DNA of 64,000 nucleotides from Gongronella butleri (Eukaryota > Mucoromycota > Mucoromycetes > Mucorales > Cunninghamellaceae). Positions 1 to 64,000 of this stretch are shown here, one piece after another; the first letter of the stretch is position 1, and every line of letters begins with the position of its first letter. The stretch covers positions 1-64,000 of the forward strand of contig JAIWZP010000083.1 in assembly GCA_025201375.1 (NCBI GenBank), read 5' to 3'. The position numbers and the translations under genes were made by a program. The notes beneath the pieces are model-generated. The model saw only the letters and a program-made list of their open reading frames with translations. It made no database searches and was not told the DNA's origin.

Positions 1-2706
1 AGTCGCGGCCGTCCAGGGTGACACAAAGCGGGCCAAGCGCTTAAAATTGGTATCGGCTGGGTCTGTTCCTTTTGTCTCAGGTTGCAAGAGCGTGTTCGTG
101 CATGACAAACGAATCTAGGGCTACTTTTAGCTAGGTTTGTCACTCGGAAGGTCTCATGCTCGCTCATCGTCGATGGGATCGCCGTTTTTATCGCACGCTG
201 CGTCATCGGTTCCAAGGGAAAAAATTGGCCCACGACACAACAATTGACCGCTTTTGGCAAGCCGGCCGCCCTGTTTGCATGTCGCCAACGGGTGTCATTG
301 ACTCATTCAAACATGATATCATTCAGCGCAATCACGCAGGGAGACCGAGGGCACTCCATTTCTCATTGTTTTTGCTTTTTAGGAGATGCGGCGTCTGCAA
401 AAGGCAAGTCGCATTTGCTCTGGATGCCGAAAAAGGGCAATCTCCGAGCATTGGGACATGAATTGGCTTGACAGGCTCGTTTCCAAGCAAAAAAAAAAAA
501 AAAGGAGGCAATCTTTGCACAGTAATTTTTTTTTAAAAATGGCACCCTGTTTTTCATATACTGCGCGCCTCCACGCGCATCACATGGTTCCCTATCTTGA
601 TGTCACCCTGCATCCCCATCTCAGCGAGTCCTGGTCCCCCTTTTGACTCGCTTTTTCTTTTTTTTTTTTGCGTGCGTGTGTATGCGCGTGTGTTTTTTTT
701 TTATCTCCTTTTTTCATGTTGTTGGTCAAAGCATCGGCTGCCGCGTCATGGCGAAATGAAAAAAAAAACAAAGAGAATAAAAGAGCTCATCTCAAAATAT
801 AAAAAAATGGGGATAATGGGGGGGTATCATCATTTTGCTTCCTTGGCAAAGACACGCGATGACCGGTCTGCCAATGATTATGGAACTTTGTTCCGTGTCT
901 CGGGACCACGCGCGCTAGTCGATCCCTCGGCGGTTCCAACCACATTGGCCGTTTGGCATCGGTCCTTGCGAGAAAACGAGAAAAAAAAAAGAGAAAAAGC
1001 GAGACAATGACGGCGTCGTATGCATCTTTCACCACCTCCTCGCGTCGTCTCCCCCTCGTTTTTTTTTTACCCCTTGGACATCTCACACTCCTTCCCCCCA
1101 ATTGCCATCTCCCTTCATTTTTTTTTAGCCTTAACACTCCTTGTTTGTTCTCTCGACCTCATTTGTACACGAACAATGACATTGAAGCTCGTAAAATCGC
1201 GCGAAACACCGTCGCCGCTTGTCGGCCGACACTTGCGCGCTCACCACTTTTTGCTAAATTCAACGCGACACGTACGGGGCATCATATAAAAGCACGCAGA
1301 GACGTGTCACGAGACCACACCATGCATCCAAATCAGCGAAAAAGCGCGTCATTCACAGCCAATCGCTAAATTAGGCGATCCCGCTGCATTAAAGAGACAA
1401 TGACTGTCGCTCGCTTCTTTGGACGGGGGAAAAAGGCAATGAGATGCGATCACCACCCTTTCATTGCGAATTGAATTGGGGGGGAGGAAGCAGGGCTCTG
1501 ACGAGGCAAAATAATGAATGTCCAGAGATTTGGGTTTGCTTCGCTCATTAAGTAGGCTGCCTTTTTAGCTCGCATGATCAGGGTCAAAAAGGAGAGGAAA
1601 AAGTGCCTGGTGGCCGGATGAAGGGGGACAAAGGGAGGGGGAAAGAGAAGAGAGAGAGAGAATCAGGTAAAAATGAGGGAGACGGCGGAGAAGCGCAAAT
1701 GACAGGGTACAAGGCAACGCAAACTTTGTGCACAACAAGCTTTTAGAATGAAAGACGGGGCTAGATGCATAAAAGTATCATGGGAAGGTGTGCGGCACCA
1801 TGACAAGCGACCCTTGGGCGATTTGCATCTCGCCATGCCTCCCGCCTCGCCTCCTTGTTGAACGTGATTTCCATGTTTGCAGTGAATCCGAAAGAAAGAA
1901 CGCAAGTGTTCTCTTTTCCCTCCTTTTCCATGCAGAGCAAATGCCCAAATGGCGCTCGAAGAGCTTCCATTTCATCTTTTTTGCCATATTCTCTTTGTTT
2001 TCATCCGACAAATGAAAAGAAAGGGGTGTTGTGTGGATCAGGCAGGAGCCGATTGAACGTGTGGATGATGAAAAATGGTGCCACTGGCATTCCAAGCCTT
2101 TCCAATGGCCAAATTGGAGAGCCAAGGGGCCATCCAGGGTAAGCGACAACATCAGCAAAAAAAAAAAAAAAAAAATAGAGATTGGCAATGGATCGTCATC
2201 ATCACCCTACATGGCCAGACTTGCTCATGACCCGTTGCCAACATGAGATCAGGTCGCCGTCGAGAAATTAGGGGTCCAGCAAGCTACATTTGGACATGAG
2301 GAAAGAGTGATGGTGGGAGGGATGAGCGCGCGACGTGTCTTTTTTTTTTTTCTGTGGGGGGAGAGAACAGATGAAATGAGCGAGAAAGTGCGAGAGCAAG
2401 GGGGGCATGGCGAATGAGGGGCATGAGGGGGGCAAGGCTGGCAGGTGATATGGGGTGGTGGGGAGGGGGAGATACGAATTGACTGCATTAGACAAAGAGA
2501 AATAAAGCTGGGCGAGAAGCAAGCATTAAAGGCCCCAGGTCCCATCCTTCTCAATTGACTCTTTTTTTTTTTCCTTGTTTCCCTTTCCCTTTCTCTTTCT
2601 CCATTTTTTTTTCTTTTTGCTTTTTTTTTGTTTCATTCTTTCTGCGTTTTTCTTTTTTTTTTTTTGTTTTTTTTCATTTTCCCCTTTTTTTCCTTGACGA
2701 TCATCG
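1..2706. other. Left-end stretch without a recognised gene
   Basis: No reading frame here shows a recognisable domain or a convincing exon chain. The sequence is rich in A and T runs and purine or pyrimidine tracts. A TATA-like TATAAAA lies near 1284-1290 with no obvious gene after it. From about 2560 to 2700 the plus strand is almost pure pyrimidine, which is typical of the 5' leader just before fungal start codons, and it runs into the start of the next gene. Confidence 0.5.
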
Positions 2707-4389
2707 ATGAACATTTGTGATCTTCTCTCGCCGGCGCCGGCTGCGCAGGTGCGCGTGCGGCGGTTTGATACGTCTGCCGCGATCCATGACGATGATTTGA
2801 TGTCTGTTTGGGAGCAATTGCTGTTTCAGAGCGGATTTCGGCTCAAGGCGATGCAAGAGCGCAATACATTGACGGACGCGGTGCTGTCACCCTTGGACGC
2901 GCCGCCGACGCGTGATTTGCAGCGCGTTCTTGGTGCTGGGACCATGTCGTATGTGCGCGACACGCCGATGCACATCAAGGTGATTGGGCGGCATATGAAT
3001 GGGTCGTTCCGTTGCCACATTGGCACAGGCAAGGCGTCGCGGCCAATTCAATCTCAAGAATTGCAGGATCAGATGCAATTGCTGGCCGTGTTTTTCAGGT
3101 GCAACAACAGCAAGTCGCAAATGGTGTCGCCGGATTTCATCTTTTTCCCAACATGGTTATTTCATCTGTTCCGGTACACCCAGCACGGCGCCACACCGGG
3201 TCGTACTGACGTGCGCTTCCTCGAAGACGCGTCCATGGCCAAGGAGGATCACATTTATCGTTTGAATCACGTCCTCAACACGCTCTTCCGCTTCAATCTG
3301 CACCGATTCCGCCTTCGCCAGTTGTGGGAAACCGTCGCACTTGCGAATTTCTTGTTCATGCGCATTGGTCTAGATCGCACGACGCCTGTCGATACGTTGC
3401 CCATGCAATTGCTGCCTGCCGCCTACAGTGCCCTTCTCAACACAATGACATCGCCACGCCCGGCCAAATCGCGGTCCAATTGCGTCAATTGCAACACCAA
3501 ACCTGCGTCCAGACGCAAGCTGTGCGTCGCTTGCTACCGTTACCAGCTCAAACACAAGGCGCCGAGACCATTGCGCCTGATTGTTGCCAACAGATACGGG
3601 TTACGCGCCAATAGCCACATGGATCCCGAATCGGCGGCCAATTCGTCCACGACCGACCTTGCAGACGCGACTGACCACACGGACGACCACATTCAGCGAC
3701 CAAAACAAGCGAAAAAGGCACCTGTTTACGGCAAGAGCTGCGCCAATTGCGGTGTGCACGAGACGCACCAATGGTATCGCAATTTGTGTGGCCAGGGCCA
3801 TTGGTGCGAGACATGCAAAAGCTACTATTTGCGCCACAGCAAGGTCCGTCCTGCCGAGCTGTTTCTCAAGGCTGCCAAGCGCAAGGTCGACGTGCGATCG
3901 TTATTTTGGCATGGCAACGACGACGACGACAATATCAACAACGAAATCGACGACGACCACACCGAAAGGGGTGGTGACAATTACCAAACAAACGACAATG
4001 ACCAAGATGCATGGATCATCACCACCTCGGGCGCAAAAATCCCCAATTGGGTGCCTTCGGGTTGCCGACCTCATCTGTACCACCCACGACACCGCGGCAC
4101 CGCCCCTTCGAGTGCCGCGTCTCATGACTCTCAAGACACAACCACCCATTCGCATCAAATTTATCACCAGACGCGCCATCAATCGGTTGAACGTCGACAA
4201 CATGGCCACTACGTGCTGCCACCTGTCGTCTTGACAGACACTCATCAATGCACAAGCCCCGCCAGCATTGACTCGCCCATCACACCACCCATTCAATCGT
4301 CCCCAGCCGCATCCACCAAGGCCTTGGTTTCTCCAACTTCGTTCCACCCTCAAGAGAGCTTTTACGACCTGTGGATCAACTGCGAATAG
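2707..4389 (+). CDS. GATA-like double zinc-finger protein
   Basis: This is a single-exon frame of 560 residues that starts directly after a long pyrimidine tract. Two zinc-finger-like segments are visible. The second, with cysteines at about 345, 348, 367 and 370, is C-X2-C-X18-C-X2-C with a Trp at 356 and a Y-x-L-R-H-x-x-x-R-P tail, as in GATA fingers. The first, cysteines about 259, 262, 273 and 276, is C-X2-C-X10-C-X2-C with a short loop but nearly the same tail, so it looks like a shortened copy. An Asp/Asn-rich stretch lies near 405-435, and the C-terminus is rich in His, Ser, Thr and Pro. The N-terminal 250 residues match no family I recognise. Nuclear DNA binding is inferred from the second finger; the short first finger may not bind DNA. 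No target can be named. Confidence 0.8.
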   Translation: MNICDLLSPAPAAQVRVRRFDTSAAIHDDDLMSVWEQLLFQSGFRLKAMQERNTLTDAVLSPLDAPPTRDLQRVLGAGTMSYVRDTPMHIKVIGRHMNGSFRCHIGTGKASRPIQSQELQDQMQLLAVFFRCNNSKSQMVSPDFIFFPTWLFHLFRYTQHGATPGRTDVRFLEDASMAKEDHIYRLNHVLNTLFRFNLHRFRLRQLWETVALANFLFMRIGLDRTTPVDTLPMQLLPAAYSALLNTMTSPRPAKSRSNCVNCNTKPASRRKLCVACYRYQLKHKAPRPLRLIVANRYGLRANSHMDPESAANSSTTDLADATDHTDDHIQRPKQAKKAPVYGKSCANCGVHETHQWYRNLCGQGHWCETCKSYYLRHSKVRPAELFLKAAKRKVDVRSLFWHGNDDDDNINNEIDDDHTERGGDNYQTNDNDQDAWIITTSGAKIPNWVPSGCRPHLYHPRHRGTAPSSAASHDSQDTTTHSHQIYHQTRHQSVERRQHGHYVLPPVVLTDTHQCTSPASIDSPITPPIQSSPAASTKALVSPTSFHPQESFYDLWINCE

Positions 4390-5225
4390 CGCGTTTTTTT
4401 TCGCGTTTTCGCCTCGTTTTGCCTCTCCCCCCCCCTTTTTTTTTCCCTTTCGTATATACGTCACCAAGCCCTTTTTTTTTAGCACCGCGCTCCTTGTCTA
4501 GCTACCCCAATTGCTCTTCAAAATCCTCCAATTCTTTTTTTGGCACCTTTTTGCCCCCCTTGATCTCCTCATTCTCCTATTCATTCATATGTAAATTCAC
4601 CCTCATGCTTGTTTCCCCTGTCTCTCGCTTACCAAAAAGCCATTCCATGGCCTGCCCCTGCTACGTGTTGACATTTTTATGCCCAGCCAGACCCTTTTTG
4701 TACATGACCCTGTTGTATACACCCCCATTGTAGCCCTTTTTTTTCCCATTACCTGACCTTCATTTTTGTAAATTTCTGCCTCTTTGCTCCTTTTTTTTTC
4801 ATCTTAATTATGCCACGTTGATCACAACCCATCACAATCATATATCCCAACCAAATAGTAAAAAATTGACCTCTCTCTCTTCCTTTTTTTTTTTTAAAAA
4901 AAACTGGAGCGCGAGCGATTCTCACGTCGTTCTGAGTTGTGCGTAACCATTGCCTCACCCCACGTGGGATTTGCAAGTTGAAGAGCAAATGAAATCGTCG
5001 GATCTCCGCGCCATGCGACGCAATTAAACCTTTTATTATAGATCATGACGTCGCTTTGCTTGCTCGTGATGCTGTTTTTGAGGATCGAGGGGATTTTTAT
5101 TTCGCAGGGTTTAAAAATACAATTGGGGATAGGGGGAAGAGGGCGGTGAGGGGGGTAAGCAGATACATGAAACTATGACGAGAGGGAGCGCGACGCGTCG
5201 TGTCGCGCGGAAATCGAAAAAGTGG
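4390..5225. other. Convergent intergenic region
   Basis: This holds the 3' ends of the GATA-like gene (plus) and the bZIP gene (minus). It has many short T and A runs. I see no conserved protein or RNA in it. Confidence 0.5.
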
Positions 5226-5339
5226 TTAAAAAGTAAAGACATTGGGCGATGTGAGCTTGGGCAGTGACTCCATTAGATCCAGCACGACATCTGCGAGAAA
5301 AAAAGTAAGAGAGAAAAAAAGATGAGCGTTCATCTTCTT

Positions 5340-5376
<37 letters not shown>

Positions 5377-7680
5377 AGAGCATATAAAAGGACTCACCCA
5401 GAGGCACATCGTCGCAGCGGATGCCTGGATCGTCCATGGTGGATTCCCAGGGATCCTTGCCATTGGCCTCCTTGTCCGTGAGCGACTTTCGCTCGTCCTT
5501 GTCGGTCAATGTCACGGGCGGGAAGAGATGCGCATATTTTTCACGTTCAATATACATCTTTTTGCGCTGGAACAGCATGCGCGACAGCGTCTTGCCCTGC
5601 CCAATGGCAAGCTCAATGGCATTGTCGATGCGTTTTGCTATAGGAGGGGCAAAGGAGCAAAATGGGCAAAAATAAGCAAAAAGACTGGCATTTTTTCTTC
5701 TTTGCAAGGTTTTCTTACGTCGGTGATTGGGCATGAGGAACCAATATTTCTGGAAAAACACGGGCGGCACATACCAGCAGTCGGAATTGCCAAGATCGCC
5801 ACCGAGAAAGACACAATGCTTGATCAGGAACGAAAACAGGGCATTGGCATCGTAAAAGCCTTGGAAGATGATCATATGGTCGCGTATCGTGGGGCCAGGC
5901 ACACTGTCGATGCGCGCATCATGAGGTACATGTCGCTGGAGCTCGGCTGCACAAAGAAAAAGTTTAAAAAAAAGATAAAAATAATAAGAATCAACCATCA
6001 TGTTACTCAAGTGTTGCGTGCAACACCGCCCTTTTTTTTGGGGGGGGGAGGGAGAGGGGATGAGGGGGATGTGACAGAGGAGCCCATTGCGAGCATAAGG
6101 GCATGGGGAGCAAAGAATGATCCTGTTTGGTCCCGGGATCCATTTCGCGCATCCCTTTTTTTTCCCCTCCCGTTCCAATCCTCCTTCTCGGCACACACGT
6201 ACACACGCGTGTCACACACATATACAGCTCTTCTCCCCCGCAATTTGGCACAAAACCCAACATGTTGGTCCATGCCCAACGTGGTAAAATCAAGGGCGCG
6301 CCTACCCCACACTTTTTTTTTGCATGTGGTTGGTGCAACAAACTTACTTGGTGTAAAGACCGATTTGCTCGTTGGCTTGCCGCGATTCATGTTGCGCAAA
6401 AAGTTGATGGCATCGACGGCGGACATGGGCGGGAAGCATTGGCGTGGCTGGTCAGGTATAAGGGAGGAGGATGTCATGAACATGTTGCCATTGTTGTGCA
6501 TTTGCTGCTGTTGCTGCTGTTGCTGCTGTTGCTGCTGCTGCTGCGGCGACGGCGATGGTGATGACGACCACGATGGCTGTCTCTGGAACATATTGAAGCC
6601 ATTGGGTGCCATCGACGATGGTGGGGACGTGTGATTTTTGTCAAATGAGGCCATAAAGTCAGTCGCGTGTGCTGGTGGCGTGGAAAGAAACGCATAGGCA
6701 TTGTCGTTGGGCGACCCAAAGGGCGACGATGCGACCATTGGGTTGAATGGATGGCTGGCCGTGGCGGATGGCGTGTTGAGCGGGATCTTTTGCGAGGGTG
6801 GTGCTTGTGTCTTTGTATTTTGTGGTGGTGGTGGTGGTGCCTGGGACGGCACGTGCGGCGTGGAAGCATACATGGAGCTTGTCGTGGAAGAGGGCGACGG
6901 TGTGGAGATGGGGATGGTGGCGGGCGACGACGAGGAAACAAAGCCATTGAGCGAATGGACCGATGGCGGTGGTGGCGATGGATTGGCCATGTAGGCATTG
7001 AGATCCTCGGGCGATTCAGAGATTATTTGCATGTTTTTGTCGAGGAAGAATTCCAGGCTCTGTGGGATGCCCTCGGATCGCGATTGCGTGACAATGTCCG
7101 AGCCCACGGCATCCACGGCGCCGGTGTTCCAGAATTTGGGCACATTCACCCCATGCGACAGACACGCAAGCTTCAGCGTCAACACCCACCCCTTGAGAAA
7201 GTTGTTCTCGTACCGCAGCTCGTTCACCGTCCGCTGGAGCGCATTCGCCTTGCGGATCGCCGCGTCGCGTTGATGCATGCATTTTTTGATGTTGTTCTCG
7301 GCCTCCTTCATCTCACGCCGCTTGCGCTCGCGAAATCTAATATAAAAAAAAGCACAATTGGGGTGAGAAAAGCAATAAAAAAAAAGCAGAAACAGGGGCT
7401 CAAGTCGCCCAGGAAAAAAAAATAAAATAAAATAAAATAAAAAAAAGAGCCCAATTCGTGTAGAAAAAGAGCAATGGGGGCCCAATTTGTCTGGAAAACA
7501 AAAAAAGATAGAGGAAACATACGCTCGTTGTGCCTGTCGGTTCTGTGCTTTGCGCTGTTGAGGCGACGGCGGGTTGGGTTTGCGCCCCGGCTTTTTGCGT
7601 GGGCGAATTGGCCGGCCGTGCTCGTCGACCGTGCCGAGTTCCACTTCTGGGTCAAAGTATTCAAAGTTGATCTCGCTCAT
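5226..7680 (-). CDS. bZIP transcription factor with DUF3425-like C-terminus (copy 1)
   Basis: Five exons on the minus strand: 7523-7680, 6348-7336, 5719-5946, 5398-5637 and 5226-5290. They join in frame to 559 residues. The basic region carries the Yap/Pap1-type N-x-x-A-Q-x-x-F-R signature at about 47-55, and intron 1 splits the Ala codon just before the Phe. A leucine zipper-like segment follows to about 115. The middle is Ser/Pro-rich with a CAG-coded glutamine run (about 6499-6542). From about residue 383, exons 3 and 4 resemble the DUF3425 region of fungal bZIP proteins (His-Asp-x-Arg-Ile-Asp, Arg-Asp-x-Met-Ile, then a Trp-rich part). Nuclear regulator by inference; the target pathway is unknown. 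It is paralogous to the bZIP at 9776-11932, sharing the split-Ala intron position. Intron 4 holds a 34-nt A run. Confidence 0.88.
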
Positions 7681-8455
7681 AAGACTGCAAGGAGGCGAAT
7701 AGAAAAAAATATATAATACAACAAAGAGGAGAGAGAGGGGGGACGGAGACAAGGAGCAAAAAGAGAGGAGAAACGGGGAGAATAGGTGCTATTTTACGAC
7801 CAAGGGCTCGTTTAATAATATACAAAGGGGACTGGGGAGGGGGACAAGGGAAGGAGAGGAGTGGCTAGTGAAAGGAAAGAAAGAAAGGAAAAAACAAGAC
7901 AAAAGAGAGATAAAGAACAATGGCCCAGCTTTTGCGCCCAGCTGTTCATAAAAAAAAAAAAAACGAGAAAAGCCCAGCCCAAGGATCCCAATTCATCCAT
8001 TGGACACACGCGCGCACAGAAGCACGCACACACACACACACACACACACACAGGTTGGCCCGGGATGAAAAAAAAAAAAAAAAAAGAGCTCGTTTTCGTT
8101 GTTTTTCCTTTGGAGCACATGGTCTTCGCCTGTCGGACAGACTTTGTGTCACATCAATGGAGAAAACAAGCACATGAAAATGCTGTCGCGCCGTGTGCCG
8201 TGCCCCTCCTCCAACCAATCCCTTCACCAAGGATCAGGGGTGCAACGCCTTTTTTAGGCATATAGGCTATTCCCGCATTTTTGAATTCAATTCATCGAAA
8301 TCTAATTGCAATGAGATGAGTCTCCAGGGGGTCCATCCATTCTGTCCTCACCATTCTGCCAAACGACATTATAAAAGACGCGGTCCAAAACGCACTTGAA
8401 TGGGGCTTCTTTTTGTATTGATCTTTATATTTGTAAAACTCACCTTTTGTAAACA
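7681..8455. other. Divergent promoter region between bZIP copy 1 and wall-protein gene
   Basis: This serves as upstream region for the minus-strand bZIP and the plus-strand wall protein. It contains a CA repeat near 8028-8053 and A runs. No conserved coding sequence is seen. Confidence 0.5.
8370..8376 (+). promoter_or_regulatory. TATA-like box of the wall-protein gene
   Basis: TATAAAA lies 80-86 nt before the ATG at 8456, at a plausible distance for a short-leader, strongly expressed fungal gene. Seen directly; its function is inferred. Confidence 0.4.
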
Positions 8456-9278
8456 ATGCAATTGACCCGTCTCTCTCTTGTGGCTCTTGTCGGTCTCGTT
8501 GCTCACTGCTACGCCGCGTGCGAGTGTGACGCCAGAGATCAACCTTGTATTGACTCTTGTGGTAAGGGCGGGCTAAAAAGGCGACACACACCGCCAACAA
8601 CTCTAAATTCTTTCTTGTACCACGGCCAAAATAGTGACAGAAGCCAATAGTTGTGTCACTGGATGCAAGGGCGACACCGCTTGCTACGAGTCATGCATTG
8701 ACGATAATTGGTAATAAAAAAGCGAAAAAGAAACGAACGTGACCTCTCAAATGCCAAACAATTAGGCCATCCGGCGACATGTTTGAACAATCCGGCCTGT
8801 CACATTCCAAGCCAAATATCAATAGCGACAGCGATGAAGAAAAAGATAACAAGAACAAGAACAAAGATGGCAAAGATGGCGGAAAGGATGAAAAGAATGA
8901 CAAGAATGACAACATGAGCAGCTCAGACAACAAGAATTCGCCCTCAATGGCATCGCCCATCTCGGTCATGACAACCCCGGGAGGTAAAAAAAAAAAAAAA
9001 AAAAAAAAGTGGACAGAAGGAAAGAAAGCGAGGAAAAACACGTGCATTGACTTTTTTTTTTTTTTTCTCGGCGCGTCCTTTTTTTTTTTCTTTTCTCTCG
9101 GCAATTAGCCATGGCGTCGGCATCATCTGGCCCCATGTCAACCATGCCTGCGAGTAACACGGCACTCGCGTCACCCGCCATGGCAAGCAACAACCTCATG
9201 TCCAAGGCCCCAAGCGTGCCATTACCCGTGACATTGCTCGTTGGTGCTCTTTTGCTTGCATTGATCCCTCAAGCATGA
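8456..9278 (+). CDS. Small GPI-anchor-type cysteine-rich secreted protein
   Basis: Four short exons (8456-8561, 8635-8710, 8766-8983, 9109-9278) join in frame to 189 residues; no single frame shows the gene. Residues 1-20 form a signal peptide ending in a Cys-Tyr-Ala-Ala cleavage-like site. A compact cysteine-rich module follows (about 22-60, eight or nine Cys, including a Thr-Ala-Cys-Tyr-Glu-Ser-Cys motif). Then come a Lys/Asp/Asn-rich linker, a Ser/Met/Ala-rich stretch with likely O-glycosylation, and a hydrophobic C-terminal tail ending Leu-Ile-Pro-Gln-Ala-stop. A signal peptide plus hydrophobic tail is the layout of GPI-anchored wall or plasma-membrane proteins. Candidate anchor sites are the Ser-Asn-Asn residues before the tail. 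The cysteine module resembles small secreted proteins I associate with mucoralean fungi, but I cannot name a function. Confidence 0.8.
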
Positions 9279-9775
9279 GCCATGAGCACCCCGCTCGTCT
9301 TTTTTTTTTCACTTTCTCCCTCTTATTCTCCAGCCCTATGAAATAAACACTATTTTTATTTTTATTTTTATTCCATCTCGATCTCCAGTCGCGTTCGCTC
9401 CATCTTGATTTTTTTTTTCGCGCGTGTGACGCGACAATTTTGGGCGTGAGTGGATCAGGTGATGCAGGTTCTCATCCATTTTCACTCGCCTTTGCGCTCT
9501 AAAGACATTTTAATTTGTGTGTGAACAAAAAGAGAGAGGGAAGGACAGGGGCAACAATCATTGGTGACACAGAAAGTAGCCTATTTTGATGGGACTCGGG
9601 CGGCCGGGTCGATTGGCAAGGTTTCAACTGTGCAGCCAATTTGATCTCAGGTCGTCTTGGGTGCGAGCGAAAAACGCAAGACGACCTTGTTTCTTTTTTC
9701 TCTCTCGTTTTTTTTTTTTTTTCTCTCTCTTTTTCCCGTCTTTTTTTTTGTTGTTTTATCCTGGTTCCCAACAAG
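9279..9775. other. Intergenic, wall-protein 3' end to bZIP copy 2 leader
   Basis: AAATAAAC near 9340 probably serves polyadenylation of the wall-protein gene. A pyrimidine tract from about 9690 leads into the next start codon. No further gene is seen. Confidence 0.5.
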
Positions 9776-11932
9776 ATGGACTCGTACTTGTCATCAATTG
9801 ACGACTATATTCAAGAGCAGGATATGCAGCAGCCACCTTCGCAGCAGCAGCAGCAGCAGCAAGGGGCCTTTTTCCAGCAACAAGCATCGCAACAACAGCA
9901 ACAACAGCAACCGCAACAGGCGCCATTTGACGTGTGGGGTTCCTTTGGGCCTGATGGCTTTCCGCATCAATCGCCCCCATCACAAGCCGCCGCGTCCATG
10001 TACATTCCCATGGATTTCTCGCAACCCCCTGCTGCTCCGGGCATGTCGTACCCGATGGCGCCCAATGCGTTCATGGCACCGCCACCACACGGCCAATTGC
10101 CACCTGGCCAAGGCTTCCCGCCCCTTCCTGGCTTTGACATACACGGCAATCCCATCAAGATTCGCAAGAAACCAGGCAGAAAGCCAAATCCAGCATCGCC
10201 GGCTCTGCGAAAGGCCCAAAATCGAGCCGCTCAGCGCGCGTACGTGTCCTTTCCTTTTTTTTTTTTTTTTTTTTTTTTCTTTTTTCCTTGTGTGTGTGTG
10301 TGTGCAACCCTCGCACGTACTCGCCGACAATTTCCCACATGACATGAATTTGGCAACAGCTCATCCTTTTTTTTAATTTTTTTTTTGGGGGGACCCAGTT
10401 TCCGTGAACGCAAGGAGCGCCACCTCAAGGATTTGGAAAACACTATCAAGACGCTGCGCGAGCAACGCAATTCGACGGCCAAAGAGCTGAAAAAGTCGCG
10501 CAATCGACTGGAAATGTATCGCGTGGAGCTGTGGTATCTGCGTGGTCTGCTGATCACGCTTCAATTCATGTGTATGCACCACAATATCGATCTGCCGCCA
10601 CATATGCCTTATCTTGCTGAGGAAACCCTGATTGACATGGCAAAGACGCATCCACATGCGATTGAGGCGTATGTCAATGCCTATACACGTAACAATCGCC
10701 ACTTGAAAAAGCCCAATCTGTCTGCACAGCTTGCAGCCATGGACGATCGCGACTCCAATGCATCGCCCACGCCACCACGTGGTGCTGCTGCGCCCACTTC
10801 TATGTCTTCGTCGTCGGCGGCAGCCGCTGGTATCCAAGAGAATGGTACACAGGGTGGTGCAATGGCCGCCAAGACACCCAATGCCGATGGCCAGGCAATG
10901 GACCATGATGGCAACAACAATGGACATGTGCACCATCAGCAGCAATACCACCCGTCGATTGTGGACGACATGACGTCGGGCAACCATAGCAGCCTGCCGC
11001 CTTTGATACCTCCTCCCGACGATGATAACCAGCACCACGCCATGACGATCAAGCAGGAAGAAGATCACGACGATGTGACCATGGCCGACGATCGTGAGGC
11101 GTCCGTGGCGTCTTCTGGTCAACAACAACAGCGCAGTGTCACGCCCTTTTCCCACGAAGACGTGGCAAAATGGACAATAGACGATGCCGAGGATGACGAC
11201 GACGACGATTCGCAAAAACAGGCAAACTCCATTTCCAGCATGGGCGCCATCCAGCGCATCCGTTTGCAATTGCGTGTCCAGTCGACCCTGTCCAGGATAA
11301 GCAGCGACAAGATGCCGTCCGCGCGTTTGCAGCCTACATTGTTGCAGCTATCCATTCCGCACGACCCGCGCATTGACCTGATTCCCGCGCCTCAGATGCG
11401 TGACCGCATGATCATCTTCCGCGACCAAATGGATTACGACAGCTGCTTCAGCTTGCTGCTCAATGGCGCCATTTATCACGGCGGCGACCCCACCCTGAGT
11501 CAGAGTTGGGAATTGCCACCCTCGTTCCACAGCGAGTACTGGTTCCTCACCTCACGCTACGATATCGACACCACCAATCGCTGGCGCAGAATCAAGGGAT
11601 TGACAGAAATCCCCCCAGGTGCCCCGGATCGTCATTGGACACCACCCCCTCCCTCGCGTGGCGCCGTCGACACGCCGTCCACTGCAACGCTCATGGACCC
11701 AACAGGCATGTTCTCCCCAGAACACCACTCCCAGGGCTCAGCCACAGGCGCACCATCTCCACACGCACAAAATGACCCCACCCTGGTCAAACACCCGTTG
11801 TACGACAAGGTGTTGGGGGTCGGCTCGCCCCCAGAATCACGCCCACCCATCACATCGCCCACATTAGATATCATGATGACCATGATGCAGTCTTTATCAA
11901 GCGGTGAACACGACCAACATTCACATCCATAG
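9776..11932 (+). CDS. bZIP transcription factor with DUF3425-like C-terminus (copy 2)
   Basis: Two exons, 9776-10239 and 10399-11932, encode 665 residues. The N-terminus has CAG/CAA-coded glutamine runs (residues about 22-50) and a Pro/Met-rich part. The basic region has the N-x-x-A-Q-x-x-F-R signature at about 149-157, interrupted by an intron in the same Ala codon as in copy 1. A zipper-like heptad segment follows. The middle is acidic and His/Asn-rich. At about 430-590 there is a DUF3425-like region with Pro-His-Asp-x-Arg-Ile-Asp, Arg-Asp-Arg-Met-Ile-Ile-Phe and Ser-x-Trp-Glu-Leu-Pro-Pro motifs. Likely a nuclear dimeric regulator. Copies 1 and 2 are only 2.1 kb apart and probably arose by local duplication; copy 2 has lost, or never gained, the three introns found in the C-terminal half of copy 1. 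Confidence 0.9.
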
Positions 11933-13222
11933 CCGATGCAATTAAATTTTGCAAAATTTAGTCGTTCATTTCGAATAAAATGAGGACCCCCTGTCCGCCA
12001 TTGCTTTGCTACAACTCATCTTTCCCTACCAATGACAATCGTTTGTGTTGATCGCGCTGATTAATTGGAAATTCTGTTTGTCGTTTTGACCAGGGCAAAA
12101 AAAATGGAAGGTCTCAGAAAATCAACCTTTTTCGGTAATGTTCCCGGCTGGCGGCGCTTGGAACAACCGATCCGCAAAACCTGCCATCAAATATTCCAGA
12201 TCCTCGGGGCGCCACCCGCGGGACAACCCAAGCGCCGGCTCTTTAAAAAAAAAAATGACCAAGCTGCGCAAAATGCAAAAAAAAAAAAAAAGAAAAAGAT
12301 TTACATATTGCGACCGCGAGGACTACCAGGCGTCAATGCATTTTTACAAATGTGTAATAGTTGAATCAATTTAGGAAACGCGTCTGCACCCAAAATCCCA
12401 AAATCATTGCCCATAGGGAAAAATCAGACAGTCTTTTCAACGGGCAACGATTCATGCGCCCTCTTGCACTCACTGTAACGTGCAACGACTCTGTTTCATC
12501 GCAGAAATGGCATTAAGTATTGGGATGAAACGGACCGTTGGCAAGAAATTCGTTATTTATGCCAAAAGGGCGAAAATGCTTCGTGACGTAAAGAACGTAC
12601 TACGCAAATAGCCGACAAAAGCATATCATCATTGTAGTTTGGCCTCGCTCGTCGTCTACTTCAGATTTTGGGCCGTTTGGACGCGCTCAAATGCGCATAC
12701 GGTATTTTTACGACAGGCTTATGAGCCGCCGTGAGCACGCCACCTCAAATTCAAAAAGTAGGTCTCCAGAATTGGACCAAATTAGCACACCAGAGAATCT
12801 TCATCGGCAAACCTTGTATACGACGAAAAAAAGAGCACGGTGTATCTGTCCGTTGGCGAGCAATGAGTGATTATCGATTTAAATTCAAATGCGGCTAGCG
12901 AGGGAAAAACGTGTCTCAGAGCCGCACAAACGCAACCACAAGCAAGCCATGCTCCCGATGCATGAATTCCATCAGGTCAAGGAGCAGACACAGTGCATTA
13001 AAGTTCGATTTTTCACGCGCCAAAAATCAGCCAAAATTAAGGCCTGTCTTTGCACTGTTTCCATTCTCCCAAAACGTGTGTGTTTCACCGATCACGCATA
13101 TCCTTGTACGCATCACGTCGAGTTCTTTCTGGAGAATTGCGTTTTAAGGCGTTGCAGTCACTATTCACTGAGTTCGCCTTGGGATCAAACGGTCGTGTCA
13201 AACCTCAGATTTTTGCATTCAT

Positions 13223-14212
13223 CGCCAAAACCAGACAATCGACCCAGGATTTTTACGACATTTCTGTCGACAAACAGTGCGTGTACTGTATACCCTGGCT
13301 GTGAATGGCATGGTGATCCAGTGACCTAAATTTCACACCTTGAAAATGGTCAACTGGACCCCTTGGAAAATCCGCGAAAAAATCACGATTTTCCAAATCG
13401 ATATGGCATGCCGTCAAGTGAACGCCACTCCTTTAAACCTTGTCATATGGGTATTTTGGACACTCTCTTTTCAGAACAATCGTAAAATCTGGAGGTCAAT
13501 CAAGCCATTGACGAGAAAATCGACATTTGTCGATAAATACACGTTTTCGGCTATGGAGAGAGAAATTTTGCCTGGATCGGGTTGAAACTTGCACTGATGG
13601 AAAGTTACGCGTTTGGGCGCCTTTTTGTTTCAGCCGGTCAAAGTCGATGCGTGACCTTTGTACTCTTGCAGCGTCGAATCAAAGATTTCAACTCCAATTT
13701 TATTGTTAACGGACAGAGCAGAGCAACGCGTGCTGCTGTTACGAAAGATGCACAATTTGATTCTGTTTCGAATGAGCCCATTTTCACAGGCGTACGATCA
13801 AAACTTGAAGAAAACTCCAAGTTTCTTAAATTTCGCTTTAATCGCCGTTTTCTCGTGAACGGCTCGTCGATGGACCCCCGATTTTTATTCCAGATTTGTT
13901 GACAAAGAGGGGTCAATGCATCGCGTGACATGACTCTCAGAGGGCCAGTGTGTCGGTTGCCAAACTGATTTCATTTTTTTGTCAGGCTTGACTCTCTCAA
14001 GCGGGGGACCCTCCAGATGGATTTGGACTTGACTATTGAGCGATTTTTTTTTCAAATTTGAAAAAAAAATCATTTCAACACCAAAGACCCAACGCAGTGT
14101 CATGAAACTTTACCACATGTTCCTTTTGGCTATGATACTGTACCTTCTCAGAAAAAATTAAAACCCAAAGAACGATCTTGGCGTTTGTCCAGGACCTTGA
14201 CATACTGTACAT
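13223..14212 (+). repeat. Dispersed repeat family 1, long copy A
   Basis: By eye this aligns over about 970 nt with 44255-45226, same orientation, with frequent substitutions and small indels. Shared landmarks in order: CCAGACAAT near the left end, GAATGGCATGGTGATCC, CCCCTTGGAAAATC, GTATTTTGGACACTCTC (one mismatch in copy B), ACGAGAAAATCGACATTTGTC, GACAGAGCAGAGCAAC, CTCGTGAACGGC, CTCTCAAGCGGG and a T8-9/A9 palindrome. Frames are broken in both copies, so it is not a live gene here. The exact ends are not defined. Confidence 0.85.
14043..14070. repeat. AT palindrome inside repeat copy A
   Basis: The sequence reads GAT, a T run, CAAATTTG, an A run, ATC: a nearly perfect inverted repeat of about 28 nt. 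The same palindrome sits at the matching place in copy B (about 45064-45092). Confidence 0.8.
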
Positions 14213-15856
14213 TGCTCAAAGTACGTACGGTGGTGGTCTCTTGTTGTTGAAATATGATACTTTGTGGATCACGGTGAAAATGACATCAATCGAAAGAGCC
14301 GGACGCGGATGTATCATATGATGTCAATTTCCGTTTTCCGATGGTTTGCTCGCCCGATGGCTGGGCGACCTTTGCACGCTTGTAAAAGTCGATCAAACAC
14401 TGGATCATCAATTTTCAAATTGAATTTTCTCGACAACTGGAAAAATAACCAACGGTGCTTTTAACGTGTCGAATGCGGCTGCCGAATTTCCACCAAGTGA
14501 AACAAGTTTCACGGCGATCTGATCAAAAACAGCATAGAAAATTCGCTTCTTCAACAAAATCTTTGATGGTGATTTGCTTGCTCGATGACTGTCTACGGTA
14601 CGTACAGTAGTCGAGCGACCCCCGGTTTTTAACTTTTTACTTCAGATTTACCTACTAACAAACAACGGGTCAAAGCATCTAATGGGATGACTTGCGGTGC
14701 GCTATGATAGCTTGCTTGGGTTTTAACTTTTTGCATCGGTTACTGTATTACAGTATTTCTCCAGGCTGCAGCTCACACCTCACACTCAGTGCACAAAAGT
14801 GTGCAAAATACTGTAAAAAAATAAAAAAATATGATACAGTACGTACAAAAAAAATTTATTCCATGCAATCCACGCACCTTAATTAGGAGGGGTCAAACCT
14901 TAAATTTTTGCAAAAAAATCTTGACCAAAGTAGGCAATTTTCTCAGTCGATCGCCGTTCATGCGTCACTCTTTGAACTTTTTTTCTCAAGGTGGGACGGC
15001 TTGTCATTTTGTCAGCCAATAGTAAATTGTCGGAGTTGCCTGTTTGGGATGCATTGATCACTCGGAGTTCGAAATTTCCCAAATTTGGCATGTTCTGAGA
15101 TTGAAATGTGTGACCCCTGAGTGACCCCTGAATTTCTTAAAAGTGGTCGTAGCGCTTTGGGGGTTTAAGATTTTTTGTTGCAAAATTTGCACCGAACTCG
15201 ATGCGGCTACTGTTCTATTTTGAGCAGTGCCGACCATGCAGATGGCGAGATGGATTAAAACTAAAATAGTACAATAATAATAGGAGGTTTTTGGTATTTT
15301 CGAGTCCAAAAAAAATCGGGCAGGTCCGTCTTGAGCACTGCTGGGCAGTAGTTTTAGCCGTGACGCGGGCTTCATTGGCGGGCGAGCAGGCTGTAAAAAA
15401 TTTTCTGGAGGCACAGCAGACCAGCAAAGTCAGAAAAATACGTTCTTACGTAATTGGTGTTTAAAAGGTACTGTAAATGTGTATGTTTTGTGCAGTGTAC
15501 AGTACAGTATGAAGTATGATACGTAGGTAGCCGCAATGTTTCAGCTTTCAGGTATCATATGATATTGCTTAAATGATATTATAGCACGCGTCAGTTTTTG
15601 AGTGCAAATACAGTAAAACCCAATACGTAAAGTGGATGAAAATTGTTCTTTTGTGCATTTTTCGGACGTCAACTGACGTATTTTTTTCAAACAAAGATGA
15701 AACCTTCTTCACGCAACGTACCGGTAGATAAATCATACAGTAAATAAGAGGTCAAAACGGAGGCAACAAGCAAGTGACCATTTGGTATCCAAACAAAGCA
15801 AATGTGTTTTATTGAAAAATGCCACTCCTTGTCTTCCATGGAAGCATCATACAGTA
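14136..15856. repeat. Cluster of TACTGTA/TACAGTA heptamers
   Basis: I count about 13 exact copies of TACTGTA or its reverse complement TACAGTA in 1.7 kb, near 14136, 14203, 14604, 14741, 14749, 14809, 14834, 15469, 15498, 15503, 15609, 15736 and 15850. About 0.2 would be expected by chance. They are irregularly spaced, so this is a motif cluster and not a tandem repeat. The function is unknown. Confidence 0.7.
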
Positions 15857-17051
15857 CTAGGCATCGATATGCACGCTTCCCTTGACGGCAAGATGGTCGT
15901 TATGGTTGACGACCCAGAGCTCAAAGTCCTGAGGCGACGTGCGGCGGCCACACACTGTGAACGGCTGGTTCATGTAGACAGGTGCCAGGCAGCGGTACTG
16001 GAAGGATCGGATCTTGTCGTCAAGCGCCATGCTCTCTTTGTCAGCGAGGTGCGAGCGAAGTAGCGTGATCATCCAGGTGCTGCTCAAGGGACCATGTACA
16101 AGGCAATCTTAAATTTACCGAAAAAAAGGGTTTCGCGCGTAAGTTTGCGCTTTTTCTCTCCCGTTCTCTCCCGTCTCGCGTACCTGGGTGGTGTTCCTGG
16201 TTGATGCAATAATCCTGATCATAGTGAATGCGGTGTGAATTGAACGTCAAAGCTGAGTATCGGAAGAGATGAATGGGCGTGGGCATGACCTGCATTGAGA
16301 ACTCAGGCTCACGTCGGACTACAAGCGCGTAAAAAAAGAAGAGTGGCGCGTCATGCGTTGAGTTGAGCTGCGCGTCCAGATACACGTTTTTTTTTTTTTT
16401 TTTACCGCGCAGGGTCTTTGCAGGTGCAGAATCGACATTATGACCCGAGTAGACGAGACAGCGCTGTTCACGCATGACCCAGGGGTCCGTGGCCGGGTCG
16501 TCCTGTTTTCTGTAGACGTCCTTGTTGAGGTAGACAAAGACGGCGTCGCCAAGGCGGCTTGCGGCGCGGAAATCGACATGATCTAGTGATGAAACCAAGA
16601 AAACATCGTCTCCAACGGCCAATGGCTGCCTGTCTCGCGGCCATGTCAGTGTGGCGCCGGCCCACATGCGCTGGGTGAACGGCTCGGGCGGGAAAAAGTC
16701 GGTCTCGTAGCCATCGGCCGCGAGGTCACTCTCGACAGCGCGTGGCGGGAAGAATAAATGGTGCCACGTGGCAGGCAGGCGCGTTCCATGCGCAGGCAAC
16801 ACCCCACCCTTGTATTCAACGGACGGCTCGGCCATCGTGTTGGCCATCAGGTTCAGTGGCGACGCCGTGATCGCGTCGTGATCCACCACACGCTTCTTTT
16901 GCGTCTCTGCAGCCCATTTCTCGATCAGCGACGCATGTGACGCGACTACAGACGACCCATGGAGCATGCGGTGGCCAAAAAGACCGCCAATGGTATAACT
17001 GGTATAGAACGCACGCTTGGCAGAGACGGGCCTGAGCACGGAAGTGAACAT
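15857..17051 (-). CDS. Mitochondrial 3-hydroxyacyl-thioester dehydratase (HTD2-like, HotDog fold)
   Basis: Three minus-strand exons (16406-17051, 16184-16318, 15857-16107) give 343 residues. I start at the Met at 17051 because it begins a basic, Ser-rich presequence typical of mitochondrial import. The central motif Phe-Phe-Pro-Pro-Glu-Pro-Phe-Thr-Gln-Arg-Met-Trp-Ala-Gly matches the N-terminal MaoC/FAS1-like dehydratase half. The Leu-Phe-Arg-Tyr-Ser-Ala-Leu-Thr-Phe-Asn-x-His-Arg-Ile-His-Tyr-Asp motif matches the catalytic HotDog half, followed by Val-His-Gly-Pro-Leu. Family members dehydrate 3-hydroxyacyl thioesters in mitochondrial type II fatty-acid synthesis; bacterial relatives act on mesaconyl-C4-CoA. 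Intron 2 uses an AAG acceptor. It starts 168 nt from the divergent small mitochondrial gene. Confidence 0.82.
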
Positions 17052-17219
17052 TATTACAAAAAAAAACAAGTAAGAAACAAAGAGAACGCGGGAAAAATTC
17101 AAGCGCCGGGACAGGCGGGTTGATGTTCATGCGGGGCTCAATTGCTCAAATCTCGAACAAAATCGTTGTTGTTCGTTTGTCGTTTTAACCATATTTTTCT
17201 CTTTCTTTCTTCATTGACT
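17052..17219. promoter_or_regulatory. Probable bidirectional promoter of two mitochondrial genes
   Basis: Only 168 nt separate the start codons of the HTD2-like gene (minus) and the small membrane protein (plus). Both products carry mitochondrial-type presequences, so joint control is plausible. No specific site is identified. Confidence 0.45.
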
Positions 17220-17471
17220 ATGCTACGATCTTGTACACGACCTCTTGTGCAGGCTGCTGCGCGCCGCAATTATAGCTCTGCGTCTTCCAGTCCCTCGTTC
17301 TTTTACAAGTACGGCACGCCGCTCGTCAAATGCACGGTCATTGCTTCGTGCACCACGCTGGCCTGGCAATTGCTGTGGCAGCACCTCGAATACCGTGAAT
17401 ATCGTGACGAGGCCGAGTCCACCATTCATGACCTCGAGCAGCGCATCAAGGTGCTTGAGGAAAAGGCTTGA
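17220..17471 (+). CDS. Small mitochondrial membrane protein with coiled-coil tail
   Basis: A single exon of 83 residues. An upstream in-frame Met at 17142 exists, but the start at 17220 gives a clean basic presequence (Met-Leu-Arg-Ser-Cys-Thr-Arg, then Ala-Ala-Arg-Arg-Asn-Tyr-Ser). One hydrophobic segment (about 36-52) is followed by a charged heptad-like tail (about 56-83) likely to form a coiled coil. This single-span layout fits an inner-membrane assembly factor or a respiratory-complex accessory, but I do not recognise the family. The head-to-head position with HTD2 supports a mitochondrial role. It is too short for certainty, though the frame is well formed. Confidence 0.6.
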   Translation: MLRSCTRPLVQAAARRNYSSASSSPSFFYKYGTPLVKCTVIASCTTLAWQLLWQHLEYREYRDEAESTIHDLEQRIKVLEEKA

Positions 17472-17870
17472 ATGTGCCACGATGGCTAACAATCATATAC
17501 TCGGCCGCCCCTCCCCACCCGCAATTCGCCTGTTTGGCACCTCCCCCCCCCTTTGTAGATTTTTTCTTGTTACCCTGGTTCATTTTTGTTTTTTATTTTT
17601 CCATTCCACTGCCTCTGATTCTCATGAAATAAAGAAATCTGTGAATTGATTCATTGCGGTATTTTTCCACAGTGGAAATGCAATGAATGGTGTGTTTCGC
17701 ACATGTTTGCCCATTGATTGACATTGGTGACACGCGGCCGGGGCGGAGCTTTGCTGTCCCCATGCCACGGAAAACCACAATTAAAAGGGGGACACGGATT
17801 CTGGGCCTCGTTGTTGCCTTTTTCTTCCTCCCCCATCTCGTTTTTAAGTGTTTTTCTTTGCTTTTCCTTC
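17472..17870. other. Intergenic before the Sec1 homologue
   Basis: A GAAATAAAG polyadenylation-like signal near 17626 probably ends the small mitochondrial gene. A T-rich leader follows from about 17810. Nothing else is supported. Confidence 0.5.
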
Positions 17871-20800
17871 ATGTCTGGCTTGATAGAAATCACGCGCAAG
17901 CGTAAGCACTGCCGTGCGCTCGGCACAAAATCACCCGAGCTCGTCTCTTTGCCTCACTCTGGTGGCTGACTCGATTTTTTTCTTTGAAATAGGGCTCATG
18001 GACTCTATTCGAGCGGTCCAGCCGCCCGGCAAGTGGAAAATTATTGTCGTCGACTCCTGCAGCCTGAAGATTCTCAATGCCGCGTGCAAAATGTATGACA
18101 TTTTGGAAGAAAATGTAAGTTGACCCGTCATTTTTAAAAGAATCACGCGCCAAACAAGTCTTTTGCGCGCCGGACACGGACTGATCCACGTTTTTTTACT
18201 TTAAAAATAGGTGACACGTAGGTGGATGATCCCCCTGGGAGCCATTGACGCGCATAAAGAGGATGCTCATTGATTTTTTTTTTTCCTCCATGCCTAGTGG
18301 TTGAAAACATCGAAAAGAACCGCCAGCCCTACCCAACGTTGGAAGCCATTTATTTTTTGACGCCTTGCCGCGAGTCCGTTTTGCGCCTCGTAGACGATTT
18401 TTCAGCACACAAGGAACCGCTGTACAAGGCAGCCCATGTCCATTTCACCAGCGGTAACGCGATCAAAAAAAAAAAAAAAAGAACGGCAGAAATGATTTGA
18501 CGCGCGTCCCAATGGCTTTTAGGCTTGCACGACGACCTCTTTGCTGATCTCAACAAGCGTCTTAAATCATCCGGGGCAGCCGAGTACATCAAAGGGCTCA
18601 AGGAGATGTATGTCGACTACCAAGGTAAAAAAAAAAAGAGGGATGAATGTCACTTTTTCGCGTTGGCTTCGGACTAACCGAGAGTTTATAAAAAGTGGTC
18701 GAGTCGAATGTGTTCAGTGTGGACCCGCCGTCGAGTTTCTTTTCTGTGTTTGGCACAGATCGGCGCGCGTATCCCGAGTCATCCTTGCAAATGACAGCAA
18801 AGCAGCTGTTGTCTCTGTGCGTCACGCTTGGCGAGGACCCAATCATCCGTTACCAATCGCCACCCGAGGTCGATGGCCAGCCGCCTTTGCCCTTTGAGGG
18901 CGCCACCAAATCGCTCGCTCTCGCCTTGCAACGCGAATTGGACCGTTTTTGCCAGCTCAATCCCAATTTCCCTGTAAGAGGCGACTCCCCCACACAAAAA
19001 AAAAAAAAAAAAAAGAGCACAAGACACAAAACTCATTCAATTCCCTGTTTATAGCCGCGAAGCTCTCAGCCGCGTGCCACTTTTCTGATTGTGGACCGAA
19101 CTGTTGACCAATATGCGCCTCTTTTGCACGAATTCACGTACCAGGCGATGATCAATGACCTGCTGCCGGTCAAGCCGACGGAAAATGGCACGGGCATCGT
19201 GTACTCGTACGAGTTTACGCAGGCAGACGGGTCGCTGGGCACCAAGGATGTTGTTCTCGATGAGGATGACCATGTGTACACCAGCATCCGCCACTTGCAC
19301 ATTGCTGAATGCACAGACAGGCTCATTGAGGAGTTTAACAAGTTTTTGGCCGAGAACAAGCAGGACGGCAAGGCGTAAGCCAAGAAAGAAAAGAGGAAAA
19401 AAAAAAGAGGAAAACGGGAAATGCTGTGGAGGCGCAGTGCTGACAAGTTTTTTTTTCTTAGTGATCCGGATGCGCCCAAGGCGACGGCACGCAGCCTTAA
19501 TGACATGAAGGAGATGCTGACGAATCTGCCGCATTTCCAAGAGATGAAGGCCAAGTATTCGGCGCATTTGTCCATTGCCCAAGAATGTATGTCTTATTTT
19601 GAGAAGAGCAAGCTCAATTCTGTGGGCAATCTGGAGCAGAACATTGCGACGGGCGAGACACCCGACGGCGAGGTGCCAAAGACCATTGTGCTGGACATGG
19701 TGCCGCTGCTGGACGATAAGTACATCAGGTAACTGGGAAAAAAGGGGAGGGGGCGATTGAGCCATGGCCCACGCTTATTTTTGTTTTTTTTTCCTCTGTA
19801 AAAGTGATATGGACAAGACGCGTCTTTTGATGCAATACATCATTTCCAAGGATGGTGGGGTCTTTGAGGACGACAAGCGCAAATTGTTTGATCACGCGCA
19901 CTTGGCACGCGAGAGCCGCGAGGCCATTGACAATCTGTCGCTGATGGGTGTGCAGGTGACGCGCCAGCGGCGCGCAAAGGGCGAAAAATCGACGCGCAAG
20001 CGGTTCTTGCGGAAGCGCGCCAATCGTGACGACGATCAGCCGTATGAGCTGTCGCGCTATATACCAGTGATCAAGAAGACCATGGACGTAAGATCGCCGG
20101 AAAATGGGTGTGGGTGGAAATAGAGCGAGAGCGGGCCAGGTCTAGATTCCATTGTCTCGCCGCCATTGACATGACGACCGTTTTCTTGTTTTTTTTTAGG
20201 CTTTTTTCACCCACCAATTGGACGATGCGCAATTTGCTTATTGTCGTGCGTCCGACAAGGAGCACGACGGCAGCGATCCCGCCACCAAGGCCGTGACAAA
20301 TCAATTGAGTGGCGTGTCGCTGCGCACGACGCGTCCCACGTATCGCTCCAAGCAAGGGGCCAATGTAAGTCAACGAAAACAAAAAAAGTGCCGGAAAGGA
20401 AATAAAAAGGCTCAATTCTATTTTTTTTTTTCAGGGTGAGCATCGGCGCACTGCTTCTGGATCCAAGCTAGTGATCTTTGTGATTGGCGGTCTGACGTAT
20501 TCCGAAATTCGATCGACATACGAAATGGCCGAGCTGTACAATCGCGACATTTTCATCGGTAAAAAAAAAAAAAAAAAGAGACAAGAATGAAAGAGAGAAA
20601 GGAATGCCTCAATTGAAGCTCTTTATGCGTTTTGCCAGGCACCACGGAGATCCTGCGCCCGACCAAATATGTAGAAAATCTGAGCCAGCTGCGCATGTCG
20701 GTGCCACGCGACCCTGTGCTGATCCCGGCATACACGGCACCGCCGCCAAAGAGCAGCAGCAGCAGCTTGAAGCCACTGATACCCAAGCTGAGCCACTCAT

Positions 20801-20916
20801 CGTCGCATGCTAGCCTCAATGCGTCGTCCATGTCCTCGTCGCCGTCCATCCCACCCACCGCAGCCACGGACGAGACAAAGAAAAAGAAAAAAGGGCTCAA
20901 AAAGCTGTTTGGATGA
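17871..20916 (+). CDS. SEC1: Sec1/Munc18-family exocytosis protein
   Basis: Twelve exons join in frame to 710 residues: 17871-17901, 17993-18114, 18211-18217, 18298-18453, 18523-18624, 18696-18973, 19055-19374, 19462-19728, 19805-20087, 20200-20364, 20435-20558 and 20639-20916. Family marks are the N-terminal Trp-Lys-Ile-Ile-Val-Val-Asp-Ser start, Val-Glu-Asn-Ile-x-Lys-Asn-Arg-Gln-Pro, Ala-Ile-Tyr-Phe-Leu-Thr-Pro, Leu-Ile-Val-Asp-Arg-x-Val-Asp, Leu-x-His-Glu-x-Thr-Tyr-Gln-Ala, and near the end Val-Ile-Gly-Gly-Leu-Thr-Tyr-Ser-Glu. SM proteins bind syntaxin and promote SNARE assembly at the plasma membrane. Exon 3 is a 7-nt microexon, needed to restore Val-Thr-Leu-Val-Glu. The C-terminus adds a Ser-rich tail ending in a Lys-rich Gly-Leu-Lys-Lys-Leu-Phe-Gly, probably outside the SM fold. 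Confidence 0.93.
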
Positions 20917-21388
20917 AACCCCTTCAATGCAAAAACAAAGTACCTGTCGCCAAAAAAAAAAAAAGTAAAAATAGCACAAGGAAAAATGTCTGATCATTTA
21001 CTTGCCATTTAAGTGGTTTTGTTTGGGATCAAAGGGGAGAGAAAAAGCCCATGATGCCTAGTTGAGATCGCACAAACAGCACCCGTCTCGGCTTGTGTTG
21101 GTCTTTTTTTTGTGTGATATTTTTTTTTTGTAACCATTGTGTGTGCGAGGGGCGTGTGGCGTGCGGCTGTGGAAGAGCCGTGGGCTTTTTTTATTTTTTT
21201 ATCAGGCTTGGCGCTGGGATCAACATGGGCACGCACACATGACGCAAAAGGGAAGAGCAAAAACAAGGTTCGGTGCGACCCCTATTTTCATTCTTTTTTT
21301 AAAACGGGCTTTTTCTGATTCTTCGCTTTCTTTCTTCTTTTTTTTGTTCTTTTTTTTTTTTCGTCTTTATTTTTTTTCCTTGTCTTTC
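20917..21388. other. Intergenic between SEC1 and proline-rich membrane protein
   Basis: Contains the SEC1 3' end and a T-rich leader (about 21290-21385). No gene is seen. Confidence 0.5.
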
Positions 21389-22387
21389 ATGTATCCCTCG
21401 GCTCACGCGGACCCCTATCGTAGCGAATACCCGCCTCCTCCTCCTCTGCCCGCGGACGATTTGCATCATCAGATGGCACCGGCCACTGTGGCGCCGCCAT
21501 CGGTACCATACTCTGCGCCTAGCCATCGCGGTAGCTTTCAGCAATACGCGCCATCGCCGGCGGGGTCAGGATATGGTACACCATCAGCCCCGGGGTATCC
21601 ACCCCCTGCCATGTCAGCCGCACCCCATTATACCAATATCCCAGGCTCAGAAAGGCACAGCATCGCCATGGCAGGCCACGATGGCAGCGGCCAATTCCAG
21701 AATTTGCCTTTGGATTCGCACAATTACAATGCACACGGCGACCCAAGCGCCTTGACATACGAAGAGTATCAACAGATTCAAAATATGGAGGCGAGTAGCT
21801 ATCACAAGCAGCCCGCGGCACCGCAAACACCTATCAAACAGACACATTATCAAAACCACAACAACAATTACCCATCGACGGCCGTCATGATGGACTATGC
21901 CGACGAAGCCGACGCCAGCACCCCCATGGTGCAAAAAGTGCATGGCAATCCGTACAAAAACGAGGCAAACAAGCGCAAACCTGGGCGTCACGGCGGCGGT
22001 GCCGTAACAATGGCTCCCGAGGACGAAGCCGCGGCCTACCGACCAAAGCCATACCACGACGACCGCCGCAATCGCGGCAGTGGCTGCGCCGCCTGCTGTG
22101 CGGCCACTTCCTGCTGCTCGTGCTTCTGCTTCTTGCTTTCTCTCGCATTCCTCGCAGGTGGCATTGCGTTGATCGTGTCCGCCTCCATCTTTGCTGGCAA
22201 ATGTGCCGCCAATTGCGATGGCTACGGCGGCCCCGGCGCAAAGGACGTCGCGGATGCATGCGGCACCTTTTGTAACAAGATCCTCCACGACGCCCTCCTC
22301 TATTCAGGCATCGGCATCGCCGCACTCGCAGGCATCGCCATCATCTGGCGCATTGGACAGTGGATGTGCGCCGCTCACGCAAGATAA
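21389..22387 (+). CDS. Proline-rich protein with cysteine-rich C-terminal membrane domain
   Basis: A single exon of 332 residues. I use the Met at 21389, after the T-rich leader; the frame is open further upstream but only through low-complexity sequence. The first 210 residues are rich in Pro, Tyr, Ser, His and Gln, with Tyr-Pro-Pro-Pro type stretches, and are probably disordered and cytosolic. A basic segment (about 212-225) precedes a Cys-rich patch (Cys-Ala-Ala-Cys-Cys-Ala, then Cys-Cys-Ser-Cys-x-Cys), which suggests palmitoylation. Two hydrophobic segments follow (about 248-270 and 308-326), with Cys residues in the loop between that could form disulfides outside the cytosol. I do not recognise a family. 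The layout suggests a tail-anchored or two-span protein with a long cytosolic proline-rich arm. Confidence 0.7.
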   Translation: MYPSAHADPYRSEYPPPPPLPADDLHHQMAPATVAPPSVPYSAPSHRGSFQQYAPSPAGSGYGTPSAPGYPPPAMSAAPHYTNIPGSERHSIAMAGHDGSGQFQNLPLDSHNYNAHGDPSALTYEEYQQIQNMEASSYHKQPAAPQTPIKQTHYQNHNNNYPSTAVMMDYADEADASTPMVQKVHGNPYKNEANKRKPGRHGGGAVTMAPEDEAAAYRPKPYHDDRRNRGSGCAACCAATSCCSCFCFLLSLAFLAGGIALIVSASIFAGKCAANCDGYGGPGAKDVADACGTFCNKILHDALLYSGIGIAALAGIAIIWRIGQWMCAAHAR

Positions 22388-22819
22388 AAAAAAAAGGATT
22401 AATGCCTTCCCACTCTCCTCTTTTGCCCTTCTGTACATCTTCTTCCTCCCTCTTTTTATTCTCTTTCTCACTCTCTCTCTCTCACTCTCACTCTCTCTTT
22501 CTCTTTCTCTTCATAAACCAATACCATTTGCTTGTAGACGCGCTTTTCCCCCCACCCCTGTCCCTCCTTTTTTTAACCTTGTAACGTGTGTATTTCATAT
22601 TTTTTTTTCTATTCTAGCCATTTGCGCAAATAAATCAATTTTCTCGTTTTCAACCACCCAAATGTGTAACGAGCGTGTTGCCAAATAAGGCTACAAGGAA
22701 TTGCATGACAATTGGAGCCATCAATTGGGCAGATCGCTGAGAAACAGGAGAAGAAAAAGGAGATTCAGAGCCCGATGCAAGTGGAGACGTCTCCTTTTCC
22801 CCTGTTTTTCCAAGAAATT
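22388..22819. other. Intergenic with CT-rich microsatellite
   Basis: A CT/CTCA-rich tract lies at about 22464-22512. An ATG at 22712, in frame with the next gene, could extend it by 36 residues, but the added residues look like leader sequence. Confidence 0.45.
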
Positions 22820-23005
22820 ATGCGGTTACGTGTGCGCCATCCCCAAGGCCTTATGCCTGTCAATGATATGGAGCCATTCCAAACGATAGAAGAGCTGTGC
22901 CAGGTCTTGGAGGCAATGTTGCAAGTGCCCACCGGCAAACGTGTGCAGTGTCCGTCCCCTTTTTTTTCAATTTATTTTGTTTTCGTGCAAGCTGACGTTT
23001 CCCGC

Positions 23006-23044
<39 letters not shown>

Positions 23045-24577
23045 GTGTCGGGCGGGTTCCCACCCAAGCCCATGGCCGATCGCTCGCTGACGCTGAGCGC
23101 GGCACAAATCCGCGATGGTGACACGCTGACGGCGACCCTCGTCGATGCCCCCGCCGCCACGATTCCACCACCCGTGCAAACGTCAGCACCGGCCCCAGCA
23201 GTCACCATGCCAGCAACACATGACAGCCACGCGCCAAATGTCGAGGTCAATGGGTCCTATTTGGTGCAACGCGTAAGAAAAGAAGGGGAAAAGGTCACTG
23301 CATCATGATCGTTTTTAAAACACACATGCTTTTAGGTCATGGACGATGACAATTCGTGCCTATTCCGGTCCCTCGGGTAAAAAAAATGCAAAAACAAGCA
23401 GATGCGCGCCACAACCACGCGCAGCAATCCGGCGCACAATGCGTCGCCTTGGCAAAAAAAGATTTTGCTAAGCAATTGGCTATTTAGGTACGTGCTGAAG
23501 CGTGACACGAGCCTGGCAACTGTGTCTGAAATGCGCCAAGGTGAGACGAAAAAGAAAACGACATGGCAAATGACGTCGTTGCTGAGCTCACACCTCTTTT
23601 AACGCGACCAGTGGCCGCCGATGTGATCCAAACACAACCTGACCTATACCCAGACGTCGTCCTCGGGTAAGTGTTGCCCATGAATGGCCAAAAACAAAAA
23701 AAATGCCATGGATGCTTTGCTTCGTGCTGATTTCGCACTCTTTTGCTTTTAGACAGCCGCGCGACGACTATGTGCGCTGGATCCAAAAGCCAAATTCGTG
23801 GGGTGGAGCCATTGGTAACAAGGAGCAGCTGAAAAGGGGTTTTTTGGCTAATGCGCTTAGCTATTTTTCCTTCGGAAATCGCAGAATTGTCGATTTTTGC
23901 AAATTATTACGATGTTGGTAAGGTTGCTCGCGTGAAAAAACGTGGCATTGGCTGCTGACGCGCGCTTTTTTACTTTCTCATTGACCGTAGAAATCGTCAG
24001 TGTCGACGTGCAGACTGGCCGCACCGACCAATTTGGCCAAAACGAGCACGCGGATCGCGTTTTGATTCTTTACAGCGGCATCCGTAAGGCAACAGAGCAT
24101 AAAAATTATGCACAACGCGTCTCACGTCTTTGTCATCTTCCTGATCACAGATTACGACGCGCTTGCATTGGCGCCTATGATCGACAGTCCGCCGGATTTC
24201 GACCAAACCAAATTTCCGGCCACCAGCGAGTCCGATGCCATCCTGACCGCCGCCAAGCAACTCGCCAACAAGCTGCAAAAGGTAAAAAATGAGAGAGAAT
24301 CGCGTCGAATGGCATATGCACGGTCACTTATGCGCTACAAAAATGACACCAGGAACACAAATACACGGATGTGGCCAATTTCACGCTCAAATGCGATGTG
24401 TGCAAGGCGGGTCTCGTGGGAGAAAAGGACGCACAATCGCACGCTATGGTAAAAACACGTCTTTGGAGACATTGGGAGTCACTGGCGCCCCACAAGTACT
24501 GCAATGCTCATCTTTTCTTTCGTTTTTGTTTTTTGTGGCAGTCAACTGGGCACACCGCCTTTTCTGAATATGCTTAG
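22820..24577 (+). CDS. OTU1: OTU1/YOD1-type deubiquitinase
   Basis: Eleven small exons: 22820-22949 (or to 22940), 23046-23272, 23336-23376, 23488-23540, 23612-23666, 23753-23814, 23885-23917, 23991-24083, 24151-24281, 24353-24448 and 24542-24577. The product is 318 (or 315) residues. Order: an N-terminal UBX-like fold ending in Gly-Gly-Phe-Pro-Pro-Lys-Pro; a Pro/Thr linker; the OTU domain with Asp-Asp-Asp-Asn-Ser-Cys-Leu-Phe (catalytic Cys about 127) and Gly-Ile-His-Tyr-Asp (catalytic His about 232); and a C2H2 finger (Cys 289, Cys 292, His 305, His 311). This is the OTU1/YOD1 layout; such enzymes trim ubiquitin chains on Cdc48/p97 clients in ER-associated degradation. The exon 1 donor is ambiguous: GTGTGC at 22941 or GTCCGT at 22950, both in phase. 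Confidence 0.92.
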
Positions 24578-25280
24578 AATGTTATGCGTATTAAAAGAAG
24601 CGCCCTCCACATCATTCAGCACCCTGACGAGTGATCGTTTGGCATAAAGAGAACGAAAAGCACCAAATACGCGTTTGTCTGCATTGTGCTCACGGGTCCA
24701 TCCAGTCAAAAGGCAACGGCCTGGTTAGTTTACTTGTCTTGCCATGTTTTTTTTTAAGGTCGACTTGGTGATATTCAAGGAAAATAGGCATAGAAATGGT
24801 CACTTTGATGCAAAAAAAAAAAAAAAAAAGGCACAATTCCATATTTTGTGATTTTTGTGTGGCACCCGCACTGACGAGGACCACTTTGCGGCACACCACG
24901 GCACACCTGATCTTGACCATGCTCGTGTGTCGACAAAAACGTGCCTGTTCACAAAACCAAGGCCATTCCCGTAAAGCGCAGAAGCAGACGCTTCTTTTAA
25001 TAGCCGGAAAAGCTGCAACGTTGCCGTTTGCTACGCTTTTTCTGGCCGGCATGGTGTGCATGACGCTCATGGCGCTGGTCTTTTACTCAAAACACTCTCT
25101 TCTTTTTTTCAAACGCTTATTTCTCCATGAATTCGCATCCTTTCGCCATAAAACCACGATTTTCGGATAGAGGAGAACCAGGCGCATCTTTTAGTACCTC
25201 GGGGTTCAGCATAGATGTATAAAAGTACCTTGCCCTTTGCCTGATTCCCTACGCATTCCCCCCAAAGACGTTTATAAAGA

Positions 25281-25310
25281 CCATGAAGGCCATGAAGACC
25301 ATGAAGACGA
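25281..25310. repeat. Short tandem array of a 9-nt CCATGAAG-type unit
   Basis: Three imperfect units of GACCATGAAG/GCCATGAAG lie in a row. A minor low-copy array. Confidence 0.6.
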
Positions 25311-26258
25311 GTAAAAAAGTGCTTTTTTTATTGAAACAAGTAGAAAGCCAACCCTTTAGCCGCCTTTTAGACGTTGCCCGGGCACGACCACGCGGAGGCG
25401 GTTGGCATTGCGTGCCCTGCTTCTGCTTTTTTGAAGTGAAAAGAGAAACATAGAGAAAAGGTTCGTACTTTTTTGCGTAAAAAGAGAAACCTGTTGTAGG
25501 AACAGAAAAACGGTTCTGCAGTTTTGGTGTGGATGCATGGAATAGTAGTCCCAGAGACGAGTCGCCACGAAAAAAAAAAAAAAATGATTTTTTTTTTGGA
25601 ATAAAGAGAGAGAGAAAGAGTGAAAAAAAGAGCCGCTGCCCTTTTATACTTTTTTCCCAGCCCGCCAATGACCGGCGGCCGGACAAATTTAAAAATTCCG
25701 CCCCCGACAAGACGGCTTTAAGCCTTTGGCTGTAACAAAGGAAAAAAAAAAAGAGAGAAAGACAAGGAAAAGCATAGTGGAAAGAACGCGGACGCGACGC
25801 GGTGGGCACGTAGCCCTCGCACGCAGTTCATGCAGCACACTCCGCGTGTCTCAGCAGTGCCTCTTGCCCAATCGAGTCATGTCCGATCGGTGTTCGCTCG
25901 ATTTGCCCCGAAAACAACAAAACCTGCTTAATTCATGTTGAATCCAGCAATCTTTGGTCATCTTTGATGAAATAGACACCGCAGTGACTAACAAAGAATA
26001 GCAATTCCATGCGCACACCATGAATTCCCAGTGCCAAAAGGTGAACAAGACACAACCACACACAAAAATAAAAAAAAAGCTCACCATACTTCAGAAACAA
26101 ATGGCTTTGCCGTACCATTTGGCTCACAGTGATCGCCTCCGCCAGCTGCTTGCCGCTTAAAAACAAATTTCAGGTTAATTGTTTGATAAATCCAAAATCC
26201 ATGCAGAAACACGAATTATTGGAGAAAAATAAGGATTGTGCGAGGTTCCATCCATTCA

Positions 26259-26440
26259 TCTTGTGCAAAAATGCCGGATCTTCACGCACTCGTATCGGTG
26301 AAGAGGCCATTTACCATGTAATTGGAAGGCGTGGCGACCCGAGGACCTGGTTTTCACTCAGAATTTCCATTTTTACACGCAAACGTCGAACAATCATAGA
26401 GCAGCAAATATTTTCACGCGCATTATGTTGCAATTGAGAG
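26259..26440 (+). repeat. Dispersed repeat family 1, partial copy C
   Basis: The core TATCGGTGAAGAGGCCATTT, then ACCATGTAATTGGAAGGCGT, aligns with the reverse complement of 54960-55010 and with 44300-44345. In frame it reads Ile-Tyr-His-Val-Ile-Gly-Arg-Arg-Gly-Asp-Pro-Arg-Thr, matching Ile-Tyr-His-Val-Val-Glu-Trp-His-Gly-Asp-Pro in copy B. Only the central part is clearly shared. Confidence 0.55.
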
Positions 26441-26583
26441 AATAGAAGACAGGTTTTCATTTGAGTCGTTGCTTATGAGTTTAGGCGCACGATTGGATGA
26501 GCTATGCCCGTTTGAAATTTGGCTTGCGGCACAGGCGATTTTTTTTGCCAAAAATAACCTAATTCCTCCAACCATCCTTAAAT

Positions 26584-26889
26584 TTGCAGGTATGGTGGGT
26601 GCTAAAGTGTGGTAGCAGTGAGACAAATTTCAGGAGATTCTACTATGCGGGATTTCGAGAAAATGGCGTTTGCAAGTGCCAGAAATGCAATTTTCAAATA
26701 GTCGTTATTCGAAGGCAAATCAAACTAGATCCGAGCGGTCAACATTTCCTCATAGAGAATAGATCAATTATTCATTTTCATGCACCATGCCGCCCTGATG
26801 ACATAAAACTTTTGCGAATTTGGAAGTATCCAAAATCGTATGGAATTTCGGCGCGTCGTAAATCACGCAAAAGCGCGCCTTTCAAATGA
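26584..26889 (+). pseudogene. Possible remnant of a FLYWCH/WRKY-GCM1-like zinc-finger protein
   Basis: A 101-residue open frame contains Cys-x-Cys-x-x-Cys, about 28 residues, then His-Phe-His-x-x-Cys, with a preceding Phe-Arg-Arg-Phe-Tyr-Tyr and Gly-Phe-Arg-Glu-Asn. C-x2-C followed by H-x-H is the metal-binding pattern of FLYWCH and WRKY-GCM1 folds, often found in Mutator-like transposable elements. The similarity is by eye and weak. No transposase core is seen nearby, so this is at best a fragment, and it may be a chance frame. Confidence 0.25.
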
Positions 26890-27995
26890 TCACCGGCATC
26901 ATCGAACGCGCGCGGCTGAGATGCACGAGACTTCGATTTTTGGGGGGCGCCTCGGCGCGTCGTCGTCAAATGCATCGCTTTCAAAATGCGATTTTTCATG
27001 CTTCAAATGTTGATTTTCCCGCCCATTTGCTTTACAATGCTCGGCCGTTGCCAGCGCAAGAAATGACGAGGGAAGCACGATCTTGCTACCCTCCAAGTTT
27101 CGAGGCGATCCAGCAACCATTTTTGGTTTTTGAAAATTGGCCAGGGGGTGTCATCCAGGGATTTTGGCTATTTTTTATGGTGGCTGTTGCTCGCCATCAA
27201 ACGATCGCAGTGTCGCAAGGGTGGGCTTAAATAAAAGCCTGTCGCGACCTTTACATCGCGGCGCGAGAAATCAGCCAATAAGCTTTTTCGAACGGCACTC
27301 CAAAAGCCGAAATTGTTGTTTTTCACATTTGTGTATTTTACTCGCGTCAAACGATATTGCTCCAGAATAAAACTAATATCATTCAATAGCCAAGAAGCTG
27401 TATTATCATCCGTATGCTCAGAGCAGCTGCAGGTTCCTTGCTACTTCTCGAGCAATGTGCGTCGTGTAAACGAAAAAAAATATTGTTGGCGCATGGTGCT
27501 GGAAATTTTTGTTGGCTAGACTACATATAAGGTTGGTCGCGTCCATTTTCACACTTTTGACCCAACATGGGGAACGCTCGATGATCGACTTTCTCCAAAA
27601 TCACGCGACAACGACCATTTACGGCAAAAGGCTAAAAAAAAATGCTGCGGACCGCAGGGGGTGGCTGCTGAAAGTGATAATTAGGAGACTTGTACCATGA
27701 GTGACAATGGGGAAAGCAGAAAACTAAGCACAAAATGCCTTTTATTGATCAAGACAAATGGTTTTGAGCCCTTTTCTCCCTCGCCCTCTAGGACAAATGC
27801 GTGGCCGGCCATTGTTTGATGTTCAATGGTGTTGTTTGGGAAACGCAGGGTGACACACAACTGGATCGGATAAAACTTTAAGCTTCCGCGGCGGATATTT
27901 CTTCTTCCTTTTGCTTTTTTTGGTTGGCCGCGCATCTCTTTCCCCTTTCTTGCACTTTTTCTTTCCCTCCTCTCTCTTTTTTTTATTACCTTACC

Positions 27996-30800
27996 ATGGA
28001 CCGCATCAAGATGGAAGGCCCACCGAGGGACAAGCGGCAGCGTGTCAGCCGTGCGTGGTAAGAAAAAGGGGTTGGTGGCGGAGACGTTTTGGTAAAGCGT
28101 GTCTATTTTTTTTGCTCACTTTTTTTTTTATTTCCTTTTGTTCTTTTGGTGTAGCGAGCCGTGTCGTGCCAAAAAAACAAAGTGCGACGGCCTTGCGCCT
28201 GCGTGTACAGTGTGCATGTCGCAGGGCATTGCCTGCGTGTATCAGCCCGTGACGAAAAAGGTAAATAAAGAGGTCACCCAGGGGAGAAGGGGAGCCTTTT
28301 TTATGATTTTTGGGACCCCCCAAAAAACAAGGTTTATTGTTTGCAAGATGCGGGGCGGAATCATGGAAAACACCGATCAAAAAAAAAGTGTGCCGAGAAC
28401 ACGATCTGATCTCTTTTTTTTTTTATTCTTTTCGTGTAGCGAGGGCCGCCCAAGGGGTACATTGAAGCGATTGAAGGGCGATTGCATCGTTTGGAGGCAT
28501 TGATTAGCAGTGTGGCGCAGGAGGACGATCCACGGTTCAGTGCCATCATTTCCGAGCTTAGTGCACCGCTGCAGACGGCCAATGGCGAGATGATCAGGCC
28601 GAGAAAGGCCATTGTGCCCGATTCGGAGAACTCCAATGCGGCACCGCCACCCATGATGCCCACGGCAACTTCATCGTCGACGACAATGGCACGTGGTGAT
28701 GAGAATGACGATTCAATGGCGGCTGTCGCTGCAGCCAATGCGGCGGCGTCGCTCATGCCGGCCAACAGTAGCAACAGTAGCAACCATAGTGGGGATATGG
28801 ACACCAACGAGAATGCAGGCAACATCAGTGTGGATGAAAGCGGACAATTGCGATACTATGGCAAATCGTCGGGCTACTATATGTTGCGTGACAGCCGCAC
28901 GTTTAAAAACGGGGCATTCCACTTTAAAACACGTGACAATGAAGGCATGAATCTCGAACAGGCCATGGTCGATCCATTTGAATTGCCGCCCCAAGATCTC
29001 GCAGACCACCTGCTCTCCCTCTATTTCGCCCATTTCTACACGTTCTTGCCAATCGTTCACAAGGACACGTTTATGAACGATTACCAAGGCCGCGGCACCC
29101 ACCCACCCTCGCGCCTGCTCCTCAATGCCATGTTCGCCGTCGCCGCACGCGTGTCGCCCGACCCACGCGTCCTCGCCAACCCCGACGATCCAAAAACAGC
29201 TGGCGACCACTATTTTGAGCGTGCACGCATCCTCCTCGAGTTTGAATACGACGATTTCAAAACGTCCACGGTCCAGGCCCTTCTCCTCATGAGTAGCCAT
29301 CAAAACGGCGCGCTCAAATCCATCCGTGGCTGGATTTACAGCGGAATGGTAAAAGCAATGTCCCTTTTATTTTGATTTCTTTGTTTCTTTTTCTCATTCT
29401 CTCTTCCTCTCCCTTCTAGGCATTCCGAATGGTGCAAAATCTTGGTCTGCACTGCAATTGCGACAGCTGGGATCTGACGCACGAGCAAAAAGAAGAGCGA
29501 AAACGCGTGTTTTGGTCGTGTTTTGTGGTGGACCGTCTGTCGAGCGCGATGCACGGCCGGTCACCCATCATCGACGAGCGCGACTGCGACGTGCCATACC
29601 CACGCGACAATGACGCGTGTGACCGCCAGCAGCCCGTGCAAATCATGGATACCTTTCTGCCCATGATTCATCTGGCCGAAATCCTTGGCAACGTCCTCCG
29701 CGAGGTCTACACCGTCCGTGGACGCAATCTGCTCAAGCGTCTCCCATCCCCCGATGGCCTGATCGGAAGACTCGACAAGTAAGTTGGAAACAAAAATAGA
29801 GAAAAAGCAAAAAAAAAAAAAATTACCAAAATTCTCAATTTCTCTCCCTTTTTTTTTCCCCCCATTTAGATCGTTGAATAGCTGGATGGCCAAGCTGCGC
29901 AGCCCTGCGCGGTACCGGCCACCCAACACACGCATCGGTGAGATGGCCAAGACACCATCACTTGCGGTTTGCCAGATCCACATGATGTTTTACACGACAT
30001 TGATCCTGTTGCACCGGCCATTTATCCCGGGGACCAAGCAGCAAGGCAGCGGCAAGTCACACGCGTCGGCATTCCCGTCCAAGGAGATTTGCAATTACGC
30101 GGCAGACAAATTGCTGGACATCACGGTCAGCATGATGAACGACGGCAAAATCAATCACATCAACAACTACACATTGTACTTTATGTTCACGGCAGGCATC
30201 ATCTTCATCCACGAGGCCGCGTCCAAAGACCCAGAGGTCAGCTTTGATGCCAAAATCAGCATCAACAAGATTCTGCGCGCCATGGAGACAGTCGAAATCA
30301 CCTGGATCACCTCGACGCGCCATAGCAGCATCCTCGGCGAGCTCGCCGGCCTGCGCGACATCGACCTCGTCGTGGGCGAGCGGCCCAATCCCGCCAATGC
30401 CAAACTGGCCTCCATTGCCGTCCCAAATTCGCCAACGCTCATCAAACCCGAATACCAATCCACTTCGTCGCCACTCTCGTCCACTCGCACACTCCCCTTG
30501 CCGCCAATGCAACAACAACAACAACAACAACATCCGCAGCAACTTCAGCAGCAGCATCCGCCACCACCAAACGTCCATCAGGCCAATGTCATTGATTATC
30601 ACCAATATTACGACGACCAGCAAAGCTCTGCCAGCTCCATGTCGCCTCGCCAAGAAAACACACTCAATTCGCCATCACCATCCACTAGCGCCGCTAATGC
30701 CTTTGATCTCAATGGCACAGCCTACTATGGTGTCCCCGCATCTTTTGATCTTGGAGAATGGGATTACTATCTCAAAATGACGCAGCAGCAGCAGCAATAG
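27996..30800 (+). CDS. Zn2Cys6 fungal-specific transcription factor
   Basis: Five exons (27996-28057, 28155-28260, 28440-29348, 29420-29778, 29870-30800) give 788 residues. A Zn2Cys6 cluster lies at residues 21-48, spaced C-X2-C-X6-C-X6-C-X2-C-X6-C; its first Cys codon is split by intron 1. A basic linker (Lys-Lys-Arg-Gly-Pro-Pro-Lys-Gly-Tyr-Ile-Glu) leads to a short coiled coil for dimerisation. A low-complexity Ala/Asn/Ser part follows, then the fungal-specific middle homology region (about 220-470) with Phe-x-Pro-Ile-Val-His-Lys-Asp-x-Phe, Ala-Arg-x-Leu-Leu, Gln-Ala-Leu-Leu-Leu-Met-Ser and Arg-x-Phe-Trp-Ser-Cys-Phe. The C-terminus is Gln- and Ser-rich and ends in Gln-Gln-Gln-Gln, probably an activation region. 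A nuclear regulator; the target is unknown, although the layout resembles XlnR-type factors. Confidence 0.92.
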
Positions 30801-32033
30801 CATCATCCCTTTTTCCTTTTTTCCATTCACTCGCATCACCCACTTTTTCCCTTCATTTTGACTCATAAATAAATTCAATACCTCGTTTTTTCTATGTTTA
30901 CCTCGAATTCCCCCTCCCTTCTCCCCCAATGTAGTCTATAAGAGGGACGTGCAACGATGTGCGTGGCAACCGACGCAATAACAAATGATTGTTGAAACGC
31001 GTCGATTCGTCGTCAATGGCAAAAAGTCACGCGTTTATTTTGGTTTTTTTTTCGCCTTTTGTCATTTCTCACCATGAACCTGCCTCATTGTTCTTTTTAA
31101 ATACACGGAAGCGTGCACAAAGCAAGAGCAGCAACAACAAATGCTTGTTGAAACGCGTCGATTTCGTCGTCAATGGTCAGGAGCTCGTGTTTGTCGGCAT
31201 TTTGACCGCTTTTCACACCCAAATGGGTGGTTTTGAGCGCGGCGAGGCATGCGACATCAACCCAACCCAGCGGGAAAAGCGTTTATATTCCGTGCTATGA
31301 CACGAAAAAAAAAAAAAAAAATGGAGGGTGCAAGGTTCAAGCTTTTGGGCGATTTCACGTTCTTGGCTCCCAATTGGGAGTCTCTCGATCGGGTCCGAGC
31401 ACCTCCCCCCCCCCACTTAACGCACACGCCAAAAAAAAGCGTTTCAGGGCCCATCCCCGTTCAAAGAGGGAAAAGGTGCTCACGCCCCCTCCGCCTACCA
31501 CAAAAAAAAAAAAAAGAAAGATGAGCAGATGACGCCCCTCGTCTTTTTTTGTCCTTTTTCTTTTTTTTTTTTTTTTTGTTGCTGTTCGTGCTCATCCCCC
31601 CTCTCACTCTCTCTCTCTTTTTCTTTCTTTCTCGTCCACCTTTTTGAGTTGCTCGGCTTTGGCAAGCTAAAAGGAACGGTCGGCTGTTTTTTATAATATC
31701 TCTTTTTTTTTGCTTCTTTTCCCTCTTTTTTTATTTCTTCCTTCTTCACACGCCCCTCTTGTTCCTTCTTCCATTTTTCGTAGCTAGAGGCCCCGCACAA
31801 CCAAGACTTGCCTCTTTGTCCCATACTCTCACGCTTTTTGTTTTTTTTTTTGAACTCGACGTCACGGCGCCCTTTTTTTTCCCTCTTGTGCCTTTCTCTG
31901 GTGCCTCTTTTCCTTTGTATTCTCCCGGATCCTTATCAAAGGTGAGATGAAAACAGTCTTTGGGGTGCTCATCACGCAGTAAACACTGACCGGTCCGTTT
32001 TTTTCCCCTTTAGACACATATTGACCCGCTCCT
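30801..32033. other. Intergenic with a diverged direct repeat
   Basis: ATAAATAAA near 30866 likely ends the Zn2Cys6 gene. A direct repeat of about 35 nt lies at 30990 and 31145. The rest consists of homopolymer runs and the T-rich leader of the Gem1 gene. No gene is supported. Confidence 0.5.
30985..31180 (+). repeat. Two direct copies of a ~35-nt unit
   Basis: TTGTTGAAACGCGTCGATTC followed by GTCGTCAATGG occurs near 30990-31019 and again, with one inserted T, near 31146-31177. The copies are about 155 nt apart. They may mark a local duplication or paired regulatory elements. Confidence 0.7.
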
Positions 32034-34851
32034 ATGCGCCGCGACGTTCGTATATTGCTCGTTGGAGATGGTACGAAAGCTCACCGGGTTGGGGAAAAAA
32101 AGGCTGAAACAACCGACCAACGACGCGTTTTGCTTTTTTTTGTTGAAAATAGAGGGTGTAGGCAAAAGTACGATCATTACGTCCCTCATCAAGGAGACAT
32201 TCATCCCCAATGTAAGTGGTTGCCTTGGGCAATTGATGGCTATGGAGCCGAGCGCGTCTTTTTCCGCCGCTCACGAGCTTGTTGCTGACGCGTCTTTTTC
32301 TCGTACTTTTTCGAATTAGGTGCAGCACATGGTGCCCGAAGTGACGATTCCGCCTGAAGTGACGCCCGAGAACGTGACGATGCACATCATGGACTCGTCG
32401 GGTAAAAGAAAAGAGGCAAACTTGGCGGCACGCGCACCATTGGCCATTTTTTGTGCTCATTGTTTTGTTCTTTTTCTAAAAAAAAAAAAAATAGCGCGTC
32501 CTGAGCAGCGCGAGCAGCTTGAAGCCGAGATTCGCAAGGCGCACGTCATCTGTATTGTGTACGCGGTCGATGATCCCAACACGTTCAATCGCTTGTCGCT
32601 GTTTTGGCTGCCGTACATTCGATCATTGGGCGTCAACGTGCCGTCCATCCTTGTCGGCAACAAAATCGACATCCGCGGCGACGACATGACCAACCACAAT
32701 CTCGAGGACGAGGTCATGCCCATCATGAACGAATTCAAGGTACAAAAAAATGCGAGAAAAAGTAGAAAACGCGCGTTTTTGTCCTTTTTTTTTTTTCTCA
32801 TTTTTGTTTTTTTTACGCGTATTTTGCAGGAAGTCGAGACGTGTGTCGAGTGCTCTGCCAAGCAGCTGTTGAACGTGAGCGAGGTGTTTTACTTTGCGCA
32901 AAAGGCGGTGTTGCATCCGACAGCACCCTTGTACGATTCGCGCGAACACGTGCTCAAACCACAGTGTGTCGAGGCCCTGCAGCGAATCTTTAAGCTGTGT
33001 GACACGGACAAGGATAACGTGCTCAATGACAAGGAATTAAACGCGTTCCAGGTACACACAAACAAAAAAGACGCGTCACGACGTGAATTCTCACCTTTTT
33101 TTTTTATCTTTTAGCGTAAATGCTTCAACACACCCTTGCAGCAGAACGAGTTGGATGGTGTCAAGGACGTAGTGCGGCAGCACGAACCTTCAGGTGTCAA
33201 CGAGTACGGTCTGACGGAAATCGGATTTGCGTTTTTGCACTCTCTGTTCATCCAGCGCGGCCGTCTTGAAACAACATGGACCGTGCTGCGCAAATTCGGC
33301 TACGGCGACGACCTGTCGCTGCGCGAAGATTTTCTTCTCCCGCCATTTGAGGTTCCACCCGAGTGCTCCGTGGAATTGAGCCCGCACGGCTATCAATTCC
33401 TCGCCGAGCTCTTCCAGGCCTATGACAAGGTATAGAAAAAAAAAAAAAAGAGGACCGCAGGCGCGCTCTTTGACATGGCTCGGCGCGTGAAAAAAAAAAA
33501 ACGGGAGAGGGAGATGCGTGCGTGACGCGAGACAAAAGCCACGATTTTCCTACACGTTACTCATTTTCCTTAATTTTTCATTGATTGGACAGGACAAGGA
33601 CGGTGCGCTGAACATTGACGAGCTGACGGCACTGTTCAGCACGTCGCCGGGCAACCCTTGGGAGCACACGGCATTCCCACATACCACCATCACCACGGAA
33701 ACAGGCTCCGTCACGCTGCAAGGATGGCTCGCCCAATGGAGGTGCGCGAAAAAAAAGAAAGGAAAAAGGGAGGCGCAGCACGACACGTCGGCTCACGCGT
33801 TTTTTTTTATAGTATGACGACGCTTGCGAACCATCAAACAACGCTGAAATATCTTGCTTATCTCGGTTTTGAGGGCGACACGCGCACAGCGCTCAAAATT
33901 ACGCGACCGCGCCGCCTCGACCGGAAAAAGGGCAAGATTCAGCGCAATGTATTTTTATGCTACGTCGTGGGCGCGCCCGGCGCCGGAAAGACATCCTTGA
34001 TGAAGGCATTTGTACAAAAGCCATTCGCCGATAAGTATCAGCCCACCAAGGAGCCTTTCCACGTCGTCAACTCCGTCGAAATGAAGGGCGTAGAAAAATA
34101 CCTCGTGGTAAAAAAAAAAAAAAAAAAAAAAAAGACGTTTTGCGACGCGTCTCACACTCTTTTTTTTTTCGTGTTTTGTAGATGGAAGAGATTGGTGCGG
34201 AGCGCGAGGCCGAGGTGCTTTCAAGTAAAAAGCGACTGGAGGCGTGTGATCTGCTTTGTTTTGTCTATGACACAAGCAATGCGCACTCGTTTGACTATCT
34301 GGCATCATTACGAGTAAGGGCCCCAACATTTTTTTTTGTTTTTCATGTGAGTCTTATTTTGCTCTCTTACCAATAGGAAAAGTACAAGCTGGACCACGTT
34401 CCCGTTGTGTTTGTCGCGACAAAATGTGAATTAGATTTGGTCACGCAGCGGTACGAGGTGCAGCCAGACGTTTATTGCCGTCAACTCAAGCTTGCCGTGC
34501 CATTGAGCGTGTCCGTCAAGGAGCAGCAAATGGCAGACTTGTACCATATCCTCACGGGCGTCGCCATGAACCCGTAAGATCCAAGAGCATACCCGTGTCC
34601 CGCAAATGACTCACGATTTTCGTATTTTCTTTTATTTTTTTCTGAAAAAAAGAGCCATTGCGACGCCAGGGTCTCTAAAGCAAAAGAACGAGGAGCTGTG
34701 GCTGCCACGGCAATACATTACGCTGTCGCTCGTGGCCGGTGCCGTGATCCTGACGACACTCGCAGGCTACAAGCTGCTCAAACAGCACACAAGCGTGTTC
34801 TCGTCGCAAAACATGGCCTCGGTCGCGCCAAAGAAGCGCGATTACCTATGA
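32034..34851 (+). CDS. GEM1: Mitochondrial Rho GTPase Gem1/Miro
   Basis: Eleven exons (32034-32070, 32153-32211, 32320-32401, 32495-32739, 32830-33051, 33115-33429, 33593-33741, 33813-34107, 34182-34313, 34377-34573, 34653-34851) give 643 residues. The first GTPase has Gly-Asp-Glu-Gly-Val-Gly-Lys-Ser (11-18) and Asn-Lys-Ile-Asp. Two EF-hand loops follow, Asp-Thr-Asp-Lys-Asp-Asn (about 200) and Asp-Lys-Asp-Lys-Asp-Gly (about 320), then a second GTPase with Gly-Ala-Pro-Gly-Ala-Gly-Lys-Thr (about 424). A single C-terminal membrane span is followed by a short tail. This is the full Miro layout, anchored in the mitochondrial outer membrane. Family roles are mitochondrial shape, inheritance and, in yeast, ER-mitochondria contact. 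Length and order are normal. Confidence 0.96.
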
Positions 34852-35484
34852 TCCTCGCCAATTCCGTGTGTCTATTGGACTCTGTATTTCTATTTCCATC
34901 TCCCTTGTCCTCGTCTCCCTTTTTTTTTTGCCATTACATTCCTTCTTTTGCCCTTTTTTTTTTACTTTTGTTTATCGCCTGCCTTGTTTGAATAAAGCCG
35001 TCTTTCTTTTTTACTAATTTTCATTCATGAATGGATCCGTTGGGTTCGGTGGGATTGTTGGGTTTCGGCAGCCTCGGCAGATCAAAAATAAAGGGAAATG
35101 AAAGAAAAACAACAAAAAAATGCGGGGAAAAAGAACTGCGCTCAGCATGAAATGACAGCCCATGCCTCGGCATCAGAATCAGGCAGGTGCAGGGGAAAAC
35201 CAAATTGCCACCGCATTTGGAATTGGTCATCCGCAATGGGCTTGTCAGATGGACAAAAATCAAAAAAAAATTGGGCGGGGAAGCAAAGAGTCACACACTC
35301 GCCACGCCATGGCTATGGTCTTTTCCGACGTGTGTCAGCATTTTTGCATTTCGAAACCAGCCAAAAGAGGATTTTCACAAAAAGAGGGCCCTATCTCTTC
35401 TTTTTTATTTCTTTTTCTTCTTGTTCAGCTCCTTTTTTTTATTGTTCTTTTGCTTCTCCACTCCTTTTTTTTTTTACACTTCCA
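34852..35484. other. Intergenic between GEM1 and the carrier gene
   Basis: GAATAAAGCC near 34989 is a likely poly(A) signal for GEM1. A T-rich leader from 35395 precedes the next ATG. Nothing else is supported. Confidence 0.5.
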
Positions 35485-36690
35485 ATGGCCGCTATCACGA
35501 AACAGACATTGCCACCAGTTGGTCATGCTATTGCCGGCTCGGCTGGTGCTATGTTTGCCTTGACGCTTGTCTATCCTCTTGATATGTAAGTCGTACAAAA
35601 AGGAGTGCCCATTGAATCGTTTTTTTTTCTTTTTTTTTTCTTTTTTTTTTTTTTGTTTGCTCACATTTCTTTTTTCGACAGCATCAAGACGCGTATTCAA
35701 GTGCAAGCCAAGCACGAGAAGCTGAGCGATGATGAGCAGGAGCATTACCGATCTGCTTGGGATGGGATTTGCCAAATTGTGGCCAAAGAGGGCCTTGGTG
35801 GATTGTACGCGGGTTTGGGCGGCTCGTTGCTGGGCACGGCGTCGACGAATTTCACGTACTTTTACTGCTATTCGTTTATCCGCGAGCAGTACAACAAGCA
35901 TTACAAAAACTCGGGCACTTTGTCGACGGGGATGGAATTGTTGTTGGGCGCTGCTGCCGGCGCATTGACGACGCTTGTGACGACACCCGTGTCGGTGGTG
36001 ACGACGCGCCAGCAAACGCTGCCTGTGAACGAGCGCGAGGGATTGGCCAAGACGTGCCAGAGCATTGTCGCCGAGGAGGGCGTCGCCGGCTTGTGGCGCG
36101 GCATCCGCCCGTCGCTCGTCTTGTGCGTCAACCCGGCCATCACCTATGGCTCGTTTGAGAAAATCAAGCAATTGGTGTTGTCCATGCTCCAAAGCACCAC
36201 GGGCCTAACCCCGGGCCTCGCCTTCCTCGTCGGCGCACTCTCCAAAACGCTGGCCACCGTCATCACATACCCTTATATCATGGCAAAGGTCCGCCTCCAA
36301 TGGAAGCCCTCCAAGGACATCCAGGGCAAGGTCCAGGCCTACAAGAGCGCCTACGACGTCTTGAACCGCGTGCTCAAACAGGAAGGCTTCTTTGGCTGGT
36401 ACAAGGTAAACCAAAAAAAAAAAAAGCCGTTGGATTGTTGGAAACACGTCAATTCTGGGGAAAAAAAGGGGGGGCTGATCCCAACCGGATGATCCGACAG
36501 CTCACGTGAAAAAAAGAAAAAAAAAAAACGACTTACCCCTTTTTTTTTGGAATTTTAGGGCATGAGCACGCAGATCACCAAGGCTGTCTTGTCGCAGGCA
36601 TTGTTGTTCATGATGAAGGATATCTTCACGGATTACACGGTGATGGCCTTTGCCTTGCTGATGAACAAGAAGGCCGCTGTCAAGCACTGA
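35485..36690 (+). CDS. Mitochondrial-carrier family protein, peroxisomal PMP47/ANT1-like
   Basis: Three exons (35485-35585, 35682-36405, 36559-36690) give 318 residues, the normal length for SLC25 carriers. Three repeats are visible: the first has Tyr-Pro-Leu-Asp-Ile-Ile-Lys-Thr-Arg, the second Thr-Pro-Val-Ser-Val-Val-Thr-Thr-Arg-Gln-Gln, and the third Tyr-Pro-Tyr-Ile-Met-Ala-Lys-Val-Arg. Each is followed by a Gly-x-x-Gly-Leu-Tyr/Trp type motif (Gly-Leu-Tyr-Ala-Gly, Gly-Leu-Trp-Arg-Gly, Phe-Gly-Trp-Tyr-Lys-Gly). The altered signatures in repeats 2 and 3 resemble peroxisomal carriers of the PMP47/ANT1/SLC25A17 group, which import ATP or other nucleotides into peroxisomes. Six membrane spans are expected. 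Substrate and location are inferred from the family; a mitochondrial location is not excluded. Confidence 0.85.
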
Positions 36691-36967
36691 TCCCCCTCCT
36701 AAATTTGTATTTTTGTATTTTTGACCCCCCCTTTCCCCTTCTTCCTCCCCCCACACACCCTTTTTTAGATTCCTTGTCGTACAGGCTTGATTTTGTTCAA
36801 CTCATAAACCAATTTCATGTTGATTTTTTTTATTTTGTTACGGGTCAATGGAGAGAAACTAAAAAAAAAAAAAAAGAAAAAAAGAAAAAAACAAGGTCGA
36901 ATGGGTTCCCCCCATTGATTTTCATGCAATGCAAACGAGGATAAACATGATCAGCATCGAGGCAGCC

Positions 36968-38180
36968 CTACAAGGAAAAACGAGTATCATAGTCGTGTTC
37001 GGGCATGAATTTGGCAACAACCTATGGAAAAATGCATGAGCGCCTCTGTCATCGTGTATCACGCGCGCATGTTGGGTCCTTTACCTGTCTGCCACCAAAC
37101 CAGCGACCATTGAGCGCCTGCATGGCACGCTCACCAGCGACCACAGAGTCAAATTTAAGGTACACATCGCCCTAAAAAATTGCAAAAAGGAATTGAGCGC
37201 CCTCCCCCAACAAAATGTTCCATTGTTTTACCATCGACATGGAGTCCACATAAATGTGCAACACGGGACCGAATTGTTGGCATTCTTCCTTGATGTCCAC
37301 TTGCAGCTCATCGACCCAATCGGGCTCCGTTTCCCTAAAAGTCGAAAAAAAATGCGGCCCGTCAGCCTCCTTGCGCTCCAATTTGGTGGGTTCATAAGCA
37401 ACTTACTCGTCAGGATTGAACATGTTGGTCAGCATCAGTGTGCGCGTCGCAGGCACACTACAAAAAGAAAATGAAATGCGTCAGTAAGCCATTTTGGCTT
37501 CAAAATGCAATACATACGGGACAGCCATGGGTGCGGCGATAGGCGGCGCAGCGCCAGCAGCTTGCACAGGGCTGTCTTGCATCAAGCCAGGTTCACGTGC
37601 AGCGAGTTTCTTCATCAATTCGGCACGCGACATGGAATTGAGACTGATGCCATTGCCATCGACTGAAATGAATGAAGAAAAAAAAAAGGTAAGATACCAC
37701 TTGTTTGTGTGCCAATTCTTTTTTTTTTTTTTTTACCATCATCCAAGCCTTGTTCTGCGCCGGTGGCACCTTGTGCCTGGGTGCGCTCTTGGACGAGACC
37801 AACTTTGAGCTGTCGGCCGCCCAATTCAAAGCCATTCATCTTGTTAAGGGCTTCCCTGGCGTCCTCGACCTTGCGGAATTGGATAAAGGCGTAGCCCTTG
37901 GAGCGGCCCGTGGTGGGGTCGCGGTGCAGGTCGACAAAGTCAATGGGACCATAGGGCTGGAACACCTGCTTCAGGTCATCCTCGGTGATGGTATAATTGA
38001 TAGAGCCTACATACAACCGTTGGTCAATGTTGCCCACAGGCTTGCCCTTGCCCTGGAGTGCCGCCGCAGCAGCTGTCACTGCCGCAGGAATACCACCACC
38101 ATCCATGCTAATTCCATAAAAAAAAAATATCAAAGAGTCAATGGCCTTGGTTCCGCCTTTTTGCACATGAGCCGGGCTTT

Positions 38181-38211
<31 letters not shown>

Positions 38212-39190
38212 CTTACGAGGCCTGCATGGCTAATCGGTTCTTTTCTGCCTCGGTCAATTGGACGAGCACAGGGATGCCTGCAAGTTTTTGGCCAGACAGC
38301 TCCAATGCCTTGGCAACCGACTCCTGCTCGTAAAATTCAACATAGCCGACACTAAAAAAAAAAGAGGATGAGCGACCGCCAATGGCAATAAAATAGGCTT
38401 TACCCTTTGGAGCGTCGTGTGTTTTTATCAGTGATGATTCGCGCATCTCGCACGCGGCCTGCCTGTGAGAAGAAATCGTGGAAGTCCCTGTTTTTCAAAC
38501 GTTGAGCAAGTTGAGTAACAAAGACGGTGCGCCTATCCCTTTCTTCTGGCGGTACCGGTGGAGACGCCGATCGATCACGGTGTCTGCCACTGCCAAAAGA
38601 AAAAGAAAGAAAAGAAAAACAAAAAAAAATAGAAGCATTGAGCGGTCCATGTTGGTTTTTTTTCCCTTATTCCCTTTTTTTTACCTGTGACGATCGGGTG
38701 TCTTGCTGCGATACCGGGGGCTGCGGCTGCTACGATAGCTAGGGCTACGGCTGCGATGATGATGGCGGCTGCTGCGCTCACGCGAGCGATAGCGGCGATC
38801 ATCACGATGACGACGGTAGCGATCATCATCATAACGAGAGCGATGGCGGTCATAAGAAGGACTGCGCCGGCTGCTTCTATGGCGAGAATGAGACCCGTGA
38901 GCACTATATGAATCGTACCCGGCCGATCTAAGGCAGAAAATCAAAAAAATCAATATTCAATCCATTGATCCATCTCCCACCCCATCCAAATGGCTCCAAT
39001 GGCTTACCTTTCCCTGTCCTCTTGACGACGAGAGGGCGACACATCCTGGGACGACTAGAATGACAATGAGAAAAATCAGAAACAACGTAAAACAACCAAA
39101 AGATGAGGGGAAATAGAGCCTTTCTGGAAAAAAGCGACTTACATTCTCCTTGAAAGGAGCTTCAAGCATAGCTTCAACGTCTAGATCCAT
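36968..39190 (-). CDS. RBM39/CC1-like splicing factor (RS domain, three RRMs)
   Basis: Eleven minus-strand exons: 39143-39190, 39008-39054, 38685-38927, 38404-38589, 38217-38351, 37737-38107, 37518-37662, 37407-37457, 37232-37334, 37085-37171 and 36968-37021. The product is 489 residues. An Arg/Ser-rich domain (about 30-115) precedes RRM1 (about 134-215), RRM2 (about 250-325, with Leu-Tyr-Val-Gly-Ser-Ile and Gly-Tyr-Ala-Phe-Ile-Gln-Phe) and a C-terminal RRM3 of the U2AF-homology type. The last carries Gly-Arg-Trp-Phe-Gly-Gly, the R-x-F motif that binds Trp-containing ligand peptides. This is the RBM39/S. pombe Rsd1 layout; such proteins help U2AF and U2 snRNP in 3' splice-site choice. Exon 4 has tandem acceptors 6 nt apart (starts 38589 or 38583), both in frame. 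Confidence 0.94.
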
Positions 39191-39467
39191 AGTAAGAGAC
39201 ACTAGCAAAAGGGAAAAGGGAAGAAAAAAAAAAAAGAAAAATTGGGAAACAAAGAAAGAAAGAGAAAGAAACAACAAATGTGCTAAACAAAAGGCCGATT
39301 TTTTTAAAGTTTCATCGTCCGCCTTTGCCATTGCCATCCTTTTCTTTTGCTTCCTTTTTTTTTCCTTTTCTTTTTTTTTTTTCTTTTAACCTTGAAGCAC
39401 CTTTTTTATTTGTCTTTTTTTTTCCTTTCCTTGACACACCCAGGGCACGGTTCACGCTCGCTTTCCA
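39191..39467. promoter_or_regulatory. Shared divergent promoter region
   Basis: The RBM39-like gene (minus) and the SH3 adaptor (plus) start 277 nt apart, with T-rich leaders on the strand of each gene. No specific site is identified. Confidence 0.4.
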
Positions 39468-41856
39468 ATGACTGGTAAGCAGGGCTGTTTGCAAAAACAA
39501 GGGGCCAAAAATGAGCTCATACGCCCCCCTTTCGGCCCACCCCCCTTTTTTTCTTCTAGAAACGTTCAAAGCTCTCTACGACTACGAAGCGCAAGGCCCC
39601 GATGAGGTGTCTTTCCGCCAAGGCGACGCGTTGCGCGTCGTTTCCAAGGATAATGATGACTGGTGGACAATTGAAGCCTCTGGCAACCAGGGCCTCGCGC
39701 CAAGCAACGTAAGACCCCCCCTTTCTTATCTTCTCCCACCCTCCTGAGACCAAACGCACGCTCACACACGGACCCCCCGTGACTCACGTGTCCCTTCATT
39801 TGTCGCCTAGTACCTTGAAAAAGACAACCAGGCGCCGCAATCGCCTCAGCAAGCAGCCGCGCCCGCGCATGGTAAAAAAAAAAAAAAAAAAATGACTTGC
39901 ATGCGCGAGATGAGTTCGTGTAACCGCTTTTTTCGTTTTTCCTAGACGACGGGCCCCTCTTGGCCAAGGTTGTCCATGAATACGAAGCTCAAGACTCGCA
40001 AGAGATTTCATTGCGTCTGCATGGTGTCGTCACCGTTGTGGACCAGGCCGCAGGTGACGGCTGGTGGAAAGGCGAGACCAATGGCAAAATGGGCCTTTTC
40101 CCTAGCAGCGTAAGCATATTGCTCGTCGGCATCCCGTCCGCTACTCGTCAGATGATGAAGTTTATTGAGGGGAATTGACGTATTTTTCTCTTTTAGCACG
40201 TCAAAATTATCGATGCCAAGGACCATCCCTTAGAGGAGGACAAGACGAAGCGACAGTCGTTCAAGCTGGCCGCTTATGGCGTCAAGCAGGGCGGCATTGG
40301 CAGCATCTTGGCTGGCGGGATGGGTTTACGCAAAAAAGGCGGCCCCGCCCCCACGAAGCACGACGACCAGCCGCCCACCACCACCACCCCGTCCCCTCCA
40401 CCGGCCGCCGCCGCCCCGACATCGGAACAACCTGCTCCCTCTGCCGAACAGCATGGTAACACGACGCATTTATGCAAAAAAAAAAAAAAAGGAAACACAT
40501 TGACTCACATGTATGTATTTTTTACAGAGCAAGCCATTGTGTTGAATGCCTACATACCGCAGCAAGAGGGTAAGAGAAAAGAAAAAGAAAAAAAATGAGG
40601 ACTCAACCCCCTTTTTTTCCAAAAAAAAAAAAAAAAAAAAGATGAGCTTGCACTTCTTCCAGGAGCATACATCACGATCACGGATAAGATGGACAATGCC
40701 GGATGGTGGCGCGGGCACAATGAAAAGAATGAACAAGGCGTGTTTCCAATGAATTTCGTGAAATTGATCCCTTCGACGGCGACGGCGCCTGTTCGTCCGC
40801 AACGATCACGCCCGCCGACGATTCAGACGGACGCGTCGCCGGCGTCGCCTAGCAATAGCCAATTGACGTCGCCAACGTCGATGGCCAAGCCGCCCCCCGT
40901 GCCTGTGGCCACGCGCCCCACATCGCTCAAGACACAGACCGCGCCACCACCCACGCGCCGCCCGCCCACCAACCCGGAAGTGCCCTCCACCCCGGTCCAG
41001 CCACCCCCTCGCCCCATCACCTCGCCCCCGGTCCCTTCGCGCCGCTCCATCTCAAAGGATGGCATCACACCCCCACCGCGCCCAAACATCCCTCACAAAC
41101 GCACGCCTTCCATCCCAATGGCATCGCCCGATTTACCCCCACCAACCACAAACGCGCCCCATGACCACCCAACCCGACCCTCGCGACCTGTCCCCATGCA
41201 GCCTCCCACTACTACACCCGCAGCGACTCCCCTCAGCCCTACAAGCGAAATGGCAAAACCCCCAAAGGTGAGTAAAAAAAAAAAAAACCAAAAAAAAAAA
41301 AGAAAAAAAGAAAAAAAGAAAAAGAAAAATTAACTGGTCTGTTTTGCAGAATTTCCCAAAGCCGCCATCCGTGCCGTCTCGTAAGCTCCTTTATTTCATG
41401 CGCGTCGACAATTCACAAAAACTCACGCATTGGCTGTTTTTTTTTCGATTATATTTTTTTTCCATTTTAGCTGCATCGCGTCCCACGAGCATGGATGAGC
41501 CCAATGCCAATTCGGCGACGGTGGTGCCGCCGCCACGCGCGCCAAAGCGGTCCATGCCGCCTGTGCCTGCTGCTGCCGCGCCCAATGCGCCACCCACGAC
41601 GTCGTCACCCGCGCCCATGGACGACAATGCCTCTGTGTCGTCAGTCAATGCGCCCGCGACTGCCACGACCCCTCCGCCACACACGCGTCCCGCATCGGAC
41701 GACCCCCTGGAGGCCAAATTGCACCAATGGTTCGACGATGCCGTCGGCCAGCTGCGCGCCGAGTTTGAAATGAAGCTTGAGGAAGAGCGCACGCACCGCT
41801 TGCGCTTGGAAGAGGAATTGGACACTTTGAAACAGCATCTGTACGATCGCGCTTAA
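39468..41856 (+). CDS. Three-SH3 adaptor protein with coiled-coil tail (CIN85/CD2AP-like layout)
   Basis: Nine exons (39468-39474, 39560-39708, 39811-39871, 39946-40109, 40197-40455, 40528-40569, 40642-41267, 41350-41380, 41471-41856) give 574 residues. The first exon is only 7 nt. Three SH3 domains are clear: about 3-55 (Ala-Leu-Tyr-Asp-Tyr, Asp-Trp-Trp, Gly-Leu-Ala-Pro-Ser-Asn-Tyr), about 77-130 (Gly-Trp-Trp-Lys-Gly, Gly-Leu-Phe-Pro) and about 215-270 (Gly-Trp-Trp-Arg-Gly, Gly-Val-Phe-Pro-Met-Asn-Phe-Val). The second and third lack the usual Ala-Leu-Tyr-Asp start. A long Pro-rich region with Pro-Pro-x-Pro-x-Arg stretches follows, and a C-terminal coiled coil (about 535-574). This order matches CIN85/CD2AP adaptors of endocytosis and actin patches; a role at cortical actin is inferred, not shown. 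Confidence 0.9.
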
Positions 41857-42207
41857 AAGTGCTGGACTCTTTTGCTTCCCCCAATTGTATTTTTTAATGT
41901 TTCTGCCACCCTGGCAGCCGCTGCCCTGCTATGCCCGCTCCTTTTTTTTCAGCGCACGCCCCCCATGTCATTTTAATAAAGAAAAAAAATGCTGTATGCG
42001 CAAGACATACACACGCACACACGCACACACACACCACACACAAAAAAAAGAAAAAAAAAGCTCAAGAAAGCTGATTGGCCGCTTGACTTGGCAGGCTTGG
42101 GCGTTTTTTTTCTTTCTTGTCGGACGTCGGAGCTCCAACAGGATCAAAAAGGAATGCCAGCCAAAAAAAGTTGTGCTTCTTCCTCTTTCTCTTTCTTTAA
42201 GAATAAC
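41857..42207. other. Intergenic between SH3 adaptor and eL8
   Basis: TAATAAAG near 41976 is a likely poly(A) signal. A CA-rich stretch (about 42008-42042) and the T/C-rich leader of the ribosomal protein gene follow. Confidence 0.5.
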
Positions 42208-43206
42208 ATGGTAAGGTGCCCCTTTGGCCATTCTTTCTAGCCCATCGACGACGGATTCGATGCCAACGATGTTTCAACCATGTCCTTTGAGCAGCGTGGA
42301 GATACCATTGAACGCAGATGAGACGATGTCGACCGATGGATGGATGGATGGATGGATGAACAAAAAAAAGAGGATGGGATCTCTGATCGTCGTTTTTTTT
42401 TCGCTTAGGCTCCTGCTAAGAAGTCCACCGGCAAGAAGGTCGCTCCCGCTCCTTACCCCATCAAGTCCAAGCAACAGGCCAAGGGTAACCAGAACCCCCT
42501 TCTTGAGTCGTCGCCCAAGAACTTTGGCATCGGCCAGGATGTCCAGCCCAAGCGTGACTTGTCTCGCTTTGTCAAGTGGCCCAAGTACGTGCGTCTTCAG
42601 CGCCAAAAGAAGATCCTGTACCAGCGCTTGAAGGTCCCCCCTGCGATCAACCAATTCACCCAGGTTCTCGACAAGAACACTGCCACGCAGTTGTTCAAGT
42701 TGGCCCACAAGTACCGCCCCGAGACCAAGGCTGAGAAGCGTGACCGTCTCCGTGCCGCTGCTGCCGCCAAGGCCGAGAAGAAGGAAGTCGCCAAGACTGA
42801 CAAGCCCGTCGTCATCAAGTACGGTATCAACCACATCACCGCCTTGATCGAGGCCAAGAAGGCTCAGCTCGTCGTCATTGCCGACGATGTCGACCCCATT
42901 GAGCTCGTCATCTGGTTGCCCGCTCTCTGCCGCAAGATGGGCATCCCCTACTGCATCGTCAAGGGCAAGGCCCGCCTCGGTGCCTTGGTCCACAAGAAGA
43001 CCGCCACCGCCCTCGCCTTCACCGACGTCAACGACGCCGACAAGGCCGAGCTCGCCAACGTCATCTCTGCCGTCAAGACCAACTTTGCCGACAAGTGGGA
43101 GGAGTCCCGCCGCACCTGGGGTGGCGGTATCAACGGCCCCAAGTCCAACGCTCGCCTTGCCAAGCGTGCCGCCGACGCCGCCCGTGAGGTCGCTGCTCGT
43201 CAATAG
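42208..43206 (+). CDS. RPL8: Large-subunit ribosomal protein eL8 (L7a/L8)
   Basis: Two exons: the first is just the ATG (42208-42210), the second 42409-43206, giving 266 residues. An intron directly after the start codon is common in fungal ribosomal protein genes. The protein aligns throughout with eL8: a basic N-terminus, [16 protein letters not shown], and the L7Ae-type fold with Tyr-Gly-Ile-Asn-His-Ile-Thr and Val-Ile-Ala-x-Asp-Val-Asp-Pro-Ile-Glu. It is a structural protein of the 60S subunit. Codons are strongly biased to C- or G-ending forms (CTC, GTC, AAG), as expected for high expression, unlike neighbouring genes. The 198-nt intron carries a GGAT tetranucleotide repeat. Confidence 0.98.
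42333..42358. repeat. GGAT tetranucleotide repeat in the eL8 intron
   Basis: About five to six GATG/GGAT units in a row lie within intron 1 of the ribosomal protein gene. A simple microsatellite. Confidence 0.8.
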
Positions 43207-44254
43207 ATTTCTTAAATCTTTTTTCTCTCCCTTCCCTCAAATCACTGTCATGTCAAATTCATCCTTTCCCTCCCCTCTTAGCTTTTGTTTCAATTGTTAA
43301 GCGATTTCCAATCGCATTGGCATGCAAATAAATTCTTTTTGGGACTTTTTTCTAAGCTAATTCTTGTTTTTTTGTCGTGCCAATCAATTATAAGTGTATC
43401 TGGTCCGCAGCCCTACGTTAACGCGTCCATGTTCTTGACCATGATCGCATTTTAATGATAGCAACTCATGCCAAAAGGGCTGCCCCTGAAAAAAAAAAAA
43501 AAAGAGGGGAAACACGCGTCACCATCTCGTGAAACGTCGCACTGCTGGCAATGCACACTTTTTTTGATCATCAGAGGTCGCCCTAGGTTGACAAATGGTC
43601 TTGATTTCGCGGTGAGGTGCAGAAATGGCTTGGTAGATGACCAAATCACTGACATTGCATGAACGCACTAGCAGATGGCCGCCCAAAACTTGAATCCGAT
43701 GAATCCTCACCTGATCCATTCCCTGTTTCAAATTTGGGGTCATTTCACTCTGTGAGTTTCCAAAGTGGCAATAAAGCTGTGGCGAGGGCCCAGGGCAAAA
43801 ATCGAAAAAAGAGGACTCCAGAATCGCCCCAAATTTGCAGACAAGATGCATTGCGCGGTGAAACCACGGAAAATGCCTAAAAGGAGCGTGATCGATCTGC
43901 TCGTTAGTGAGTAATGCGCGATTTCAGGTTTAACTTTAAGCGTGAATTGCGCTGGGAAAACGCGCCCATAAGGTCGCGCTAACGCGTCCACTAGCAAGAG
44001 TGCCTCCAGGTACATGGATTTGATTAATAACAGGCGTGTGTAACTCGACATCTGACGCGGTTTTTCGCGCGCCGAAAAAAATGTATAGTTTTGAAACCAC
44101 GTTGAAAATGCCCAAAAGTCACCTTTTTAATAGATCATCGATGTGCATTTACGCAGCGAGGTATGCTCTTTCTGATGATGCTTGTTTCTCGGAGACACAA
44201 GCACTTTTCGTTGAGAACACCTTGAGCCGAAAATTTGGCATCAAACGCATTTTA

Positions 44255-45226
44255 CGCAGAAACCAGACAATGGACCCTTGGGTTTTATCGTATGAACGCC
44301 GGTAAATTGGACCATATTTACCATGTGGTTGAATGGCATGGTGATCCCGCGATCTAAATTTCACAGCTTGAAAATTGTTGACTGACCCCCTTGGAAAATC
44401 TGCGAAAAAATCGCGATTTTCCAGATTGACGTGGCACGACGTCAAGTAATCGTAGCACCTTTAACCTTTGTCATCTTGGTATTTTGGCCACTCTCTTTTC
44501 AAAACATACGTAAAATCTGGGGGTCAATCGAGCCATTGACGAGAAAATCGACATTTGTCAATAAATACGCGTTTTCCGCTATGGAGCGAGAAAATGTGCC
44601 TAGATCGGGCTGAAACTTGCACGGATGGGAAGATACGCGTTTGAGCGTTATTTTGTCTCAGCCCGACAAAGTCGATGCGTGACATTTGTACACTTGCAAC
44701 GTTGGATCAAAGATTTCAACACGAAACTTCTCTTTCACGGACAGAGCAGAGCAACACGTGCTGCTGTGATAAAGATGCACAATTTGGTTCTGTGTCGAAT
44801 GAGCCCAGTTTCATAGGCGTGCGATCAAAACTGGTAGAGAAATCCAAGTTTCTTAAAATTCACTTTAATCGCCATTTGCTCGTGAACGGCCCGATGCACC
44901 CCCGATTTTTATTACAGATCTGCTTAGAAAGAGGGGATCAAGGCATCTAATTACATGATTCTCAGAGCGCTGGTGCGTAGGTTGCCAAACTGATTGTCTT
45001 TTTTTGTCAGGGCTTGACCCTCTCAAGCGGGGGGCCCTCCAGATGGATTTGGGCCCGACCAACGATTTTTTTTCAAATTTGAAAAAAAAATCATTTCACT
45101 ACCAAAGACTCATCGCTGCGTCACGAAACTTCACCAGGTGGTCCTTTTGGTCACCTCTTCTCGAAAAAAAATTAAAACCCAAAGATCGATCAGGGAATTT
45201 GTCCAGGATCTTGACATTGCTCAAAT
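44255..45226 (+). repeat. Dispersed repeat family 1, long copy B
   Basis: Same orientation and landmark order as copy A (13223-14212), ending near the shared GTCCAGGA-TTGACAT stretch. Copy B lacks a short segment of copy A near 14127-14145 (TATGATACTGTACC). All frames are interrupted. Confidence 0.85.
45064..45092. repeat. AT palindrome inside repeat copy B
   Basis: An inverted repeat with CAAATTTG at its centre and T/A runs as arms, conserved with the palindrome in copy A while flanking sequence has drifted. Confidence 0.8.
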
Positions 45227-45767
45227 TTTGGCTGTAGCAGCGTGTTTGAAAAAATCATTTCGAGGCAAACTCATGATTCAATTGCCACATTATTTTCGAA
45301 AGATGCATTACTGTTTTCACGAATTGTTACAAATCCAATGATGACGGCGGACACAAATCAGGTTCTATTTTCTCCAAAGCTAGGGATGTATTTCAAACAT
45401 GTGTTTGAAAGCTTGTTTGAAAAAGCTTGGTTTGACTCAAGCTCAAACTACTGAGATGATGATTTAAATCTGTGGGGGAACCCACAAAACGCGAAACCCA
45501 CATTTCTTTTTTTACCAAACGGCCCCATTCTTTCTAGGCGCGTAAGCAGCACCGTGCAGCCTGGAAACAAGCGACAAACTTGCAGTTCTGTACACGATGT
45601 GCTTTGTGCGTTCGACAGAATCGTGCGTCAGTATATATGCATGAAAAAAGCCCAATCAAACTCCCATTGGACATCCATTGGACATCCATGGAGCAGGTAG
45701 GGGCAAAAAAAAAAAAAAGGGCGGCAAGCGGAGTGAAATGGACAAGGCAGGGCCACGCGGACCGTGC

Positions 45768-45774
45768 TATAAAA
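45768..45774 (+). promoter_or_regulatory. TATA-like box before the Vps68-like gene
   Basis: TATAAAA lies 127-133 nt upstream of the start codon at 45901. Seen directly; its use is inferred. Confidence 0.35.
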
Positions 45775-45900
45775 TTTCAGGGCCGCCAAGAGCCTATCAC
45801 TTCTTTTTTCTCTTGGTTCTCGGTTCTTTTTTTTATTCCATTAGCACGCCGTCGTTTAACTTGACACAAACACACACACGCACGCACCTAATACAACAAC

Positions 45901-46834
45901 ATGCAGTCGCTTTATGAAGATGAGCCTCAATCGATATTCGTGATACGCAATCCTTTCCGGTTTTTAACGCGCAAAGGTCGCCAGATTGGCTCGTATCTGT
46001 CCGGAGCTTTAGTACGACAGCGTCGAATGTGCCTGGAGAGACTCCTTGCTGACGCGACAATGTTTTTTTTTTTTTTTTTTTTTGCTCTTTGACTAGGTGG
46101 CCATTGGCTGGTGGGTGTTTTTGGACGCCGTCATTCAATACAATACATCGGACCATCAGGGTGTGGCCATGGGCTTTGAGGACTGGTTTAGCGGGATTCT
46201 GTCGACGCTGGGCATGATTGTGTAAGCAAAAGAGTCAGAAGGAAGGAACAAAAAAAAAAAAAAAAAAAAAGAGCCTCACATGACATTTCTACAGGATCAA
46301 TCTGATCGACAAGTCGCGGTTGCAAGGCGAGGCGTTTTCGTACGCTGGTAGTGATCTCGTGTGGAAAGCCAGGTTGTTCCTGTTTGTCGGCTTTGCTCTG
46401 ATTGGTTTTGGCTTTGCCGGCGCCTGTGTATGCACCTATCTTTTTTTTTTTTTTTTTGGGCTCACGATTTTTTTTTTTTTTTACAGAGCGTGATGATCAT
46501 CAAGTACCTGGTGAGGCACGAAGGACAGGACATTTACTATGGTATTGCTGGCGTGGTACAATGCGGTCTGATCATGCTAAGGTGAGGAAAAATGTGGGGT
46601 AAAATAAGAGAGCGACGACACTGAATGGACGCGATGCGCGATGGCGCTCTTTTTTCTTTGGTTAGCACCGTCGTTTTATGGGTTGCTCAAGGCACGCAAG
46701 AGGTAAAATGCAGCAAAGAAACCTGTCCAGCGCCTTTTTCCAAGGAATTGGAGGCCGATGAATGGGATGGGCTGATGTTTTTTTAATTTTTTTTTGTGTG
46801 TGTGTAGGAATACGAGTACAACCTGCGGATTTAG
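45901..46834 (+). CDS. VPS68: Vps68/TMEM50 (UPF0220) family membrane protein
   Basis: Six exons (45901-46011, 46097-46221, 46295-46427, 46487-46581, 46666-46702, 46808-46834) give 175 residues, typical for the family. Four hydrophobic segments are visible. Family marks are Ala-Ile-Gly-Trp-Trp-Val-Phe-Leu-Asp-Ala in the first span, Gly-x-Glu-Asp-Trp-Phe-Ser-Gly-Ile-Leu-Ser-Thr-Leu-Gly, Asn-Leu-Ile-Asp, and Lys-Ala-Arg-Leu-Phe-Leu-Phe-Val-Gly-Phe-Ala. Yeast Vps68 works with Vps55 at endosomes in sorting to the vacuole; the human members are TMEM50A/B. The last exon is only 27 nt and ends Glu-Tyr-Asn-Leu-Arg-Ile, as expected for the cytosolic tail. Function is by family. Confidence 0.93.
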
Positions 46835-47157
46835 ATACCATTTTGTTTCGAAGCGTTGAAATAAAGCGCGAGCATGAGCCAAGCAGCAGCTGTGTTCTTT
46901 TTTCCAGCAATTTATAAAGTTCGTACCCGGATGGATCCAAAAAAAACGTGTGTGACATTGGGCAAAGGGCCTTTTGCTCCCTCTTTGGACTCCTTCTTTT
47001 GGCTCCGTCGATAATTTGGTTGCTATTTTTTTTAAGGTTCTCTCCTTTTTGTTTCTCTTTGTTTCTCTTTCTCTTTTACTTTTTTACCAAAATACCACAC
47101 CCCTCCCTTCTTTTCTTCTCTCTTTCCCCCCCTTTTACGCACTCTAAATAAGCTACC
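46835..47157. other. Intergenic between VPS68 and the RasGAP gene
   Basis: GAAATAAAG near 46859 is a likely poly(A) signal. A T/C-rich leader with repeated TTTCTC words lies at 47030-47130. Confidence 0.5.
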
Positions 47158-50100
47158 ATGGCCGATCGACGCAGTGGCATGGTCCAATCGTTCGGCTATC
47201 CGCACAATGGCTCTATCGTCAGCCGTGCCGTTACCGCTGCCGCCGCAAACAACCATCACTCGTCCAGGCGAGGCGGCAGAGGTTCAAAACGCTATTCCGT
47301 CTCTGCTTTTTACTCCATGGCTGCCGAGCAGGACGTCGAGGTCGAGGACGATCTAGCTCGAGGTAAAAAAAAAACCCCCCCAGCCCAGCACGCATGCAAA
47401 GCTGGAACAAAAAGCGCGAAAAAAGAACGCGGAAGGACCAACAGCTCCCCTTTTTTTTCGTTTTTTTTTTTTTTCTGACTAGCCCAAAAGAATCTGCGCT
47501 CGCTAAAGACGATGATTTCCAGCCAGTCAAAGACCAATTTCATGCGCGAACGTGATGTGCGATTCTTGGATGCGCGCATTGGCCTGCTGATTCAAAACCG
47601 CATGGCGCTTGACGAGCAAAACGAGGTCGCCTCACGTCTCGAAGACCACGACGAGGACAATGACGACCATTACCCCGACGACAGACGCATGCAGCAGTAC
47701 GGCAACCTCTTTTACTTGCTCCAAAGCGAGCCGCGCTACATGGCCACGCTGTGTCGCCTCGTCACGCTCGCAGAAATCGACACATTGCTGCAAACAGTCA
47801 TGTTCACGCTCTATGGTAATCAATACGAGAGCCGTGAAGAGCACCTTTTGCTTTCCATGTTCCAGGTAAGAACTTTAAAAAAAAACACAGAAAAGCAAAA
47901 AAAAAAAAAAAAAAAAAAAAAGCATGATGTCTAGTGAAATCATCATTTGATCACATTTCTCCTGTCATTACCCTTTCCCCTTGGTCCCTTAACACCCTCC
48001 CCCCTTTTTTAATTTCATTAGAATGTCCTGTCTTGGCAATTCGAAACGACAGCCGAGTTCACATCGCTGTTGCGCGCCAACACGCCCGTATCGCGCATGA
48101 TGACCACTTACACGCGCCGTGGCCCCGGTCAATCGTATCTAAAGTCCGTGTTGGCCGACCGCATCAATGATCTTATTGAGCAAAAGGACATGAATTTGCA
48201 GATCAATCCTTTGAAAGTAAGAGCAATTAAGAAAAAAAAAAGGAGTGGGAGATCTGACCGCGTTTTTTTTTCTTTTTTCCTCCCACTTTTAGGTGTACGA
48301 GGAGATTGTGCAGGCGATTGAAGAAGATCAAGGCCAGTTGCCGGAGAGCTTTCCACGTAGCGTCACAGCGGAAGTGGCCGCGACGCACCCGCAGGTGCAA
48401 GCCATCATCCAACCGCGCGTCAATGCGCTGATAGAGATTGCCAACCAGTTTTTGACGACCATTGTGCAGTCGCTCGACAAGGTGCCATACGGCATTCGAT
48501 GGATTTGCAAGCAGATCCGCTCCCTGACCAAACGAAAATATCCAGACGCGACCGATCAGGCCATTTCCACGCTCATCGGCTCCTTTTTCTTCTTGCGCTT
48601 CGTCAACCCGGCCATTGTCACGCCCCAGGCATACATGCTCATCGACCGCGTCCCAGGAACTCACCCTCGCACGATTCTGACATTGGTAATAGCTAAAACC
48701 AGTGAAGTATCAAGTCAGATGACTCAATTTTGTCTCCTTTTTTTTGTGTTTTGTACGCGCAGATTGCCAAAATGATCCAGAACCTGGCCAACAAGCCCAC
48801 ATATGCAAAGGAGCAATACATGATTCCGACGAATCCGTTTGTGGAAAACAACAAAAAGCGAACAAACCAGTTTCTGAACGAATTATGCGAGGTTGGCGAC
48901 TTTTACGAGTCGCTTGAGATGGACCAGTACATGGCGTTGACAAAACGCGATATCCAGATCAGCATCACGCCCAACGAAATCTACAGCACACAGAGCTTGC
49001 TACACCAACACCTGGACGTCCTTGCGCCCAAGCCATCTGATCATCTGCATATCCTGGCCACGGAGCTCGGCGCACCGCCAGCCCAGGTCCCAAGGAAGCA
49101 GAACAAGCCAATTGAGCTGCCACTCTTTAGCCGCTGGGAAATGCCAATTCAAGGTACGCGGGAGAAAAAAAATAACCGGAAAAAATAACAAATACGCGCG
49201 ACGCGACACGGTCTTTTGTTGACTTTTTTCACTAGATTTGACCATGTCGCTGATGAGCGACAACAACATTACGCAAAATGACATTTTGTATATGGAGGCC
49301 AAGGCGATTTTTGTGCAAATCATTCGTTCTTTGCCTGGTTTGTCGCGGCCTCCGCTAAAGTTGTATCACATTGCCGAGTCGGCTGGTACCGCCAAGGATG
49401 TGCAGTTGGTGCGCAAGGGCATCAAGGTCAAGGAGATGCTGCGCGAGCTGGAGGAGGCTGGTGTCGTCGACCAAGGTGACGGGCATCGCCTGCTCGTCGA
49501 GGAGATCACGCAAGAGCTGGCTCATTTGGGCGATCTCAAGGTCAAGGTCATGGAGGAATTGCAGTCACTGCAGAGCGTGTACAAGACCATTCAAGACCAC
49601 AACAATTACCTGATGAGCCAGCTTGAGAGCTACAAGGCTTATTTGCAAAACGTGCGCATGCAGAGCGGCGGCATTGTGGGCACAAACCAAAAAAACAAAA
49701 AGCAGGTCGGCCTCGGCGTTGAGGTCATTGACGGCAAGGCCAAGAAATCCGGTAGCAACAAGGCACACGTCCAAGGCCCCTTCAAATTCACACATCAACA
49801 GCTCGAACGCGACGGCATCATTGCCGAAACAGAAGTCCCTGAAAACCGCCGCAACAACATCTACGTCACAATCACCTCGCCAATTCCAGGCACATTCATC
49901 ATCGAGCTCCACTATCGAGGACGCGACAAGCCCATCCTCGAAATCGACCTCAAGCTCGATGACCTCTTGGAAAAGCAGCAGGACAATATCCAACTGCTCG
50001 ATCTCGACTATATCAAGCTGCACGTCAACAAGACTCTCAGTCTGCTCACAAAGACATTCATGTCCAACAAAAAGTAAGCAATTGAGACGCGCTTGGACGT

Positions 50101-50176
50101 GTAAAATCAATTTTTTTCCATTTTCGTGTCAATTCATCCTTTTTTTCTTTCTTTCAGGACTGGCTTTTTCTCTTGA
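47158..50176 (+). CDS. Ras GTPase-activating protein, Gap1/IQGAP-like
   Basis: Seven exons: 47158-47362, 47483-47865, 48022-48216, 48293-48685, 48763-49153, 49236-50073 and a short last exon 50158-50176, giving 807 residues. If the last intron is retained, translation stops at 50077 with 806 residues. The RasGAP domain (about 150-470) has Leu-Leu-Arg-Ala-Asn-Thr, whose Arg (about 214) sits where the catalytic arginine finger lies, and [12 protein letters not shown]. The RasGAP C-terminal domain follows (about 640-800). There is no calponin domain and no IQ motif, so it is the short form like S. pombe Gap1, not full IQGAP. IQGAPs lack the arginine finger; its presence here suggests an active GAP for Ras. 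Confidence 0.92.
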
Positions 50177-50559
50177 ATTTTATGTCTATCATCTATGCTA
50201 ACGTTATGTATTTCGTTTTATCTTCTTGTTTTCATTTTCCACACGTATTTGGTCTTTTTTTTTTTAACCTTGCTTCCCCCCTCCCTCTTTTTCATATATT
50301 TTACACACTCTGCTCTCTTTCTTTTTTCTTGAATTTTCCAAGTTACATCTTAACCCGCCTAATATATAAAAAAACACGTGCAAATAAAGAAAAAAACAGT
50401 GACAATACAACAAAATCTGTTCCTTTTGCGCGCTCCCATGACCCGCGGTCTCGTTTTTCATTGCGTCCCCACGGTGCGCATCGTACCACCCAGCTGCTTC
50501 TGCATGATGTAATTGTTTATGTATGTTGTTTGGATAAAAAAATGGATAAAACGTATGAT
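50177..50559. other. Convergent intergenic region, RasGAP and trehalose genes
   Basis: T-rich 3' sequence of the RasGAP gene with AAATAAAG near 50382, then the 3' end of the minus-strand trehalose gene. No gene is seen. Confidence 0.5.
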
Positions 50560-53440
50560 TTAGAGCTTGAGCTGGCCAAGCTCCTCGACCAGGCCATTGA
50601 CCAGGTCCACGGTAGGGATATAGTATTGTGCCTCGGTTTGCTTTTTGCCAACGGTGCTGGTGATTGACTGCGGGAATTCGTTCAGGTACGAAAACACGAC
50701 CTCGTCCGTTTTGCCATCGCCAATGCAAATCATAAAATCGATCGATGACAACCCAAGGTCCTTGATGATTGCACGCACCGCAGTGGCCTTGTCCACTGAT
50801 GACGGGCGCAATTCCAGCGTCTTGTTGCCCAAAACAATCTATAAAACACGTAAAAAGAAAAAAAAAGATGAGGCGCGCTTTCGCGGGACGGGGAATCTTG
50901 TTTTCTTACAGACAAGGCCATGTGCGAAAGCAGCTTCTCGAGATTGACTTGCAATTCGGTTGCCTGCCAGCTGCCAAACTCGGGATCGGCATTGCGATAG
51001 TGCCAGGTCAGATTGATTTCCTTTTCCTCGATGAACGAGCCCGGTGTGCGCTCGGTGTAGTGCTCAAACAGGGGTAAAATGGTCTCCTTCCAGCTGGGGT
51101 CGATCTGCTCCACAAGGCAATACCAATGGCCGTCCTCTGCCTTTACAATCTTGCCTTCCGTCGACGATGTCGGCTGGATCTCGTTACGAATGTTGGCTGG
51201 GTGCTTGTAAAAGCAGCCGTGTTCCGCGCTTGTAAACAATAAAAAATGAGCACACGACGCCAATGGACATGAATTGACGCGCTTGTTGGACGCGAATATT
51301 GTCTTTTCTTTTTTTTTTTTTTTTTTTTACCTGAGGCCGACGCCCGTGTTTTCAAACCACGAGTCGAGATGGTGGCGTCCGCGGCCAGAAAGGATGTACA
51401 CGTAAGTATCAGGCTGCTGGGCAAGGGCCTTTAGCTGGTCGAGGATTTTTGGCGATGGTTTGGCAAATTCTGGCAACTTGTGCGTGGTGGTCAGAGTGCC
51501 GTCATAGTCTAGCAGCACAAGTTTCTTGGTTTTGGCTCGCTTGAATCTTTGCAGCACCTGGTCCGCATGCAATTGCGGCATGGCCATCTGTTGCCCAAAT
51601 TCCTCGCTAACACGCTGCAAAGCATGGAAAAAAAAAAAAAAGAAAAAAATGTGAGCACGACAGGCTTTGTTTTTGATTTTTCCTTTTTTTTTTTTTTTTT
51701 TTTCTTACGCGCAGCTCATTGACAAAGCTTGCGCCCCAGTAGGCGGCCGTGTACTTTGTGACGTAGCGATACAGCTTTTGATGATTTGCCTTGCGGACGT
51801 CATCGGGCATCGTGACGGCCTCAAAGATGGCATTGGCCATCTCCTCTGTGTTCCACGGGTTGACAATGATGGAGCCATTGAGCGACTGCGCGGCGCCTGC
51901 GAATTCCGACAAGATGAGGACGCCGTGGTTGTCCTGTTGCGACGAAATATACTCGTATGAAACGAGATTCATGCCATCGCGCGTCGAGGACACGAGACAC
52001 ACGTCCGACGCCGCATAAAGGGCAACGAGCTCCTCAAAGGGGATGGATCGGTGCATGAAATGGATGGGCACAAACTCGACGGTGCCATATTGGCCATTGA
52101 TGCGGCCAACAAGCTCATTGATCGTGCTGCGCAGCTGCTGATATTCCTCCACGTCCTCGCGCGACGGAATGGCAAGCTGCACAAGCACCACCTTACCCAC
52201 CCATTCGGGATGCTCGCTCAAAAACACTTCGAGAGCGTGCATCTTTTGCGGCACACCTTTGATATAGTCAAGGCGATCCACGCCCACAATCAACTTGCAG
52301 TCCCCAAACCGGCTCTTGAGCTGCGCAATGCGCCCTTGGATCGACGTGTTCTTGAGACCCTCCTACACCAATTAAAGAAAAAAAAGAATAGGTAAGATTT
52401 TGTTTTTTTTTCCGTTTTTCTTTTTCTTTTTCTTTTTTTTTTTTTGCTTTTGTACCTTGAATTTGTCAGGGTCAATGCCAATGGGGAACGTGCCGACCTG
52501 GACATATCGCCCCTCGTACTCGACGCCATTAGGCATGGTGGAGAGACCGAGAATACGCGTACACGACGACAAAAAGTGACGCGCATAGTCGTATGTGTGG
52601 AAGCCAAGCAGATCGCTTTCCAAAACACCTAGCAAGATCTCCTTGCGCACAGGCAGGATTCTAACAATCAAAGGAGCGCGGGGGTGTGAATCGCCGCATT
52701 TTCTTTTTCTTTTTTTGTTTTTTGGCGTTTTACCTGTAAATTTCACTGCTTGGGAAGGGCGTGTGCAAGAACCAGCCAATTTTGATGTCTTTTGTGGTCT
52801 TGTTGCGCAGCATGGCGGGCAGGAGCATCAAGTGATAATCTTGAATCCAGACCAAATCGCCGTCCTGGACAATCTCATCAATGGCGTCGGCAAAAAGCTG
52901 GTTGACACGCTGATACGCCTCCCACCACTCCTCATTGAAGGAGATTTCGCCAGGGTGGTAGTGAAACAGGGGCCAAAGGATGCTAAAAAAATAAAACAAG
53001 ACAAGGATGAGCACATCTGAAATCGGGGAAAAGAGCGTGAAAAGGTGCATTTTTACCTGTTGGAGAAGCCATTGTAATGCAGATCGGCCAAATCGTCATC
53101 CACAAAAACCGGCAACGTCGAAGTCTCGTTCAACAGGCGCTCCTGCAGGCGTTGTCGGTCGTCGGTGGGCACGTCAATGCCTAATGAAAAACACAAAAAG
53201 CGTCAAAATGACGTGTTCTCGCTAAAACACACGCTTCTCATTCCTCTTTTTACCTGGCCAGCCGATCCAAGTGAAGCTCATTTGCTTCTTCAACCCGCTG
53301 AGCGCGGCAACTAGGCCGCCAGACGACATTTTGAACTCATAGTCGTTGGTGGCAGGGTCCTTTTTGACGGTGATAGGCAAACGGTTCGAAACCACCAGCA
53401 AACGCAGCCCTTTGTTATTGTCTTGGGTGCCTTGGGTCAT
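50560..53440 (-). CDS. Bifunctional trehalose-6-phosphate synthase/phosphatase
   Basis: Eight minus-strand exons (53254-53440, 53057-53180, 52734-52982, 52456-52660, 51709-52362, 51331-51614, 50910-51228, 50560-50838) give 766 residues. The N-terminal half is a complete GT20 synthase: Val-Val-Ser-Asn-Arg-Leu-Pro, Trp-Ile-Gly-Trp-Pro-Gly, Phe-His-Tyr-His-Pro-Gly, Gln-Asp-Tyr-His-Leu-Met, Gly-Val-Asp-Arg-Leu-Asp-Tyr and Arg-Asp-Gly-Met-Asn-Leu. The C-terminal half is a HAD phosphatase with Asp509-Tyr-Asp511-Gly-Thr and Gly-Asp715-Gly-Lys-Thr-Asp719, so both catalytic sets look intact. It would join UDP-glucose and glucose-6-phosphate and then dephosphorylate the product. Fungi often have separate Tps1 and Tps2; whether this one does both steps needs assay. 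Exon 7 uses an AAG acceptor. Confidence 0.95.
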
Positions 53441-56220
53441 TGGTATGCAAACGTAAAAAAAAAGGGGGGGAAGGTAAAGAGTGAAAGAAGCTAAGAAGAA
53501 TGAAAAAAAAGGCCGCAAAGCGCGAGCGCGGCGTTTTTTTTATAGGCGACGGGCCGGGTGTTCCAGAAACTTTGATTTTGCGGCCAATGAAGCGCATTGT
53601 GGACGCCAGCATGCCCCCCCCTTTCGCACTTTTTTGATCGATACCAACCTCTTCCATTCATCGATATCATTGTCACGCGACACAAAAGACTCTCCCAATA
53701 TACCCTGACCCTTTTTACCCATCACAATGACGTAGCCTTTCTTTTTTTTGTTTCGCCATGCCCTCATTCCTTTTCCCGCCCTTCCCACATCTAGTAAAAA
53801 GAAAAAAAAAAACAGCAGAATCGGCCAAAAAATGACAAAAAAAAAAAAAAAAGATTAGGGTCAGTAGTGACCATTGGCCACCGACGCGTCGCTCGTGCCC
53901 TGTTCTTCTCCCGCACGGCCAATCGACCAGCATCTTTGTGTCGCCGTGGCCCTGTACACAAAACGTGGCGGGAATTTAAAATAATCCCAAGCGTGTCGGA
54001 GCGCGACATGCTTCCCATGACCTTCTATCGGCTTGGCTATACCTTTCGGAGTATCACCCAACTCTCGAAACTTCCATACAAACTCATTGGCATCTCTGAT
54101 TCCATGGTGTACGAGAAAGAAAAAAAAGCTTAAACAGCAATGTCATCATGGAATCGAACCACAATCAAAATATGATAAAGACCCCCATGTTGCAATTGCC
54201 TTTTTATTGTATAGGACACGCTGATTCTTTGAAACATGGCCTGCATAGAGTGGTTGATTCAGTGCTTGTCGAGAAAACGATCAAAATGGCTTTGACGACA
54301 ATCATTTACCATTGCTCTTGAGCTGCATTTTCCGATCGGCCTTGGTTTTTAGACTGATGCTTTGTACCAATTGAAGCACACCAATGTCAAGTTTTCCTGG
54401 TAGTCGATCAGTGCAATCTTGAGAACCGTTTAATGCCACTCTGGGAAAATTGAATTTTCGAGTTGTCTTGTCCGTGATCTACCATTGAGATTGCAAACTT
54501 TGTCAACTGCTGTTGGCATCTTGCAGAGACACCTGGTCCAAGTTTGACAGTGAACGAATCTCTGTATGGCCAGATGTCTCGAATTTAAAACGTATTGGCA
54601 AATCCATGCTTATTTTTCCAACTCTCTAAAAAGGTATCAAACTCACAGCAAAATATTGTGTGCCATTGTCAATTGCGCGCTGCAAAATGCTGTTTAACTA
54701 AATGTGAATCAAGTGTCTGCGAGAAAATCTTGATTTGAGCATTTTTACGGGTTTTGGGTCGCCTGTCGCTGAAACGATGACCTGCCAGTGCATCCACTCT
54801 TTGAAAAAGTAAATCCAAGGCTTTTCGTTCGAATGATCCTACCCTCGCGGTGCTCCCGACCACTGGATGGCGTGCACTGACGACGTTTAAAAACGACGAT
54901 TTTTCCAAGGGGTACAGTCGAGGATTTGAAAACGGCAAGAACTGAGGTCCTCAGATCGCGACACCATTCAATCACATGATACAACACATCTGTTCACCGA
55001 TAGAAATGTAATAAAAACGAAGGCTCCATCGACTGCTTTTTGCGCAAAATGAATTCTGCTCCGTGTTTTCGCTACAAGGTGATCTCGACAACAAACGATC
55101 ACAGCACCTGCAAACGCGCACCATCAAAAAGAGCAGAAGCTAGTGCGTACGTGGATATTCATGATCATTGAAAAATGCAAGTTTTGGGCTAAAGAAACGC
55201 TCGACAAAGATCATTATAAATTTTGACGCGTCAAAAAAGCGCGTCAGCTTGGTTATTTCTTCTCGGTTTTTTGCATTATATGCACACATCTGGAGTCTCT
55301 CTTTCTGGTGGGCGTGTTAAAAGTGATTTACAGCACGTTTTTCTCGTGCAATTCACTTGTAAAGTTTTGATCAAAATTGCTCGTTGCTCGTCAATGAGCA
55401 GATCGATTGCGCTCCTTTTTACGCTTTTCGTCGTTTTCATCATTCGATGCACCTTGCGTGCAAATGTGGTGTCATTCTGAAGACCTGATTTTCTAATTTT
55501 TGATTTGGGTGCTTGCGACGACTAATTTTGATTTGAGCGTGGCGCGCCAGCAAAGATTGAGTCCCACTTTATTCTCCAGCTCTTCATATTACGTCAAGAT
55601 GATTTTGGCCGCCATTGGATGTCACCTTGGCCCCCAACAATAATGAATACAGCCATTTTCTTAAAAACAGCGTTTTGATATAATTTCACTTCAAACCACA
55701 AACTCTCAAGCAAGTGGGAAATGATGCTCAAGAATGCCTCTCTAGAATGGTGTTTGCTTTTCACGGTCTAAACATAGCAAGTCCATGAAAACATGGTCAA
55801 AAGCGCAAAATATTGCCTTTGCGCGACTGATGTCTAATCGCGTGCTGTGTTTCGACGCTAAAAATAGGGACAGCAAGATTTATGGATAGAAAAGAAGCAT
55901 AATAAAAACGACGATGATGCATCAAATCAAAATGCAAAAGGGGATTTCGTCTAAAAACTCAATGTGTGGCAATGATGCACGGGCAGATGTATTGTTGAGT
56001 GCATTTTTTGTGCATAGTGTATGTGAGTGGACTTGTTCCTCCTTGATGATGGGATGTGCTTGGATGTTTCGCTCGTTGATCAGGCGTTTGGACGTGTAAA
56101 TACTTGAGCCGCGCCGCTCCGTCGCACTGGACGCGTCTGTCCCCTTAGCATGAGGCTTGTTGATCTCTTCAAGCTTGGTCACGGATGCAATTGGCGATAT
56201 GGGCAGCTGCATTTGCCTCT
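53441..56220. other. Gene-poor island 4, left part
   Basis: The first 200 nt are the trehalose-gene leader. After about 53880 the sequence is AT-rich and holds only short frames. An 88-residue frame at 53867-54133 has no recognisable domain. A minus-strand partial copy of repeat family 1 lies near 54890-55050. No intact gene until the multi-HTH frame begins on the minus strand at 56221. Confidence 0.5.
54890..55050 (-). repeat. Dispersed repeat family 1, partial copy D
   Basis: On the minus strand the order TTTTGCGCAAAAAGCAG, TATCGGTGAA, TATCATGTGATTGAATGG, then CCCCTTGGAAAAATCG matches copies B and C in the same order and spacing. In frame it gives Leu-Tyr-His-Val-Ile-Glu-Trp. The flanks diverge quickly. 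Confidence 0.6.
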
Positions 56221-57243
56221 TTATTTTTGCCACGGTCCACCTTGAGCGGCCACAGCGATCACCACGCTGTGCATTGGCATCCCGCTGAGCAAGAAGTGCT
56301 TGATCAATTGTTTTTCGCGCTCTGTCACGAATCTAAATTGACACATGGATTGAGGAGACGAGTTGGGCCGCTTTGAAGGCGATTCGATGAGATTGGCTGC
56401 TTTTTTGAAGTAGTACATGCGCCGTTCGGAGACACCGCATGCTTTAGCCACAGCCGCCAAGGACTCGCCTTGTTCAAGACGTCTTTTTATTTCTTTCTTT
56501 GTGGCTGGCTTGATGTACCTTGAGCCAGGGAGCGCGATGTTGCGTGCTTTGCATATCTTTCGTACCAAGTAGGGGCTGACGTCACACGCTTTGGAAGCCA
56601 TGTCTGTTGACATTCCCCTGGCAACGCACTGTATGATCTTGTCAATTTTGTCGTTGCTAAGTTTTTTGTTGTTGATGCCAAACTTTCTTTTCACCATTTT
56701 GACCAAATTGAGCGTCGTGCCGCAATCAGCCGCGATCTTTTTGAGCGGCTCATCAGCTAGGAGTTGCCTTTGGATCTTTTCGATCGCGTCTTGTTCATAC
56801 GTCGCTTTCTCGCCAAGGGTATGGATGTTGTTGTCGAATTTCGGAAATTGGATAGCGTTCGGTGATATTTTGTTAATGCAAGCTGTTTCACTCACAGACA
56901 CGCCGTCCAAAAGGTTTTTTATAATCTGTTGCTTTTTGACGTCGCTGAATCTCGGCCTGGTGAAGCCGCGTTGCGATCGATATCTTAGGACCGTGCTTCT
57001 GCTGACACTGCATGCCGCCGCCGTATGGCTAGCCGTCTTGCCCTGGTAAGCAAGTTGTTGGATTTTTTTGATCGTGGACGTGCTGCACCTTTTAATGCGC
57101 TCATGTGTTTGGGGAAGGTTAAACTTGCGACGCACATTGTGAACAACTTTGGTGCTCACTCCACATTGATACGCCGTTTTAGTCATTGACATGCCACCCA
57201 ACAAGCATGCCTTTATCTCGTCACATTTGGTATCAGAGTACAT
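56221..57243 (-). CDS. Protein of about seven tandem helix-turn-helix repeats
   Basis: One intronless minus-strand frame of 340 residues, with the Met at 57243 placed after a pyrimidine leader. The whole protein is built of related units of about 40-50 residues, roughly at 6-45, 57-97, 100-140, 150-193, 195-240, 244-285 and 303-340. Most fit a pattern Lys-x-x-Ile-x-x-x-Leu-x-x-Gly-x-Ser/Thr-x-x-x-x-Ala-x-x-Cys-x-Val-Ser, a Val/Leu-rich third helix and a basic end. This is the trihelical fold of Tc1/psq-type and resolvase-type HTHs. The last unit is cut short. No transposase catalytic core or dimer domain is seen. It sits alone in an AT-rich repeat island, yet the frame is intact, so it may be under selection or recently acquired. 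DNA binding is inferred; the role is unknown. Confidence 0.7.
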   Translation of the reverse strand: MYSDTKCDEIKACLLGGMSMTKTAYQCGVSTKVVHNVRRKFNLPQTHERIKRCSTSTIKKIQQLAYQGKTASHTAAACSVSRSTVLRYRSQRGFTRPRFSDVKKQQIIKNLLDGVSVSETACINKISPNAIQFPKFDNNIHTLGEKATYEQDAIEKIQRQLLADEPLKKIAADCGTTLNLVKMVKRKFGINNKKLSNDKIDKIIQCVARGMSTDMASKACDVSPYLVRKICKARNIALPGSRYIKPATKKEIKRRLEQGESLAAVAKACGVSERRMYYFKKAANLIESPSKRPNSSPQSMCQFRFVTEREKQLIKHFLLSGMPMHSVVIAVAAQGGPWQK

Positions 57244-58609
57244 TGATACAGTAAAAACAGTTCCAGGAAAGAAAACGAAAGATAGAGAGAGAGAGAGAGA
57301 AAAAAAAAAAAAAAAAGGAGGGGAGAGATGGCGTTTTGAGTTTTGTTTCAAAAAGCGCGTTCGCGCCACCCCAATTCAAGTCGAATTTCGGCATAAAACG
57401 TCCATCACTTGCGCGCGTCAATTTCAAGTCTACTTTAAATAGAGACCATCAGATCAATGACCACCACATCCCATAAAATAGCAAAATCCAGTCTTTTTGT
57501 ATTTTACATCGCCATTCTTGCTTTTGGATTTGCTTTTTTTGAAACATTCGAAACAAACAGGGCAGAATTTGTCATCTTTTTGCCACCTGGAGAGAAGCGC
57601 TTCGATACTTTTATCAGCTGGACACTGCGGATGGTCAATCGTACGTGAACACCATTTTCAAATCAAGAATTTGACATTGACTCGCTTCCTTTTCGATTGA
57701 GAATGTTCCAGACGACGTTGTCCAAATGACCCCAAATTTAAAGCATGCATGAACAGACCAAGTCGAAAACCAGGTTTTCAAGTTTTTGCGGCGATCGGTT
57801 GGTGTGATCCTGAGATACGCGTTGAAAAATTCTGAGCCAAAATAATTTTTTATGTATTTTTCGATGAACTTGCGCGAGTGACCCCAAGTCGGGACCAGAT
57901 GAGATGGTGGGAATAGGTTTCCAACGGCTCCATGTATTTTCTTGGCGGATCTGCCAATACGCGACATTTTATTCAAACACTCTTGATTTTCTCTTTTTTT
58001 TTTTTTCAATCGCACCTACTGCGAGGGCAGACATTGAATTCTCAAACATGCTGCGGAGCTTTTAACATAAAAGGTCGACCACTGGTTCAAATTTGAAAGA
58101 GAACGGATCACTCAGAATGTCAAAAAGCTCGATTTTGCTGCACTTTACGGGTTTCATGATAGGCTTTCCAAAATTGGCTGCGCCGACGCGCATCAAAACT
58201 TGATGCAGATGCGAGTTGGGTGTTTGTGAGTTGCGCCCGCAGGGCAAAAGATGTCTCTTTTGGCTGAATTTGTACTTTTTTCTTTTGACCATGGCCGCCC
58301 GCTGACAGACAATGCACCTGGCGACCAACTTGAGAGAGAGGTACGCGTGGCAGGTCGCTGTCTGACCTCTATGTCGAAGATCATGCAATGAAAAGAGGAA
58401 AAAAACGCCTGCACCATCCAATGGTGCTCTGATTTCACCATCGGATTACCAAAACAGACCTGTCAAAGGGGCAATTGAGCCCAAACAGACGCCCAAACGA
58501 AAAGAAAGAATAGGAGCCCCGCCTTTTTTTTTTTTTTTTTTTTCTCTCTCTCTCTCTCTCTTTCTCTTTTTTTCAACCCTTTTGTTTTTTTTTCCCCCCT
58601 GGTGAGCGC
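57244..58609. other. Gene-poor island 4, right part
   Basis: The multi-HTH leader (CT run at 57285-57320 on the minus strand) is followed by AT-rich sequence. A 63-residue frame at 57457-57648 has one hydrophobic segment but no other support. A 126-residue minus-strand frame at 57635-58015 shares a 16-nt word and some encoded residues with 43700-43745, suggesting a second decayed repeat family. A CT run near 58535-58565 leads into the SUMO protease start. Confidence 0.45.
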
Positions 58610-60368
58610 ATGAATTCGCCGTCGACAAAGCGATCCATGCACCACAACAGGGATACGGACGATATTCACCGCAGCAAGGTAAAGCAAACGACCAATGGAG
58701 CTCGATTTGCTAAATGTGTCTTTTTATGCCAGCCGCGTGGCTACCATGACGGGGCTCGACCATTGACCATGGATGGCCACCATGTGGGTCAAAAGCGCCG
58801 CTCGAGCAGCCAGTCTGGTGTACCGATAGCTGTACCGACCAAAGCCATTTCCAATGTAAGCATTTTTACCCAGAAATGACATTGTTTTGCCCTCTTATCC
58901 TTCTTTTTTTATAGCGGCATGACCTCTTTTACATGACAAACACGTCTGAATCGTCGTCCCCCCAAGTCAAGAGAAGCCGTATGTTTCCCATCATTCCGTG
59001 GTCAATTGGTCCCTGATCTGCTCTTTTTTTTTTTGCCCGTTTTTTTAGAAGCAATGCGCGATGCTGAAGGCAAACAACGTGGTGGCGCCATGTCAAAGGG
59101 TATGGAATGCGATTCAATGGGTCGTGATTGCCCGCTTATGATGATCTACTTTTTTTTTTTATAGCGCGCTTCAAGAACAAGAGCAATGAGGTATTTTTTT
59201 TTAAAAAAAAAAAAAAAAAAAAGTGAAAATGGGTCTTTTCTTACCTTTTTGTTTCTAGGTGCAGGACCAATTCCTTCGGACGACGTCTTATAGTGATATT
59301 TCACGGCGGAACAATGTAAAAGGAACATGTCAAGTGCGAAAAGAGTATCCAATTGACAACCTTTTTTTGTTCATTTTAGGGCCCTCAAAGAGGTGGGCGC
59401 ACGAGTTTTACGCCATCCGGATTAGTCAATGTTGAAACGCGCGTCAAATCACAGCAGCCTGGATTTCGAATGGACGCGCCCACGCCTAGTTTGGCCAAGC
59501 GCGACGGGGTTTCGGCACGGGAAGCGCGTCGCACGTCGACTTCCGGGGTTGTGGATATTGAGGGCCAGCCATATTCACGGCACGCGCCGCGGTCGTCGAT
59601 CCGAGCGGCCGAGTACATTGATGACGAGGACGATTTCTACCCGTACGATCGTCGCTCGAATTCGCCACCGTCCACCATCGAATCTCGCCAAAAAGCGAAG
59701 CGCGATGCCGCATTCAAAAAGTTGCTCAGCTCGCGTGCAAAGTCCAAGGCGTCCACATCGACTACCACATCCACCACCAAAAGCGCCTCCTCGCCCCATC
59801 GCGCCGTGCCAATCCACGTCTCATTATCCGATGACGACGAAAACGACGATTTCGTGGTGAAAAAGGAACCGCTGCGGCGCAAACGGCCCCGATCCGTGTC
59901 CCTGTCACCACCAGCTAGGTCACCACCACTTTTATCCTCGTCAAAGCCATCCACCGCGTCAAAACCACGATCCCCGTCGCCATTGGCGCCACGCGACTCG
60001 AGCGACGACGACGACATCCCCCGCATGATCATTCCAAAGCGACGCACGCCCGTCGCCGTCATATCGTCCGCCGCTACCGCAGCCATTGGCTCCTTTTCAA
60101 GATTCTTTGGTACCTCTATCGATAAGACCGACACGTCACCAACCAACAAAAAGCATCTGCGCGACAACAATGACGGCGATATTGACATTGTAGGCACTAC
60201 CTCAAGCAATACCTACACTTCGCCACCGAGGCGCAATCCTACACGCCAAGCAGCCCAAAAGATCAGGCATGATACCCTCACCGACACGGAAAACGACAAA
60301 AAAATGGACCTTTTCCATGAAATCGACGATGATGGTCACGATGACACACCTACTCGAGAATTGCAAGC

Positions 60369-60409
<41 letters not shown>

Positions 60410-60903
60410 TCGCGCAAATGGCTCATACTTTTTTTTTTCTCCCTCTTAGCCTCTTCACCTATCCATTTGATCATCGAAAAGGCAGCATCACGGTGACAGG
60501 CGACGATCTCAAGCGACTAAAGCCCGAGGAATTCCTAAATGACACCATCATCGAGGTCTATCTTCGAAAGTAAGGCCTGGACAATATGCCCATTGGACCA
60601 TCCTCACTCACCCTTTTCTTTATTTTACAGGGTTCACGACGAGTACAAAGAGGATGCCAATTATAAAAGAGCCAAACTCGCAGACGACACGCACATCTTT
60701 AGCCCCTTTTTTTACACGCGCCTCACCAAAGGCATCATTGACAAGTAAGGCTCGCTTTCCCTCGGCCCAATGGACATTTTATTTACGCTCCTTTTTTTTA
60801 AAAAAGTGATGTCATTGACTATGACGGCGTGCAAAAGTGGACAACCGACATTGATCTTTTTTCCAAAAAATATGTCTTTATTCCTGTCCTGGAGCAGTAA
60901 GTC

Positions 60904-60940
<37 letters not shown>

Positions 60941-61519
60941 GCTGGTGATGCGCAATGTCACTTTTAACGCTTCATCTCTAGTTCACATTGGTACCTGCTT
61001 CTTGTGACCAACTTGCACAAGTGTCTCGAGAACGTCCCTCGATCGGCAGCGCCGGAGGACAGGTAAGCGGGGCAGGGAAATCACCCGCGCAGATGCGTTT
61101 TTTTGCTCATTTTTGCCTCTTTCCCCTCCCCCTCATTTTTTTTTATGCCGGACAGACCCAAGGTATTTGTGCTTGATTCCATTGGGGCCAGGCACAGGCA
61201 GACGGCACGCAATGTGGTGCAATACCTCAAGATGGAGGCAAAAAACCGGCTTGGCATAGAGGAGCTCGCGACGGCGCCGGTCAATTATCCAACAGACGTG
61301 CCGCAGCAGCCTAATTATCACGATTGCGGCCTGTTTGTGCTCCACTTTGTCGACCAATTCTTCAAGTCGTCCGACGACATCATCCGCGCACTCTTCAAAA
61401 AAGACAAGAGCGCACACGCTTGGGCGACGCGCGATCTCGATTCCAAACGTATGATTGTCCGCGCCATCTTTATTTCCCTCATGGCAAAGTATCGCGAGGG
61501 CCAGCCTCCTTCTGTTTGA
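58610..61519 (+). CDS. Ulp/SENP-family SUMO protease (Ulp2/SENP6-like)
   Basis: Twelve exons join to 713 residues: 58610-58678, 58733-58855, 58915-58978, 59049-59099, 59165-59190, 59259-59315, 59380-60362, 60450-60569, 60631-60744, 60807-60896, 60982-61062 and 61156-61519. The first 480 residues are basic, Ser/Pro-rich and disordered. The C48 peptidase domain begins near Tyr-Pro-Phe-Asp and Phe-Leu-Asn-Asp-Thr-Ile-Ile. Catalytic residues are His568 (Ser-His-Trp-Tyr), Asp600 (Leu-Asp-Ser-Ile-Gly), a Gln-Gln-Pro, and Cys650 (His-Asp-Cys-Gly-Leu). An insert between the His and Asp motifs resembles the Ulp2/SENP6/7 branch, which trims poly-SUMO chains in the nucleus. Intron 7 has no GT; a GC donor (GCAAGC at 60363) with the AG at 60449 removes a long A run and gives family-like sequence. 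Confidence 0.9.
60370..60407. repeat. Long A homopolymer in SUMO-protease intron 7
   Basis: About 38 consecutive A residues, the longest homopolymer noticed in the window. It lies inside the proposed GC-AG intron. If unspliced, it would encode a lysine run in the same frame. Confidence 0.85.
60907..60934. repeat. GA dinucleotide repeat in SUMO-protease intron 10
   Basis: About 14 GA units lie directly after the donor of intron 10. Confidence 0.85.
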
Positions 61520-61860
61520 AAATAAAATGTACAAATATCATCTTTCAACGAAAAAAAAAAAAAATAGAGAGAGAATTTGAGCCGCATGACGCGTCAAGGC
61601 CATTTTTGACCACAATCTTGCTTTTTTTTTAATCTTTGCGTGAGCTATGTACTTGGTGGGCATCAATGGAGACAATGGCAGCAAAAAAAAATATGTCAAA
61701 AGTGGCCCTGGACCCGAAAACGGGAGCTTGACTTACATAATCCCGGCGTGGGAAACCGATGCGGGGCGGAGGGTCTCCGCAAATTCGCATTTAGTGTGTG
61801 TTTCAGGGTGCTCCGCCTCTCTTTTCTTTTTCTTTTTTTTTCTTGTTCTTTTTTTTTTGA
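61520..61860. other. Intergenic between SUMO protease and oxidoreductase
   Basis: AAAATAAAATG at 61520 overlaps the protease 3' end and likely serves polyadenylation. The rest is leader sequence with a T/C tract up to the ATG at 61861. Confidence 0.5.
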
Positions 61861-63005
61861 ATGTCGTTGCGTTGGGGTATTCTGGGCACGGGCAATATTG
61901 CCAAAACTTTTGCAAAGGCGTTGCAGGTGGCGAAGCATGGCGAGCTTGTTGCAGTCGGCAGCCGGTCGCGTGCGTCTGCGGTCGCGTTTGGTAAGGATCA
62001 CGGGCACCTTGCCGAGTCGCAGTGCTACGGGTCGTATGACGAGGTGCTAAAGGACGCCAACGTCGATATTGTGTACATTTGCTCGCCACACCCGCAGCAT
62101 CACGCCATGGCACTGCAGGCTGCACGCGCAAAAAAGCACATGCTCGTCGAAAAGCCATTGGCCATGACCCAGCGCCAGGTCGAGGACATTGTCGCCGCCT
62201 GCAAAGAGAACGGCGTCTTTTTAATGGAGGCGTATATGTACCGCTGCCACCCGCAAACCCAAGCCCTCGTCAATGCCATCCGTGACGGCACCATTGGTGA
62301 CGTCCATCTCATCCGCGCAAATTTCACCTACGATGGCATTCCATTTGGCCCCGAATCACGCCTCTGGCGCAATGAAATGGGCGGAGGGGCTCTCATGGAC
62401 ATTGGCGGCTGTAAGCGAAAAAGAGAGAGAGAAAATGGGAGGAGGAAAAAAAAAAAAAAAGTCAGAAGCTCTCCCATTCATCCTATCCTTTTTATTTCCT
62501 CACCTCAGATCCCATGTCGCTGGCGCGCCTGCTGGCGGGTGCTGCGCAGGGCCGCGGCTTTGCCAACCCCAAGGAGATCAAGGCCGTTGGCCGCGTGCCA
62601 TCGGATTCAAAGGTGGATGAGTACGCCATGGCGTCGCTAGCGTTTGATGGCCAGGTTTCGGCACAATTGTTTGTGAGCATCCTCGCTGACTTGGACAGTG
62701 CCGTCGAGGTCTGGGGATCCAAAGGCTCGATCCGCGTGCCCAACCTGTGGCGCCCTGATTTGGCCGTGCTCGGCCCCGTGCAACTCGAGGTCAAGAAGCA
62801 CGGCGAGGAAAAACAGGTCATTGCCGTGCCCCTCAGCGAAACCAACCTGTTTGCCTACGAGGTCGACGCCATTGCCGATGCCCTGCTCACCCAAGCCAAG
62901 CTCGAGTGCTCCGCCATGTCCCACGATGATACACTTGGCCAAGCTGCAGCCATGGACGCCTGGCGCCGCGAAATCGGCCTCGTCTACCAGGAGGACAGCC
63001 AATAA
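61861..63005 (+). CDS. Gfo/Idh/MocA-family NAD(P)-dependent oxidoreductase
   Basis: Two exons (61861-62410, 62509-63005) give 348 residues. The N-terminal Rossmann fold has Gly-Ile-Leu-Gly-Thr-Gly-Asn-Ile-Ala (GxGxxA, residues 6-14), then Ile-Cys-Ser-Pro-His-Pro-Gln-His and the Glu-Lys-Pro-Leu-Ala family motif (about 97-101). Glu-Ala-Tyr-Met-Tyr-Arg-Cys-His-Pro follows. The C-terminal alpha/beta domain contains Gly-Gly-Gly-Ala-Leu-Met-Asp-Ile-Gly-Gly-Tyr-Pro. This subset resembles dimeric dihydrodiol dehydrogenase and NADP D-xylose dehydrogenase, which oxidise sugars or trans-dihydrodiols; the substrate here is not determined. No targeting signal is seen, so it is probably cytosolic. Confidence 0.93.
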
Positions 63006-63537
63006 TCCGCTCCCAAATCATTTTATATAAAAAAAATAAAAAAAACGCGCTCTGACGCGTCCCTTTTAGCATTTCATCCATGCCACACTCTTCATTGACC
63101 TCTTGCCAATGATCGGAAATCTACATGACAAGCCTACCTACAATCCGTGTCCCGCGCAGCTTGATCTCTCCGACAATGCGATAAAAAGTCACGTATCACA
63201 CCAATGAAAAATTGATCTCGTCCTCTCATCTGGCCAAAGACACTCCCGCTCATCTACTTAATTGACATGGTGGACTACAGTATAGGGCGCATTTTTTAAA
63301 ACAAATAAGAGAAAAAAAAGAAATAAATCGGCACCCTTAGGCAATGCCAAAATTGACTTTGAATCGGCCTTGAATCGCGTGAAAATGAAGCTGAGATGCT
63401 TGATCGACCGCTAAAATCCAGCTGCGACTCAGCGGAAATGCAATTTTATATGTTTCATCGCCTAAAATCGCAAAATCAATTTTTTTTGAAAATTGTAGTT
63501 GGCTTTTGATGTACCGAGCGGTTGGACCTTCAGAAAG
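63006..63537. other. Intergenic before tRNA-Glu
   Basis: The oxidoreductase 3' end (ATAAAAAAAATAAA near 63026) is followed by AT-rich sequence. One TACAGTA copy is at 63276-63282. No gene is seen. Confidence 0.5.
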
Positions 63538-63609
63538 TCCTTGATGGTCCAGTGGTCAGGATTTGTCGCTCTCACCGACACGGCCGGGGTTCAATTCCCC
63601 GTCAGGGAA
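63538..63609 (+). tRNA. tRNA-Glu (anticodon CUC)
   Basis: A 72-nt cloverleaf without an intron. The acceptor stem is TCCTTGA with TCAGGGA (two G-T pairs), followed by discriminator A. The D-arm is GGTCCAGTGGTCAGGATT, which carries the eukaryotic A-box pattern. The anticodon stem TGTCG/CGACA is perfect around the loop CTCTCAC, so the anticodon is CTC and the amino acid Glu. The T-arm is CGGGG-TTCAATT-CCCCG, with the B-box pattern GTTCAATTCC. T runs just downstream (from 63612) suit RNA polymerase III termination. The match to eukaryotic tRNA-Glu is strong. Confidence 0.93.
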
Positions 63610-64000
63610 TATCTTTTTCGTTTTTTTAATATTTTTTTTTGTAAAAATTGGACCTTTTTTATTTGCGTGGGGGTGATTTGAGTGTGATGTGTTATGTGTA
63701 CGTGTTCCTCCGTGCAACGTTATGCAACTTTGTGAAGCGTTGTACGTTGTGATACCGGTGCTGCTGTATATTAATGCGACATTTTGAGTTTTGTGTAACT
63801 TTTTGCCGTTGTATACCTGTAATTGCTTGTGTGAGTCTGGGTGTTGTAATGTACTGTATTAAGCTTCAATTCATCTGGCGATTCGAATTTGGGACAATAA
63901 TTTACTGTTTCATAGACCAATTCAGCATAAGAAATTGCATTTTTCGCTAACAAAACCAGATACTGAACCCAAAAGCCAAAACGCATGTTTTTATGATACT
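63610..64000. other. AT-rich right end
   Basis: GT-rich and AT-rich sequence with imperfect GTTGTACGTTGTG-like words and one TACTGTA (63852-63858). No gene is supported; the composition resembles the four islands. Confidence 0.5.

Follow-up and report, generated by a model that had tools for sequence, protein, structure and literature searches.

Tandem helix-turn-helix arrays of Gongronella butleri: a family of probable modular DNA readers with a recently disabled member

Judged from the sequences, the gene studied here was disabled recently and belongs to a hitherto undescribed family of Gongronella butleri proteins made of tandem helix-turn-helix (HTH) units; the uninterrupted members of this family would act as modular DNA readers, an interpretation to which we assign a probability of about 0.7. 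The window, that is the whole stretch of DNA analysed, comprises bases 1-64000 of one contig (C93) of the 33.0 Mb, 110-contig genome to which the contig labels used below (C1, C44, C52, C67, C93 etc.) refer. The family is large, with a common unit anatomy and a near-invariant tail, one of its arrays has grown by unit duplication and several members have decayed. In the clade of the window gene, positive selection is concentrated on the positions that textbook HTH numbering assigns to DNA contact.

A sequence-only reading of the window had proposed an intact, intronless gene of about seven HTH repeats without any further domain. The 340-residue frame at 56221-57243 is real and lies on the minus strand (Table 1), the plus-strand reading of this interval being ruled out by stops all along it, and the gene can be read without an intron because the frame is uninterrupted. 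The AlphaFold2 model of the window protein (8 sequences; 20 helices, mean pLDDT 76.5, pTM 0.32) consists of six full trihelical HTH units, with two helices of a seventh after them, well above the minimum of three trihelical units on which that reading had staked its proposal. The unit HMM detects seven units (unit 3 weak, unit 7 shortened). At least nine Pfam families pass the curated cut-off, among 25 of 27 families listed (HTH_23, HTH_28, HTH_7, HTH_38, HTH_Tnp_ISL3, HTH_Tnp_1, HTH_29, GerE and DUF3071), and no catalytic family, zinc-finger family or KRAB box is found among these 25. Relatives carry a C-terminal stretch and tail, and the lack of a further part in the window protein is owed partly to the break described below.

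Table 1. Features of the window gene and its flanks (window positions; residues are those of the 340-residue frame).
Feature	Position	Strand	Basis
Open frame, 340 residues + stop, ATG at 57243	56221..57243	(-)	translation, unit HMM, model
HTH unit 1, residues 4-40	57124..57234	(-)	helices of model
HTH unit 2, residues 55-89	56977..57081	(-)	helices of model
HTH unit 3, residues 101-137, HMM-weak	56833..56943	(-)	unit HMM + model
HTH unit 4, residues 151-187	56683..56793	(-)	helices of model
HTH unit 5, residues 197-233	56545..56655	(-)	helices of model
HTH unit 6, residues 246-283	56395..56508	(-)	helices of model
HTH unit 7, helices 1 and 2 (residues 308-333)	56245..56322	(-)	frame change at unit end
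Displaced rest of gene, another frame, ends in family tail	55922..56332	(-)	homology to relatives' C-terminal part
13-residue tail IEFLDEIPFCILI + stop, out of frame with array	55922..55963	(-)	translation, tail pattern
Upstream stretch common to five other family loci	57245..57518	(-)	69-77% identity, in pieces

The gene is not intact, contrary to what had been proposed. Near 56,250 the frame turns to unrelated residues where the homology of the relatives continues, and the remainder, tail included, is encoded in another frame that extends to 55,922 and closes with HIEFLDEIPFCILI and a stop codon at 55922-55924. Window positions 55925-56332 match residues 302-430 of one relative (P0002) at 40%, and the four relatives retrieved by protein search are 424-448 aa long versus 340 residues for the window frame. 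An intron in place of the frame change was considered and rejected by inspection of frames and alignments rather than with a splice predictor, because the two frames overlap, homology reaches the change from both sides and a splice would remove just tens of bases that hold conserved residues. The framework omega on the window copy's own branch (0.47) does not exceed that of the rest (0.54, p 0.5), and the break is therefore late, or possibly an assembly error. We consider it unlikely that the frame change is such a sequencing or assembly error and that the window copy, to which alone this applies, is a working member: the displaced tail still reads IEFLDEIPFCILI and the window-branch framework is under constraint like the rest, as an error would have it, but similar breaks occur at C78, C100, C52:225.4-226.9 kb and C44:108.5-109.4 kb. 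By its sequence the window gene is a family member that was disabled not long ago, and the scientific interest lies in the surrounding family.

The single genome examined contains at least 23 uninterrupted open reading frames (ORFs) that run from ATG to tail, each with 4-11 detected units. They lie on C1, C22, C31, C34 (two), C44 (three), C45 (two), C46, C52 (three), C54, C67 (six), C94 and C99, with clusters on C67, C52 and C44; a 24th ORF at 225.4 kb of C52, which covers the 3' half of a frame-split gene, was left out of the 23. Copies are thus not mostly broken with dN/dS near 1, a point on which the sequence-only reading had made its proposal depend, as 11 or more loci that are broken or fragments face these 23 and the framework omega is 0.53. 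The broken or fragmentary loci are the window copy, C78, C100, C44:108.5-109.4 kb, C52:225.4-226.9 kb, C46:130.8 kb, C99:20.6 kb, C93:74.3 kb, C34:710.8-712.3 kb, apparently C45:693 kb and, on C85, a piece consisting of the tail alone; the family being large, all counts are lower bounds. Unit 1 starts a few residues after the ATG in most members. The predicted structure of one relative (P0005) has 8 trihelical units, and by model and sequence the full-length relatives end in a disordered C-terminal stretch with the conserved tail. The C1 gene reaches eleven units, part of which coincide with a 141-bp coding tandem repeat of 6.6 copies (locus positions 1216-2150) with a 47-residue period, the unit HMM having 40 positions. 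A frame at C45:617.5 kb (484 residues, five HTH units, proline-rich C-terminus) has no tail and is possibly an older relative.

A Pfam scan of 23 members, comprising 22 of the 23 uninterrupted ORFs and the window protein, returned transposase HTH models among the 25 of 58 families listed, and these 25 include no transposase catalytic core, no zinc-finger family and no KRAB box. Neither the suggestion that the gene is a domesticated transposon part nor the concern that other copies might be joined to a transposase core is borne out within this list. CENP-B_N matches just 9 of the 23 members (best E 2.3e-5). In the genome at large, 11 of 20 HTH_23 matches fall outside known family loci, on contigs C2, C19, C20, C22, C27, C28, C31, C44, C45 and C69, and several of them, in frames of 320-361 codons, may be transposases.

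All 23 uninterrupted ORFs end in the consensus I-x-F-L-D-E-I-P-F-x-[IV]-L-I-stop or a close variant. P at -6 is present in all 23; I at -13, I at -7 and F at -5 each occur in 22 ORFs; the F at -11, the two L at -10 and -2 and the final I (-1) are each found in 21, the D at -9 in 20 and the E at -8 in 19. The C34:310751 ORF retains the last part only (GEIPFVVLI). Because the 13 residues are encoded by 22 distinct nucleotide versions that yield 13 amino-acid versions, with an omega of 0.06 (eight-ORF set, fixed-site codon model), selection acts on the peptide. A strict tail pattern matched the genome 23 times, at 18 uninterrupted ORFs and five broken family loci, and never matched the reversed control; the remaining five uninterrupted ORFs carry variants of it. 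Loosening the pattern gave 30 genome matches (one in the control), and of the seven additional ones two are at family ORFs (C1 and C67:95391) and five elsewhere. These five, considered as possible tails outside the family, look like chance matches. The 62 residues before the tail contain the SUMO-acceptor-like motif psi-K-x-E in 9 of 23 members, a number reached in none of 2000 shuffles (mean 1.5), although the nine are not independent events, since the members that bear the motif are related. A hydrophobic end after acidic residues, together with psi-K-x-E sites, makes a SUMO-linked partner one possibility.

To locate replacements within the units, residues were mapped to the unit HMM, and rates could be estimated for 39 unit positions. 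Replacements cluster at unit positions 17-19, 28, 29, 32 and 33, which we take to be textbook HTH positions 1-3, 12, 13, 16 and 17, assuming as anchors of the numbering the Ala at 5, the Gly at 9 and the hydrophobic residue at 15. The contact set comprised textbook positions 1, 2, 11, 12, 13, 16 and 17 (unit positions 17, 18, 27, 28, 29, 32 and 33). IQ-TREE partition runs give relative rates rather than omega, and we wrote a GY94 fixed-site likelihood with shared branch lengths and without a gene conversion term. The main set consisted of the eight uninterrupted ORFs of the window's clade; the frame-split C52:225437 (3' half) was part of the earlier runs on dS, replacement positions, separate pairs, one IQ-TREE partition and the C67 clade and was left out of this set, with similar results. 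Since dS among the listed pairs of the clade ranges from 0.34 to 1.00, some pairs are near saturation, which does not apply to the three closest ORFs.

For the contact set, whose choice followed inspection of per-position rates in these very genes, omega was 2.03 (p 1.3e-13 against 1; eight ORFs, 49 codons), and the same ORFs gave 0.61 for exposed non-contact and 0.44 for core positions, classes set from the consensus and not from coordinates, and 0.99 for linkers. Four recognition-face positions yielded 2.82 (p 5.8e-17), and the pair that we take as equivalent to the Hin contact residues Ser174 and Arg178 yielded 2.91 (p 1.1e-9); a literature search on contacts made by these two Hin residues found nothing. 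The contact omega was 2.59 (p 2.9e-8) in the three closest ORFs alone and 2.05 when the window copy was added to the eight. Taken singly, 5 of the 39 positions have a lower bound above 1, namely 17, 18, 28, 29 and 32, all of them contact positions, with omega values of 4.5 and 6.7 at 28 and 29; the contact positions that fail singly are 27 (0.82) and 33 (1.35, 0.90-1.82). None of 20,000 random seven-position sets reached 2.01 (highest 1.82). From unit 1 to unit 7 the contact omega was 2.40, 2.40, 2.12, 1.13, 1.65, 2.72 and 2.40, and the lower bound exceeded 1 in every unit except unit 4 (1.13, 0.88-1.65).

Counting of pN/pS in seven separate pairs, which comprise 14 of the 24 ORFs, gave 1.02 for contact positions, 0.52 for framework, 0.86 for linkers and 0.14 for the tail. 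Contact exceeded framework in all seven pairs and exceeded 1 in four; none of 100,000 random position sets reached the contact pN, and the ratio permutation gave p 0.00066. In the C67 clade the contact omega of 0.84 was above that of exposed positions (0.38, p 1.1e-5) and not different from 1 (p 0.26), and positions 29 and 28 ranked first. The duplicated units 5-10 of the C1 gene showed a contact pN/pS of 1.59 and 0.27 at other positions, in overlapping comparisons that are descriptive. Among nine branches tested for framework omega, C99 had a reduced value (0.34, p 0.012) and C46 a raised one (0.76, p 0.024). Together with the trihelical units, contact-position selection in six of seven units argues for the extended modular DNA reading that had been suggested for the window gene. 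We do not favour the coating of DNA that was suggested alongside: were it independent of sequence, it would not explain why base-reading positions change under selection.

On this basis, we propose that the four to eleven trihelical units of a member, joined by linkers, would lie along DNA with each recognition helix reading a few base pairs, such that the array reads a long composite site. The units would bind DNA in a sequence-specific manner and new copies would gain new targets, while the constant, disordered C-terminus with its tail may recruit one common effector; targets would then diversify under positive selection and the connection to the effector would stay constant, a pattern that resembles KRAB zinc-finger evolution in another fold. 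By analogy, the purpose that we find most likely, although at less than even odds, is recognition and repression of changing targets, for example transposable elements. Marginally less probable, and doubtful on balance, is a fully developed fungal counterpart of the KRAB system, that is a conflict-driven HTH repertoire that passes transposon or satellite targets to a shared silencing machine through the tail. New specificities would arise there through unit duplication and selected change at 17, 18, 28, 29 and 32, the long site would be read unit by unit and silencing through the tail might be SUMO-dependent.

KRAB zinc-finger genes form, according to passages of two studies (PMC5363842, PMC3126818), a large lineage-specific family with tandem clusters, pseudogenes and module arrays that change in number; the same passages report that duplicates are often under positive selection at DNA-contacting residues, and in PMC3126818 few such contact changes are noted in primate orthologs. 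The G. butleri family resembles KRAB zinc-finger proteins (and PRDM9) in family size, clusters, broken copies, change of array number, contact selection and one constant, putative effector element, with contact selection found in the window's clade and not above 1 in the C67 clade. It differs in having HTH units instead of C2H2 fingers, for which no shared ancestry is claimed, and a short C-terminal tail instead of the N-terminal KRAB box.

Could the contact positions simply drift? If DNA binding had been lost or replaced by a scaffold role, with the fold kept, constraint on the DNA face would be relaxed, and near-neutral linkers (0.99), the values of 0.84 in the C67 clade and of about 1.0 when the seven pairs are simply counted, and the frequency of broken copies would all be expected. 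Drift, however, brings omega near 1 and not to 2.0-2.9 (three contact sets in the eight ORFs, with p between 1e-9 and 1e-17), let alone to 4.5 at position 28 and 6.7 at 29, and the other exposed positions remain at 0.61; we regard relaxed constraint as improbable. Even less probable is a selfish element or its remains, in which transposase HTH parts would have been amplified alone and contacts would track element ends. Transposase HTH models are among the Pfam matches, Tc3 and IstA chains among the structural matches, and a dispersed repeat adjoins the window gene, but no catalytic core appears among the Pfam families listed, the copies bring their own upstream regions, and a constrained protein tail stands where the catalytic domain would follow.

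Ordinary transcription factors that diversified after duplication, for instance as regulators of mating or environmental genes, without any conflict with mobile DNA, are a more serious competitor, although we judge them unlikely. Regulators with several HTH domains exist (Pax, Myb and Reb1 are among the structural rows) and nothing in the analysis points to mobile DNA as the target; against this, family size, clusters, broken copies and repeated contact selection would, by analogy with what parts of PMC5363842 and PMC3126818 describe, fit conflict-driven families better. In animals, C2H2 zinc-finger proteins are the known example of modular DNA-reading repertoires that conflict drives. Should the G. 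butleri arrays prove to be modular readers of this kind, they would constitute a second, independent case, in a fungus and with another fold and another effector, from which general features of such systems could be derived, and they would point to sequence-based recognition of mobile DNA in Mucorales and offer naturally occurring DNA-binding arrays that are modular, zinc-free and four to eleven units long. If in addition the resemblance to the KRAB system extends to silencing of transposons or satellites, the array could have a readable, programmable code.

The whole-protein search returned five proteins including the window's own, the four others all being from G. butleri, and the nearest named proteins are entries of this Mucorales mould labelled "hypothetical protein". 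A family-alignment search (7994 candidates scored) found at least three proteins, again all from G. butleri, and a tail-region search gave two candidates, neither of which reached E 10. These searches need shared five-residue words, and the family-alignment search omitted many known members of the same genome, so that they may well have missed relatives in other Mucorales. A peptide-pattern search of IMG/VR matched 95 stretches with none confirmed, and tblastn against phage records gave no match. Literature searches by title and abstract, a scope that largely excludes subscription papers and preprints, found no description of such a family, nor is it mentioned in the main text of the G. butleri draft genome paper as searched by term (PMC9117579). 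HTH arrays are not described in the consulted portions of a survey of fungal transcription factors (PMC5415576), and an HTH-array family is likewise absent from those of two repeat screens (PMC6344855, PMC5472282).

With the window model, Foldseek found no match at E <= 0.001 among 451 PDB rows, and 23 of 1100 among the BFVD viral models, with TM-scores of at most 0.41; the latter, which we read as other HTH-rich proteins, include proteins of Mycobacterium phage DS6A and Bacillus phage PM1 and suggest that phages contain unannotated HTH-rich proteins. In a PDB profile search with the family alignment the best match was 8vd6 (CAP REPEAT; E 4.3e-12 over five repeats, with no single repeat significant alone), which differs in its near-identical 33-residue repeats that look designed, as judged from the aligned sequence alone. 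The second match was 2lvs (E 2.7e-6), also the top Foldseek PDB row (E 0.09), which we take, from its PDB title, to be of the Sulfolobales Cbp1 family. Cbp1 of Sulfolobales, as passages of PMC10883916 describe it, consists solely of HTH domains, three in number, arranged in order along one CRISPR repeat, each of which contributes and one of which recruits a partner. Common to this archaeal protein and the G. butleri family is that tandem HTH domains make up the protein; the family differs in its 4-11 units, its paralogs, contact selection and the tail. Unlike the HTH parts of transposases and recombinases (Tc3, Hin, IstA, Sleeping Beauty, Tn7 TnsD), it has many units and no catalytic core was seen, be it DDE/D or other, among the listed Pfam families or in the models. 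The fission-yeast Cbp1/Cbt proteins, CENP-B-like domesticated transposases with N-terminal tandem HTH domains according to a passage of PMC10085805, differ in keeping a DDE transposase domain, and TAL effectors use 34-residue two-helix repeats that read one base each, in place of three-helix units.

The upstream stretch of the window gene (Table 1) recurs at three family loci on C52, one on C94 and one on C46. ORFs on C44 (two), C52 (two) and C94 are preceded by a promoter element, GGCGCTCTTTGAAACRAAAACGCC, whose ends form an inverted repeat (GGCG...CGCC); considered as the mark of a wider regulon, it was set aside, as its five genome matches (up to 3 mismatches) are all upstream of family genes. 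Just downstream of the window gene, positions 54796-55548 form a dispersed repeat without a long frame that occurs at no fewer than 38 other genome places with 67-73% identity (40 of 810 candidates scored). Between this repeat and the gene, positions 55559-55897 are 81% identical to C93:74662-75007, which adjoins a decayed family fragment at C93:74258-74635, and C93:74258-75007 is, as judged from this similarity, a local duplication of the 3' end of the window gene. Elsewhere in the window, 3 of 10 long ORFs scanned had Pfam hits (DUF3425, Fungal_trans and GFO/IDH/MocA oxidoreductase). Plus-strand frames noted in that scan are 10385-11929, 28482-29372, 59470-60573 and 61861-62637, of which 59470-60573 has no Pfam hit and an end that resembles, by eye, the beginning of a SUMO protease domain of the Ulp1 type.
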